DNA from: Sulfurivermis fontis
GTDB taxonomy: Bacteria; Pseudomonadota; Gammaproteobacteria; Thiohalomonadales; Thiohalomonadaceae
Direction of reading: 5' to 3'
DNA length: 64,000 nt
NCBI RefSeq assembly: GCF_004001245.1
Contig: NZ_AP018724.1
Coordinates: 1,108,501 to 1,172,500 of the forward strand
The translations under genes and the position numbers were made by a program. This document shows positions 1 through 64,000 of this stretch, one piece after another (the stretch's first letter is position 1; each line of letters begins with the position of its first letter). Below the pieces are notes generated by a model. The model searched no databases and was not told the DNA's origin. It saw only the letters and a program-made list of their open reading frames with translations.

Positions 1-11
1 CAGGAGGTTTT
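1..11 (-). other. recN: distal fragment of recN beyond the IS insertion
   Basis: These bases lie outside the left inverted repeat of the insertion sequence. Read on the minus strand they continue the recN coding frame after the duplicated 8-bp target, so they are the start of the severed 3' end of recN. Only the duplicated target and three more bases are in the window, so the native C-terminus cannot be read. Confidence 0.7.
4..11. repeat. left copy of 8-bp target-site duplication
   Basis: GAGGTTTT immediately outside the left inverted repeat, identical to 1321-1328. Eight bases is the usual ISL3 duplication length. Confidence 0.93.
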
Positions 12-38
12 GGGTCATCACCTAATCGAGTGGGTTGA
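12..38. repeat. left terminal inverted repeat of the ISL3 element
   Basis: Begins GGGTCATCACC and contains ATCGAGTGGGT. It matches the reverse complement of 1294-1320 at 20 of 27 positions. Confidence 0.9.
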
Positions 39-39
39 A

Positions 40-1278
40 TCACCGATTTCTCATCTGAGCGGGGTATAGGTCAAGGCCGCCGAGATGGAAGTAGATGGCA
101 GTACGGAAACGCTCCCGATTGCGGAACCCCCGCGCCCGGTTCTTCATGTGCTGGATGCGGCTGTTGATGCTTTCGGCATGGCCATTGTGTACCTTCAACA
201 CCACGGCATTGATGATGCCCCACAGGTGCTTCTTGATCGTTGCGGCGGTTTTCTTCACCGGCTCCAGTCGGCTGCGTACAGCCCAAGACAGCCAGCGCGT
301 CCAGCCCTTGGCCGCCCAGGTGCGGCTGTCGTAGTGCCACAGGCCCATGGCGAATTCCTTGATGGCCCAGGCCCGCGCCGTTTTCAGGCTGCCATCGCGC
401 AGTGCACGAAAGCGGTTCTGCTGCGCACGCGTCATGTTGGCCGGGTTGGTGAGCCAGTCATATTTGCTGCCCTTGAGGCAGTCCTCGCCCACGGCCAACA
501 GGGAGCGATGCTCCTGTCGCCGTACCTTGTCCACCGCATCATTCAGGTACTTGGCGACATGAAACTTGTCGAAGGCGATTTTCTCCCGCGCCTGTGGGAT
601 GTGCGCCTCCGTGGCGCTGATATAGGCCGGCCACATGTCCATCGCCACCGCCTTGATGTTGGCCTTCTGCTCATCACTCAGCCCGGCATAGTAGGCCGAC
701 AGGCTCTCCGTCTTGCGGTCGTCCGCCACGTGCAGCACGACGCCACGTTCCTGGTCAGTCACCACGGTCACGTACTCGTGGCGCCGGGCGAAGGCGGTCT
801 CGTCCACGCTCAAGTATTCCGGCGCTTGGCTCTCACGGCGGGACAGCCCGCGCTTCACCGCGCGCTGCATCACTCTGTCGATGGCGCCCCAACTCAGCTT
901 CAATTGTCGCGCCACCGCCTGCGTGCTCGCCTCCTTCAGCCAGTCAATGAGCAGCGCCTCGAACAGCGCCGTGAAACCCGAACCCGGTTCTGCCCACGGG
1001 ACCGCCACCGTGACCACCCCGTGCTCTGCACATTGCACCCGCGGCACGTCCGCTTCCAGCACCGTCTTGTACTGGCAGGTGTCCAGATGGCGCCATTGCC
1101 GACGCCTGCTGTCGTAGCCGGGGCTGGGGCGTCCACAGTGCGGACAGCTCCACGTCACTCCCGGCTCCGGGACCACGTGAATCCGAACCTCCTCGGCATC
1201 ACGCAGCAACTGCACATCGGCCACCTTCCACGGCGACCGTAAGCCAAGAATCTGGGCGTATAGGTCTATGTCTCTCAT
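40..1278 (-). CDS. ISL3 family transposase
   Basis: DDE transposase of 412 aa. The N-terminus has a zinc-finger-like set of cysteines (C45, C48, C68, C83), followed by a helix-turn-helix around residues 117-140. The expected acidic triad is visible as D159 (LSVDET), D214 (AMDMWP) and E369 (NGHAESINSR), with the family's basic region downstream. The ATG start overlaps the stop codon of the IS-extended recN frame as ATGA, so ribosomes finishing recN could restart on the transposase. The reading frame is intact and spans nearly the whole element, so the protein is probably active. Long open frames on the opposite strand are shadows of this gene. Confidence 0.95.
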   Translation of the reverse strand: MRDIDLYAQILGLRSPWKVADVQLLRDAEEVRIHVVPEPGVTWSCPHCGRPSPGYDSRRRQWRHLDTCQYKTVLEADVPRVQCAEHGVVTVAVPWAEPGSGFTALFEALLIDWLKEASTQAVARQLKLSWGAIDRVMQRAVKRGLSRRESQAPEYLSVDETAFARRHEYVTVVTDQERGVVLHVADDRKTESLSAYYAGLSDEQKANIKAVAMDMWPAYISATEAHIPQAREKIAFDKFHVAKYLNDAVDKVRRQEHRSLLAVGEDCLKGSKYDWLTNPANMTRAQQNRFRALRDGSLKTARAWAIKEFAMGLWHYDSRTWAAKGWTRWLSWAVRSRLEPVKKTAATIKKHLWGIINAVVLKVHNGHAESINSRIQHMKNRARGFRNRERFRTAIYFHLGGLDLYPAQMRNR

Positions 1279-3035
1279 GACTCAACAGGGTAAGCTACCC
1301 ACTCGATACGGGGAAGAGCCGAGGTTTTTTTCTTGCGTCCCCCGTTCCTCGCCCCGCGTCCCTGTGTTCTTGCCAAAGCCAGCATCTCGCGGGCGTGGGA
1401 CAGGGTTTGCTCGGTGATGGTCATGCCGCCCAGCATGCGGGCGATCTCTTCCACCCGTGCCTCTCCGTCCAATATCTTCACCGCGCTGCGCGTGGTCTCG
1501 CCCTGGGTCTGTTTGCTCACTTGCAAATGCTGATGGCCCTGGGCCGCCACCTGCGGCTGGTGGGTGACGCACAGCACCTGGCGTTCGTTGCCCAGGGTGT
1601 GCAACTGGCGCCCCACCATCTCGGCCACGCCGCCGCCGACGCCCACATCCACCTCATCGAAGATCAGTGTGGGGATGCTGCCCTTGCCGGCGCTGATTAC
1701 CTGGATGGCCAGACTGATGCGTGACAGTTCGCCGCCGGAGGCGACCTTGGCCAGGGGCTTGAGCGGTTGACCGGGATTGGCGCTCACCAGCAGTTCCACC
1801 CGCTCCAGGCCGTGCGGTGCCGGTTCGCCGCCTTCCACCGTTTCCAGCGCCACCTCGAACCGGCCGCCCTTCATGCCCAGTTCGGCCATGTTGGCGCTGA
1901 CCTGGGTTGCCAGGGCCTGCGCCGCCTTGCGGCGGCCGGCGGAGAGTTGTTCGGCCAGCTTCAGATAGTCATCGCGGCAGCGCCGGATCTCCGCCTCCAG
2001 GCCGTCGAGGCGCTGGCCGGCCTGTTCCAACTCGGCCAGTTCCTGTTGCAGCCGTTCCAGCAGGGCGGGCAGGTCTGCGCCACTGCAGCGGTGCTTGCGC
2101 GCCAGTTCCTGCACGGCGGCCAAGCGTTGTTCCACCCAATTGAGCCGCCCGGGGTCGAGGTCGGCGCGGTCCAGATAGTGGCGCAGTTCGCTGGCCGCTT
2201 CACGTGCCTGGATGGCGGCGCTGTCCAGTAGTTCGCAGGCGCTGCCCAGTTGGTTGTCGATGACCTGCAGTTCACGCAGTTCGTTCAGAGTGCGGCCGAG
2301 CAGGCTGACCACCGCCATCTCGTCGCCCTCGTAGAGCAGGTCGAGGGCGCGCTGGGCACCTTCCTGCAAACGGCTGGCATTGGCGAGCCGCCCGTGTTCC
2401 TCTTCCAGCGCGGCCAGTTCATCGGCAGTGAGGCCGAGGGCCTCCAGCTCGCCCACCTGGTAGCGCAGCAGTTCCAGGCGCGAGTCGCGCTCGCCGGCGG
2501 CGCGGGTCAGCCGTTCCAGCTCCTGCTGCAGTTCGCGCCAGCGGCGCCAGACGGCGCCCACCTGTTCCACCAGGGCGTCGTGGCCGGCATAGCCGTCCAG
2601 CAGCTGGCGTTGCAGGTCGCGCTTGAGCAGGGACTGGTGGGCGTGCTGGCCGTGGATGTCCACCAGTTGTTCGCCCAGCTCGCGCAGGCTCTGCACCGGT
2701 GCCGGCTGGCCGTTGATGTAACCGCGCGAACCGCCGTCGGCGCTCACCGTGCGGCGCAGGATGCATTCATCGTCCAGATTGAGCTCGCGTTCCTCCAGCC
2801 AGGCACGCACCGCGGCGTGGTCACGGATGTCGAAGGTGGCGCTGATCTCGGCGCGGTCGCAGCCGGTGCGCACCGTGCCACTGTCGGCACGATCGCCCAG
2901 CACCAGGCCGAGGGCATCGAGCAGGATGGATTTGCCGGCACCGGTCTCACCGGTGAGCACGGTCATGCCCGGGGCGAATTCCAGTTCCAGGTGTTCGACC
3001 AGGGCGAAATTGCGGATGGCGAGGTGCCGGAGCAT
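1275..3035 (-). CDS. recN: DNA repair protein RecN, C-terminus replaced by IS-encoded residues
   Basis: SMC-like ATPase that acts in the cytoplasm in recombinational repair of double-strand breaks. The start chosen is the ATG giving MLRHLAIRNFALVEH, the conserved RecN N-terminus; the frame stays open further upstream but that part overlaps nadK. Walker A is GETGAGKS (residues 29-36), a long coiled-coil-rich middle follows, and the signature/Walker B region near the C-terminus reads LIFDEVDVGVGG. E. coli RecN is about 553 aa. Here 572 native residues are followed by 14 residues read from the ISL3 right end before a stop, giving 586 aa. The insertion lies beyond the ATPase core, so function may survive. 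The gene follows nadK by 17 nt and is probably co-transcribed. No LexA box was recognised upstream. Confidence 0.93.
   Translation of the reverse strand: MLRHLAIRNFALVEHLELEFAPGMTVLTGETGAGKSILLDALGLVLGDRADSGTVRTGCDRAEISATFDIRDHAAVRAWLEERELNLDDECILRRTVSADGGSRGYINGQPAPVQSLRELGEQLVDIHGQHAHQSLLKRDLQRQLLDGYAGHDALVEQVGAVWRRWRELQQELERLTRAAGERDSRLELLRYQVGELEALGLTADELAALEEEHGRLANASRLQEGAQRALDLLYEGDEMAVVSLLGRTLNELRELQVIDNQLGSACELLDSAAIQAREAASELRHYLDRADLDPGRLNWVEQRLAAVQELARKHRCSGADLPALLERLQQELAELEQAGQRLDGLEAEIRRCRDDYLKLAEQLSAGRRKAAQALATQVSANMAELGMKGGRFEVALETVEGGEPAPHGLERVELLVSANPGQPLKPLAKVASGGELSRISLAIQVISAGKGSIPTLIFDEVDVGVGGGVAEMVGRQLHTLGNERQVLCVTHQPQVAAQGHQHLQVSKQTQGETTRSAVKILDGEARVEEIARMLGGMTITEQTLSHAREMLALARTQGRGARNGGRKKKTSALPRIEWVAYPVES
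1294..1320. repeat. right terminal inverted repeat of the ISL3 element
   Basis: On the minus strand it begins GGCTCTTCCCC and shares ATCGAGTGGGT with the left end. Its bases also encode the artificial tail of RecN. Confidence 0.9.
1321..1328. repeat. right copy of 8-bp target-site duplication
   Basis: GAGGTTTT directly next to the right end of the element, matching 4-11. On the minus strand it encodes part of the Lys-Thr-Ser end of the native RecN sequence. Confidence 0.93.
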
Positions 3036-3052
3036 GGCGTATGAGCCTGGGG

Positions 3053-3922
3053 CTAGCCCCAGTTGAGCTTGTTGCGCAGGATGTGGAAGTGGTCGTGATC
3101 CACCGGATGGATCAGGCGCACCTTGTGCTCGGCCTTGCGTACCCGCACGCGGTCGCCGGCCATCAGGCCGAAGTTGATCTGGCCGTCGCAGGTGACCTGG
3201 GCATGGGCATGGCCGGAGCCGCGAACTACGATCTCGATCAGGTTGCCGCCATCCACCACGATGGGGCGGTTGCTCATGGTGTGCGGGCAGATGGGCACCA
3301 GCACCACGGCATTGAGGCAGGGCTGCAGGATCGGGCCGCCACCGGACAGGGCATAGGCGGTGGAGCCGGTGGGGGTGGAGACGATCAGGCCGTCGGAGTG
3401 CAGATGGTTGAGGAAGTGGCCGTTGACGTAGGTTTCCGTCTCCAGCATGCGCGCCACGTCCCACTTGTGTACCACCACGTCGTTGAGGGCGACGCTTTCG
3501 TTGATGTGCTCGCCGTCGCGCAGCACGGTACAGTGCAGCAGAAAGCGCTCATCCTCGCTGTATTGGCCGGCGAAAATCTCGTCCAGTTTCTGCTCCATCT
3601 CGCCGGGCGAGATATCGGTGAGGAAACCGAGACGGCCCTGGTTGATGCCGATGAGGGCGATGTCGAAGGGGGCGAGGGAGCGGGCCGCGTTGAGCAGGGT
3701 ACCGTCGCCGCCCACCACGATCACGGCGTCGCACTGGCGGCCGATATCCTCGCGGCTGGCGACGGTGAGGCCATGGCCGCTCCAGACCTCGGCGGTGGCC
3801 TCGTCGAGCAGGGTCTCAATCTGGCTGGAAGCGAGGTAATCGGCCAGCACCTGGAGCGAGGCCCCCACGTTGGGGTCGCCGTACTTGCCGATAATCCCTA
3901 CCCGCCCGAAAGTATCTGCCAT
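3053..3922 (-). CDS. nadK: NAD kinase
   Basis: Phosphorylates NAD to NADP in the cytoplasm. The protein is 289 aa when begun at the ATG giving MADTFGRVGIIGKYGD, which has a GGAGA ribosome site just upstream. A frame extension of 18 residues is possible but lacks such a site. The conserved GGDGTLL motif with the catalytic Asp is at residues 71-77, and the NE/D-rich and glycine-rich substrate motifs of the family follow (LHSDGLIVSTPTGSTAY). It is transcribed away from hrcA and towards recN, the usual gammaproteobacterial arrangement. Confidence 0.96.
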   Translation of the reverse strand: MADTFGRVGIIGKYGDPNVGASLQVLADYLASSQIETLLDEATAEVWSGHGLTVASREDIGRQCDAVIVVGGDGTLLNAARSLAPFDIALIGINQGRLGFLTDISPGEMEQKLDEIFAGQYSEDERFLLHCTVLRDGEHINESVALNDVVVHKWDVARMLETETYVNGHFLNHLHSDGLIVSTPTGSTAYALSGGGPILQPCLNAVVLVPICPHTMSNRPIVVDGGNLIEIVVRGSGHAHAQVTCDGQINFGLMAGDRVRVRKAEHKVRLIHPVDHDHFHILRNKLNWG

Positions 3923-3982
3923 CGTCTTCTCCGCAAAAATGGCGCTAACGTTAACATGGCCGCTGTCCTGCGCCAACCGACC

Positions 3983-4012
3983 TTGACACCCCTTTTCACC
4001 CCTTGCTAACTT
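3983..4012 (+). promoter_or_regulatory. sigma-70-like promoter of hrcA
   Basis: TTGACA at 3983-3988 and TAACTT at 4007-4012, separated by 18 nt. The CIRCE operator begins 6 nt after the -10 box, where a bound repressor would block initiation. A sigma-32 reading of the same stretch has a poor spacer. Confidence 0.65.
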
Positions 4013-4018
4013 GCCCTG

Positions 4019-4045
4019 TTAGCACTCATCTGGTTGGAGTGCTAA
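4019..4045. promoter_or_regulatory. CIRCE operator (HrcA binding site)
   Basis: Perfect match to the CIRCE consensus TTAGCACTC-N9-GAGTGCTAA, with spacer ATCTGGTTG. It lies between the hrcA promoter and the hrcA start codon, so HrcA is expected to repress its own operon and release it on heat shock. Confidence 0.97.
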
Positions 4046-4064
4046 GCGTATACCTTTAGGTGCA

Positions 4065-5114
4065 ATGAGCAAGGTTTCCTCCATCGCCATGTCCGACCGC
4101 GCCCAGCAGCTGCTCAAGTTGCTGGTGGAGCGCTATATCCGCGAGGGGCAGCCGGTGGGCTCGCGTACGCTGGCGCGCGGTCAGGGCGTGGACCTGAGCC
4201 CAGCCACTATCCGCAACGTGATGGCCGACCTGGAGGATCTGGGCCTGGTCAAGGCGCCGCACACTTCCGCCGGCCGTATACCCACGGTGCAGGGCTACCG
4301 CCTGTTCGTGGACAGCCTGCTGACGGTGAAGCCGCTGCAACCCGCCGAGGTGCGCGCCCTGCAGGCCAAGTTCGAGCAGGCCGCCGATCCGCAACAGGTG
4401 CTGGTGACGGCATCGGCGTTGTTGTCGGAGATCAGCTCCATGGCCGGTGTCATCATGGTGCCGCGGCGCGAGCAGCCTACGGTGCGTCAGGTCGAATTCA
4501 TCGCCCTGTCCGGTAACCGCGTGCTGGTGGTGCTGGTGCTGGACGGCAACCAGGTGCAGAACCGCATGATCACCACTTCACGCCGCTATTCCCCGGCGGA
4601 GCTGACTCAGGCGGCCAATTATCTGAACCACGCCCTGGCCGGCAAGGATTTCACCAAGGTCCGGGATACCCTGCTGCGGGAGATGCGCGAAACCCAGGAG
4701 AGCATCAATCAGCTCATGCTGATGGCCATCGAAATAGCCAACCGCACTTTCAAGGCGGGCGAGGAGGGCGGCGACTATGTCCTGGCGGGGCACACCAACC
4801 TAATGGGCTATGCCGAGATGGCGGATATCGACCGCCTGCGCCAGCTGTTCGAGGCCTTCAACCGCAAGCGCGACATTCTGCATCTGCTGGATCAGGCGGC
4901 CCATGCCCAGGGGGTGCAGATATTCATCGGCGAGGAATCGGGCTACGAGGTGCTGGATGCCTGCAGTGTGGTCACTTCGCCTTACGAGGTGGATGGCGAG
5001 GTGGTCGGCGTGCTGGGTGTCATCGGGCCGACGCGCATGGCCTACGACCGTCTCATCCCGCTGGTCGACGTGACCGCCAAGCTGCTCGGCGCGGCCTTGA
5101 ATCAGCAGCAATAA
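4065..5114 (+). CDS. hrcA: heat-inducible transcription repressor HrcA
   Basis: Repressor of class I heat-shock genes that binds CIRCE and depends on GroEL for folding. The protein is 349 aa with an N-terminal winged helix-turn-helix (SDRAQQLLKLLVERYIREG, then SRTLARGQGVDLSPATIRN) and a C-terminal GAF-like dimerisation region ending in the family's VIGPTRMAYDR motif. The ATG at 4065 is used; an in-frame ATG at 4089 is the alternative. A perfect CIRCE site lies 19 nt upstream. Its last codons overlap a sigma-32-type promoter for grpE. Confidence 0.97.
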   Translation: MSKVSSIAMSDRAQQLLKLLVERYIREGQPVGSRTLARGQGVDLSPATIRNVMADLEDLGLVKAPHTSAGRIPTVQGYRLFVDSLLTVKPLQPAEVRALQAKFEQAADPQQVLVTASALLSEISSMAGVIMVPRREQPTVRQVEFIALSGNRVLVVLVLDGNQVQNRMITTSRRYSPAELTQAANYLNHALAGKDFTKVRDTLLREMRETQESINQLMLMAIEIANRTFKAGEEGGDYVLAGHTNLMGYAEMADIDRLRQLFEAFNRKRDILHLLDQAAHAQGVQIFIGEESGYEVLDACSVVTSPYEVDGEVVGVLGVIGPTRMAYDRLIPLVDVTAKLLGAALNQQQ

Positions 5115-5122
5115 CCCCATAT
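5096..5122 (+). promoter_or_regulatory. sigma-32-type heat-shock promoter for grpE
   Basis: CTTGAA at 5096-5101 and CCCCATAT at 5115-5122 with a 13-nt spacer. Both boxes match the sigma-32 consensus exactly. The -35 lies inside the hrcA coding region and the -10 just after its stop, 80 nt before grpE. Confidence 0.85.
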
Positions 5123-5140
5123 ATCCCAGTGCAATCACAC

Positions 5141-5156
5141 ACCGCGCCGGCGCGGT
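5141..5156. repeat. 16-bp perfect palindrome in grpE leader
   Basis: ACCGCGCCGGCGCGGT is its own reverse complement. It falls in the transcript from the sigma-32 promoter, upstream of grpE, with no T-run after it, so it is not an intrinsic terminator. It may form a small leader hairpin or bind a dimeric protein. Confidence 0.45.
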
Positions 5157-5203
5157 GGACGTATTTAGCGCATTGATAACCCAAGATTTTGTCTGGAGCC
5201 GAC

Positions 5204-5755
5204 ATGAGCGAAGAGAACACCAAGACCGATAGCGCGGCAAGCGCCGAGGCAGCGGTGCAGGAGCAGGCTGCACCCGATGCGCAGGAACTGCAGTTGCAGC
5301 TGGAGGATGCCCGCAGCAAGGCCGACGAGCACTGGAACCAGGTGCTGCGCCTGCAGGCGGAGCTGGAAAACAACCGTCGCCGCGCCGAACGCGATGTGGA
5401 GAACGCCCACAAATACGCCCTGGACCGCTTCACCCAGGACTTGCTGCCGGTACGCGACAGTCTGGAGCTGGCGCTGGCCGCCATCGGTCCCGACAGTGCA
5501 CTGGACCGGCTGCGCGAGGGCACCGAGCTGACCCTGAAAATGTTGACCCAGGCCATGGAAAAGTACGGCATCAGGGAAGTGAACCCGGTGGGCCAGCCGT
5601 TCAATCCGGAACAGCATCAGGCCATGTCCATGCAGGAGAGCACCGAGGTGGCGCCGAACTGCGTGCTGGCGGTGATGCAGAAGGGTTACACCTTGAACGA
5701 CCGTCTGGTCCGCCCTGCGCTGGTGGTGGTGGCCAAGGCGCCGGCCACGGGCTGA
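5204..5755 (+). CDS. grpE: nucleotide exchange factor GrpE
   Basis: Co-chaperone that releases ADP from DnaK. The protein is 183 aa from the ATG at 5204, which has a GGAG site 5 nt upstream; a TTG five codons earlier is less likely. The acidic, low-complexity N-terminus precedes a long helix and coiled coil (about residues 25-90, containing [20 protein letters not shown]). A beta-rich C-terminal domain ends with the signature around [18 protein letters not shown]. It lies between hrcA and dnaK in the heat-shock operon. Confidence 0.96.
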
Positions 5756-5759
5756 TGGC

Positions 5760-5787
5760 CTTGAATCCCACGGTAAAGACCCTATTT
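5760..5787 (+). promoter_or_regulatory. sigma-32-type heat-shock promoter for dnaK
   Basis: CTTGAA at 5760-5765 and CCCTATTT at 5780-5787 (consensus CCCCATNT, one mismatch), with a 14-nt spacer. It lies directly after grpE and 63 nt before the dnaK start, giving dnaK-dnaJ a heat-shock input of their own. Confidence 0.75.
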
Positions 5788-5806
5788 AGCACCTAGATAT
5801 TGAGTC

Positions 5807-5825
5807 GGCCCGCAGACGCCGGGCC
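5807..5825 (+). repeat. hairpin in dnaK leader
   Basis: GGCCCG (5807-5812) pairs perfectly with CGGGCC (5820-5825) around a 7-nt loop. It lies between the dnaK promoter and the ribosome site and may protect the transcript 5' end. Confidence 0.4.
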
Positions 5826-5850
5826 AGTAACGCATCGGAGACGACAGACT

Positions 5851-7770
<1,920 letters not shown>

Positions 7771-7776
<6 letters not shown>

Positions 7777-7871
7777 CAAGTGACGAGTGACAAGTAACAA
7801 GCACAAGGGTCGAAGCGTGCGCTTCGACCCTTGTGTCTTTCTTGAAACTTGTGTCTTGCGACTTGTAACTT
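7771..7871 (+). repeat. heptamer-ladder hairpin between dnaK and dnaJ
   Basis: The left arm is four consecutive 7-nt units of type CAAGTGA or CAAGTAA. The right arm is their reverse complement in register (units of type CTTGNNA), so the arms pair as short 4-5 bp helices separated by small mismatches. The centre is a perfect 14-bp stem, ACAAGGGTCGAAGC (7803-7816) with loop GTGC and its complement (7821-7834). The first unit overlaps the last Lys codon and stop codon of dnaK. No T-run follows, so it is not a classical terminator. dnaJ begins 13 nt after the right arm with only a weak ribosome site. Confidence 0.85.
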
Positions 7872-7883
7872 GGAACCGGGTTT

Positions 7884-9017
7884 ATGTCTAAACGCGACTA
7901 TTACGAAGTGCTGGGGGTGGCGAAGAACGCCACCGAGGCCGAGATCAAGAAGGCCTTCAAGCGGCTGGCGATGAAATACCATCCCGACCGCAACCCGGAC
8001 GACAAGGCGGCGGAGGAGAAATTCAAGGAGGCCAAGGAGGCCTATGAAATCCTCACCGATGCGCAGAAACGTGCCGCCTATGATCAGTTTGGCCATGCCG
8101 GTGTCGATCCCACTGCCGGCGGCGGTGGCGGTTACGGCCCAGGCGGCGCCAGCTTCTCCGATATCTTCGGTGACGTGTTCGGCGACATCTTCGGCGGCGG
8201 TGCCGGCGCCCGCGGTGGCAGCCGTGCCTACCGCGGCAGCGATCTGCGCTACAACCTGGAGCTGTCGCTGGAAGAGGCGGTGCTGGGCACCACGGTGAAG
8301 ATCCGTGTGCCGACCCTGGTGGAGTGCGACGAGTGCAACGGCTCCGGCGCCAAGAAGGGGACCAGTGCGCAGACCTGTCCCACCTGCCACGGCCACGGCC
8401 AGGTGCGCATGCAGCAGGGCTTCTTCTCCCTGCAACAGACCTGCCCGCGCTGCCATGGCAGCGGCAAGATCATCACCGACCCCTGCGGCAAGTGCCACGG
8501 CCAGGGGCGTATCCAGGAACAGAAGACCCTGTCGGTGAAGGTGCCGGCCGGTGTCGACGACGGCGATCGCATCCGTCTCAGCGGCGAGGGCGAGGCCGGC
8601 CTGCACGGCGGACCGGCGGGCGATCTGTATGTGCAGATCCATGTGCGCGAGCACCCCATCTTCACCCGTGACGAAAACAACCTCGCCTGTGAGGTGCCGA
8701 TCAGTTTCGCCACTGCGGCATTGGGCGGCGAGCTGGATGTCCCTACCCTGGGTGGGCGGGTGAAGCTGAAGATTCCGCCCGAGACCCAGAGCGGCAAGCT
8801 GTTCCGTCTGCGCGGCAAGGGCGTGCGCTCGGTGCGTGGCGGCGAGGTCGGCGACCTCATCTGCCGCGTGGTGGTGGAAACACCGGTGAACCTCACCAGC
8901 AAGCAAAAGGAGTTGCTGCAGCAGTTCGAGGCCAGCCTCAACGGCGACAAGCACAGCCCCAAGGCCAGTTCCTGGCTGGACGGCGTGAAGAAATTCTTCG
9001 AGGATATGAGGCCATAG
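7884..9017 (+). CDS. dnaJ: co-chaperone DnaJ (Hsp40)
   Basis: Stimulates DnaK ATPase and delivers unfolded clients. The protein is 377 aa. The J domain (1-70) has the HPD motif at residues 33-35, and a Gly/Phe-rich stretch follows (about 75-120). The zinc-binding domain has four CxxCxGxG motifs ([32 protein letters not shown]), and the C-terminal substrate-binding domains complete a type I DnaJ. It lies downstream of dnaK behind a large repeat hairpin. The start ATG has only a weak GGAA-type ribosome site. Confidence 0.97.
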
Positions 9018-9030
9018 ACAGGAGATGCAA

Positions 9031-9091
9031 GATACAAGTAACAAGATACAAGGGGATGAGTTCGCTGCGCTCGTATCTTGTTCCTCGTACC
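9031..9091 (+). repeat. heptamer-type hairpin between dnaJ and the dsrE-like gene
   Basis: The left arm contains CAAGTAA, CAAGATA and CAAG units (9035-9052). ACAAGATAC (9041-9049) pairs perfectly with GTATCTTGT (9073-9081), and the pairing continues outward with mismatches to 9031/9091. The apical part contains CGCTGCG. The layout resembles the dnaK-dnaJ and carA-carB elements but is more degenerate. Confidence 0.7.
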
Positions 9092-9146
9092 TATCGGTCT
9101 CCACCCGTCGAGAGTCATTTGACAGTATGTGGAGGAGGGAGCGGGC

Positions 9147-10452
<1,306 letters not shown>

Positions 10453-10500
10453 CAGGGACGGGTATAACCCGCGTCATAAGTAAATCAATGGGCGCATAAA

Positions 10501-10529
10501 TTGCACGTTAACGCGCCTTCCGTTACAAT
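10501..10529 (+). promoter_or_regulatory. sigma-70-like promoter of carAB
   Basis: TTGCAC at 10501-10506 and TACAAT at 10524-10529 with an ideal 17-nt spacer, in the dapB-carA gap. It implies a leader of about 170 nt before carA. Confidence 0.75.
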
Positions 10530-10572
10530 TCGCGTCCACCTGAACGCCCGGCCTTAGCTGCCTGTCATACTC

Positions 10573-10593
10573 GGAAAGGTCCACGGCCTTTCC
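10573..10593 (+). repeat. first carAB leader hairpin
   Basis: GGAAAGG (10573-10579) pairs perfectly with CCTTTCC (10587-10593) around loop TCCACGG. It resembles the second leader hairpin in stem content and in the TCCAC loop start. Confidence 0.55.
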
Positions 10594-10637
10594 AACATGA
10601 CCGGGCGCGCCGCCCGCGGCCATTCTTCTGAATCCGA

Positions 10638-10670
10638 GCGGGAAGGGTCCACCCAGGGCCCTTCCCGCTT
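10638..10670 (+). promoter_or_regulatory. second carAB leader hairpin, possible attenuator
   Basis: GCGGGAAGGG (10638-10647) pairs perfectly over 10 bp with CCCTTCCCGC (10659-10668), loop TCCACCCAGGG, followed by only TTT. Its position in a long leader before a pyrimidine/arginine gene suggests attenuation, but the T-run is too short to call a terminator. Confidence 0.5.
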
Positions 10671-10704
10671 TGCACATATAGACTTGACCTTACTGGAGGT
10701 TACC

Positions 10705-11847
10705 TTGCGGCAACCGGCCCTGCTGGCTCTGGAGGATGGGTCCCTGTTCTGGGGCGAATCGATCGGTAGCGAGGGACAGACCGTCGGCGAGGTGGTATTC
10801 AATACCGCCATGACCGGCTATCAGGAGATCCTTACCGACCCCTCCTATGCCCGCCAGATCGTCACCCTGACCTATCCCCACATCGGCAATGTCGGTACCA
10901 ACGACGAGGACGAGGAGTCCTCCCATGTCTATGCCGCCGGCCTGGTGATCCGCGAACTGGCCGCCATCGCCAGTAACTGGCGCTGCCAGATGCCGCTGGA
11001 CGAGTACCTGCGCAAGCACAAGGTCGTCGCCATCCACGGCATCGACACCCGCCGCCTGACCCGCATCCTGCGCGAGAAGGGCGCCCAGAACGGTTGCATC
11101 GTCGCCGGTACCGACATCGATGCCGAGACAGCGCTGGCCGCCGCTCGCGGCTTCCCCGGCCTCAAGGGCATGGATCTGGCCAAGGAGGTCAGCACCCACA
11201 TGCCGTATGAATGGGCTCAGGGCTGTTGGACCCTGGCCGGTGGCCTGCCGACCCATCCCGAGCCGCTGGAGGAGAAGCTGCCCTACCATGTGGTGGCCTT
11301 CGACTATGGCGTGAAGCGCAACATCCTGCGCATGCTGGTGGACCGCGGCTGCCGCATCACCGTGCTGCCGGCGCAGACCCCGGCGGAAGAGGTGATGAAG
11401 CTGAAGCCGGACGGTGTATTTCTGTCCAATGGCCCCGGCGACCCGGAGCCGTGCGACTACGCCATCCAGGCCATCAGGACCATCGTCGATGCTGGCATCC
11501 CCACCTACGGCATCTGCCTGGGCCATCAGCTGCTCGCCCTGGCCAGCGGCGCCAAGACGGTGAAGATGAAGTTTGGCCACCACGGCGCCAATCACCCGGT
11601 GCAGGACCTGGACAGCCGGCAGGTGATGATCACCAGCCAGAACCACGGCTTTGCCGTGGACGAGGCCACTTTGCCGGCCAACCTGCGCGCCACCCACCGT
11701 TCGCTGTTCGACGGCTCACTGCAGGGTATCCACCGCACCGACAAGCCGGCCTTCGGCTTCCAGGGCCACCCCGAGGCGAGCCCCGGTCCGCACGACGTGG
11801 CACCGCTGTTCGACCACTTTGTGGAACTGATGAAAAGTAACAAGTGA
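10705..11847 (+). CDS. carA: carbamoyl-phosphate synthase small subunit
   Basis: Glutamine amidotransferase subunit supplying ammonia to CarB for arginine and pyrimidine synthesis. The start chosen is the TTG at 10705, with a strong CTGGAGG site six bases before it. It gives 380 aa, close to the 382 of E. coli, and the conserved start [13 protein letters not shown]. An ATG at 10597 is in frame but would run through the leader hairpin. The class I triad is present: Cys271 in YGICLGHQ, and His/Glu in [13 protein letters not shown]. The last codons (Lys-Ser-Asn-Lys-stop) are made from the first units of the carA-carB repeat hairpin. Confidence 0.97.
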
Positions 11848-11905
11848 CAAGTGGCAAGCGACAAGAGCTGACCTCTTGGAACTTGAAACTTGTAACTTGC
11901 AACTT
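11835..11905 (+). repeat. heptamer-ladder hairpin between carA and carB
   Basis: The left arm is a run of 7-nt units (CAAGTGA, CAAGTGG, CAAGCGA, CAAGAGC). The right arm is the in-register complement (TTGGAAC, TTGAAAC, TTGTAAC, TTGCAAC). The fold is CAAGAG/CTCTTG (11862-11867 with 11873-11878, 5-nt loop) at the tip, then 4-5 bp helices at 55-58/82-85, 48-52/88-92, 41-45/95-99 and 35-38/902-905 (last digits), separated by small internal mismatches: about 25 pairs in all. It begins inside carA and ends 11 nt before the carB ATG. No usual ribosome site is visible for carB. Confidence 0.88.
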
Positions 11906-11916
11906 GTGACTTAATC

Positions 11917-15134
<3,218 letters not shown>

Positions 15135-15138
<4 letters not shown>

Positions 15139-15611
15139 GCAAGACCCCGATGACCCAGCGCGGCGCCGAGCGCTTGCGCGAGGAATTGAACGAACTGAAG
15201 AGCGTGGCGCGGCCGCGCGTGATTGCCGCCATTGCCGAGGCCCGCGCCCATGGCGACCTGAAGGAAAATGCCGAGTATCACGCCGCGCGTGAGCAGCAGG
15301 GTTTCATCGAAGGCCGCATCCAGGAGATCGAGAGCAAGCTGTCCAATGCCCAGATCATCGATCCCGCCACACTCAACGCCGGCGGCAAGGTGGTATTCGG
15401 CGCCACCGTGGTGCTGGTGGAGATGGATACCGAGGACGAGGTGACTTACCAGATCGTCGGTGAGGACGAGGCCGACATCAAACAGGGCCGCATCTCCGTC
15501 ACCTCGCCGGTGGCGCGCGCCCTGATCGGCAAGGAAGAGGGAGACATCGCCCAGGTGCAAGCCCCGGGCGGTCTGCGCGAATACGAAATCGTCGAAGTCC
15601 GTTACGAATAG
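15135..15611 (+). CDS. greA: transcription elongation factor GreA
   Basis: Rescues backtracked RNA polymerase by stimulating transcript cleavage. The protein is 158 aa, the usual length. The N-terminal coiled coil (1-75) carries the acidic tip region [20 protein letters not shown], and the C-terminal FKBP-like domain ends [21 protein letters not shown]. The start overlaps the carB stop by 4 nt, which implies translational coupling. Confidence 0.97.
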
Positions 15612-15616
15612 GCGTA

Positions 15617-15645
15617 GACCGGGATAGCGCAGCGTAACCCGGCAC
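15617..15645. repeat. REP-like imperfect palindrome
   Basis: CCGGG (15619-15623) and CCCGG (15638-15642) flank ATAGCGCAGCGTAA. The core AGCGCAGCGTAA resembles a short palindromic repeat I remember as common between genes in proteobacteria. It fills the greA-DUF4149 gap. Confidence 0.5.
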
Positions 15646-15646
15646 G

Positions 15647-16102
15647 GTGCTCGCAATAGTGTTTCTGATCGGCGAACGCCTTCTCCTCACTCTCTGGGTC
15701 GGTGCCCTGTGGGCCATCGGTTATCTGGCGGTGCCCACGCTGTTTGCCCAACTGGACGACCGCATGCTGGCCGGTCTGCTGGCCGGACGCATGTTCACGT
15801 TGGTCAGTTTCCTGGGCCTGTTCTGCGGCGGTGTGCTGCTGCTGGGCGTTGTGTTCCGTGCCGGCCGGCAGGCGCTGCGCAGCACACGTTTCTGGCTGTT
15901 GCTGGTCATGCTGCTGCTGGTGGCGGCAGGGGAGTTCGGCCTGCAGCCGCTGATGGCGCAGCTGAAGGCACAGGGACTGGCGGAGGGCAGTGCGCAGGCC
16001 GTGCAGTTCGCCCGCCTGCACGGTGTGGCTTCGGTGCTCTACCTCGTCAACAGCCTGTGCGGCCTGCTGCTGATCGGCATGGGAAACAATTCACGAGGGT
16101 AG
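15647..16102 (+). CDS. DUF4149 domain-containing membrane protein
   Basis: Protein of 151 aa with four likely membrane helices (about 5-28, 45-68, 81-100 and 125-147) and the DUF4149 start LWVGALWAIGYLAVPTLF. No biochemical role is established for the family, but a member commonly lies between greA and yhbY. The start used is the GTG at 15647; no strong ribosome site is visible, because the gap before it is filled by a palindrome. Its 3' end overlaps the convergent yhbY gene by 12 nt. Confidence 0.85.
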   Translation: MLAIVFLIGERLLLTLWVGALWAIGYLAVPTLFAQLDDRMLAGLLAGRMFTLVSFLGLFCGGVLLLGVVFRAGRQALRSTRFWLLLVMLLLVAAGEFGLQPLMAQLKAQGLAEGSAQAVQFARLHGVASVLYLVNSLCGLLLIGMGNNSRG

Positions 16103-16384
16103 CTGCAGGCGCGGCTTTTCGGCACGGCGGTAGAGCACCGCGATGTGGCCGATGGTCTGCACCAGCTCGCCGCGGCACTTTTCGCACAATTCTTCGGTCA
16201 GGGCCTGGCGCGCGTCGCGGTCCTCGCCGTTCACTCGCACCTTGATCAGCTCATGATGCTCCAGGGTGGAGTCCAATTCCTTCAACAGGGCTTCGCTCAG
16301 CCCGGCATTGCCGACGATGATAACCGGCTTGAGGGCGTGGGCCAGTTTGCGCAGATGGCGCTTTTGCGCTTGGTTCAGAGCCAT
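16091..16384 (-). CDS. yhbY: ribosome-associated RNA-binding protein YhbY (CRM domain)
   Basis: Small protein of 97 aa with one CRM (YhbY) RNA-binding domain. The GNxG-type motif is seen in KPVIIVGNAGLSEALLKEL, and the second half contains HHELIKVRVNGEDRDAR. It associates with pre-50S ribosomal particles in E. coli. It is divergent from rlmE, another large-subunit factor, as in most gammaproteobacteria, and converges with and overlaps the DUF4149 gene. Confidence 0.94.
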   Translation of the reverse strand: MALNQAQKRHLRKLAHALKPVIIVGNAGLSEALLKELDSTLEHHELIKVRVNGEDRDARQALTEELCEKCRGELVQTIGHIAVLYRRAEKPRLQLPS

Positions 16385-16467
16385 GATGGACGGATACTCG
16401 GAGAAACGGGCGCCTAGTGTAGCGCGGAATCCTCCGCCGCAAAAATTGTTATTGGTGGTTCTTTCGT

Positions 16468-17088
16468 ATGAAGCGCAGCAAAAGCAGCACCCGCTGGCTC
16501 AAGGAGCACTTCGACGACATCTACGTAAAGCGGGCCCAGCAGGAGGGCTACCGTTCGCGTGCCGTCTACAAACTGCTCGAACTGAATGAAAAGGAGCGCC
16601 TGCTCAAGCCCGGCATGACGGTGGTCGACCTTGGCGCCGCGCCGGGCAGCTGGTCGCAGCTGGCCGCCGATATCGTCGGCAAACATGGCCGGGTAGTGGC
16701 GCTGGACATCCTGCCCATGGACCCGCTGCCCGGGGTGGAGATCATCGAGGGCGATTTCCGCGAGGAGAGCGTCCTGCACCGACTGCTTGCGGTCATCGGC
16801 GGGCGCCCGGTGGATATTGTATTGTCGGACATGGCCCCCAATATCAGTGGCATGACCTCGGTGGACCTGCCGCGGGCCATGTATCTGGTGGAGCTGGCGC
16901 TGGAGCTGTGTCGTACCGTACTGAAACCGGGTGGCGATTTCGTGGTCAAGGTGTTCCAGGGCCCCGGTTCCGAAGATTTCGTCAAGGCCTTGCGCCAGCA
17001 CTTCGCCAAGGTGGTGATCCGCAAGCCGGCGGCCTCGCGGCCGCGCTCGCGCGAGGTCTACATGGTGGCGAGGAACTATTCCGTGTAG
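16468..17088 (+). CDS. rlmE: 23S rRNA (uridine-2'-O-)-methyltransferase RlmE
   Basis: SAM-dependent methyltransferase (RrmJ/FtsJ) that modifies a uridine in the A loop of 23S rRNA. The protein is 206 aa, the usual length. The SAM-binding motif [13 protein letters not shown] is near residue 50, the catalytic Asp lies in [10 protein letters not shown], and a Lys is in [11 protein letters not shown], matching the K-D-K-E set. It lies 55 nt upstream of ftsH, and the rlmE-ftsH pair is conserved. Confidence 0.96.
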
Positions 17089-17143
17089 TAACGTACTCTA
17101 ACCGCTGACGGACGCTTCTGTCGCAGCAAGCCGGAGACGCACT

Positions 17144-19057
<1,914 letters not shown>

Positions 19058-19073
19058 CGGCAGTCTGTTCCGC

Positions 19074-19105
19074 AAAATGCCCCGCACTGCGGGGCATTTT
19101 GTTTT
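19074..19105 (+). terminator. rho-independent terminator after ftsH
   Basis: Perfect 12-bp stem AAAATGCCCCGC (19074-19085), loop ACT, complement at 19089-19100 ending TTTT, then GTTTT. It ends the rlmE-ftsH unit before folP. Confidence 0.93.
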
Positions 19106-19166
19106 GGGCTTGCCGTACTGCCCAAGGATGGGCGTGAGCGATGCGACCCACTATAATCGGTTCCCC

Positions 19167-19997
19167 ATGATCCTCGACTGCGCCGGCAAACCCCTCGACC
19201 TGTCCGTTCCCCGCGTGATGGGGATACTGAATGTCACGCCTGACTCCTTCTCCGATGGCGGCCGTTTCATCGCTCCGGCCATGGCGGTGGCGCGGGCGCG
19301 GCAGATGGTGGCGGAGGGGGCGGCGATCATCGACATCGGCGGCGAGTCCACCCGGCCGGGTGCGGCAGCGGTAACGGTGGAGGAAGAGATTGCACGGGTG
19401 GTGCCGGTGATCGAGGCGCTGGCCGCCGAGCTGCCGGTGCCGATCTCGGTGGATACCAGCAAGCCCGAGGTGATGCGTGCCGCGGTGGCGGCCGGTGCCG
19501 GTCTGATCAACGATGTGTATGCCCTGCGCCTGCCGGGGGCGTTGGCGGCAGCGGCGGAGCTGGGGGTGCCGGTGTGTCTGATGCACATGCAAGGCGAACC
19601 GCGCACCATGCAGCAGGCGCCGCAGTATGTGGATGTGGTGGCCGAGGTGCGCGACTTTCTGGCGCAGCGGGTGGCTGACTGCATTGCCGCCGGCATTGCA
19701 CGGGAGCGCATCCTGCTCGATCCGGGTTTCGGCTTCGGCAAGACCTTGGCGCACAACCTGAGTCTGCTCAAGCATCTGCCGCTGTTGCAGGAGTTGGGTT
19801 TGCCGCTGCTGGTGGGCATGTCGCGCAAGAGCATGATCGGCGCGGTGCTGGATGCACCGGTGGGGGAGCGGGTATATGGCAGTGTGGCCGCACATGCGCT
19901 GGCGCTGTGGCTGGGCGCGGCGGTGGTGCGGGTCCACGACGTAAAGGCTACGGTGGATGCGCTGAAGCTGGTGCAGGCCGTGCGGCAGGCCGGGTGA
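19167..19997 (+). CDS. folP: dihydropteroate synthase
   Basis: Joins pABA to the pterin pyrophosphate in folate synthesis, and is the sulfonamide target. The protein is 276 aa from the ATG at 19167. The signatures are MGILNVTPDSFSDGG, IIDIGGESTRPGA and, near the C-terminus, a SRKSMIG loop. The frame is open much further upstream through ftsH and its terminator, but family length fixes the start here. The ribosome site is weak. It is followed closely by glmM, the conserved ftsH-folP-glmM order. Confidence 0.95.
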   Translation: MILDCAGKPLDLSVPRVMGILNVTPDSFSDGGRFIAPAMAVARARQMVAEGAAIIDIGGESTRPGAAAVTVEEEIARVVPVIEALAAELPVPISVDTSKPEVMRAAVAAGAGLINDVYALRLPGALAAAAELGVPVCLMHMQGEPRTMQQAPQYVDVVAEVRDFLAQRVADCIAAGIARERILLDPGFGFGKTLAHNLSLLKHLPLLQELGLPLLVGMSRKSMIGAVLDAPVGERVYGSVAAHALALWLGAAVVRVHDVKATVDALKLVQAVRQAG

Positions 19998-20018
19998 GAA
20001 TTGCAGGGACAACGACAG

Positions 20019-21359
20019 ATGGCACGTAAATATTTCGGCACCGACGGCATCCGCGGCAAGGTGGGCGAGTTCCCCATCACGCCGGAGTTCATGCTCAAGC
20101 TGGGCTGGGCCGCGGGCCGCGTGTTGTCGCAGGGCAACCACGGCGGCAAGGTGATCATCGGCAAGGACACGCGCATCTCCGGCTACATGTTCGAATCGGC
20201 CCTGGAGGCCGGGTTGTCGGCGGCAGGGCTGGACATCCGCCTGCTCGGGCCGATGCCGACCCCGGCCATCGCCTATCTGACGCGCACCCTGCGCGCCACC
20301 GCCGGCATCGTCATCAGCGCCTCGCACAACCCCTACGAGGACAACGGCATCAAGTTTTTCTCCGCCGCCGGCACCAAGCTGCCCGACGAGGTGGAGCTGG
20401 CCATCGAGGCGGCGCTGGACGAACCCATGACCATGGCGCCGTCGGCGCACCTGGGCAAGGCCGAGCGCGTGGTGGACGCCGGCGGCCGCTACATCGAATT
20501 CTGCAAGAGTACCTTCCCCAATACCCTGAGCCTGAGCGGCCTGAAGATCGTGGTGGACTGCGCCAACGGCGCCACCTACTTCGTCGCACCGCGGGTGTTC
20601 CGCGAGCTGGGCGCCGAGGTGATCAAGATCGGTGCCGAGCCGGACGGGCTCAACATCAATGTCGACTGCGGCTCCACCCATCCGGCGCTGTTGCAGCGTG
20701 CGGTGCTGGAACACCAGGCCGACCTCGGCATTGCCTTCGACGGCGACGGCGACCGCGTGATCATGGTCGACCACACCGGCGCCATCGTCGACGGCGACGA
20801 GCTGCTGTTCATCATCGCCATGGAACGCCATCGTCAGGGCGGTTTGGTCGGCGTGGTGGGAACGCTGATGAGCAATCTGGGCATGGAGCACGCGCTGGCC
20901 GCCGCCGGCATCGGCTTCCAGCGCGCCAAGGTGGGCGACCGCTATGTGCTGGAGCAGATGCAGAACCTGGGCTGGCCCCTGGGCGGCGAATCCTCCGGCC
21001 ACATCATCTGCCGCGACTGCACCACCACCGGCGACGGCATCGTCTCCGCCCTCCAGGTCCTCACCGCCGTGGCGCGCAGCGGCAACAGCCTGCACGCCCT
21101 CAAGAGCGGCATGAGCAAGTATCCGCAGAAGATGGTCAACGTGCGCCTGGACCGGCCCTGCGACGTCATGGCCTCCAGTCTGGTACAAGAGGCCGTGCGC
21201 GTGGCGGAGGCCGCCTTCGCCCGCAGCGGCCGCGTCCTCTTGCGCCCGTCCGGCACCGAGCCGGTGGTGCGTGTGATGGCGGAAGGCGAGGATGCGGTGC
21301 TGGTGGAGCGCGTCGTGGCGGACCTTGCCGAGGCGGTGCGGCGCGCCATTGCCAATTGA
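20019..21359 (+). CDS. glmM: phosphoglucosamine mutase
   Basis: Converts glucosamine-6-phosphate to glucosamine-1-phosphate for cell-wall precursor synthesis. The protein is 446 aa from the ATG giving [13 protein letters not shown]. The phosphorylated serine lies in [15 protein letters not shown] (S102). The metal loop DGDGDR and the phosphate-binding [12 protein letters not shown] motif near the C-terminus are intact. It starts 21 nt after folP. Confidence 0.97.
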
Positions 21360-21423
21360 TTTATCCGCCGTCAGCGGGTAAGCTTCCGCGCTGTTTTTGC
21401 ACCGATTTGGGGAGGTAGGGCTG

Positions 21424-22176
21424 ATGCGACGACCGCTCGTGGCCGGTAACTGGAAGATGAACGGCTCCAGGGCCAGTATCAAGGCGCTGCTGGACGGCAT
21501 CAAACAGGGGATCGGCGCGGTGACCAGGGCGGAAGTCGTGGTGTGTGCCCCCTATATCTACCTGCCCGACGTCGAGGCGCAGCTTTCCGGCAGCCCCGTT
21601 GCCTGGGGCGCGCAGAATCTCAGCACCGAGGCCTCCGGCGCCTACACCGGCGAGATATCCGCTTCGATGCTGCTGGATTTCCACTGTCGCTACGTCATCG
21701 TCGGCCACTCCGAGCGCCGCTCGCTGTATGGCGAGACCGATGCGGTGGTGGCGAAGAAGTTTGCGGTGGCCCGTGCCGCCGGTCTGGTGCCCATCCTGTG
21801 CGTGGGTGAAACCCTGGCCGAGCGTGAACAGGGCATCACCGAGCAGGTGGTGGCCCGGCAGCTGCAGGCAGTCATCGATCTGGAAGGCGTAGCGGCCCTG
21901 GCTGCCGGCGTCATTGCCTACGAGCCGGTGTGGGCCATCGGTACCGGCAAGACGGCGAGCCCCGAACAGGCGCAGGAGGTACACGCCTTCATACGCCGCC
22001 GTATCGCTGCCAGTGATGCCGCCGTGGCGGAGAAGGTACAGATTCTGTATGGCGGCAGCATGAATGCAGCCAATGCCGCGGCACTGCTGGCCCAGGCCGA
22101 TATCGACGGCGGTCTCATCGGTGGTGCCTCGCTCAAGGCGGAAGACTTTTTGACCATTTGCCGCGCCGCCAATTAA
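21424..22176 (+). CDS. tpiA: triosephosphate isomerase
   Basis: Interconverts glyceraldehyde-3-phosphate and dihydroxyacetone phosphate. The protein is 250 aa from the ATG at 21424, preceded by a strong GGGGAGG site. The catalytic Lys is in AGNWKMNG, the His in VGHSERRSLYGE and the Glu in AYEPVWAIGTGKTA. The phosphate-gripping LYGGSMNAANA loop is also present. The order glmM-tpiA-secG is typical. Confidence 0.97.
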   Translation: MRRPLVAGNWKMNGSRASIKALLDGIKQGIGAVTRAEVVVCAPYIYLPDVEAQLSGSPVAWGAQNLSTEASGAYTGEISASMLLDFHCRYVIVGHSERRSLYGETDAVVAKKFAVARAAGLVPILCVGETLAEREQGITEQVVARQLQAVIDLEGVAALAAGVIAYEPVWAIGTGKTASPEQAQEVHAFIRRRIAASDAAVAEKVQILYGGSMNAANAAALLAQADIDGGLIGGASLKAEDFLTICRAAN

Positions 22177-22193
22177 GGCGCCGGATAGAGAAA

Positions 22194-22529
22194 ATGCAGA
22201 CACTGATCGTAATCGTTCATGTATTGGCGTCGCTGGGCGTGATTGGCCTGGTGCTGCTGCAGCAGGGCAAGGGCGCCGATGCCGGCGCCGCCTTCGGCAG
22301 CGGTGCTTCGGCCACCGTATTCGGCGCGCGCGGTTCGGGCTCTTTCCTGACCCGCGCCACGGCCATTCTGGCCACGGTGTTTTTCCTCACCAGCCTGTCG
22401 CTGGCCTACTTCTCCGGCCGTAGTGCAGCGCCGGCCAGCGTCACCGAGATCGTGGCGCCGGCGGCGCCGACAGCCGAGGCTCCTGCTCCTGCGCAGGACA
22501 AGCCGGATCTCCCGGCGCCCAAGCAGTAA
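22194..22529 (+). CDS. secG: preprotein translocase subunit SecG
   Basis: Small membrane subunit of the SecYEG translocon. The protein is 111 aa from the ATG at 22194. Two membrane helices (about 3-24 and 52-73) flank a cytoplasmic loop with the family motif GKGADAGAAFGSGASATVFG. The C-terminal tail is rich in Ala and Pro, as in many SecG proteins. It lies 17 nt after tpiA and just before tRNA-Leu, the same order as secG-leuU in E. coli. Confidence 0.95.
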   Translation: MQTLIVIVHVLASLGVIGLVLLQQGKGADAGAAFGSGASATVFGARGSGSFLTRATAILATVFFLTSLSLAYFSGRSAAPASVTEIVAPAAPTAEAPAPAQDKPDLPAPKQ

Positions 22530-22544
22530 CATCATTCAGGTTTC

Positions 22545-22629
22545 GCGGACGTGGTGGAATTGGTAGACACGCCATCTTGAGGGGGTGGTGGCGCAAGCCG
22601 TGTGGGTTCGAGTCCCACCGTCCGCACCA
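22545..22629 (+). tRNA. tRNA-Leu (anticodon GAG)
   Basis: An 85-nt cloverleaf with a 7-bp acceptor stem GCGGACG/CGTCCGC, encoded CCA, anticodon stem CCATC/GGTGG, anticodon GAG at 22579-22581, a long variable arm typical of class II tRNAs and the T-loop GGTTCGAGTCC. It should read CUC and CUU codons. The location after secG matches leuU of E. coli. Confidence 0.97.
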
Positions 22630-22634
22630 AATGG

Positions 22635-22664
22635 AAACCGGCGCAGTGATGCGCCGGTTTTTTT
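22635..22664 (+). terminator. rho-independent terminator after tRNA-Leu
   Basis: Perfect 10-bp stem AAACCGGCGC/GCGCCGGTTT around loop AGTGAT, running into seven T residues. It closes the tpiA-secG-tRNA unit. Confidence 0.95.
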
Positions 22665-22936
22665 ATCTCACGAAAGAGTTGGCACGAAATCTGCGAACGC
22701 ATTGCAGCGGTTGCTGTTATGGTCATGCATCTCCTTGCGTTGTGCCTTGATGGCACAAGCACTGGCGCGTCAGTGTCGCACTGCCTGTGCATGCGCGGCA
22801 CGCTGCAGTGTTACCAAACAGCGACATTTCAACGGTGTGGCCGTTACCGCACGGTGCTAGCAATGGTGATGTGCCATAAAAAAATTAATGCCTCTATAAC
22901 TACATGAAACGAAAAGAAAATTGTCAATACTCAAAC

Positions 22937-22966
22937 TTGACACTCGATCCGCCACTGGCCTAGACT
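22937..22966 (+). promoter_or_regulatory. sigma-70-like promoter of the nuo operon
   Basis: TTGACA (22937-22942) and TAGACT (22961-22966) with an 18-nt spacer, preceded by an A/T-rich stretch that could act as an UP element. It leaves a leader of about 85 nt before nuoA. Confidence 0.7.
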
Positions 22967-23007
22967 CCGTGGACTTTAAAAAGAGCAAAACAACATAATT
23001 ATTCTGT

Positions 23008-23038
23008 CGGAATTTGCTGGATGTATAGCAGAATTCCG
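23008..23038 (+). repeat. hairpin in nuoA leader
   Basis: CGGAATTTGCT pairs with AGCAGAATTCCG with one bulged base and an 8-nt loop. It lies about 20 nt before the nuoA ATG, close to the ribosome site, and could affect initiation or stability of the nuo message. Confidence 0.5.
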
Positions 23039-23059
23039 CTTCTGGGAGCGTAGGCGAGC

Positions 23060-23416
23060 ATGCTGGAAAACTACCTGCCGATCCTCGTTTTTGTGATCGT
23101 CGGCATACTGTTCGGTGCCTTCTTCGTCGTCCTCGGTTTCATCCTTGGTCCGCGCAAGCCGGACGCCGAAAAACTCTCCGCCTATGAATGCGGCTTCGAG
23201 GCCTTTGAAGACGCGCGCATGAAGTTCGATGTGCGCTACTACCTCGTTGCTATCCTGTTCATCATCTTCGATCTGGAAATCGCCTTCCTGTTCCCCTGGG
23301 CCGTGGCCCTGCGCGAGATCGGCATGTTCGGTTTCATGGCCATGATGCTGTTCCTCGGCCTGCTCGTCATCGGTTTCATCTACGAGTGGAAGAAAGGGGC
23401 CCTGCAGTGGGAGTAA
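23060..23416 (+). CDS. nuoA: NADH-quinone oxidoreductase subunit A
   Basis: Membrane subunit of respiratory complex I. The protein is 118 aa with three membrane helices (about 7-30, 62-82, 88-110). The conserved loop [20 protein letters not shown] contains the family Cys. It is the first gene of the 14-gene nuo operon, which is laid out in standard order A to N. Confidence 0.97.
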
Positions 23417-23467
23417 CCGCGGGCGCAGCCGCCCCGGCCATGAGCAAATTGCATAACGAGGTATCCC

Positions 23468-23944
23468 GTGGGTATTGAAGGCATCCTGGAGAAGGGTTTC
23501 GTCACCACCTCCGCCGACAAACTGATCAACTGGGCGCGCACCGGCTCGATGTGGCCGATGACCTTCGGTTTGGCCTGTTGCGCGGTGGAGATGATGCATG
23601 CCGGCGCCTCGCGTTACGACCTGGACCGCTTCGGCATCATCTTCCGCCCCAGTCCGCGGCAGTCCGACGTGATGATCGTCGCCGGAACCCTGTGCAACAA
23701 GATGGCCGCGCCGCTGCGCAAGGTCTACGACCAGATGCCGGAGCCGCGCTGGGTGATCTCCATGGGTTCCTGCGCCAATGGCGGCGGCTATTACCACTAT
23801 TCCTATTCCGTGGTGCGCGGTTGCGACCGCATCGTGCCGGTCGACATCTACGTGCCCGGTTGCCCGCCGACGGCGGAGGCGCTGCTGTACGGCATTCTGC
23901 AACTGCAGAACAAGATCCGGCGTACCAGCACCATAGCCCGTTAA
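23468..23944 (+). CDS. nuoB: NADH-quinone oxidoreductase subunit B
   Basis: Carries the N2 [4Fe-4S] cluster next to the quinone site of complex I. The protein is 158 aa from a GTG start preceded by ACGAGG. The ligands are the tandem C37-C38 in [10 protein letters not shown], a Cys in [16 protein letters not shown] and a Cys in [11 protein letters not shown]. Confidence 0.97.
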
Positions 23945-23962
23945 CAGCGAGAGTCCTGCGGC

Positions 23963-24586
23963 ATGTCTGATTACTATCAGAATCTTTCAACGCGCGTGCA
24001 GCAACGCCTCCAGGGCCGTATCGGCACCTGTACGGTGGCGCTGGGTGAACTGACCGTCGAAGTGCCCAAGGCAAATCTGCTCGAGGTGTGCCGTGCGCTG
24101 CGTGACGAGGCGGAGTTCGCTTGCGAAGAGCTCATCGATTTGTGCGGGGTGGACTATTCGGAATATGGCAACGGCAACTGGAACGGCCCGCGTTATGCAG
24201 TGGTCTACCATCTGTTGTCGGTAAGCAACAACCACCGCATCCGTCTCAAGGTGTTCACCGACGGCGAAGTGCCGCTGGTGGACTCGGTGGTATCCATCTG
24301 GAGTTCGGCCAACTGGTACGAGCGCGAGGCCTTCGATCTGTTCGGTATCGTGTTCGAAGGCCATCCCGATCTGCGCCGCATCCTCACCGACTACGGTTTC
24401 GTCGGCCACCCCTTCCGCAAGGATTTCCCCATCAGCGGCAACGTGGAGATGCGCTATGACCCGGAGAAGGGGCGTGTGGTGTACCAGCCGGTCAGCATCG
24501 AGCCGCGTAATCTGGTGCCGCGCGTCATCCGTCACGACCATCGCTATGTGACGCCGGAAGTACCGGCAGCGCAGGGAGACAAGTAA
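23963..24586 (+). CDS. nuoC: NADH-quinone oxidoreductase subunit C
   Basis: Peripheral-arm 30-kDa subunit of complex I. The protein is 207 aa, with the signature ERE(A)[18 protein letters not shown] followed by [14 protein letters not shown]. It is a separate gene here, unlike the fused nuoCD of E. coli, and lies one base before the nuoD GTG. Confidence 0.96.
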
Positions 24587-24587
24587 C

Positions 24588-25847
24588 GTGGCCGAGATTC
24601 GCAACTTCACCCTCAATTTTGGTCCGCAGCATCCGGCGGCGCACGGCGTATTGCGCCTGATCCTGGAAATGGATGGCGAGGTGATTCAGCGCGCCGATCC
24701 GCACATCGGCCTGCTGCACCGCGCCACCGAAAAGCTGGCCGAACAGCGTCACTATGTACAGAACCTGCCTTATATGGATCGTCTCGACTATGTGTCGATG
24801 ATGTCCAACGAACATGCCTACTGCCTGGCCGTCGAGAAGATGCTCGGCATCGAGGTGCCGGAGCGGGCGCAGTACATCCGCGTGATGTTCGACGAGATCA
24901 CCCGCATCCTCAATCATCTGTTGTGGATCGGCTCGCACGCCCTCGATGTGGGGGCCATGGCCATGTTCCTCTACGCCTTCCGCGAGCGTGAGGACCTGAT
25001 GGACTGCTACGAGGCGGTGTCCGGCGCGCGTCTGCACGCGGCCTATTACCGTCCGGGCGGCGTCTACCGCGACCTGCCGGCGCGCATGCCGCAGTACGAC
25101 ACCAAGGCCACCAAGTGGCACTCCGAGGCGTCGCTCAAGGCAGCCAACGAAAATCGCCAGGGCTCGCTGCTCGACTTCATCGAGGACTTCACCAACCGCT
25201 TTCCCGGTTATGTCGACGAGTACGAAACCCTGCTCACCGACAACCGTATCTGGAAGCAGCGCACCGTCGGCATCGGCGTGGTGTCGCCGGAGCGCGCCTT
25301 GCAGATGGGCTTCACCGGTCCGATGCTGCGTGGTTCCGGCGTGGCCTGGGATTTGCGCAAGAAGCAGCCCTACGAGGTGTACGACAAGCTGGCCTTCGAT
25401 ATCCCGGTGGGCAGCAACGGTGACTGCTACGATCGCTATCTGGTGCGTATCGAGGAGTTCCGCCAGTCGAACCGCATCATCAAGCAGTGCGTCGACTGGT
25501 TGCGCAAGAATCCCGGCCCGGTGATGGTGGACGACCACAAGGTCGCCCCGCCGCCGCGTGCCGAAATGAAGCAGGACATGGAAGCGCTGATCCACCACTT
25601 CAAGCTGGTCTCCGAGGGCATCACCTTGCCGGCCGGGGAGGCCTATGCCGCCGTGGAGCATCCCAAGGGCGAGTTCGGTATCTATCTGGTGTCCGACGGC
25701 GCCAACAAACCCTACCGCATGAAGATCCGTGCCCCCGGTTTCGCCCATCTGTCCGGCCTCGACGAGATGGTGCGCGGCCACATGCTGGCCGACGTGGTTA
25801 CCGTGATCGGCACACAGGACATCGTATTCGGAGAGATTGACCGCTGA
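24588..25847 (+). CDS. nuoD: NADH-quinone oxidoreductase subunit D
   Basis: The 49-kDa subunit of complex I, lining the quinone pocket with NuoB. The protein is 419 aa from a GTG start with GGGAG upstream. The family start [16 protein letters not shown] and the C-terminal DIVFGEIDR are intact. Its stop shares one base with the nuoE ATG (TGATG). Confidence 0.97.
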
Positions 25848-26341
25848 TGGCACAGGCAAACATCGAATTGCTGACGCCGGCCTCGCGTGCCGAGATCGAC
25901 ACCTGGGTCGCCAAGTATCCACCCGAGCGCAAGCAGTCGGCGGTGATGGCGGCGTTGCGCATCGCCCAGGATCAGAACGGCGGTTGGCTCACTACCGAGT
26001 TGATGGACGCCGTGGCGGCCTATCTGGAGATGGCGCCCATTGCCGTGTACGAGGTGGCGACCTTCTATTCCATGTATCAGCTGGAGCCGGTGGGGCGTCA
26101 CAAGATCAACGTCTGCACCAACATTTCTTGCCTGCTGCGCGGCTCCGACGAGGTGGTGGCGCATCTGCAGAAGCGTCTCGGCATCAAATTGGGCGAGACC
26201 ACGGCGGATGGCCGTTTCACGTTGAAAGAGGTCGAATGCCTCGGCGCCTGCGTCAATGCGCCGGTGGCGCAGATCGCGCGGCAGTATTACGAGCAGCTCA
26301 CCCCTGAGCTCATCGACCGCATCATCGACGGCCTGGAATAA
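25847..26341 (+). CDS. nuoE: NADH-quinone oxidoreductase subunit E
   Basis: The 24-kDa subunit, holding the N1a [2Fe-2S] cluster. The protein is 164 aa, thioredoxin-like, with ligands in VCTNISCLLRG (C-x4-C) and VECLGACVNAP (C-x3-C). The start overlaps the nuoD stop, so the two are coupled in translation. Confidence 0.97.
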   Translation: MAQANIELLTPASRAEIDTWVAKYPPERKQSAVMAALRIAQDQNGGWLTTELMDAVAAYLEMAPIAVYEVATFYSMYQLEPVGRHKINVCTNISCLLRGSDEVVAHLQKRLGIKLGETTADGRFTLKEVECLGACVNAPVAQIARQYYEQLTPELIDRIIDGLE

Positions 26342-26356
26342 GGGGGCGCACTGCAC

Positions 26357-27622
<1,266 letters not shown>

Positions 27623-27644
27623 CACCAGCATGAGCGGAAGCCCT

Positions 27645-30008
27645 ATGGTAACGATTGAGATCAACGGCAAGCCGGTACAGGCCCGCCCCGGCGCGATGCT
27701 CATCGAGGCCGCCGACGAGGCCGGCATCGTCATTCCGCGTTTCTGCTACCACAAGAAGCTGTCGGTGGCGGCCAGTTGCCGCATGTGTCTGGTGGAGGTG
27801 GAGAAGGTGGCCAAGCCGCTGCCCGCCTGCGCCACGCCGGTCACCGAAGGCATGAAGGTATGGACCCGCTCGCCCAAGGCCATCGCCGCACAGCGCAACG
27901 TGATGGAGTTCCTGCTCATCAACCATCCCCTCGATTGTCCCATCTGCGATCAGGGCGGCGAGTGCGATTTGCAGGAAATGGCCATGGGCTACGGCCAGGA
28001 CGTGTCGCACTACAGCGAAGGCAAGCGCGTGGTGGCCTCGCCCGACATCGGCCCGCTGGTCGCCACCGACATGACGCGCTGCATCCACTGCACCCGTTGC
28101 GTGCGTTTCGGCGAGGAGATCGCCGGCGTCATGGAGCTGGGCGCGCCGGGCCGCGGTGAGCACATGCACATCGGCACCTATGTGGAGAAGTCGCTGTCCT
28201 CCGAAGTGGCTGGCAACGTCATCGATCTGTGCCCGGTGGGCGCGCTCACCTCCAAGCCGTACCGCTACAGCGCGCGGCCGTGGGAATTGACCAGCCACAA
28301 CTCGGTGTCGCCGCACGATTGTGTCGGTGCCAACCTGCGTGTCGATGTGCGCGGCCGTCAGGTGATGCGCGTACGCCCGCGCGAGAACGAAGAGGTCAAC
28401 GAGGTGTGGCTGGCCGATCGCGATCGTTTCAGCTATCTGGCTCTGAATCATGCCGATCGCCTTGCCGCGCCGCAGGTGAAGCAGGAAGGCGCCTGGCGGA
28501 CGGTGGACTGGAATACCGCCCTCACCGCGGCGGCCCGTGGCCTGCGCAGCGTGGTGGAGCAGCACGGCGCGCAGCAGATCGGCGCGTTGGCCGGTTACGG
28601 TGCCACCACCGAAGAGTTCTACCTGTTGCAGAAGCTGCTGCGCGGCCTTGGCAGCGACAACATCGATCACCGTCTGCGTCAGATCGATTTTTCCGGCCAG
28701 AACGCCATGCCCGCCTTCCCCTGGCTGGGGCAGGCGCTGGCCGACCTGGACAATCTGGATGCCGCGCTGCTGGTCGGCTCCAACGTGCGCAAGGAACAGC
28801 CCCTCGTCGCGCTGCGCCTGCGCAAGGCGGCCCGTGCCGGTGCGCGCCTGCTGGCGGTCAATCCGGTGGATTACGACTGCAACTTCCCGCTGGCCGGGCG
28901 CCGTATTGTCGCGCCGGCGCAGATGGCGCAGGAACTCACTGCCATCGCCCAGGCGCTGATCGAGCTCGGCGCCGAGGCGCCGGCCGGTTTTGCCGCGCTG
29001 GCGGCCGGTGTCGGCGTGACGGATGAACACCGCGCCATGGCGCGCCAGCTGAAAGAGGCCGCGCAGTCCACGGTGCTGGTGGGCAACGCGGTGGTCCATC
29101 ACACCCAGCAGGGCGCGCTGCAACAGCTGGCCGCGTTGGTGGCGCGCCTGTCCGGTTCCCGTTTCGGTTTCCTCAGCGAGGGCGGCAACAGCGCCGGCGC
29201 CTGGCTTGCCGGTGCCGTGCCGCATCGCCGCGCCGGTGGTGCAGCGGGTGCTTCCGGCCTGGATGTACGCCGCATGCTGGCGGCCAAGCTGAAGGCCTAT
29301 GTGGTGCTCCATGCCGAGCCGGAGCTGGACTGCATCGACGGCGCCGCCGCACGTGCCGCCCTGCAACAGGCCGATTGCGTGGTGGCGTTGACGCCGTACG
29401 TGACCGAGGCCATGCGCGATTATGCCGATGTGCTCCTGCCGGTGACGTTGTTCCCGGAAACCTCCGGTACCCTGGTCAATGCCGAGGGCCGTTGGCAGAG
29501 TTTCAACGGTTGCGTGGCCGCGCCGGGCGAGACCCGCCCGGGCTGGAAGGTGCTGCGCGTGCTGGGCAACCTGTGCAACCTGGAGGGCTTCGACTACGAG
29601 GCGTCCGACGAAGTGCGGCGCGAACTGGAAGCGGCGTGCAGTGCGGTGCTGCCGAGCAGCAAGCTGGAGTGGCGGGCGCCGACGCCGGCTGCCGCGGGTA
29701 ACGGCCTCGCGCGCATTGCCGATTTTCCCATCTATGCGGTGGATGGCATGGTGCGGCGCAGTGCCGCCTTGCAGCAGACCCCGGATGCCACCGGCGGTGT
29801 GGCACGCCTCAATGCGGCCACCGCGGCCCAGCACGGCGTGGCCGGCGCGGCCAAGGTGCAGGTGGTGCAGGGCGGTGGCAGCTGTGTGTTGCCGCTGGTG
29901 CTGGATGATCGGGTGCCCAACGGCTGCGTATACGTGCCTGCGGGACTGGCGGCAACCGCTGCGCTGGGCGCGGTGGATGCGGCAGTGGAACTGAAGACGG
30001 CCGAGTGA
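27645..30008 (+). CDS. nuoG: NADH-quinone oxidoreductase subunit G
   Basis: The 75-kDa subunit, which chains several Fe-S clusters. The protein is 787 aa from the ATG at 27645, chosen because GCGGAAG lies just before it; the ATG at 27630 (792 aa) has no ribosome site. The [2Fe-2S] ligands begin with [20 protein letters not shown]. The His-Cys cluster is in [17 protein letters not shown] and a [4Fe-4S] motif is in [16 protein letters not shown], followed by the molybdopterin-oxidoreductase fold. It is shorter than the 908-aa E. coli protein and closer to the mitochondrial type. Confidence 0.95.
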
Positions 30009-30033
30009 GCGCCGAGGCGAGCGGAATAAACGC

Positions 30034-31101
30034 ATGATCGAAATGTTGCAGACGTTGATAATGTGGGAGGCGTGGCCGGCCGGTTTGCAGACGCTGGTCG
30101 TCATCATGCTGAAGATCGTGGCGATCCTGGCGCCGCTGATGGTGGCGGTGGCCTACTACACCTACTTCGAGCGCAAGGTCATCGGCTACATGCACGTGCG
30201 CATCGGTCCCAACCGCGTCGGTCCGCGCGGCTGGCTGCAGCCCATCGCCGACGCAGTGAAGCTGATGTTCAAGGAAATCGTCATCCCCAGCGGCGCGGAC
30301 AAGAAGGTGTTCCTGCTGGCGCCGATCCTGGCCATGGCACCGGCCCTGGCCATGTGGGCGGTGATCCCGTTCAACGACACAATGGTGCTGGCCGACATCA
30401 ACGCCAGCCTGCTGTACGTGCTGGCCATCGGTTCCATGGGTGTTTACGGCATCATCCTGGCCGGCTGGGCCTCCAACTCCAAATACGCCTTCCTCGGCGC
30501 GATGCGCTCGGCGGCGCAGATGGTGTCCTACGAAATCGCCATGGGCTTTGCACTGGTGGTGGTGCTGATGGCCGCCGGCAGCCTCAATCTGGGCGACATC
30601 GTGCGTGCCCAGCAGGGCGACTACGGCCTGTTCAGCTGGTACTGGCTGCCGCTGCTGCCGATGATGGTGGTGTATTTCATCTCCGGCGTGGCGGAAACCA
30701 ACCGTGCGCCGTTCGACCTGGCGGAAGGCGAGTCGGAGATCGTGGCCGGCTTCCATGTCGATTATTCCGGCACCACCTTCGCGGTATTTTTCCTGGCCGA
30801 ATACGCCAACATGATCATCGTCGGCATGCTGTCGGCGCTGCTGTTCATGGGCGGCTGGCTGTCGCCGTTCCAGGGCTGGACCGATTCCTGGCTGGGCCAG
30901 CCCAGCCTGTTCTGGCTGCTGGCCAAGGCCTCCATCTTCCTGTTCCTGTTCCTGTGGTTCCGCGCCACCTTCCCGCGCTATCGCTACGACCAGCTGATGC
31001 GCCTGGGCTGGAAGGTGTTCATTCCGCTCACCATCGTCTGGCTGGTGCTCGTCGGCGCGGCCATCATGGCCGGGCTGGAGCCCTGGTTCGGTAAGGCGTG
31101 A
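30034..31101 (+). CDS. nuoH: NADH-quinone oxidoreductase subunit H
   Basis: Membrane subunit that forms the entrance of the quinone chamber. The protein is 355 aa with about eight helices. The conserved [20 protein letters not shown] loop and [20 protein letters not shown] motif are present. Confidence 0.97.
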
Positions 31102-31111
31102 GGAGACGGCC

Positions 31112-31600
31112 ATGAAAGCATTGACACGTTTCTTCAAGAGCCTGTTCCTGCTCGAACTCCTGCAGGGCATGCGCCTCACCGGGCGCTACATGTTCGAGCG
31201 CAAGATCACCGTGCAATATCCGGAGGAGAAGGCACCGCTGTCGCCGCGTTTCCGCGGCCTGCATGCCCAGCGCCGCTACCCCAACGGCGAGGAGCGCTGC
31301 ATCGCCTGCAAGCTGTGCGAGGTGGTCTGTCCGGCATTGGCCATCACCATCGAGTCGGCGCCGCGCGAGGATGGCAGCCGCCGTACCACGCGCTATGACA
31401 TCGACCTGACCAAGTGCATCTTCTGCGGCTTCTGCGAGGAGGCCTGCCCGGTGGACGCCATCGTCGAGACCAATATCTACGAATATCACGGCGAGCAGCG
31501 TGGCGACCTCCTGATGACCAAGGAAAAGCTGCTGGCGGTGGGCGACAGGTACGAGCAGCAGATCGCGGCGGATCGGGCGGCCGACGCCCCGTATCGCTAA
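31112..31600 (+). CDS. nuoI: NADH-quinone oxidoreductase subunit I
   Basis: Ferredoxin-like subunit with the N6a and N6b clusters. The protein is 162 aa with two 4Fe-4S motifs, [12 protein letters not shown] and [12 protein letters not shown], and a family N-terminal amphipathic segment. It is ten bases after nuoH. Confidence 0.97.
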
Positions 31601-31617
31601 CGCATGGGAATCGTGGC

Positions 31618-32223
31618 ATGACCTTCGAGCAGATTCTGTTTTACGTTTTTTCCGCCATCCTGGTGTTCTCCGCCGGCATGGTCATTACGGTGCGCAATCC
31701 GGTGCATGCGATCCTGTTCCTGGTGCTGTCGTTCTTCACCAGTGCGGCGCTGTGGCTGCTGCTGGAGGCGGAATTCCTCGCCATCACCCTGGTGCTGGTC
31801 TACGTCGGCGCGGTGATGGTGCTGTTCCTGTTCGTGGTGATGATGCTGGACCTGAACACCGCCCCCCTGCGCGAGGGCTTTGCGCGCTACCTGCCGGTCG
31901 GCCTGCTGGTCGCCGTGCTGGTGGTGGCGGTGATGGCCATGGCCGTGGGGCAGCGCCACTTCGGCCTGGAGCAGGTGGCGGTGCCGGTGCCGCATGGTGC
32001 CGACTACTCCAATACCCGCGAACTGGGACTGCTGCTGTATACCACCTACGTCTATCCGTTCGAGATCGCCGCGGTGATCCTGCTGGTGGCCATCGTCGCC
32101 GCCATCGCCCTGACCCTGCGCCGGCGTGGCGGCACCAAGACGCAGAATATCGCCGAACAGGTGGCGGTGCGGCGCGACGACCGCGTGCGTCTGGTACAGA
32201 TGGACGCGGAACAGCGCAAGTAA
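31618..32223 (+). CDS. nuoJ: NADH-quinone oxidoreductase subunit J
   Basis: Membrane subunit of the proton-pumping arm. The protein is 201 aa from the ATG giving [13 protein letters not shown], with five helices including the conserved [18 protein letters not shown] segment. The frame is open upstream through nuoI, but the family N-terminus sets the start. Confidence 0.95.
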
Positions 32224-32239
32224 GCGAGGCCCGAGAAGA

Positions 32240-32545
32240 ATGATCCCACTTTCCAATTATCTGACTCTGGGCGCCATCCTGTTCTGCATCAGCATGGCCG
32301 GCGTGTTCATCAACCGCAAGAACCTGATCATCCTGCTTATGTGCGTGGAGCTGATGCTGCTGGCAGTGAACATGAATTTCATCGCCTTTTCCCATTATCT
32401 GGGCGATGCCGCCGGGCAGGTGTTCGTGTTCTTCATCCTCACGGTGGCCGCGGCCGAGGCCGCCATCGGCCTGGCCATACTGGTGGTGTTGTTCCGCAAC
32501 CGGCGCAGCATCAATGTCGCCGATCTGGATAGCCTGAAGGGGTAG
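32240..32545 (+). CDS. nuoK: NADH-quinone oxidoreductase subunit K
   Basis: Small membrane subunit of 101 aa with three helices. The two conserved membrane glutamates are visible in [10 protein letters not shown] and [10 protein letters not shown]. The start is the ATG at 32240 after CGAGAAG. It lies four bases before the nuoL GTG. Confidence 0.96.
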
Positions 32546-32549
32546 GCCC

Positions 32550-34583
32550 GTGCTCGACAACCTGCACAACGTAAACATCGCCATCGTCGCGGCGCCGCTC
32601 ATCGGCGCGGTCGTCGCCGGGCTGTTCGGCGGCACCATCGGCCGTGTCGGCGCGCATACCGTCACCATCATCGGCGTGGCCATCGCCTTCCTGCTGTCGC
32701 TGGTGATGTTCAACCATGTGGTGATCCAGGATGCCGGTATCGTCAGCCACAGCGTCTACACCTGGCTGGTGTCCGACGGCGTCACCTTCGAGGTGGGCTT
32801 CCTGGTGGACAAGCTGTCGGTGATGATGATGGTGGTGGTGACCTTCGTTTCCCTGATGGTGCACGTCTACACCATCGGCTACATGGCCCACGACGAGGAG
32901 AACTGGCCGGAGGGCAGCGGTGCCGGCAGGAACTCCTACCAGCGCTTCTTCAGCTACATCTCGCTGTTCACTTTCTCCATGCTGATGCTGGTGATGGCCA
33001 ACAACTTCATGCAGCTGTTCTTCGGCTGGGAGGCGGTGGGCCTGGTGTCTTACCTGCTGATCGGTTTCTGGCTCAAGCGCCCCAGCGCGGTGTACGCCAA
33101 CCTCAAGGCCTTCCTGGTCAACCGCGTCGGCGACTTCGGCTTCCTGCTCGGCATCGCCGCCGTGCTGATGTACTTCAACACCCTGGACTATGCTGCGGTG
33201 TTCAATGCCGCCGCGCTGCAGAAGGATCTGACGGTTGCGCTGTGGCCGGGTGCCGAGTGGAACGTGATGACGGTGATCTGCATCCTGCTGTTCATCGGTG
33301 CCATGGGCAAGTCGGCGCAGGTGCCGTTGCACGTGTGGCTGCCGGACTCCATGGAAGGCCCGACGCCGATCTCCGCCCTGATCCACGCCGCCACCATGGT
33401 CACCGCCGGCATCTTCATGGTGGCGCGCATGTCGCCGCTGTTCGAGCTGTCGGAGACGGCGCTGTCCTTCGTCCTGATCATCGGCGCCATCACCGCGCTG
33501 TTCATGGGCTTCCTCGGTATCATCCAAAACGACATCAAGCGCGTGGTGGCCTATTCCACCCTGTCGCAGCTCGGCTACATGACCGTGGCGCTGGGCGCCT
33601 CGGCCTATGCCGCCGGCGTGTTCCACCTGATGACCCACGCCTTCTTCAAGGCGCTGCTGTTCCTGGCCGCCGGCTCGGTGATCATCGCCATGCACCACGA
33701 GCAGGACATGCGCCGCATGGGCGGCCTGCGCAAGTATATGCCGATCACCTGGATCACTTCGCTCATCGGCTCTCTCGCCCTGATCGGCACTCCCGGTTTT
33801 GCCGGCTTCTTCTCCAAGGACCTGATCATCGAGGCGGTGCATGCCTCGCAGCTGCCCGGTGCCGGTTTCGCCTACTTCTGCGTGCTGGCCGGCGTGTTTG
33901 TCACCGCCTTCTATTCCTTCCGTATGTACTTCCTGGTGTTCCACGGCAAGGAGCGGTTCCGCGACGCGCACCATGGCCACGATGCCCACGGTCACCATGG
34001 TGTGCATGAGCCGCATGAAACGCCCTGGGTGGTGACCCTGCCGCTCATCGCCCTAGCGGTGCCCTCGGTGCTGGCGGGCGGGATGTACATCAGCGAGATG
34101 GGCTTCGGCAATTTCTTCGGTGCCGCCATCCAGGTGTTGCCGCAGCATGACGTGTTGGCGGAACTGGGCCGGGATTATCACGGTGCGCTGGGCATGGTGC
34201 TGCACGGTTTCCTTGCCGCGCCGTTCTGGCTGGCGCTGGCCGGTGTGGTCACCGCCTGGCTGCTGTACATGAAGTTCACTCACGTGCCGGCGCTGATCCA
34301 GGCGCGGCTGCAGTTCCTGTATACCTTGCTGGACCAGAAATACTATGCCGATCGCTTCAACGACTGGTTCTTCGCCGGCGGCAGCCGCGGCATCGGCCGT
34401 CTGCTGTGGCAGTGGGGCGACGTGCGCCTCATCGACGGCCTGCTGGTCAACGGCAGCGCGCGTACAGTGGGTTGGCTGGCGGCGGTGGTGCGCCACGTGC
34501 AGTCCGGCTACCTGTTCCACTATGCCTTCGCCATGATCCTGGGGCTGCTGCTGATGTTCGCCCTGTTCGTCGTCGCCGGATAA
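32550..34583 (+). CDS. nuoL: NADH-quinone oxidoreductase subunit L
   Basis: Largest antiporter-like proton-pumping subunit, at the far end of the membrane arm. The protein is 677 aa from a GTG start, with about 16 helices. The conserved lysine/histidine region around STMEGPTPISALIHAATMVTAG-type sequence is present (SMEGPTPISALIHAATMVT). A short histidine-rich loop lies near residue 470 (HHGHDAHGHHGVHEPHE), a feature common in proteobacterial NuoL. The long lateral helix and final membrane helix are intact. Confidence 0.96.
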   Translation: MLDNLHNVNIAIVAAPLIGAVVAGLFGGTIGRVGAHTVTIIGVAIAFLLSLVMFNHVVIQDAGIVSHSVYTWLVSDGVTFEVGFLVDKLSVMMMVVVTFVSLMVHVYTIGYMAHDEENWPEGSGAGRNSYQRFFSYISLFTFSMLMLVMANNFMQLFFGWEAVGLVSYLLIGFWLKRPSAVYANLKAFLVNRVGDFGFLLGIAAVLMYFNTLDYAAVFNAAALQKDLTVALWPGAEWNVMTVICILLFIGAMGKSAQVPLHVWLPDSMEGPTPISALIHAATMVTAGIFMVARMSPLFELSETALSFVLIIGAITALFMGFLGIIQNDIKRVVAYSTLSQLGYMTVALGASAYAAGVFHLMTHAFFKALLFLAAGSVIIAMHHEQDMRRMGGLRKYMPITWITSLIGSLALIGTPGFAGFFSKDLIIEAVHASQLPGAGFAYFCVLAGVFVTAFYSFRMYFLVFHGKERFRDAHHGHDAHGHHGVHEPHETPWVVTLPLIALAVPSVLAGGMYISEMGFGNFFGAAIQVLPQHDVLAELGRDYHGALGMVLHGFLAAPFWLALAGVVTAWLLYMKFTHVPALIQARLQFLYTLLDQKYYADRFNDWFFAGGSRGIGRLLWQWGDVRLIDGLLVNGSARTVGWLAAVVRHVQSGYLFHYAFAMILGLLLMFALFVVAG

Positions 34584-34601
34584 CAAGAAAGGTACGGCTG
34601 C

Positions 34602-36116
34602 ATGTTCGCTGATTTGCCACTGCTCAGTCTGGTCATCTGGACCCCCATCGTCGGCGGCCTGCTGGTGCTCGCCGCGGGGAGCCGCAATGCCCTCGAGGCC
34701 AAGGTCTTGGCGCTGCTGGTGGCGCTGGCCACCTTCCTGCTGTCGTTGCCGCTGTATTCCGGCTTCGATACCACCACCGCGGCGATGCAGTTCACCGAGT
34801 TCCGCCCGTGGATTGCCACCTGGTCGATCAATTACCACCTCGGCGTCGACGGCATCTCCATGCCGCTGATCCTGCTCACCACCTTCACCACGGTGCTGGT
34901 GGTGATTGCCGGCTGGGAGGTGATCCAGAACAAGCCGGCGCAGTACATGGCGTCCTTCCTGATCATGGCCGGCCTGATGAACGGTGTGTTCGCCGCGCTG
35001 GATGCGATGCTGTTCTATGTATTCTGGGAGGCGATGCTGATCCCGATGTTCATCGTCATCGGTGTGTGGGGCGGCCCGCGGCGCATCTATGCCACCCTCA
35101 AGTTCTTCCTCTACACCTTCCTCGGCTCGGTGTTCATGCTGGTGGCGCTGATCTGGATGTACCTGCAGTCGGGCAGCTTCGCCATTCTTGACCTGCACAC
35201 CATGCCGCTCGGCCTGCAGGCGCAGGTGCTGATCTTCCTGGCCTTCCTGCTGGCCTTTGCGGTGAAGGTGCCGATGTGGCCGGTGCATACCTGGTTGCCG
35301 GACGCCCATGTCGAGGCGCCCACCGGCGGTTCGGTGGTGCTGGCGGCCATCATGCTGAAGCTGGGCGCCTACGGCTTCCTGCGCTTCTCCCTGCCCATCA
35401 CCCCGGATGCCAGCCAGCAGCTGGACTGGCTGATGATCGCGCTGTCCCTCATCGCCGTGGTGTACATCGGTTTTGTGGCGTTGGTGCAGCGGGACATGAA
35501 GAAGCTGATCGCCTATTCGTCCATTTCGCACATGGGCTTCGTCACCCTCGGTATGTTCATCGCCTGGCGCATTGCCGCCAATACCGGCAGCATGCAGGGC
35601 GCCGGCATGGGCATCGAAGGCGCCATGGTGCAGATGATCTCCCATGGCTTCATTTCCGGCGCCATGTTCCTCTGCGTCGGCGTGTTGTACGACCGCCTGC
35701 ACAGCCGCGAGATCGCCGACTACGGAGGCGTGGCACACACCATGCCGCGCTTCGCCGGCTTCATGGTGCTGTTCGCCATGGCCAATGCCGGTCTGCCCGG
35801 CACCTCCGGCTTCGTCGGCGAGTTCATGGTGATCCTGGCCAGCTTCAAGGCCAATTTCTGGTTCGCCTTCTTCGCCGCCACCACCCTGATCCTCGGTGCC
35901 GCCTACACCCTGTGGATGGTGCGGCGCGTGGTGTACGGCGAGGTCGGCAGCGACAAGGTGGCCGCCCTCCAGGACATCAACGGCCGTGAATTCCTGATCC
36001 TCGGCGTGCTGGCGCTGATGGTGCTGCTGTTCGGCCTGTGGCCGGCGCCGTTGCTGGACGTGATGCGTCCGACGGTGGAGCATCTGGTGCAGCACATGGC
36101 CGTATCCAAGCTGTAA
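34602..36116 (+). CDS. nuoM: NADH-quinone oxidoreductase subunit M
   Basis: Antiporter-like proton-pumping subunit of 504 aa with about 14 helices. The conserved Glu is in YVFWEAMLIPMF and the HTWLPDAHVEAPTGGSVVLA motif is complete. It follows nuoL by 18 nt. Confidence 0.97.
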   Translation: MFADLPLLSLVIWTPIVGGLLVLAAGSRNALEAKVLALLVALATFLLSLPLYSGFDTTTAAMQFTEFRPWIATWSINYHLGVDGISMPLILLTTFTTVLVVIAGWEVIQNKPAQYMASFLIMAGLMNGVFAALDAMLFYVFWEAMLIPMFIVIGVWGGPRRIYATLKFFLYTFLGSVFMLVALIWMYLQSGSFAILDLHTMPLGLQAQVLIFLAFLLAFAVKVPMWPVHTWLPDAHVEAPTGGSVVLAAIMLKLGAYGFLRFSLPITPDASQQLDWLMIALSLIAVVYIGFVALVQRDMKKLIAYSSISHMGFVTLGMFIAWRIAANTGSMQGAGMGIEGAMVQMISHGFISGAMFLCVGVLYDRLHSREIADYGGVAHTMPRFAGFMVLFAMANAGLPGTSGFVGEFMVILASFKANFWFAFFAATTLILGAAYTLWMVRRVVYGEVGSDKVAALQDINGREFLILGVLALMVLLFGLWPAPLLDVMRPTVEHLVQHMAVSKL

Positions 36117-36141
36117 CAAGCCGTAAGCGGAGAGACGCTTG

Positions 36142-37581
36142 ATGAGTTTCGCGATGCCCGATTTCATGCCCGCCCTGCCCGAGATGTTCCTGCTCGGCAT
36201 GACCTGCTTCATCCTGTTGCTGGACCTGTTCCTCAGCGAGCGCAACCGCGTGGTCACCTACCTGCTGGCGCAGTCCACCCTGCTCGGTGCGCTGCTGCTC
36301 ACCGTCAGTCTGTACGAAGAGGGCAGGGCACTGACCTTTTCCGACACCTTCGTCAGCGATCCCATGGGCTCGGTGCTGAAGGCCTTCATCTATCTGGCCA
36401 CCTTCTTCGTGTTCCTCTATGCCAAGGACTACCTGCGTGCGCGCAATATGTTCAAGGGTGAGTTCTATATCCTCGGCCTGCTCGGCGTGCTGGGCATGAA
36501 CGTGCTGGTATCGGCCCACAGCCTGCTCACCATCTACCTGGGCCTGGAGCTGTTGTCGCTGTCGATGTACGCGATGGTCGCCCTGCAGCGTGATTCCCTG
36601 CAGGCCTCCGAGGCGGCGATGAAGTATTTCGTGCTGGGCGCCATGGCCTCGGCCATGCTGCTGTACGGCATGTCCATGCTCTACGGCATCACCGGCAGCC
36701 TGGATCTCGGCCAGATCAACGGCGGCACCGCCGCGCTGCAGGACAACGGCATGCTGTTGTCCTTCGCCTTGGTGTTCATCGTCATCGGCGTGGCCTTCAA
36801 GCTGGGTGCGGTGCCGTTCCACATGTGGCTGCCCGATGTCTATCATGGCGCGCCCACGGCGGTGACCCTGTATCTGAGCTCGGCCCCCAAGCTGGCGGCC
36901 TTCGCCATGCTGATGCGTCTGCTGGTGGATGGGTTGGCCGGTCTGCAGGAGCAGTGGGAAGGCATGCTGATCCTGCTCACCGTGCTGTCGCTGGCCGCCG
37001 GCAACCTGATCGCCATCGCGCAGACCAATCTGAAGCGCATGCTGGCCTATTCGGCCATTTCCCACGTCGGCTTCCTGCTGCTCGGTGTGCTGTCCGGCAC
37101 CCAGGCCGGTTATGCCGCCGCCATGTTCTACGCCATCGTCTACGTGCTCATGGGGCTGGGCGGTTTCGGCATGATCGTGCTGATGAGCCGCGCCGGTTTC
37201 GAGGCCGATCGCATCGAGGACTTCAAGGGGCTCAACGAGCGCAGTCCGTGGTTTGCCCTGATGATGCTGATCCTGATGTTCTCCATGGCCGGTGTGCCGC
37301 CGTTCCTCGGTTTCTGGTCCAAGCTGGCGGTGATCCAGGCGGCGGTCGGCGCAGACCTGGTATGGCTGGCCGCAGTGGCGGTGGTGTTTTCGGTGATCGG
37401 TGCCTTCTACTATCTGCGCGTGGTCAAGGTGATGTACTTCGACCAGGCCGAGGCCGGCACCCCCGGCGTGCATGCCGGTCTGGACCTGCGCGTGGTCCTG
37501 AGTGCCAACAGCCTGGCGGTACTCGGTCTGGGGCTGTTCCCCGGCGGCCTGCTGGCCTTGTGCGTGGCGGCGCTCGCGTAG
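36142..37581 (+). CDS. nuoN: NADH-quinone oxidoreductase subunit N
   Basis: Third antiporter-like proton-pumping subunit of complex I. The protein is 479 aa from the ATG at 36142, with GGAGAG eight bases upstream; a TTG one codon earlier is less likely. The membrane motif [17 protein letters not shown] and the [17 protein letters not shown] segment are conserved. It is the last nuo gene, followed by a repeat hairpin and DUF2818. Confidence 0.96.
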
Positions 37582-37594
37582 GCGCGCCGCTTGC

Positions 37595-37675
37595 TTTCGA
37601 GTTTCGTACCGCCTCGTGCCTTGACCGGGCTTGGTCGATGACCGAAACTGCCGGTCCGTAACTCGCAACTCGAAA
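37595..37675 (+). repeat. heptamer-type nested hairpin between nuoN and DUF2818
   Basis: TTTCGAGTT (37595-37603) pairs perfectly with AACTCGAAA (37667-37675). The right arm reads AACTCGC-AACTCG, that is 7-nt units of the CGAGTTN type. Inside are nested stems GACCGG/CCGGTC (37623-37628 with 37651-37656) and GGTC/GACC (37633-37636 with 37640-37643). The layout matches the dnaK-dnaJ and carA-carB elements, with CGAGT in place of CAAGT. Confidence 0.7.
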
Positions 37676-37684
37676 CCGTAATTT

Positions 37685-37993
37685 ATGTTTCCCGCCCTGT
37701 TCCTGATCGTCATCGCCGTCGTGGCCGCCAACCTGCCCTGGTTGAGCGAGCGCATTTTGCTGGTACGCCGTCCCGGTGCCGCCGGCAAGCGGGCTTGGTG
37801 GCGCTGGCTGGAGTGGCTGCTGCTGTATTGCCTCGTCGGTGGTCTGGCCCTGGGTCTGGAAAACAAACTCAATGGCGAGATCTATCCCCAGGGCTGGGAG
37901 TTCTATGCCATCACTCTTTGCCTGTTCCTGGTGTTTGCCCTGCCCGGATTTCTTTATCGCTACGAATTCAGGCACTTGCTGGACCGGCGCTGA
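37685..37993 (+). CDS. DUF2818 family membrane protein
   Basis: Protein of 102 aa with about three membrane helices (2-22, 42-60, 72-93) and an arginine-rich loop between the first two. DUF2818 genes are usually found directly after nuoN in betaproteobacteria and some gammaproteobacteria, which suggests a link to complex I assembly or stability, but no function is established. It is probably transcribed with nuo across the repeat hairpin. Confidence 0.85.
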   Translation: MFPALFLIVIAVVAANLPWLSERILLVRRPGAAGKRAWWRWLEWLLLYCLVGGLALGLENKLNGEIYPQGWEFYAITLCLFLVFALPGFLYRYEFRHLLDRR

Positions 37994-38020
37994 TTTTTTC
38001 CCGTTTCCCGGCGGCTTCCC

Positions 38021-38049
38021 TTGCTATGGTGGGGCATGATATGTAAAAT
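38021..38049 (+). promoter_or_regulatory. promoter of the tRNA-fMet / rimP operon
   Basis: TTGCTA (38021-38026) and TAAAAT (38044-38049) with a 17-nt spacer. The -10 is followed by the GC-rich discriminator GCGCC, typical of stringently controlled stable-RNA promoters. Transcription would start just before the tRNA. Confidence 0.75.
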
Positions 38050-38063
38050 GCGCCTCCATCGAA

Positions 38064-38140
<77 letters not shown>

Positions 38141-38157
38141 CTCGATTTGATGCAAAG

Positions 38158-38178
38158 GCCCCGTTATCGGGGCTTTTT
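38158..38178 (+). terminator. intrinsic terminator after tRNA-fMet
   Basis: GCCCCG (38158-38163), loop TTAT, CGGGGC (38168-38173), then TTTTT. In E. coli the metY-rimP region also holds terminators read through in part, so this may be an incomplete terminator. Confidence 0.8.
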
Positions 38179-38240
38179 GTTATGGCCACTGCGTCGCCAT
38201 ACCGGGGTCGGCGCAGGGGGCATATCCCGGGTATAACCTG

Positions 38241-38267
38241 GCGTTTTTCATGGAAAAACGCTAGAAT
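38241..38267 (+). promoter_or_regulatory. hairpin overlapping a -10-like box upstream of rimP
   Basis: GCGTTTTTC (38241-38249), loop ATG and GAAAAACGC (38253-38261) form a perfect 9-bp hairpin directly followed by TAGAAT (38262-38267), a good -10 box. No convincing -35 is seen at the right distance. The palindrome may be an operator or a processing site. Confidence 0.45.
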
Positions 38268-38293
38268 GCCGGGCCATAGTTGAAGCACTGGAG

Positions 38294-38319
38294 TGGGCCT
38301 TGGGCCCATTTTTTATTTT
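38294..38319 (+). terminator. intrinsic terminator or attenuator just before rimP
   Basis: TGGGCC (38294-38299), loop TTG, GGCCCA (38303-38308), then TTTTTT and a further TTTT. It ends 15 nt before the rimP start, so readthrough is needed to express the operon. This fits antitermination or NusA autocontrol. Confidence 0.8.
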
Positions 38320-38333
38320 CGGGGTTGGTCCAG

Positions 38334-38789
38334 GTGACACAGGCAGCCAAGCAGTTGCAGCAGTTGCTGGAACCGGGGGTTACGGCCCTCGGTTACGAGT
38401 TGCTGGGCATCGAGCACCTGGCGCAGGGGCGCCATTCGGTGCTGCGCCTGTATATCGACAGCCCGGACGGCATCACCGTGGAGGATTGCGAGCGGGTGAG
38501 TCATCAGGTCAGCGGCGTGCTGGAGGTGGAAGACCCCATCAAGGGGCAGTACACCCTCGAGGTATCGTCGCCGGGACTGGATCGGCCGCTGTTCAAGCCG
38601 GAGCACTATGCGCGCTTCATCGGCGCAGTGGTTTCGCTGCGTCTGGCGCGGCCAATGGGTGTGCGGCGCAAATTCAAGGGACGTCTGCTGGCGCTGCGTG
38701 ACGAGGCGGTGGTGATCGAACAGGACGGTGTCGAGGTGGTAGTGCCGCTGGAAGACATCGACAAGGCACATCTGGTGCCGCAGTGGTAG
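38334..38789 (+). CDS. rimP: ribosome maturation factor RimP
   Basis: Needed for maturation of the 30S subunit. The protein is 151 aa from the GTG at 38334 (E. coli 150 aa), with GGGG nine bases upstream. The open frame extends to an ATG at 38280, but that part would cross the terminator hairpin. The family motifs RLYIDSPDGITVEDC and LEVSSPGLDRPLF are present. Confidence 0.95.
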   Translation: MTQAAKQLQQLLEPGVTALGYELLGIEHLAQGRHSVLRLYIDSPDGITVEDCERVSHQVSGVLEVEDPIKGQYTLEVSSPGLDRPLFKPEHYARFIGAVVSLRLARPMGVRRKFKGRLLALRDEAVVIEQDGVEVVVPLEDIDKAHLVPQW

Positions 38790-38840
38790 GCATCGGCACA
38801 GTTTGAAGTTACGAAGATACGGGCTCTACAGAGGCTGGAT

Positions 38841-40343
38841 ATGAACAAAGAAATCCTGATGGTTGTCGACGCGGTGTCGAACGAAAAGGGTGTGGCCAAG
38901 GAAATCATTTTCGAGGCCCTGGAGGCCGCCCTGGCCACCGCCACCAAAAAGCGCTACGGCAGCGAGGTCGACGTGCGCGTGTGCATCGACCGCCAGACCG
39001 GTGACTATGAAACCTTCCGCCGCTGGCTGGTGGTGGATGACAGTGAGGGCCAGCCGCTCGAGCATCCGACCCGGGAGTACACACTGAGCGCGGCACGCGA
39101 GGAAGACGCCAACATCCAGCCCGGTGATTACATCGAGGAACAGGTGGAGTCGGTATCTTTCGGCCGCATTGCCGCCCAGACCGCCAAGCAGGTTATCGTG
39201 CAGAAGGTACGCGAGGCGGAACGTGCCCAGGTAGTCGACCAGTATCGGGGCCGGGTCGGCGAGCTGCTCAACGGCGTGGTCAAGCGTCTGGAGCGCGGCA
39301 GCGTGATCCTCGATATGGGCAACAACATCGAGGCGCTGATCCCACGTGAGCACCTGATCCCGCGTGAAGCCATTCGTCCCGGCGATCGTGTGCGCGGTTA
39401 TCTCTACGATGTGCACTCCGAGCCGCGCGGTCCGCAGCTGTTCGTCAGCCGCACCATGCCGGAGTTCCTGGTCGAGCTGTTCAAGCTGGAGGTGCCGGAG
39501 GTGGGTGAGGGACTCATCGAAATCAAGGCCGCCGCCCGCGATCCGGGTTCCCGCGCCAAGATCGCCGTCAAATCCAACGACCAGCGCATCGATCCGGTCG
39601 GCGCCTGCGTCGGCATGCGCGGTTCGCGCGTGCAGACGGTGACCAATGAGCTGAACGGTGAGCGCATCGACATCATTTTGTGGAATGACAACCCGGCACA
39701 GTTCGTCATCAATGCCATGTCGCCGGCGGAAGTGGTTTCCATCGTCATGGACGAGGAAAGCCACACCATGGATATTGCGGTGGAGGAATCGCAGCTGGCC
39801 CAGGCCATCGGCCGTAACGGCCAGAATGTGCGCCTGGCCACCGAGCTGACCGGCTGGAACCTCAATGTGATGAGCGAGAGTCAGGCCGAGGAAAAGAGCG
39901 AGGAAGAGGCGCAGGCCCTGGTCAAGCTGTTCATGGACCAGCTCGACGTGGATGAAGAGGTGGCCGCCATTCTGGTGCAGGAGGGTTTTTCCAGTATCGA
40001 GGAAGTGGCCTACGTCCCGGTGCAGGAAATGCTGGAAATCGAGGAGTTCGACGAGGCCATCGTCGAGGAGCTGCGTGCCCGCGCCAAGGACATTCTGGTG
40101 ACGCGCGAGATCAGCAGCGAGGAACACGGCGGCAAGGAACCCGCCGCGGACCTGCTGGCTATGGACGGCATGGACCAGCAACTGGCCTTTGCATTGGCCG
40201 ACATCGGTGTACAGACCATGGAAGACCTGGCCGAGCAGGCGGTGGACGACCTCATGCAGATCGAAGGCATGGATGAGGCACGCGCCGCTCAACTGATTAT
40301 GACCGCACGCAAGCCCTGGTTCGAGGACGACTCCCAGGGTTGA
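38841..40343 (+). CDS. nusA: transcription termination/antitermination factor NusA
   Basis: Binds RNA polymerase and controls pausing, termination and antitermination. The protein is 500 aa. The order is the N-terminal polymerase-binding domain (1-125), the S1 domain (about 135-200, [16 protein letters not shown]), two KH domains (200-345, containing [20 protein letters not shown]) and two C-terminal acidic repeats (about 370-495). It may autoregulate through the terminators upstream of rimP. Confidence 0.97.
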
Positions 40344-40360
40344 GGCAGGAGTATCGTTGC

Positions 40361-42949
40361 ATGTCAGAAGTGACCGTCAAGCATTTCGCAGAAACCATCG
40401 GCATCGCTGTCGATCGCCTGTTGGTCCAGTTGCAGGAGGCCGGTGTGCCCGTGCACGACGCCGCAGGGACTATTACCGATCAGGACAAGGCGAAGCTGCT
40501 GGCCTATCTGCGCGACAAGCACGGCGCGGCTGCGCCGGAGGCGGAGCCGGCGGCAGAGGCCGGTCCGACCAAGATCACCCTGAGCCGGCGCACCACCAGT
40601 GAATTGAAGGTGCCCAGCACCGGCGGCAAGGCCAAGACGGTTACCGTGCAGGTGCGCAAGAAACGTACCTACGTCAAACGCAGTCTGGTGGATGAGGCGC
40701 CGCGGGAAGACGAGGGCAAGCACGTCGACGAGGATGTGGTTGAGCGCCTGGAGCAGCATATTCGTGCCGATGCCGAGCGTGCCGCCGACGATGCACGTCG
40801 CAAGGCGGAAGAAGAGGCGCTGCGCCAGGCCGAGGAGGCCGCGCGCCTGCAGGCCGAGGCCGAAGCGCGTCGTCAGGCGGAAGAAGAGGCACGTCGTTCG
40901 GCGGCAGCCGTTGCCGAGCGCCCCGCCGCCGAGCCGCCCCCGGCGAAAGTGGCGGAAAAGCCCGCCAAGACGGCCCGTCCTGCTGCCGCACCGGCCAAGG
41001 CGGAGCGCGAGGTACCCAGGGGTGGCAAGAAGGGCGGTGGCCGCCGCCGTGATGGTGATGACGACATGGGTGGCCGCGAAGAACTGCATATAGCTCCCGG
41101 CAAGGGCGGCCGCCGCGGTAGCAAGAAGCGCCCATCCCGTGTGGCGGTGCCGGCCAGCGGCGGTGGTCAGCACGGCTTTGCCATGCCCACCGCGCCGGTG
41201 GTGCGCGAGGTCGCCATTCCGGAAACCATTACCGTGGGCGAACTGGCGCAGAAGATGTCGGTGAAGGCGGCCGAGGTCATCAAGTTCATGATGAAGATGG
41301 GCAGCATGGTCACCATCAATCAGGTGCTGGACCAGGATACCGCCGTGTTGGTGGTGGAAGAGTTGGGTCATACCGCCAAGGTGCTGAAGACCGATGCCCT
41401 GGAAGACGAGATCGCCGTAGTGGAGCAGGCCGGCGCCGCCGAACCGCGTCCGCCGGTGGTTACCATCATGGGTCATGTCGACCACGGCAAGACCTCGTTG
41501 CTCGACTACATCCGCCGCACCCGCGTCGCCGCGGGCGAGGCCGGCGGCATCACCCAGCACATCGGTGCCTATCATGTGGAAACGCCGCGCGGTGTGATCA
41601 CCTTCCTGGATACCCCGGGCCACGCCGCGTTCACCGCCATGCGTGCCCGTGGCGCCCAGGCCACCGATATCGTGGTGCTGGTGGTGGCCGCCGACGACGG
41701 CGTGATGCCGCAGACCAAGGAGGCCATCCAGCATGCCAAGGCGGCGGGTGTGCCGCTGGTGGTGGCGGTGAACAAGATCGACAAGCCCGAGGCCGATCCG
41801 GACCGGGTGAAGAACGAGTTGGCGCAGCAGGACGTCATTCCGGAAGACTGGGGCGGCGACACCATGTTCGCCCATGTCTCCGCCAAGACCGGTGAGGGTG
41901 TCGACCAACTGCTGGAGAACATCCTGCTGCAGGCCGAGGTGCTGGAGCTGAAGGCGGTGAAGGAAGGCCGCGCCAGCGGCGTCGTCATCGAATCGCGTCT
42001 CGACAAGGGGCGCGGTGCCGTGGCGACCATCCTGGTGCAGAGCGGTACCCTGCACAAGGGCGATGTGTTGTTGGCCGGCCACGAGTTCGGGCGCGTGCGC
42101 GCCATGCTGGACGAGAACGGCCGTCCCATCGAGGAGGCCGGCCCGTCCATCCCGGTGGAGGTGCTCGGCCTGTCCGGTACGCCGGCCGCCGGCGAATCCG
42201 CCGTGGTGGTCGCCGACGAGCGCAAGGCACGCGAAGTGGCGCTGTTCCGCCAGGGCAAGTTCCGCGACGTCAAGTTCGCCAAGCAGCAGCAGGCCAAGCT
42301 GGAAGACATGTTCACCCAGATGCAGGAAGGCGAGGTCAACACCCTCAATATCCTGCTCAAGGCCGACGTACAAGGTTCCCTGGAGGCTATCTCCGATTCG
42401 CTGCTCAAGCTGTCCACCGACGAGGTGAAGGTGAAGATCGTCGCCAGCGGCGTCGGCGGCATCAGCGAGTCCGACGTCAATCTGGCCGTGGCCTCCAACG
42501 CCATCATCATCGGCTTCAACGTCCGTGCCGACGGCAGCGCCAAGCGCATGATCGAGGAGCAAGGCGTCGATCTGCACTACTACAGCATCATTTACGAGCT
42601 GCTCGACGAAGTGAAGAACGCCATGACCGGCATGCTGAAGCCGGAGTTCAAGGAAGAGATCATCGGCCTCGCCGAGGTGCGCGACGTGTTCCGCTCGCCC
42701 AAGTTCGGCGCCGTGGCCGGCTGCATGGTGGTGGACGGTGTGGTCAAGCGCAACAACCCGATCCGCGTGCTGCGTGACAACGTGGTGATCTACGAGGGCG
42801 AACTGGAATCCCTGCGCCGCTTCAAGGACGACGTCGCCGAGGTCAAGCAGGGCTTCGAATGCGGTATCGGCGTGAAGAACTACAACGACGTGCGTCCGGG
42901 TGACCAGATCGAGGTCTACGAGCGCGTCCAGGTGCAGCGTACGCTCTGA
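40361..42949 (+). CDS. infB: translation initiation factor IF-2
   Basis: GTPase that brings initiator tRNA to the ribosome. The protein is 862 aa from the ATG at 40361, with AGGCAGGAG upstream. The N-terminal region has IF2_N modules and a long charged Ala/Glu/Arg stretch (about 130-235). The GTPase domain has [20 protein letters not shown] and NKIDKPEA, followed by the beta-barrel and C-terminal domains ending [10 protein letters not shown]. Co-location with the initiator tRNA gene is notable and conserved. Confidence 0.97.
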
Positions 42950-42953
42950 GTCC

Positions 42954-43325
42954 ATGGCCCAGTCCACACGCAGCCGTCGCGTGGGTGAGCAGATGCAGCG
43001 CGAGCTGGCACTGCTCATCCAGCAGGAACTCAAAGATCCGCGCCTGGGGATGATCACCGTCTCCGGCGTGGAGGTGACGCGTGATTTCGCCCACGCCAAG
43101 GTGTTCGTCACCGTGCTCGGCGATGACGCCGGGCAGGTGGAAAAGTCGCTCGAAGGCCTGCGTCACGCCGCCGGTTTCCTGCGCCGCGAACTGGGCCGCC
43201 GCATGCAGTTGCGCACCATCCCGGAACTCCATTTTGTCCACGATACTTCCGTCGAGCGGGGTACGCGCCTGTCGGCCCTGATCGACCAGGCCGTCGCTTC
43301 TGACGGCAAGAAAACGAACGATTGA
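42954..43325 (+). CDS. rbfA: 30S ribosome-binding factor RbfA
   Basis: Cold-shock-linked 30S assembly factor. The protein is 123 aa from the ATG at 42954, four bases after infB. The KH-like fold signatures IQQELKDPRLGMITVSGVEV and RTIPELHFVHDTS are clear. Confidence 0.95.
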   Translation: MAQSTRSRRVGEQMQRELALLIQQELKDPRLGMITVSGVEVTRDFAHAKVFVTVLGDDAGQVEKSLEGLRHAAGFLRRELGRRMQLRTIPELHFVHDTSVERGTRLSALIDQAVASDGKKTND

Positions 43326-43340
43326 AACCCAAGCGGTCAA

Positions 43341-43485
43341 GTCCGCAAATGAACGCGAATGGACGCAAATCGATTTCAATCATTAACGACCATCGTCCGC
43401 AATGCGCTTACGCCACCCCAAGGCGATGGCACCACCTTGGGCCCAATGGAATGACATTCGCGTCCATTTGCGTTTATTCGCGGAC
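43341..43485. repeat. long inverted repeat with 10-nt periodic arms between rbfA and truB
   Basis: The left arm (43341-43370) and the reverse complement of the right arm (43456-43485) match at 26 of 30 positions, and all four differences are A/G. Each arm is GTC followed by tandem 10-nt units of form CGCRAATRRA. The centre holds a perfect 7-bp stem CCCAAGG (43417-43423) with CCTTGGG (43435-43441). The element fills most of the 177-nt gap between two genes that are usually adjacent. It has no open frame and no terminal T-run. Confidence 0.85.
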
Positions 43486-43502
43486 TCAGTGAGATTTTGG
43501 TA

Positions 43503-44425
43503 ATGACTCGTCGCCAGCGCCAGCGGGGCCGTGAGGTCAACGGCATCCTGCTTCTCGATAAACCCATCGGCATCACCTCCAACGACGCTTTGCAGCAGGT
43601 CAAGCGCCTGTTCGATGCGCGCAAGGCAGGCCACACCGGCAATCTCGATCCTATGGCCAGCGGCTTGCTGCCGTTGTGCCTGGGTGAGGCGACCAAGGTA
43701 TCGGCCTTTCTGCTCGATGCCGACAAGCGCTATCGCGGTACCTGCAAGTTGGGCGTACGCACCAACACCGGCGACGCCGACGGCGAGGCCATCGAAACCC
43801 GGCCGGTAGGCGCCTACAGCGAGGCCCAGGTGCGCGAGGTGCTGGCGCGCTTTTGCGGCGAGATCGAGCAGATCCCCCCATGCATTCCGCCATCAAGCAC
43901 CAGGGGCTGCCGCTCTACAAGCTCGCGCACCAGGGGCTGGAGGTGGAGCGCCAGCCACGCCGGGTCACCATCTACGAACTGAATCTGCTCCGCCTCGCCG
44001 ACGACGAGCTGGAGATCGAGGTGCATTGCTCCAAAGGGACCTATATCCGTACCCTGGCCGAGGACATCGGCGCGGCCTTGGGTTGCGGTGCCCACCTCAG
44101 CCAGTTGCGCCGTACCATGGCCGGTCCCTTCACGGAGGCCGGCATGGTGACCCTGGAGCGGCTCAAGCAGACGCTGCTGGAAGGGGGGCAGGAGGCCATC
44201 GATGCCCTGCTGCTGCCCGTCGAAGACGCCCTGGGAGGCTGGCCGGCGGTGAATTTGACGGCCAACCTGGCCTATTACGTGCGCCAGGGGCAGGCGGTGC
44301 AGGTGCCCCAGGCCCCCACCCGGGGCTGGGTGCGCCTGTTCGGCCCGGAGGGCGATTTCATCGGCGTCGGCCACATCCTGGACGATGGCCGGGTGGCCCC
44401 GAAGCGGCTGTTCAATCTCGCATAA
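43503..44425 (+). pseudogene. truB: tRNA pseudouridine(55) synthase TruB, frameshifted
   Basis: Makes pseudouridine 55 in the T loop of tRNAs. The N-terminal part reads normally from the ATG at 43503 through the catalytic region [16 protein letters not shown] to EIEQIPP. The rest ([19 protein letters not shown] to VAPKRLFNLA) continues in another frame. The break is in the C run at 43874-43879, which has six C where seven would restore Gln-Ile-Pro-Pro-Met and a protein of about 307 aa (E. coli 314). Everything else is intact, so this is a very recent mutation, a sequencing error, or a slippery site. It stands in its usual place between rbfA and rpsO. Confidence 0.9.
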
Positions 44426-44439
44426 GTCCGCATTTTCAC

Positions 44440-44469
44440 TTGTTTACTCATTCCGCGCCCGGTTAAAAT
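44440..44469 (+). promoter_or_regulatory. candidate promoter of rpsO-pnp
   Basis: TTGTTT (44440-44445) and TAAAAT (44464-44469) with an 18-nt spacer, 40 nt before the rpsO start. A separate rpsO promoter is known in E. coli. Confidence 0.55.
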
Positions 44470-44509
44470 ACCGCGCTTGAACCTCACCCCAGTTTAGGAG
44501 TTGTTTTAG

Positions 44510-44779
44510 ATGTCTCTGAACGCCACCCAGAAAGCCGCAATCGTCAAGGAGCACGGCAAGGCCGCGACCGACACCGGTTCCGCCGAAGTGCAGATCGCCC
44601 TGCTGTCCGCCCGCATCGATGACCTGTCCGGTCACTTCAAGGAGCACACTCACGATCACCACTCGCGCCAGGGTTTGCTGCGCATGGTGAGCAAGCGTCG
44701 CAAGCTGCTCGATTACCTGAAGGGCAAGGACATCGAACGCTACCGCGCCATCGTTGCCCGCCTCGGCCTGCGCAAGTAA
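44510..44779 (+). CDS. rpsO: 30S ribosomal protein S15
   Basis: Primary 16S rRNA-binding protein of the 30S platform. The protein is 89 aa, the standard length, with the signature [20 protein letters not shown]. It is preceded by TTAGGAG. It lies directly before pnp, as in most bacteria. Confidence 0.98.
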
Positions 44780-44820
44780 TCCACGGCCGCTCCGGCCCCG
44801 CCACCAGAAGGGAATACGAC

Positions 44821-46908
<2,088 letters not shown>

Positions 46909-46934
46909 GCTGCCGCCGGACAAATGAAGTGCAG

Positions 46935-46957
46935 AAGGGGCCGCAAGGCCCCTTTTG
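46935..46957 (+). terminator. rho-independent terminator after pnp
   Basis: AAGGGGCC (46935-46942), loop GCAA, GGCCCCTT (46947-46954), then TTGC. The T-run is short but the stem is strong, and it ends the rimP-pnp operon. Confidence 0.8.
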
Positions 46958-46992
46958 CTTGGTGCGCCCGGCAGGGCGCAATCGTAAAACTG

Positions 46993-47535
46993 ATGGAACG
47001 ACTGTACACCTTCAGCGACTTCTTCATGCCTCATCAGCGCCTGGTGCTGGCGCTGCTGTGTGCTGCGCTGACCCTGATGCTGGCGTCGCAGGCCTCGCCA
47101 TGGACCATCGTACCGTTGTTGTGCGGCCTCCTGTTGCTGTGGGATTACGTACGCAACAGCGGCGTCTGGATCGGTTTTCGTGCCTTTCGCCAGGGACAAC
47201 TGCCGCGCGTGCGGCGCAGCCTGCGGAGCGTGCGTTGGCCACAATTGCTGTCGCCGCGCAGTCGCGCCTATTACCATTGGCTGCGCGGTGTGCTGGAGGC
47301 CGCCGACGGCCGGCTGGAGGCGGCGCGTGTGCATCTGCTGGTGGCGGCCACCGGCGCCCTGCGCACGGAAAATGATCGCAGCCTGGTGCAATGCCTGCTG
47401 GCGGAACTGGCCCTGCAACAGGGTAACCGTGCGGCGGCCGCCGAGCATGTGCGCCTCGCCAATGCCCTGGGGCACCATGGCGAGGTGGCACATATCATCA
47501 CTGCCCTGCGGAGACGGCTGGATGGCACGCTCTGA
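46993..47535 (+). CDS. membrane protein with TPR-like C-terminal region
   Basis: Protein of 180 aa from the ATG giving MERLYTFSDFFMPHQ; an upstream extension of the frame would cross the pnp terminator. Two hydrophobic helices (about 15-33 and 37-55) are followed by an arginine-rich segment. An Ala-rich helical part (about 85-175) resembles tetratricopeptide repeats (YYHWLRGVLEAADGRLEAARVH and onward). No family is recognised with certainty. The stop overlaps the next gene, a STAS protein, by 14 nt, so the two are probably coupled. Confidence 0.65.
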   Translation: MERLYTFSDFFMPHQRLVLALLCAALTLMLASQASPWTIVPLLCGLLLLWDYVRNSGVWIGFRAFRQGQLPRVRRSLRSVRWPQLLSPRSRAYYHWLRGVLEAADGRLEAARVHLLVAATGALRTENDRSLVQCLLAELALQQGNRAAAAEHVRLANALGHHGEVAHIITALRRRLDGTL

Positions 47536-47854
47536 GCCGTGGAGTCTGTGGCAGTCAGGGACGCTGTTCATTCGTGGTGAACTGGATGGCGCGCACAGCG
47601 AAGGTTTCCGCGCGGAGCTGGCGGCCTTGGGCACACTGCCGGACCCTCTGGTGGTGGACCTGAGCGGATTCGATATCGCCGATGGTCTGGCCGCGGTGGC
47701 GGCGGTGAATGCCCTGCGTGCGCTGGCACAGGGTCGCCGCACGGTGTTGCGCGCGGCACCGCAGATTCTCGCCCATAATCTCTATCGCGTCGGCGATCTG
47801 GCGCAGGGCAGTGTGCGGCTTGAGGCGACCCGCGAGGACGAGCCCTACGGTTGA
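47522..47854 (+). CDS. STAS-domain protein lacking the usual phospho-serine
   Basis: Protein of 110 aa with a single STAS-like fold: LWQSGTLFIRGELDG, then VVDLSGFDIADGLAAVAAVN. Anti-anti-sigma and MlaB-type STAS proteins carry a DSxG-type serine at the start of the helix after this strand; here the site reads IADG, with Ala where Ser is expected. It may therefore be a non-switching scaffold. It overlaps the TPR-like gene by 14 nt. Confidence 0.65.
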   Translation: MARSEPWSLWQSGTLFIRGELDGAHSEGFRAELAALGTLPDPLVVDLSGFDIADGLAAVAAVNALRALAQGRRTVLRAAPQILAHNLYRVGDLAQGSVRLEATREDEPYG

Positions 47855-47863
47855 GACGTTTGC

Positions 47864-47893
47864 TTGTTTCAGCGGAAATGAATTGACTAAAAT
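47864..47893 (+). promoter_or_regulatory. candidate promoter of the mtnB-mtnD-mtnC operon
   Basis: TTGTTT (47864-47869) and TAAAAT (47888-47893) with an 18-nt spacer, 30 nt before mtnB. No SAM-riboswitch-like leader is present. Confidence 0.55.
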
Positions 47894-47922
47894 CAGTTTT
47901 CCGTTGAACAGGGGACTTAGCC

Positions 47923-48561
47923 GTGAATGCCATCATCCAAGCCGGCGTCGTCGATGCAGCGCTCCTGCAGACGCGTGCGCATGAACTGGTCGAGGCCGGC
48001 AAAGTGTTGCACAGCCACGGCTGGGTGCCCGCCACCAGCGGCAATTTTTCCGCCCGCTTGTCTGCCGAGCTTGCCGCCATCACCGCTTCCGGCCGTCACA
48101 AGGGCCGGCTTACCGAGCAGGACATCATGGTGGTGGACCTGGCTGGCCAGGCGCTCAACGATACGCGGCGGCCCTCGGCGGAAACCCTGTTGCACACCAT
48201 GCTCTACCAGCGTTTTCCTGCGGTAAACGCCGTGTTGCATACCCACTCGGTCAATGCCACCCTGTTGTCACGCCAGAGCGGCGATGCGCTGTTGTTGGAG
48301 GGTTACGAGCTGCTCAAGGCCTTCTCCGGCGTGCAGACTCACGACACCTCCCTCGCCGTGCCGGTGTTTGCCAATGATCAGGACATCCCGCGCTTGGCGC
48401 GGCAGGTCGCGGAATATCTGGATACCCACGCCGATGTGCATGGTTATCTGATCCGCGGCCATGGCCTGTATACCTGGGGCCGCGATGTAACGGAGGCACT
48501 ACGCCACGTCGAGGCCTTCGAGTTTCTGTTTCAATGCGAGCTGCATCAACTGCGAGGATGA
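47923..48561 (+). CDS. mtnB: methylthioribulose-1-phosphate dehydratase
   Basis: Class II aldolase-like zinc enzyme of the methionine salvage pathway. The protein is 212 aa from a GTG with AGGGGA upstream. The zinc-binding histidines are in AVLHTHSVNATLL and in YLIRGHGLYTWG, and the family signature WVPATSGNFSARL is present. It is the first gene of an mtnB-mtnD-mtnC cluster, four bases before mtnD. Confidence 0.95.
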   Translation: MNAIIQAGVVDAALLQTRAHELVEAGKVLHSHGWVPATSGNFSARLSAELAAITASGRHKGRLTEQDIMVVDLAGQALNDTRRPSAETLLHTMLYQRFPAVNAVLHTHSVNATLLSRQSGDALLLEGYELLKAFSGVQTHDTSLAVPVFANDQDIPRLARQVAEYLDTHADVHGYLIRGHGLYTWGRDVTEALRHVEAFEFLFQCELHQLRG

Positions 48562-48565
48562 TTGC

Positions 48566-49120
48566 ATGAGCCGTCTCGAGATCCGCCGTGCCGCTGATGG
48601 CGCCGTCGAGTCTGTATACACCGAACATGATGCCATTGCCGCGCAACTATCGCCCCTGGGCGTGCGCTTCGAGCAGTGGCAGGCCAGTGCTCCGCTGAGT
48701 GCGGAGGCGGGGCAGGACGAGGTGCTGGCGGCCTATCGTGAGCCGGTGGAGCGATTGACGCGCGAATATGGCTTCCAGTCGGTGGATGTGGTCAGTTTGC
48801 GCCCGGATCACCCGCAGCGGGCGGAGCTGCGTGGCAAGTTTCTCTCCGAACATGTGCATGCCGACTTCGAGGTGCGTTTCTTTGTCGACGGCAGCGGCTT
48901 GTTCTACCTGCACATCGGCGAGCGCATCTACTTGGTGCTGTGCGAGCAGGGGGATTTGATCTCGGTGCCGGCCAACACGCCGCACTGGTTCGATATGGGG
49001 GAGCATCCCGACTTCAAGTGCATCCGCTTGTTCACCGTTCCGGACGGCTGGGTGGCGCAGTTCACCGGCAGCGGCATCGCTGCGCACTTTCCCAGTTTCG
49101 ATCAGTTCGTGGCAGCATGA
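48566..49120 (+). CDS. mtnD: acireductone dioxygenase
   Basis: Metal-dependent dioxygenase of methionine salvage that yields the 2-keto precursor of methionine, or an off-pathway product depending on the bound metal. The protein is 184 aa with a cupin fold. The metal ligands are in [15 protein letters not shown] (His, His, Glu) and a further His in [10 protein letters not shown]. Its stop overlaps the mtnC start by 4 nt. Confidence 0.95.
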
Positions 49121-49791
49121 TCCGCGCCATCCTCACCGACATCGAGGGTACTACCTCGTCGCTGTCCTTCGTCAAGGATGTGCTGTTCCCCTATGCACAC
49201 CGGCGGCTGGATGACTTTCTGCGGGCGCACGCCGCCGAACCGGCAGTGGTGCAGCAGCTCGGTGCGGTCAGCGCCATGGTTGGTAGGGAACTCAGCCTGG
49301 CCGAGGCGGCTGCGCAGTTGCGGCAATGGATCGACGAGGATCGCAAGATCACACCGTTGAAGGCACTGCAGGGCATGATCTGGGAGGAGGGCTACCACAA
49401 CGGTGACTTCACCGGCCATGTCTACGCCGATGCGGCACAGCGCCTGCGTGCCTGGCAGGCGGCCCGGATACGCCTGTATGTATTCTCCTCCGGTTCGGTG
49501 CAGGCGCAGAAGCTGCTGTTCGGCTACAGTGATCATGGCGATCTGACACCGTTGTTCAGCGGCTACTTCGACACCACCAGCGGCAACAAGCGCGATCCGG
49601 CGGCGTATACCACCATCGCCGCCGCCATCGGTTTGCCGGCACAGGAAATATTGTTCCTGTCCGACATCGTCGAAGAACTGGACGCAGCCCAGGCCGCCGG
49701 CATGCGCACCTGCCAGTTGGTACGCGACGGCGCACTGGATGACAAGGCGCGTCACCGCCAGGAATTGGATTTCAACGGCATTACGCTCTAG
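49117..49791 (+). CDS. mtnC: enolase-phosphatase E1
   Basis: HAD-superfamily enzyme that carries out the enolisation and dephosphorylation step before MtnD. The protein is 224 aa from the ATG at 49117. HAD motif I reads [20 protein letters not shown], motif II is in [15 protein letters not shown], and the Lys and acidic motif are in NKRDPAAY and [13 protein letters not shown]. It is coupled to mtnD by an ATGA overlap. mtnA and mtnK/mtnP are not in the window. Confidence 0.95.
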
Positions 49792-49866
49792 GGAAGCTCT
49801 GCACAAGCTCAACGCTCCCTGGTTTTCAAGGATATCCTGCCTATTGTTTTACAGGAGAGATGCATC

Positions 49867-50445
49867 ATGGCTCTAACCCCCTCCACCATGCTGGAACTCG
49901 GCACGCCGGCCCCGGATTTCGAGCTGCCGGAACCCGCCACCGGCGCTACCGTCAGCCGCCGTCAGTTCGCCGGCAAGCCACTGTTGGTGGTGTTTACCTG
50001 CAATCACTGCCCCTATGTCAAGCATATCGCCGATGCCTTCACCGACTTCGCGCGCGAGTATCAGCAGCATGGTCTGGCCGTGGTGGCGATCAGCGCCAAC
50101 GACCCGGCCCACCGCGCCGAGGATGGGCCGGAGTTCATGGCGCAGGAGGCAAAGGCGCGAGGTAATCCCTATCCCTATCTGTACGACGCAACGCAGGCGG
50201 TGGCCAAGGCCTATCGTGCCGCCTGTACGCCGGATTTCTTCCTGTTTGATGCAGACCACCGTCTGGTTTATCGCGGCCAGTTCGACGACAGCCGACCCGG
50301 CAACAAGCTGCCGGTTACCGGCAGCGACCTGCGGGATGCGGTGAAAGCGGTCCTCGCCGGTCTGCCGGTGCCCGACGAACAGCGCCCCAGCCTGGGATGT
50401 AACATCAAGTGGAAGCCCGGCAACGAGCCGGAATATTACGGCTGA
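49867..50445 (+). CDS. thioredoxin-fold protein (AhpC/TSA-like, CNHC motif)
   Basis: Protein of 192 aa with a peroxiredoxin/thioredoxin fold. The N-terminal family start is GTPAPDFELPEPATG. The redox-type motif FTCNHCPYVKH holds C45 and C48. A second region contains CTPDFFLFDADHRLVYRGQFDD, and the C-terminus contains PSLGCNIKWKPGN. This is a widespread family often annotated as thioredoxin family protein; the substrate is unknown. It stands alone after the mtn genes. Confidence 0.85.
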   Translation: MALTPSTMLELGTPAPDFELPEPATGATVSRRQFAGKPLLVVFTCNHCPYVKHIADAFTDFAREYQQHGLAVVAISANDPAHRAEDGPEFMAQEAKARGNPYPYLYDATQAVAKAYRAACTPDFFLFDADHRLVYRGQFDDSRPGNKLPVTGSDLRDAVKAVLAGLPVPDEQRPSLGCNIKWKPGNEPEYYG

Positions 50446-50695
50446 CTTATCCTGGCTGAATCCAGCATAGATCAATAAATCGACCTCCCTACCGTTGCGC
50501 GGTGGTGCGGCGGCGCTGTTTCTTTGCAGCACCGCTGTCCGTGGCGTAGACTCAAAGCCGTGGGCGTTACCGCGAAAAGCTGGCGCTCACACGCACTGTC
50601 CGACAGACCACACGGTGTCGGCAGCGCGGGCCGCAAAACAACCAATAACGTGGCCGGGCGGGCGCGGCGCACGGCGATGCAGTGCGGGTACGCCC

Positions 50696-53581
50696 ATGCG
50701 TTTGCAAACCAAATTGCTGGCGGTGTTTGCTGCGGTATTCCTCAGCCTGTATCTGGTTGTGGAATACCATCAGTATCACGAAAACCGCATGGCCGTCGCA
50801 GCGCAATTGCTGGAAGAGGCGGAAGTGATTGCCGGCACCCTGCAGGCCGTGCGCCGGGTCTACCACCACCAGTTCATCACGTCAGGCCTGCCGGTCAACG
50901 ATCAAACCATCGGCTTCCTGCCGGCCCATGCCATGCCGCGCATCTCCGCGGAATTTCTCCACTTCGTGCGCACCGGTCTGTCGTTCAACAACGTCTCCGA
51001 TCGGGCACGCAATCCGCAGAATGCCGCCGATGCTGTGGAACTGGAGGCGATCAATTATTTCCGCGCCGATACCACGGCCAGCTATCGCATGGCTCCCTTC
51101 ACCACCGCGGAGGGGCGGCGCTTCTATCACTATGCCAAGCCGCTGCGCATCGAGCAGTATTGCCTGAAGTGTCACGGTAGCCGGCAGGATGCACCCGAGA
51201 GTATCCGTGCGCAATATGACACCGCTTTCGATTACCAACTGGGGGACGTGCGTGGCATTCTGAGCATCAAGCTGCCTGCCGACGAACTGGAGCAGCGCAT
51301 CATCGCGCGGCAGACCCGTGAGATGGGTATCCGGCTGGCAGTTTTTGCCACCGCCTTTATCCTGTTGTTTCTGTTGTTGCAACGGGTGGTGGTACGACGC
51401 CTGGCCTTGCTCAAGGCACCCATGCAGCGTCTGCGTGACGGCGACTATACGGCGCGTGTGGACGTGGACGGTACGGATGAGCTGGGCGAGGTGGCGGATG
51501 CCTTCAACGCCATGGCTGATGCCGTGGCCGCAAGCAAGGCGCAGATCGAGCATGAGCGTGTCTTTTTGCAAACCGTGATCGACGGTGCCCTGGACCCAAT
51601 CATGGTGATTGCGGCCGATTATCAGGTATTGATGCTGAATCGCGCCGCCCGCCGCTATCTGGAGACGGGCGAAGAACTCCCCATGCGCTGCCATCAGGTA
51701 TCCCACAAACAGGAACAGCCCTGCGGCGGTAATGGTCATCCCTGCCCGCTGGACGAGGTGCGGTGTAGCCTGCGCCCGGTCACCATGGTGCATGAGCACG
51801 TATTGGCCGACGGCAGTCACCGCCTGTACGAACTGGAGGCCACGCCGCTGTTGGATGCGAACGGCGGCTTTGGCGGCATCATCGAAACCTCACGCGACAT
51901 CACCGACCGCGTGCAGGCAGAGGAACGCCTGCGCAAGTTGTCGCAGGCGGTGGAACAGAGCCCAGTCTCGGTGATCATCACCGACATCGACGGTGCCATC
52001 GAATACGTCAATCCCAAATTCGAAGAAGTCACCGGTTATTGCCTTGATGAGGTGCGCGGCAGCAATCCGCGCCTACTCAAGAGCGGTTACACCGCGCAGA
52101 GCGAATATCGCGTATTGTGGGAAACGATCAAGCGCGGCGAGATATGGCGTGGCGAATTCCTCAACCGGCGCAAAAACGGCGAGCTGTTCTGGGAGTATGC
52201 CTCGATCTCGCCTATCCGCAATGCGCAGGGCGAAATCGATCACTTCCTTGCCGTCAAGGAAGATATCACGATGCGCAAGGAGTACGAACAACGTCTGCTG
52301 CACCAGGAGAGTTACGATGCGCTGACCGAACTGCCCAACCGGGTTCTTGGTACTGACCGTATCGCGCAGGCGGTGGTCCGGGCGCGGCGTGAAGGGCGCA
52401 GTGTGGGAGTGGTGTCACTGGACCTGGATAATTTCAAGAATATCAACGACAGCCTTGGCCATGGCAGCGGTGATGATCTCCTGCTGCAGCTGGCGCGGCG
52501 CCTGGTGGCGGCCATGCGCGAGGGTGACACCGTGGCTCGTTTGGGCGGTGATGAGTTCCTCATCGTCCTGGCTGATCTTGCCACGGCGGACGATATCGAG
52601 CGTGTGCTGGACAAGGTCCGTAGCGTGTTCGAACGCCCGTTCATCGTCGAGGACAAGAGTATCTACATCACACCCAGTATCGGTGTCACGGTGGCTCCGA
52701 ACGACAGCGAGGATGTACATATCCTGATGCGCAATGCAGATGCCGCCCTGCATCGGGCCAAGGAGTTGGGGCGTAATACGACCCAGTTCTTCACGCCGGA
52801 GATGAATGAGCGGGCGCTGAAGCGGCTGGAATTGGAGTCGCAGTTGCGTCATGCCCTGGAGCGCGGCGAATTGTCACTGCATTACCAGCCACAGGTAATT
52901 TGCGGGAGCGGGCGGGTGGCGGGTGCCGAAGCACTGTTGCGCTGGAACAATCCAAGCTTCGGCGTGATCAGTCCGGATCGCTTCATACCCCTGGCCGAAG
53001 AGACCGGCCTGATCGTGCCAATCGGTCGCTGGGTGCTGGAGGAGGCCTGCCGCGCAGCGGCTGCCTGGCCGCAACCGCTGCGGGTCAGTGTCAACGTCTC
53101 CTCGCGTCAGTTCCGTGATGGTACGCTGGTGGAAACTGTGGCGGCGGCGCTGGCGCAAACCGGCCTGGCAGCGGAACAGCTGGAGCTGGAGGTGACGGAA
53201 AGTCTGTTGCTGGAAGATGTCGAGGGAACGGCAGGCATACTCGACCAGCTGCAACTGCTGGGTGTGCGCATCGCCCTGGATGATTTCGGCACCGGATATT
53301 CGTCACTCAGTTATCTCAAACGCTTCCCCTTTGGCGCGTTGAAGATCGATCGCAGCTTCGTCAATGACATCATTGATGAACCGGATGATGCGGCACTGTG
53401 CGAGGCGATTATCCAGATGGCCCATGTTCTGAATCTCAAGGTCATCGCCGAGGGTGTCGAGACGGCGGAGCAGCTGGCGTATCTCTCGGCCCGCGGCGTC
53501 GACCTGGTTCAGGGGTATTTTTACAGCCGACCCTTACCGGCGGCGGAGTTTCTTGCCTATCTGGCGCAGGTGCCGAAATAA
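50696..53581 (+). CDS. DUF3365 (heme-c type)-HAMP-PAS-PAS-GGDEF-EAL signalling protein
   Basis: Membrane c-di-GMP protein of 961 aa from the ATG giving MRLQTKLLAVFAAVF. A helix (7-25) precedes a periplasmic DUF3365/Tll0287-like sensor (about 30-205) containing CLKCH at residues 156-160, a c-type heme motif. A second helix (211-233) and HAMP (to about 285) follow. The first PAS region has a Cys/His-rich insert starting at C332 (CHQVSHKQEQPC, HPCPL), and a second PAS lies at about 425-540. GGDEF is intact (617-621) with an RxxD inhibitory site five residues before it. EAL is intact (745-747), with DDFGTGYSSL and KIDRSFV. Both cyclase and phosphodiesterase activities are possible. Confidence 0.92.
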   Translation: MRLQTKLLAVFAAVFLSLYLVVEYHQYHENRMAVAAQLLEEAEVIAGTLQAVRRVYHHQFITSGLPVNDQTIGFLPAHAMPRISAEFLHFVRTGLSFNNVSDRARNPQNAADAVELEAINYFRADTTASYRMAPFTTAEGRRFYHYAKPLRIEQYCLKCHGSRQDAPESIRAQYDTAFDYQLGDVRGILSIKLPADELEQRIIARQTREMGIRLAVFATAFILLFLLLQRVVVRRLALLKAPMQRLRDGDYTARVDVDGTDELGEVADAFNAMADAVAASKAQIEHERVFLQTVIDGALDPIMVIAADYQVLMLNRAARRYLETGEELPMRCHQVSHKQEQPCGGNGHPCPLDEVRCSLRPVTMVHEHVLADGSHRLYELEATPLLDANGGFGGIIETSRDITDRVQAEERLRKLSQAVEQSPVSVIITDIDGAIEYVNPKFEEVTGYCLDEVRGSNPRLLKSGYTAQSEYRVLWETIKRGEIWRGEFLNRRKNGELFWEYASISPIRNAQGEIDHFLAVKEDITMRKEYEQRLLHQESYDALTELPNRVLGTDRIAQAVVRARREGRSVGVVSLDLDNFKNINDSLGHGSGDDLLLQLARRLVAAMREGDTVARLGGDEFLIVLADLATADDIERVLDKVRSVFERPFIVEDKSIYITPSIGVTVAPNDSEDVHILMRNADAALHRAKELGRNTTQFFTPEMNERALKRLELESQLRHALERGELSLHYQPQVICGSGRVAGAEALLRWNNPSFGVISPDRFIPLAEETGLIVPIGRWVLEEACRAAAAWPQPLRVSVNVSSRQFRDGTLVETVAAALAQTGLAAEQLELEVTESLLLEDVEGTAGILDQLQLLGVRIALDDFGTGYSSLSYLKRFPFGALKIDRSFVNDIIDEPDDAALCEAIIQMAHVLNLKVIAEGVETAEQLAYLSARGVDLVQGYFYSRPLPAAEFLAYLAQVPK

Positions 53582-53664
53582 TCGCCTTTCCGCTGTGATG
53601 AACCCAGCAGCTTCTGCCACAGGCGCGGCCCTGGTCATCGCGCCAGCGTGATGGTGTTTCCCGG

Positions 53665-53693
53665 TTGAAACTTTGCCTGTGCCGGCGTAGTCT
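53665..53693 (+). promoter_or_regulatory. candidate promoter of the tetR-type gene
   Basis: TTGAAA (53665-53670) and TAGTCT (53688-53693) with a 17-nt spacer. The palindrome that follows covers the expected start site. Confidence 0.6.
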
Positions 53694-53696
53694 GCA

Positions 53697-53716
53697 ATGC
53701 AATCAGCCAATTGCAT
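53697..53716. promoter_or_regulatory. candidate TetR operator
   Basis: ATGCAAT (53697-53703), 6-nt spacer, ATTGCAT (53710-53716): a perfect inverted repeat between the -10 box and the regulator's own ATG, placed for autorepression. Confidence 0.65.
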
Positions 53717-53724
53717 CGTTTGCC

Positions 53725-54315
53725 ATGGGAAAATCACACGACATCCGTAGGCAGGAAATCGTCGAGGCGACCCTGGAACTGGCCGCCGAACAAGGCATCA
53801 AGAATCTCACCACCCAGGCCATCGCCACACGGGTGGGCATCGCCCAGCCCACCATCTTCCGCCACTTCAAGAGCCGTGACGCGATCTTCGGTGCCGTTGT
53901 CGGCTGGGCGGCAGATCATCTGTTGCAGGTACTGGAGCAGCTGGAACACGAACACACGCCGCCCGACGACCGTCTGCGACGCCTGTTGCAGCAGCAACTG
54001 GCCTTCATCGGCAAGTGGCGCGGCATTCCGCGAGTGGTGTTTTCCGACCGCCTGCAGGTGGAATCGCCGGCCCTCAAGGCGGCGGTGCGCGAAATCTATC
54101 ATCGTCTTCTGGTACGCATTGCCGACCTGCTGGAGGAGGGGCGTGTCTGCGGATGTTTCCGTGCCGACCTCGATGTAGAGCAGGGGGCACGCTATATCGG
54201 TGCCCTTTTGCAGGGGACCGTCATGCGCTGGTCGATTCAGGATTTTTCCTATCCACTGGAGACGGAGGCGGATAGCCTGTGGAGCTTCCTGCGCCCGGCA
54301 CTGGAGCGGCGCTGA
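53725..54315 (+). CDS. TetR/AcrR family transcriptional regulator
   Basis: Protein of 196 aa from the ATG at 53725. The N-terminal TetR helix-turn-helix (about 8-55) reads RRQEIVEATLELAAEQGIKN then IATRVGIAQPTIFRHFKSRD. The C-terminal ligand domain is not diagnostic. A palindromic candidate operator lies directly upstream. It is followed after 12 nt by an MBL-fold gene and then an amidotransferase, kinase and response regulator on the same strand, so it may control that set. Confidence 0.92.
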   Translation: MGKSHDIRRQEIVEATLELAAEQGIKNLTTQAIATRVGIAQPTIFRHFKSRDAIFGAVVGWAADHLLQVLEQLEHEHTPPDDRLRRLLQQQLAFIGKWRGIPRVVFSDRLQVESPALKAAVREIYHRLLVRIADLLEEGRVCGCFRADLDVEQGARYIGALLQGTVMRWSIQDFSYPLETEADSLWSFLRPALERR

Positions 54316-54327
54316 GGTGGGAGAGCG

Positions 54328-55731
54328 ATGAAGATCAGCTTTTACGGTGCAGCAGGGGAAGTGACCGGATCCTGCTATCTGGTGGAGACGGAGCAGGTAA
54401 AGTTTCTGGTCGATTGCGGCATGTTCCAGGGGGCGCCGGAGACGGAGGCACGCAACCGTCGTTCCTTTCCCTTTGAAGCACGGCATATTGACTTCGTGCT
54501 GCTGACTCATGCCCACATCGATCACAGCGGCCTGCTGCCCAGGCTGGTGCTGGCCGGTTTCAAAGGACCGATCTATACCACGACTGCGACCGCCGATCTG
54601 TTGGCCGTGATGCTGCCGGACAGCGGCCATCTTCAGGAGATGGAGGCCGAACGTACGCAGCGCTATATCAGGCGTGGCGGCAAGCCGCGCTATCAATCGG
54701 CCGAGCCCCTGTACACGGTGCGTGATGCCCTGCGCAGTTTGGAACAGATCGAAGCACTGGCCTATGACCATGACATCGAACCACACCCTGCAGTGCGCTG
54801 CCGCTTCCGTGACGCCGGCCATATCCTCGGCTCGGCCATTATCGAAGTCTGGGTGCAGGAAGGCTACCGCCGCACCAAGCTGGTCTTCTCCGGCGATCTG
54901 GGCCAGCCGAATCGTCCGATCCTGCGCGATCCGACCATTATCGAGCGGGCAGACATCCTGCTGGTGGAGTCTACCTATGGCAACCGCCTGCACAAGGACA
55001 TGAAGGCCACCCTGGACGAATTTGTCACCGCAGTGAACGATACCTTGTTGCGCAAACACGGCAACGTGATCATCCCGGCCTTTGCCGTGGGACGCACACA
55101 GGAATTGCTCTATCACTTCCACGAGTTGACTCGGCAGGGACGTTTCAAGAACCTGAATATATTTGTCGATTCACCCATGGCCACGGAGGTGACGCGCATC
55201 ACCATGCAGCACATGCAGCTGTTCGATGCGGAGGCAAAGGAACTGGCGGCTTGGCGTGCCGCCGGCCATGGTTTGCCGGTAGTGAAATTCACCGGCTCAG
55301 TGGAGGAGTCCATGGCGCTGAACAATATTCACGGCGGCGTGGTCATCATCTCCGCCAGCGGCATGTGTGACGGCGGCCGCATCAAGCATCACCTGCGGCA
55401 TAATCTGGGGCGGCGCGAGAACAGCATTCTCATCACCGGTTTTCAGGCCGAGGGCACCCTCGGCCGGCGTCTGGTCGACCAAGCCGAATCGGTGCGCATC
55501 TTTGGTCAGGACGTGCCGGTACGGGCGGATATCTATACTTTGGGTGGTTTCTCCGCCCATGCCGATCAGGCGGCCCTGTTGCGCTGGTTGCGTGCCTTTC
55601 GTGAACCGCCGCGACGGACTTTTGTGGTGCATGGCGAGTCGGCTACGGCAGAAATCTTTGCCGCTACCGTCGGGCAGGAACTGGGATGGAAGGTACAGGT
55701 GCCCAGTCGGGGAGAGCATGTAATGATCTGA
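54328..55731 (+). CDS. MBL-fold metallo-hydrolase with beta-CASP and RNA-specificity domain
   Basis: Protein of 467 aa of the CPSF73/RNase-like metallo-beta-lactamase class. The zinc motif HAHIDH is at residues 61-66. Further ligands lie in RDAGHILGSA and FSGDLG. The beta-CASP region contains IPAFAVGRTQELLY, and the RNA-specificity motif lies near the C-terminus (GFSAHADQAAL). Bacterial homologues are predicted exonucleases or RNA-processing enzymes; the cellular substrate is unknown. A GGGAG site precedes the ATG, and the gene follows the TetR regulator by 12 nt. Confidence 0.9.
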   Translation: MKISFYGAAGEVTGSCYLVETEQVKFLVDCGMFQGAPETEARNRRSFPFEARHIDFVLLTHAHIDHSGLLPRLVLAGFKGPIYTTTATADLLAVMLPDSGHLQEMEAERTQRYIRRGGKPRYQSAEPLYTVRDALRSLEQIEALAYDHDIEPHPAVRCRFRDAGHILGSAIIEVWVQEGYRRTKLVFSGDLGQPNRPILRDPTIIERADILLVESTYGNRLHKDMKATLDEFVTAVNDTLLRKHGNVIIPAFAVGRTQELLYHFHELTRQGRFKNLNIFVDSPMATEVTRITMQHMQLFDAEAKELAAWRAAGHGLPVVKFTGSVEESMALNNIHGGVVIISASGMCDGGRIKHHLRHNLGRRENSILITGFQAEGTLGRRLVDQAESVRIFGQDVPVRADIYTLGGFSAHADQAALLRWLRAFREPPRRTFVVHGESATAEIFAATVGQELGWKVQVPSRGEHVMI

Positions 55732-55761
55732 CGCCGTTCGACCAGCGATGAGGAGAGCAAA

Positions 55762-56475
55762 ATGAAAAAACAGGCACTCGCCATCCGTCATGTCGCCTTC
55801 GAGGATGCCGGCAGTTTTGCCGTGACATTGGAGCAACTCGGCTATGAACTGCATTACCTGGAGGCCGGTATGGATGATCTTGCCGCCATCGATGCGGCGG
55901 CCCCCGATCTGCTACTGATTCTTGGCGGTCCCATCGGTGCCTACGAGGAGGAACTCTATCCATTCCTGCACGCGGAGCTGCGTCTCATCGGCAAGCGCCT
56001 GGTGGCGCAGCGGCCGATCATCGGTATCTGCCTTGGGGCGCAGCTGATGGCACGGGCGCTGGGGGCGCGGGTGTATCCCGGCAAGGAGGGCAAGGAGATC
56101 GGCTGGGCGCCCTTGCAACTTACCGTTGCCGGGCAGGCCTCGCCGCTGCGCCATCTGGCGCCGGAGTCGACGCCGGTGCTGCACTGGCATGGCGATACCT
56201 TTGATCTACCGGCGGGGGCCGAGCGTCTGGCCGGGACACGGCGTTATCCCAATCAGGCCTTTGCCGTCGGCCGGCATGCCCTGGCCCTGCAGTTCCACCC
56301 GGAGGTGACGGCAGCAGGCATGGAGCGCTGGTTCATCGGTCATGCCTGCGAAATCGGTGCCACACCGGACATCAGCGTCCCGCAACTGCGTGCCGCTACC
56401 GCACAGTGGGCGGCGGGTCTGGAGCGGCATGGGCAAGCCATGCTCCGCGACTGGCTGCAAGCCGTGCCGTCCTGA
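55762..56475 (+). CDS. class I glutamine amidotransferase-like protein
   Basis: Protein of 237 aa with a GATase1 fold similar to GuaA-type glutamine amidotransferases annotated GMP synthase-like. The nucleophile is C90 in IIGICLGAQLMARALG, and His/Glu are in LQFHPEVT, so the triad is complete. It has no synthetase domain. The likely role is hydrolysis or transfer using glutamine or a gamma-glutamyl compound; the true substrate is unknown. It lies 30 nt after the MBL gene and 32 nt before the kinase. Confidence 0.88.
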   Translation: MKKQALAIRHVAFEDAGSFAVTLEQLGYELHYLEAGMDDLAAIDAAAPDLLLILGGPIGAYEEELYPFLHAELRLIGKRLVAQRPIIGICLGAQLMARALGARVYPGKEGKEIGWAPLQLTVAGQASPLRHLAPESTPVLHWHGDTFDLPAGAERLAGTRRYPNQAFAVGRHALALQFHPEVTAAGMERWFIGHACEIGATPDISVPQLRAATAQWAAGLERHGQAMLRDWLQAVPS

Positions 56476-56507
56476 CCACGACATCACAGCTCGGTCCGGA
56501 GTATCAC

Positions 56508-59500
56508 GTGTATCTGTTCCGCATGCGCCACCTGCTGTTCCTGCTGCTGGGACTGATCACGCTGATTTCACTCGCCGCACTGGCGTGGGCTGGTCGGCTC
56601 GCACTGCACGATCTGCATGAAGCTCGCCAACTGTTGCGCATCAACGACATCAGCGAGCTGACCTTGCAGCTCAATACCAACTCTGCCATGGAACGCGGCA
56701 TCACCGCCGCTATGTTGGCCAATCCATCGGCCAGTACAGAAACCATGGCACTGGAGCTGCAGCGGCTGCGGCGTGTGAATGAGGAACGGGGCATCGAATT
56801 GCTGGCGGCCGTGGAGGACTTGCTGGAAATCGATTTTAACTCACCCCTGCATGATGCCCTCGATGGCTTGCGACGTGAACGGCAGAACCTGTTGCGGGCC
56901 CGTGGTAATGCCGACATTATGTTGCAACACAGAGAGCGGGGTGGTGAGGCCCGCTTCGTTGCGGCGATAACGAATTTTATCGAAGCCACGGCTGCGGTGC
57001 GGCATTATGCCCTCGCGCTGGCCGGTCACAGTGATGTCTTGCGGCACGAGCATCTGGCGGCAAAGGATGCCTTGTATACGGCCAGTGAATATTCCGGCCG
57101 CGAGCGTGCCCTGCTGGGGATCGCCATCGCGCAGGGACGTGGTCTGACCCGCAGCGAACACGAGACGCTGCTGGGGATGCGCCATACTGCGCAAGTGGCC
57201 CTGGCCCAACTGGATATGACGGTGGCCGCTTTCAGCGATCAACCTGAAGTGACCATTGCCCATGCGGCGATGAATGCGGAGTTTCGCCACCGCTACCAGC
57301 GGCTACGCGAGCAGGTATATGGTGCGGCCGTGCAGGGCAAAGCCTACCCGGTCGACGTGACTACCTGGTATCAGGAGGCGACACGGGGTATCAGCTCGAT
57401 CCTCGCGCTAGGCGAGGCGATCAACCGCGTGGTGAGTCAGCGGGCACGGCACACGCTGCGCCGCGCGCAGGAAATCGTTGTCGTGTTCGCCACGGCCGCC
57501 ATGCTGGTAATGGCAATGCTGCTGACGGCTACCATGATCATCCGTCGCCGTATCATCATGCCGTTGCACCAGCTGGAGCGCGCCGCCAATGCCATCAGTC
57601 GGGGTGACTACGCCGAGCCACTGCAAGTGCCGCGCGGTGACGAGTTGGGCGAGCTGGGTGCAACTCTGGACGAGATGCGCGCAAATTTGCTGGAGCAGAT
57701 GCAGGAGCGTGATCGCATCGAGGGACTGTTGCGCGACAGCGTCCAGCGCTTCCGCAATCTCGTGGAAAGCACCAACGATTTGCTGTGGGAAATCGATGGT
57801 GCAGGTCGCTATACCTATGTCAGTCCGCAGATACGCAACATTCTAGGTTATGAACCGGATGAGGTGATCGGACGCACTCCCTTTGATCTGATGCAGCCGG
57901 GGGAGGCGGCGCGCCTGGAAACGGTGTTTCACGAACTAGTGACCCAGCGGGCGCCGATACGCGGCCTGGAAAATATCAACCGTCACAAGGATGGCCGTCT
58001 GATCGTTCTGGAAACCAACGGCGTGCCGGTATACGACGACAGCGGTACATTCGTCGGTTATCGTGGCATAGACCGCGATGTGACCGAGCGGCGGGAGGTG
58101 GAGCAGGCTCAACGCGAATCCGAACGCCGTTTTCGTGACCTGCTGGAAAACATGCAGCTGATGGCCGTCATGCTGGATGACGGTGGCAACATAACCTTCA
58201 TCAATGATTGTCTGTTGCACAGCACCGGTCGGAACCGGCAGGAAGTAATGGGCGGCAATTGGTTTGAATTGTTCCTGCCGGAGGATTTACGCGGGGCACT
58301 GCGCGCGACCTATCTGCGTACCATGGCCGGTGGGCAGCCGGCCTCACCCCATGAATACGAGATCATTACCGCAGGTGGCGAACGGCGGCGCGTAGTCTGG
58401 AACAGCATCGTGATCCGCGGGCCCGACGAGCGCCCCGTCGGCAGTGCCAGCGTCGGCGCCGATGTCACCGAACAGCGCAAGAGCGAAGCGGAGACACAAA
58501 AACTGTTGCGCGTCGTCGAACAGACTGATGATGTGGTGATGATTACCGATCCGGCTGGCATCATCGAGTACGTCAATGCCGCCTTCGAACGCGAGACCGG
58601 CTATCGACGTGCCGAGGTGATCGGTCAATCCTCGCGGATACTGCATTCCGGAGTGCAGGATGCCGGGTTCTACAAGAAAATGTGGGACACCATCTCTTCC
58701 GGCCATTCTTTCCGCGCCCTGATGGTGAACCGCCGCAAGAACGGTGAGCTGTTCTACGAGGAGAAGACCATCACGCCGCTGCGCGACAGCAATAATGTCA
58801 TCACGCATTATCTCTCCACCTCCAAGGATGTTACCGAGCGGCGCCGCTTGGACGAGCAGATGCAACAATCCGAGAAGTTGGCCTCCATTGGCCAGTTGGC
58901 CGCCGGTGTGGCACACGAGATCAACAACCCGGTGGGCTACATCAGTTCCAATATTGCCACGCTTACCCGGTATCTGGATGGCATATTTCGTCTGCTCAAC
59001 GCCTACGAGGAAGCAGAAAACGCCATTGGCGATTCCGCCCTGCGGGAGCGCCTGCACGCGCTCAAACAGGAGGTCGACCTCGCCTTTTTGCGCGACGATA
59101 TTCGTGCCCTGATCGATGAGTCCAGCGAAGGCGTGGCGCGGGTGAAGAAGATTGTCCAGGATCTGAAGGATTTCTCCCGCCAGGAGGAGGCCGAATGGCA
59201 GATGGCCGATGTGCACAAGGGGTTGGAAAGTACGCTGAATATCGTGCACAACGAACTCAAATACAAGGCGGAGGTGGTCCGTGAGTACGCTGACCTGCCG
59301 CTGGTGGAGTGCATCCCATCGCAGCTCAATCAGGTGTTCCTGAACCTACTGGTCAATGCGGCCCAGGCCATCGATCATCATGGCGTGATTCATGTGCGCA
59401 GCGGTATGGATGGTGCATGGTGCTGGGTAGAAGTAGAGGACAATGGCAAGGGTATCCCGCCGGAACACATCAACCGCCTGTTCGAGCCATTTTTCACCAC

Positions 59501-59675
59501 CAAGCCGGTAGGCAAGGGTACCGGACTCGGCCTGTCCATCTCTTACGGCATTGTGCAGAAGCATGGCGGACGCATCGAGGTGGACAGTGAGGTCGGCCGT
59601 GGCAGCCGGTTCCGTGTCTGGCTGCCGTTACGGCAACCGGGTTCGGCAACTGCTGAGGCAGGAGAGGGACAATGA
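56508..59675 (+). CDS. membrane sensor histidine kinase, NIT-like sensor-HAMP-3xPAS-kinase
   Basis: Protein of 1,055 aa from the GTG at 56508, with CGGAG seven bases upstream; an ATG five codons later is possible. A membrane helix (about 8-28) and a helical periplasmic sensor (about 40-315) with NIT-like signatures (NSAMERGITAAML, SEYSGRERALLGIAIAQ) lead to a second helix (322-346). HAMP and three PAS domains follow (about 413-530, 540-660, 665-780). The phosphoacceptor is H803 in GVAHEINNPVGY, and the ATPase domain has NLLVNAAQAID, DNGKGIPPEH and GTGLGLSIS. The stop overlaps the response-regulator start by 4 nt. The sensor is related to that of the GGDEF/EAL protein at 60.5-64 kb. Confidence 0.92.
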   Translation: MYLFRMRHLLFLLLGLITLISLAALAWAGRLALHDLHEARQLLRINDISELTLQLNTNSAMERGITAAMLANPSASTETMALELQRLRRVNEERGIELLAAVEDLLEIDFNSPLHDALDGLRRERQNLLRARGNADIMLQHRERGGEARFVAAITNFIEATAAVRHYALALAGHSDVLRHEHLAAKDALYTASEYSGRERALLGIAIAQGRGLTRSEHETLLGMRHTAQVALAQLDMTVAAFSDQPEVTIAHAAMNAEFRHRYQRLREQVYGAAVQGKAYPVDVTTWYQEATRGISSILALGEAINRVVSQRARHTLRRAQEIVVVFATAAMLVMAMLLTATMIIRRRIIMPLHQLERAANAISRGDYAEPLQVPRGDELGELGATLDEMRANLLEQMQERDRIEGLLRDSVQRFRNLVESTNDLLWEIDGAGRYTYVSPQIRNILGYEPDEVIGRTPFDLMQPGEAARLETVFHELVTQRAPIRGLENINRHKDGRLIVLETNGVPVYDDSGTFVGYRGIDRDVTERREVEQAQRESERRFRDLLENMQLMAVMLDDGGNITFINDCLLHSTGRNRQEVMGGNWFELFLPEDLRGALRATYLRTMAGGQPASPHEYEIITAGGERRRVVWNSIVIRGPDERPVGSASVGADVTEQRKSEAETQKLLRVVEQTDDVVMITDPAGIIEYVNAAFERETGYRRAEVIGQSSRILHSGVQDAGFYKKMWDTISSGHSFRALMVNRRKNGELFYEEKTITPLRDSNNVITHYLSTSKDVTERRRLDEQMQQSEKLASIGQLAAGVAHEINNPVGYISSNIATLTRYLDGIFRLLNAYEEAENAIGDSALRERLHALKQEVDLAFLRDDIRALIDESSEGVARVKKIVQDLKDFSRQEEAEWQMADVHKGLESTLNIVHNELKYKAEVVREYADLPLVECIPSQLNQVFLNLLVNAAQAIDHHGVIHVRSGMDGAWCWVEVEDNGKGIPPEHINRLFEPFFTTKPVGKGTGLGLSISYGIVQKHGGRIEVDSEVGRGSRFRVWLPLRQPGSATAEAGEGQ

Positions 59676-60511
59676 CACAGCGCGTGTTGCTGGTCGTGGA
59701 TGACGAGGAGAATATCCTGCGTGCGGTGGTACGGTTGCTGCGTAACGAAGGCTATGTCGTGCTGACGGCGACGAGTGGGCAGCAGGGACTGGATCTGCTG
59801 GAACAACATCCGGTCGGTGTGATTCTGAGCGATCAGCGCATGCCCGGCATGACCGGCAGCGAGTTTCTGGAGCATGCCAAGGTACTGCGTCCACAGACCG
59901 TGCGCATCATGCTGTCAGGTTATACCGATCTGCAATCCGTGACCGATGCCATCAACCGCGGCGCCATTTACAAGTTCCTGACCAAGCCCTGGGATGATGA
60001 ATTGCTGCGCGTGAATATCCGCGAAGCCTTCGAACACTATGAGCTGCGTGCCGAGCGCGATCGTCTGGCTGGCGAGTTACAGGCTCTCAACCGGCAACTG
60101 GCAGCCTCCAACCGGGGATTGCAACAGCGTGTAGCCACTCAGGGGCACGAACTGGATCAGCACCATCGCCTGCTGGAGCTGTCCCGGGAGATAGTCGAAC
60201 ATCTGCCGGTCGGTGTGCTGGGCGTCAGTGACGAGGGAGTGGTTGCGGTGGCCAACTCTGTGGCACACGCACTGATTGGCTGCCCCCCCGGGGCCTTGCT
60301 CGGCCACAGCGCCAGTGAAGTGTTGCCGCAGGCCTTGCGTAATCTTTGCCAGAGTGCGTTACAACGGCAGACCGTGACACAACCTCACCTCACACTGGCC
60401 GGTTCCCGCCCGCTGACCGTGCATGCCACCCGTTTGGGCGCGGTGCCCGGTTGCAACGGTACTGTGCTGGTGTTGGTGCCGGAGCAGGTGGGGACGGGCA
60501 CGGCATCCTGA
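59672..60511 (+). CDS. response regulator: receiver, coiled coil, PAS-like output
   Basis: Protein of 279 aa. The receiver domain (1-120) has the acidic pocket D10-D11, phosphoacceptor D54 in ILSDQRMPGMTG and Lys in FLTKPWDD. A coiled coil (about 125-170) leads to a PAS-like domain (about 170-279, VGVLGVSDEGVVAVANSVAH). There is no DNA-binding domain, so output is probably through protein contact. It is coupled to the kinase gene by an ATGA overlap and is surely its partner. The receiver closely resembles the C-terminal receiver of the convergent GGDEF/EAL protein (DQRMP and KPWDDDEL motifs). Confidence 0.92.
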   Translation: MTQRVLLVVDDEENILRAVVRLLRNEGYVVLTATSGQQGLDLLEQHPVGVILSDQRMPGMTGSEFLEHAKVLRPQTVRIMLSGYTDLQSVTDAINRGAIYKFLTKPWDDELLRVNIREAFEHYELRAERDRLAGELQALNRQLAASNRGLQQRVATQGHELDQHHRLLELSREIVEHLPVGVLGVSDEGVVAVANSVAHALIGCPPGALLGHSASEVLPQALRNLCQSALQRQTVTQPHLTLAGSRPLTVHATRLGAVPGCNGTVLVLVPEQVGTGTAS

Positions 60512-60536
60512 TAGAGGATAGTCCGTCAGCCGTGCC
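60497..60536. repeat. inverted repeat between convergent signalling genes
   Basis: GGCACGGC (60497-60504) pairs with GCCGTGCC (60529-60536); inside, ATCC pairs with GGAT (60505-60508 with 60516-60519). It spans the response-regulator stop and lies just before the end of the opposing gene. It could act as a weak bidirectional terminator, but no T-run is present. Confidence 0.4.
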
Positions 60537-60546
60537 GCAATGACCT

Positions 60547-63500
60547 TCATTCGCTCACCTGCGCCTGCAGCGTACGGTACAGGCCGAAGGCCTTGCGTAT
60601 CTGTTTGCGCAACTCGTCATCATCCCATGGCTTGCTGAAATATTTGTGGATGATGCCTTCGTTGACGGCCTGGCTGACCTGTTGCAGTTCCCCGTGACTG
60701 CTCAGCACGATGCGCACGGTCTCCGGATAGATGCCCTTGACGCGCTGGAAGAATTCGATGCCGCTCATGTCAGGCATGCGTTGATCGCTGATGATGACCC
60801 CGGCACCGTGCCGCGCCAGCAGGTCGAATGCCTCCTGCGTGTTATCCGCGGTAAGCAGGTGATAGCCCTCATGCTGGAACAGGCGGGCGAGAGACTTGAG
60901 GACATTGTGTTCATCGTCCAGCAGCAACAGGGTTGCGTGTGGATTATCGCGTTGCGGCAGGCTCAGCTGGCGACCGTCCTGCAGCAGTTGCGCCAGTTCA
61001 TCAGGGGGCAGCGGCGGGCTGAACAGATAACCTTGCAGCTGATCGCAACCCTTGTCGCGGAGATAGACGGCCTGGTTCTCGGTCTCGACTCCTTCCGCCA
61101 CGACTGTGAGGCGTAGGCTCTCGGCCATGGCGATGATGGTCATGGCGATGGTGGCCTGGTCCGGCGCGGTGGTGATATCGGTGACGAAGCTGCGATCGAT
61201 CTTCAGTGTGTCGAAGGGGAAGCGGCCTAGGTGTGACAGGCTGGAATAACCGGTGCCGAAATCGTCTACCGCCAGGCTCAGGCCCAGGGCCTTCAATTGC
61301 TGCAACACCTCGGCGGTGGCGTCCGGTGATTCCATGACCGCGCTTTCGGTCAGCTCCAGCTCGAGGTAGCGCGGTTCCAGCCCGGTCTCCTCCAGCACCC
61401 GTGCCACGGAAACCACCAATGAAGGCTGGCGCAGCTGTTGGGCGGAGAGATTGACGGCGACAGTGATGGGTGGCAGGCCCGCTTCCTGCCAGCGGCGATT
61501 CTGGCGACAGGCCTCGCGCAGCGCCCATTCGCCCAGGGGCTGGATCAGGCCGGTTTCCTCCGCCACCGGAATGAAACGTACCGGCGAGATCCAGCCCTCG
61601 GTGGGGTGGCACCAGCGCGCCAGCGCCTCGACGCCGACGATATGGCCGCTGCTCAAATCGACCTTGGGTTGGTAGTTCAATTCCAGTTCGCCCTGCTCCA
61701 GGGCGCGGCGCAGGGCATGCTCCAGGGACAGGCGCGCCGCCGCTTCGGCATTCAACTCTTCGGTATAGAAGCGGTAGTGATTGCGCCCCTCGCGTGCCGC
61801 CTCGTGCAGGGCGGTGGTGGCGTTGCGCAGCAAAGTGCCGAGATCGGCGCCATCCTGGGGCATCAGGCTGATACCGATGTGCAGCGTGAGGCGCAGTTCG
61901 TGGCCCTCCAACTCGATGGGCTGGGCCACCGCGTCGATCATGCGCTGGGCCACGGCACTGACATCGTCGGCGTGCTGCACATCGGTCAGCAGCACCACGA
62001 ACTCGTCACCGCCGTAGCGCGCCACGGTGTCGTGGCCGCGCGCCACCTGATTGAGGCGCTTGCCGATGGTGCGCAGCACGGCATCGCCGATGCGATGGCC
62101 CAGGCTGTCGTTGATCAGCTTGAAACGGCTCAGGTCGAGGGACAGCACCGCCAGCATGCCGTCGTCACGGCGATTGACGACAGCCTGGGCAAAACGCTGG
62201 CTCAGCAGGTTGCGGTTGGGCAACTGGGTCAATTCATCGTAATAGGCGAAGAAGTTGAGCTGTTCCTCCAGCTTCTTGCGCTCGCTGATGTCGTGTTGCA
62301 AGCCGACGTAGTGAGTGATTTCACCCTGTGCGTTGCGCACCGGGCTGATGGAAACCAGCTCCCAGTACAGTTCGCCATTCTTGCGTTTGTTGATGAGCTC
62401 GCCTTCCCATACCTTGCCCTGCTGGAGGGTGTGCCACAGTTCGCGGTAGCGCTCGGCCGGAGTGCGGCCGGACTTGATTATGCTCAGTTTTTTGCCGCGC
62501 ACCTCGGCGGCAGTGTAGCCGGTGGTGCGGCTGAATTGCGGGTTGACGTATTCGACGATGCCCTGCGGGTCGGTGATGATCACCGAGCTGACGCTCTGTT
62601 CGATGGCCTGATTCAACTTACGCAACTCCGCTTCGGAATTGATGCGTTCGGTGACGTCCTTGCTGGTGGAGATGTAGTGGGTTATCGCACCGCTGCTGTC
62701 GCGCACCGGGCTGATGGCGACCTCTTCGTAGTAGGGGGTGCCGTCGGCATGGCGGTTGGTGAGGGTGGCACGGAATATCTCGCCGCGCTGCAAGGCCTCG
62801 TGAAAGCGCTGGTACAGCACCGGGTCGTTGAGCTCGCTCTTGAACATGGCAGCGTTCTTGCCCAGCACTTGTTCACGGCGGTAGCCGCGGATGCGCTCGA
62901 AGGCGGCGTTGACGTATTCGATGGTGCGCTCGTGATCGGTGATGATCACCGAGTCGGCGCTCTGCTCCAGCGCCAGAGAGAAGATACGCAGCTGCGCCGC
63001 ATCGGCCTCACGCTGTTGCAGGTCGTCGAGCAGGGTTAGACGCATGCGCTCGAAGGTGGCCGCCAGGTGCCCCAGTTCGTCGTTGCGGAAGGCGGGGAGG
63101 GGTTGGTTGAGATTGCCCTTGCTGATGGTGTCCGCCGCCGCCTCCAGGCGTTTGAGCGGCAGCAGGATGCGGCGGCGGATGCTGCGCACGACGAGGAGGA
63201 AGACCACGCCGGTGATCAGCAGTGCCAGGACCAGCAGGGTAGTGTCGAGCAGGGCCTTGTGGCGCAACTGGGCGATTTCCCGGTGCAACTGGCCGCTCAT
63301 GGCTTCGGACAGGGCGATGATGGTGTCGATGGCTTCGGTCGCCTCGGCATACCAGGTTTCGGCATTCACCGGATAGGGCTGGCGGTTGTGGCTGGCGGCA
63401 TAGACCCGCTGGCGCAACTCCTCGTAGCGGGACAGGAAGACACTGGTGACATTGGCCGAGGCCAGGGTCAGTTCGCGTGAGGCGGGGAACTGGCGCATGA

Positions 63501-64000
63501 TGCGTTCGGCACGGGTCAGGGCCACGTCGACCACGTTGCGGTATTGCTGCAGCTGCGCCAGTTCGTGTTCGCTCAGGGGACGGTGGCGGGCGATGGCGGC
63601 ACCGACGATGGCGCGTTCGCGGCCGGCGTATTCGCTGACCGTGAACAGCGCCTCCTTCATGACCGGATTCGGTATGTAGGAATACATGTTGCCCTGCAGC
63701 GGCATCATGCAGGCCCGGCGCACATCGGCCATGGCATCGATGTGGCGCGTGGCCTGCGCAATCCAGGCGTCTGCCCCGCCGGGCAGGCTGTGCTGGTCAA
63801 TCAGGCTGCGGCTGGCTTCCAGTTCACCGCGGCTGCGTGCCAGATCGTGCAGGGCGAGGCTGAGCGGATGGTTGGGAGGCAGGTTGTTGATGGTTTGGGC
63901 GTAGTCCAGCAGGCGCTGGTATTGCGCATCGACGGCCAGGCGCTGCCGCCGCATCTCGTCCGCCATGTTTGGTTGCGGTTCCTCGCTGGAGAGCAGGGTG
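60547..64000 (-). CDS. NIT-like sensor-HAMP-PAS-PAS-GGDEF-EAL-receiver protein, N-terminus outside window
   Basis: At least 1,150 aa; the frame stays open to the window edge upstream of the in-window ATG at 63966, and a first membrane helix is missing, so the gene is partial. A helical periplasmic sensor (about 63260-64000) matches the neighbouring kinase (SEYAGRERAIVGAAIAR, NAETWYAEATEAIDTIIAL). A membrane helix (about 63180-63255), HAMP and two PAS domains (62280-63010) follow. GGDEF is intact at 61999-62013 with an RxxD inhibitory site before it. EAL is intact at 61621-61629, with DDFGTGYSSL. The protein ends in a receiver domain (about 60570-60935) with SDQRMPDMSG, an unusual place for one. 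It can in principle make and break c-di-GMP. Confidence 0.92.
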   Translation of the reverse strand, partial: TLLSSEEPQPNMADEMRRQRLAVDAQYQRLLDYAQTINNLPPNHPLSLALHDLARSRGELEASRSLIDQHSLPGGADAWIAQATRHIDAMADVRRACMMPLQGNMYSYIPNPVMKEALFTVSEYAGRERAIVGAAIARHRPLSEHELAQLQQYRNVVDVALTRAERIMRQFPASRELTLASANVTSVFLSRYEELRQRVYAASHNRQPYPVNAETWYAEATEAIDTIIALSEAMSGQLHREIAQLRHKALLDTTLLVLALLITGVVFLLVVRSIRRRILLPLKRLEAAADTISKGNLNQPLPAFRNDELGHLAATFERMRLTLLDDLQQREADAAQLRIFSLALEQSADSVIITDHERTIEYVNAAFERIRGYRREQVLGKNAAMFKSELNDPVLYQRFHEALQRGEIFRATLTNRHADGTPYYEEVAISPVRDSSGAITHYISTSKDVTERINSEAELRKLNQAIEQSVSSVIITDPQGIVEYVNPQFSRTTGYTAAEVRGKKLSIIKSGRTPAERYRELWHTLQQGKVWEGELINKRKNGELYWELVSISPVRNAQGEITHYVGLQHDISERKKLEEQLNFFAYYDELTQLPNRNLLSQRFAQAVVNRRDDGMLAVLSLDLSRFKLINDSLGHRIGDAVLRTIGKRLNQVARGHDTVARYGGDEFVVLLTDVQHADDVSAVAQRMIDAVAQPIELEGHELRLTLHIGISLMPQDGADLGTLLRNATTALHEAAREGRNHYRFYTEELNAEAAARLSLEHALRRALEQGELELNYQPKVDLSSGHIVGVEALARWCHPTEGWISPVRFIPVAEETGLIQPLGEWALREACRQNRRWQEAGLPPITVAVNLSAQQLRQPSLVVSVARVLEETGLEPRYLELELTESAVMESPDATAEVLQQLKALGLSLAVDDFGTGYSSLSHLGRFPFDTLKIDRSFVTDITTAPDQATIAMTIIAMAESLRLTVVAEGVETENQAVYLRDKGCDQLQGYLFSPPLPPDELAQLLQDGRQLSLPQRDNPHATLLLLDDEHNVLKSLARLFQHEGYHLLTADNTQEAFDLLARHGAGVIISDQRMPDMSGIEFFQRVKGIYPETVRIVLSSHGELQQVSQAVNEGIIHKYFSKPWDDDELRKQIRKAFGLYRTLQAQVSE

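Follow-up and report, generated by a model that had tools for sequence, protein, structure and literature searches.

A ladder-ended inverted repeat between rbfA and truB is probably a non-coding form of a small GxxExxY mobile element

What is the inverted repeat with periodic arms that lies between rbfA and truB of Sulfurivermis fontis: a regulator of truB, a by-product of copying, or a mobile element? The window, i.e. the whole stretch of 64,000 nucleotides that was analysed (G000:C1:1108501-1172500), comes from a 3.25-Mb genome in a single contig (G000), and the locus is made up of the following features, with positions counted from the first letter of the window.

42954-43325, plus strand: rbfA, left neighbour (Pfam RBFA, E 4.2e-37)
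43326-43340, no strand: 15 nt from the rbfA stop to the left arm, counterpart absent in four congeners
43341-43370, plus strand: left ladder arm, three 10-nt units with outer end GTCCGC, GTCCGCAAATGAACGCGAATGGACGCAAAT
43371-43455, no strand: spacer (loop), 85 nt
43456-43485, minus strand: right ladder arm, inverted copy (26/30), reverse complement GTCCGCGAATAAACGCAAATGGACGCGAAT
43486-43502, no strand: 17 nt from the right arm to the truB start, counterpart absent in four congeners
43503-44425, plus strand: truB, right neighbour (Pfam TruB_N, E 1.3e-30), open frame broken at the C run 43874-43879

The two arms agree at 26 of 30 positions and all four differences (at 43347, 43351, 43357 and 43367) are A/G, exactly as the original prediction had claimed, and the 10-nt period that it read in them is recovered by Tandem Repeats Finder (period 10 at 43344-43370; three units per arm). 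The inverted repeat scores 23 (matches minus mismatches); when the two halves were redrawn 1000 times under a first-order Markov model, the score averaged 9.2 and never exceeded 16. An earlier, unclean control, in which the palindrome was free to overlap itself, had reached a maximum of 25 in 300 draws. Among the 25 inverted repeats listed for the window (at least 20 nt, arms within 600), it ranks second by length (31 nt) and is the longest with complementarity above 85%. As to the right neighbour, truB shows an apparent frameshift at its run of six C, which may be a sequencing error or real; in each of the four congeners, the frame that matches truB runs open, for 309 to 378 aa.

RNA folding of the element is strong on both strands (-62.3 and -71.5 kcal/mol, z -7.2 and -6.5), with 0 of 200 shuffles as low, and a position between rbfA and truB makes a polar effect plausible, as expected if the arms formed a hairpin in the rbfA-to-truB transcript that acts as a riboregulator or attenuator of truB. 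At the Rfam gathering score two tRNAs were the sole matches in the window, with none at the element. The riboregulator reading is nonetheless very improbable and we reject it, because the site is empty in congeners and the arms do not change together (below); the other copies, moreover, lie at other genes. The rbfA stop and the truB start are separated by 6 or 7 nt in each of the four congeners (G001, G002, G003 and G004) vs 177 nt in G000, the extra DNA including the 15 and 17 nt beyond the arms. Thus, the comparison for clean insertion sites that had been proposed finds the junction empty in 4 of 4 congeners, with the ladder in G000 alone of the five: relative to them, the element is an insertion. 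It is neither single-copy nor conserved across genera, the findings that the original prediction had named as pointing to a truB riboregulator, for there are many copies and this site is filled in one of the five genomes of the genus.

A genome-wide search for opposed arrays, likewise proposed beforehand, indeed revealed a multi-copy family. The 20-base two-unit pattern has 15 exact matches in G000 vs 0 for the reversed control, and 109 vs 22 when up to 3 mismatches are allowed. Reading 34 stretches round pattern matches yielded 27 complete ladder pairs of 61-164 bp (median 110); pairs were called solely in the order ladder, then inverted ladder, within 600 bp, and the locus L162 thus falls outside. 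These 27 pairs have the form of a MITE (terminal inverted repeats, short, non-coding, dispersed). The consensus over the 58 arms of G000 is GTCCGCAAATGAACGCgAATGgACGCaAAT, with sharp edges outside of which just a weak A-rich and T.A preference remains. Within an element the arms are no more alike than between elements, both in G000 (23.93 vs 23.86 of 30; n=27, p 0.41) and in G002 (p 0.94), while a set of other genomes, which mixes species, gave a higher identity within elements (26.41 vs 25.50, p 0); there is no sign of compensatory change of paired arms in G000 or G002. Since the arms of one element are no closer than those of different elements, each arm seems to be kept as a site rather than as half of an RNA stem.

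The loops behave differently from the arms. Of 143 distinct loops compared, 37 have a partner at E <0.001 and 106 have none; the 85-nt loop at rbfA-truB is among those without a partner, and no two loops of G000 pair with each other. A profile joins 13 of 131 loops, all of the genus, in one diverged module of ~80 nt, and one conserved core common to all loops was rejected on these counts. In eight G002 copies whose loops are related, identity (each gap scored as a difference) is 91.8% in the arms and 48.9% in the loops, i.e. the arms are conserved as the loops drift apart. Another dispersed repeat, whose ends resemble GGAAGCTCTGAATAAGT, occurs beside or inside L031, L035, L054 and L055 and in the left flank of L040 (all in G000), and looks like an IS-derived MITE.

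To place the insertion at rbfA-truB among others, ten further G000 sites were searched in the genus via their joined flanks. Nine could be aligned, partial cases being judged by eye and some alignments being loose; at the tenth, L044, the congener repeats were too partial to align. G002 holds a window-type ladder at 9 of 9 aligned sites and G004 at L032, L049, L051 and L053, as well as at L034, where a CGCCAAG ladder is nested inside it. The element is missing from G001 at L032, L049, L051 and L061 and from G003 at L032, L045 and L061; at L058, G001 contains half of one. Different species have a loop in common at L032, L045, L049 and L061. Another flavour of ladder stands in place of the window type at L045 (G001, CGCAGAGA type; G004, ACAAGATG type), at L037 (G004, ACAAGATG type) and at L058 (G004, CGCAGAGA type), which together with the nested ladder at L034 indicates that several kinds of ladder share insertion spots and can nest. 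Copying is seen in G002, where L103 and L104 are identical over 234 bp in unrelated flanks, including a loop that holds a nested CGCCAAG ladder. The search for target duplications that had also been suggested brought out no clear or regular one: shared flank words amount to 3.52 vs 3.30 ± 0.18 in G000 (weak 4-nt signal, z 3.5), 3.29 vs 3.31 in G002, and 3.47 vs 3.48 in the other genomes (weak 4-nt signal, z 4.5).

Which gene, if any, belongs to these arms? Inverted arms scoring at least 15 surround 74 of 77 loci that encode a GxxExxY protein vs 1 of 150 shifted windows (taken from the longer GxxExxY loci only), and arms scoring at least 17 surround 70 of 77 vs 0 of 150; in a truB-locus control, 1 of 19 windows had arms scoring at least 15. 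The count of 77 leaves out L363 and L364, whose flanks are short, and for L150 and L160 the gene boundaries were assigned manually; of ten further loci that are weaker or partial, six have arms. The association of gene and arms also emerges when the protein is ignored: DNA patterns blind to it returned 157 paired elements, seven of them with a GxxExxY match (two being one element seen twice, and one a 26-codon remnant), and among paired elements of at least 350 nt (within the 600-bp limit) six of nine carry a GxxExxY gene, two of the six being the same element. The gene between the arms matches PF13366/TIGR04256 and hence is no IS200-like (Y1, HUH) RAYT transposase. Within the genus, two of five genomes have TIGR04256; across the class, it was found in 63 of the 369 genomes sampled. 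No GxxExxY match was found in G000, G001 or G003, and G004 has three GxxExxY genes, none of them in the arm type of the window.

Gene-less copies can in a few cases be traced to the gene-bearing form, for which L113, the putative autonomous form, served as reference. L115 (G002) is an internal deletion of L113 that keeps both inner ends and has lost ~336 nt; in the non-coding L033 of G000, the 23 nt next to the arm agree with the inner end of L113 at 20 positions, a sign that a GxxExxY gene was once present in this lineage; and a copy in Thiosymbion retains 26 codons of the gene. Such an origin is claimed for these three only, because short chance matches to other gene-bearing elements occur at E 0.0003 to 0.009; most loops, that at rbfA-truB included, show no trace of derivation from a gene-bearing element. 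Given the many copies, the empty sites in relatives, the one unit copied intact and the two deletion derivatives, the proposal of a family of non-autonomous elements is supported. We conclude that the rbfA-truB feature is probably a non-coding, MITE- or REPIN-like copy of a small, ladder-ended mobile element of a GxxExxY system.

By fold, the GxxExxY protein is modelled as a minimal Cas4/RecB-like PD-(D/E)XK nuclease with a domain of ~115 aa. Its AlphaFold2 model (pLDDT 96.4, pTM 0.87) has as best Foldseek match SSO0001 (4ic1 chain A, E 1.9e-4), which we take to be a Cas4 protein, and VIA-align places 4ic1 chain G on top (Z 10.1 over 97 residues, 3.2 Å; next row Z 8.2), with chains of other Cas4 proteins, AddAB, LHK-Exo and MGME1 also among the structural matches. 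E22, Y25, E71, K73, Q85 and Y89 are invariant in 24 aligned GxxExxY sequences, and D61 is nearly so; ExK and QxxxY are motifs of Cas4/RecB-type PD-(D/E)XK nucleases. The protein thus shares with those nucleases the fold and the conserved D61, E71, K73, Q85 and Y89, but differs in its small domain and in that its gene lies between ladder arms. At the level of sequence, it had 0 matches to solved structures at E up to 1, and a Cas4b profile matched weakly (E 0.015) in one of two GxxExxY proteins. A known defence-system family was rejected, this single match being all that spoke for it. One gene is called cas4 by CRISPRone and GxxExxY by the authors' own pipeline in PMC8934634.

The flavour of ladder co-varies with protein clade. 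By our own reading, most arms are built of a 7-nt core, C-R-Y-N-R-A-D (9 of 77 loci lack enough such cores), and 73 of the 74 GxxExxY loci with arms have a best repeat lag of 8, 9 or 10. Core spacing is 10 in 26 of 26 for the CGCNAAT type and 9 in 16 of 16 for the AAA type, and mostly 8 or 9 for the AAG and GAG types. On a tree of the 77 proteins, which has few columns and many unsettled forks (L370, L381, L389 and L396, with an internal stop, were entered with X), the last three letters of the core need 20 changes vs a shuffled mean of 43.0, with 0 of 200 shuffles as low; for this figure the nine loci without core label were counted as a separate group. A branch with support 94 (not starred) sets the seven CGCNAAT (10-nt) loci, each from a different genome, apart from all others, and the two further genes nearest this clade, L448 and L449, have 10-nt ladders as well (CACGAAT and CACAGAT). 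When labels were shuffled within genomes only, leaving out the nine unlabelled loci, 14 changes were observed, a count as low as this arising in 2 of 1000 shuffles (mean 22.8), so that host identity alone fails to explain the flavour.

The same relation appears at the scale of whole genomes. In a set of 80 genomes, all 7 that have the matching clade show 12 or more matches of the 10-nt CGCNAAT ladder (12-135, overlaps counted), whereas among the 73 others five have at least 10 matches, four have 1 to 4 and 64 have none (Fisher p 2.5e-7). Three of the seven clade-bearing genomes had first been met through the ladder itself; restricted to genomes outside the genus that were found through the protein, the comparison gives 4 of 4 vs 2 of 69 (p 1.4e-5). 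Absence of the matching clade here refers to the GxxExxY loci that were read, a subset of all matches. The exceptions, with ladders and no matching clade, include G000 (37 matches), G001 (36), G004 (72) and G003 (4), as well as G476 (29), a partial GxxExxY gene of which falls in another clade, and G533 (11); a ladder can outlive its gene, or a gene can have been missed.

This co-variation bears on the possibility that another, unrelated enzyme or host recombination mobilises the ladder pairs and that the GxxExxY genes are passengers. Ladders do persist in genomes without a detected matching gene, and CGCAAAT ladder arms enclose a TacA-like antitoxin paired with a GNAT protein in L162 (Thiodiazotropha, positions 3555-4665), so arms can bracket other genes. 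TIGR02436, a different family, sits in ladders of another period (below), and a nuclease by itself does not paste DNA. A passenger, however, would not need an arm flavour that tracks its clade even within single genomes, nor would the ladder flavour of a whole genome be expected to follow the clade present, and we regard the passenger explanation as unlikely.

We infer instead that the GxxExxY nuclease moves the element, with the help of either a second protein or a step of host repair or replication, which is needed because the nuclease alone does not paste DNA. The full-length element would carry a single gene, that of the GxxExxY protein, and each such protein would recognise its own ladder, about three 7-nt C-R-Y-N-R-A-D cores placed every 8-10 bp, a spacing near one core per helical turn. 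The paired arms may be extruded as a cruciform or hairpin, the nuclease would cut at or near the element ends, and host repair would then insert a copy elsewhere, with no regular duplication of the target. As long as the gene persists, gene-less copies with both arms could be mobilised in trans; once it is gone, they would decay in place. Such a loss has seemingly occurred in G000. More broadly, and more tentatively, it is quite possible that GxxExxY proteins act as the nucleases that mobilise an undescribed class of bacterial elements with one gene each, in which each clade has its own ladder code (7-nt cores at 8-10 bp), spreads itself and gene-less pairs, and shares spots and nests with other flavours, parallel to a TIGR02436 class with 7-nt ladders.

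The range of the 10-nt ladder speaks to a further alternative. The longer arm pattern, at up to 2 mismatches, is found among 56 relatives in the five genomes of the genus alone. A looser pattern matches 9 of 398 sampled genomes of the phylum, namely G000 and eight of one other family (f73), where the matches include CACGAAT-like ladders and the reversed control also matches in two genomes. In a named genome collection, whose taxa are a sample, the matches listed for the 30-base arm pattern include records, mostly MAGs, of Thiodictyon, Lamprocystis, Thiodiazotropha, Thiosymbion and Nevskia, and also of Rhodanobacter, Thioalkalivibrio, Methylohalomonas, Thiohalomonas and Rubrivivax. The original prediction had offered template switching on tandem repeats as the origin of the arms; such fold-back copying would make arms afresh without a dedicated enzyme, in keeping with each arm being a short tandem array in itself and with the lack of a regular target duplication. 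Yet the two arms of an element resemble other arms as much as they resemble one another, the 30-base pattern recurs in several genera among the matches listed, a whole unit has moved (L103/L104) and the flavours track the protein tree, all of which makes this origin highly improbable, and we reject it.

Compared with the GxxExxY elements, the 7-nt ladders of the window go with a different protein. Three such pairs, of the CAAG flavour, lie outside the rbfA-truB element:

7771-7866, no strand: 7-nt ladder pair, CAAG flavour
9027-9092, no strand: 7-nt ladder pair, CAAG flavour
11831-11912, no strand: 7-nt ladder pair, CAAG flavour

Genes of the four-helix-bundle family TIGR02436, the IVS-protein family, have inverted arms in 27 of 29 loci (L439 left out) vs 1 of 104 shifted windows, and the best repeat lag is 7 in all 27 loci with arms. 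G000 has one such gene, L428 (G000:C1:422409-422717), in CAAG-type 7-nt arms, and the CAAG ladder pattern has 107 + 149 matches in this genome (overlaps counted) vs 0 for the reversed control. That TIGR02436 genes sit in 7-nt ladders of this very flavour explains the 7-nt ladders of the window. The design that had been likened to these ladders is indeed shared in form, but two unrelated protein families go with it, at lags of 7 vs 8-10. By eye, L428 lies upstream of an apparent tRNA gene. Cyanobacterial STRR heptanucleotide repeats have a 7-nt period too and resemble the TIGR02436 ladders in this respect.

Akin to REPINs and their RAYT partners (PMC3116915), the ladder elements are short, dispersed, intergenic inverted pairs with a less conserved spacer, and are linked to a gene that has these repeats on both sides, the type of repeat corresponding to the type of protein. 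There, however, the partner is an IS200-like tyrosine transposase and REPINs show compensatory changes, whereas here it is the PD-(D/E)XK nuclease-like GxxExxY protein, the arms are 8-10-nt ladders, and those of one element resemble each other no more than they resemble other arms. The ladder element thus works like REPIN/RAYT and is no member of it, since its partner is no RAYT and its arms do not change together. In form it fits a MITE: set beside the bacterial MITEs of PMC10969869, it shares non-coding, dispersed copies with terminal inverted repeats and two copies that are internal deletions of the gene-bearing form, but shows neither a recognised transposase gene nor a clear target duplication, and has ladders for ends and loops that are mostly unrelated. 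A MITE minisatellite of Porphyromonas gingivalis (PMC4596501) also combines a tandem repeat with an inverted-repeat element, but the repeat is inside the element there, whereas here the tandem units themselves form the arms. The intervening sequences of 23S rRNA (PMC4990558) are likewise small selfish units with terminal inverted repeats and one small ORF (S23, four-helix-bundle), but here 10-nt arms go with GxxExxY, of a different fold, and the site is not in an rRNA gene.

In the titles and abstract openings of the open-licence PubMed Central literature we found no description of GxxExxY genes within ladder arms, which implies no absence elsewhere, and in the library searched the name itself turns up in just two papers, in passing. 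If GxxExxY proteins are mobility nucleases, one explanation would cover many genes of unknown function and many unexplained intergenic repeats; a paired protein-DNA code with many natural variants would become available for reading DNA recognition by a minimal Cas4-like fold, and a REPIN/RAYT-like partnership would have been assembled from unrelated parts.

As regards vehicles, spread by phages was rejected, one GxxExxY protein having no tblastn match in a phage collection. Clear arms occur in three of seven plasmid records of other groups (Bacteroides finegoldii, Sphingomonas and Bernardetia; an eighth record, Prevotella, was left out). Individual loci depart from the usual layout: in L405 (Fusobacteria plasmid) the GxxExxY gene is flanked by a direct, not inverted, repeat, CAGATTTAATCCGTGTACCTAT, and in L403 (Gemmatirosa plasmid) a complete CGCGGAT ladder pair adjoins the gene instead of surrounding it. 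In L408 (Sphingomonas), a GxxExxY element with CGCGAAG arms lies between fabD and fabG.
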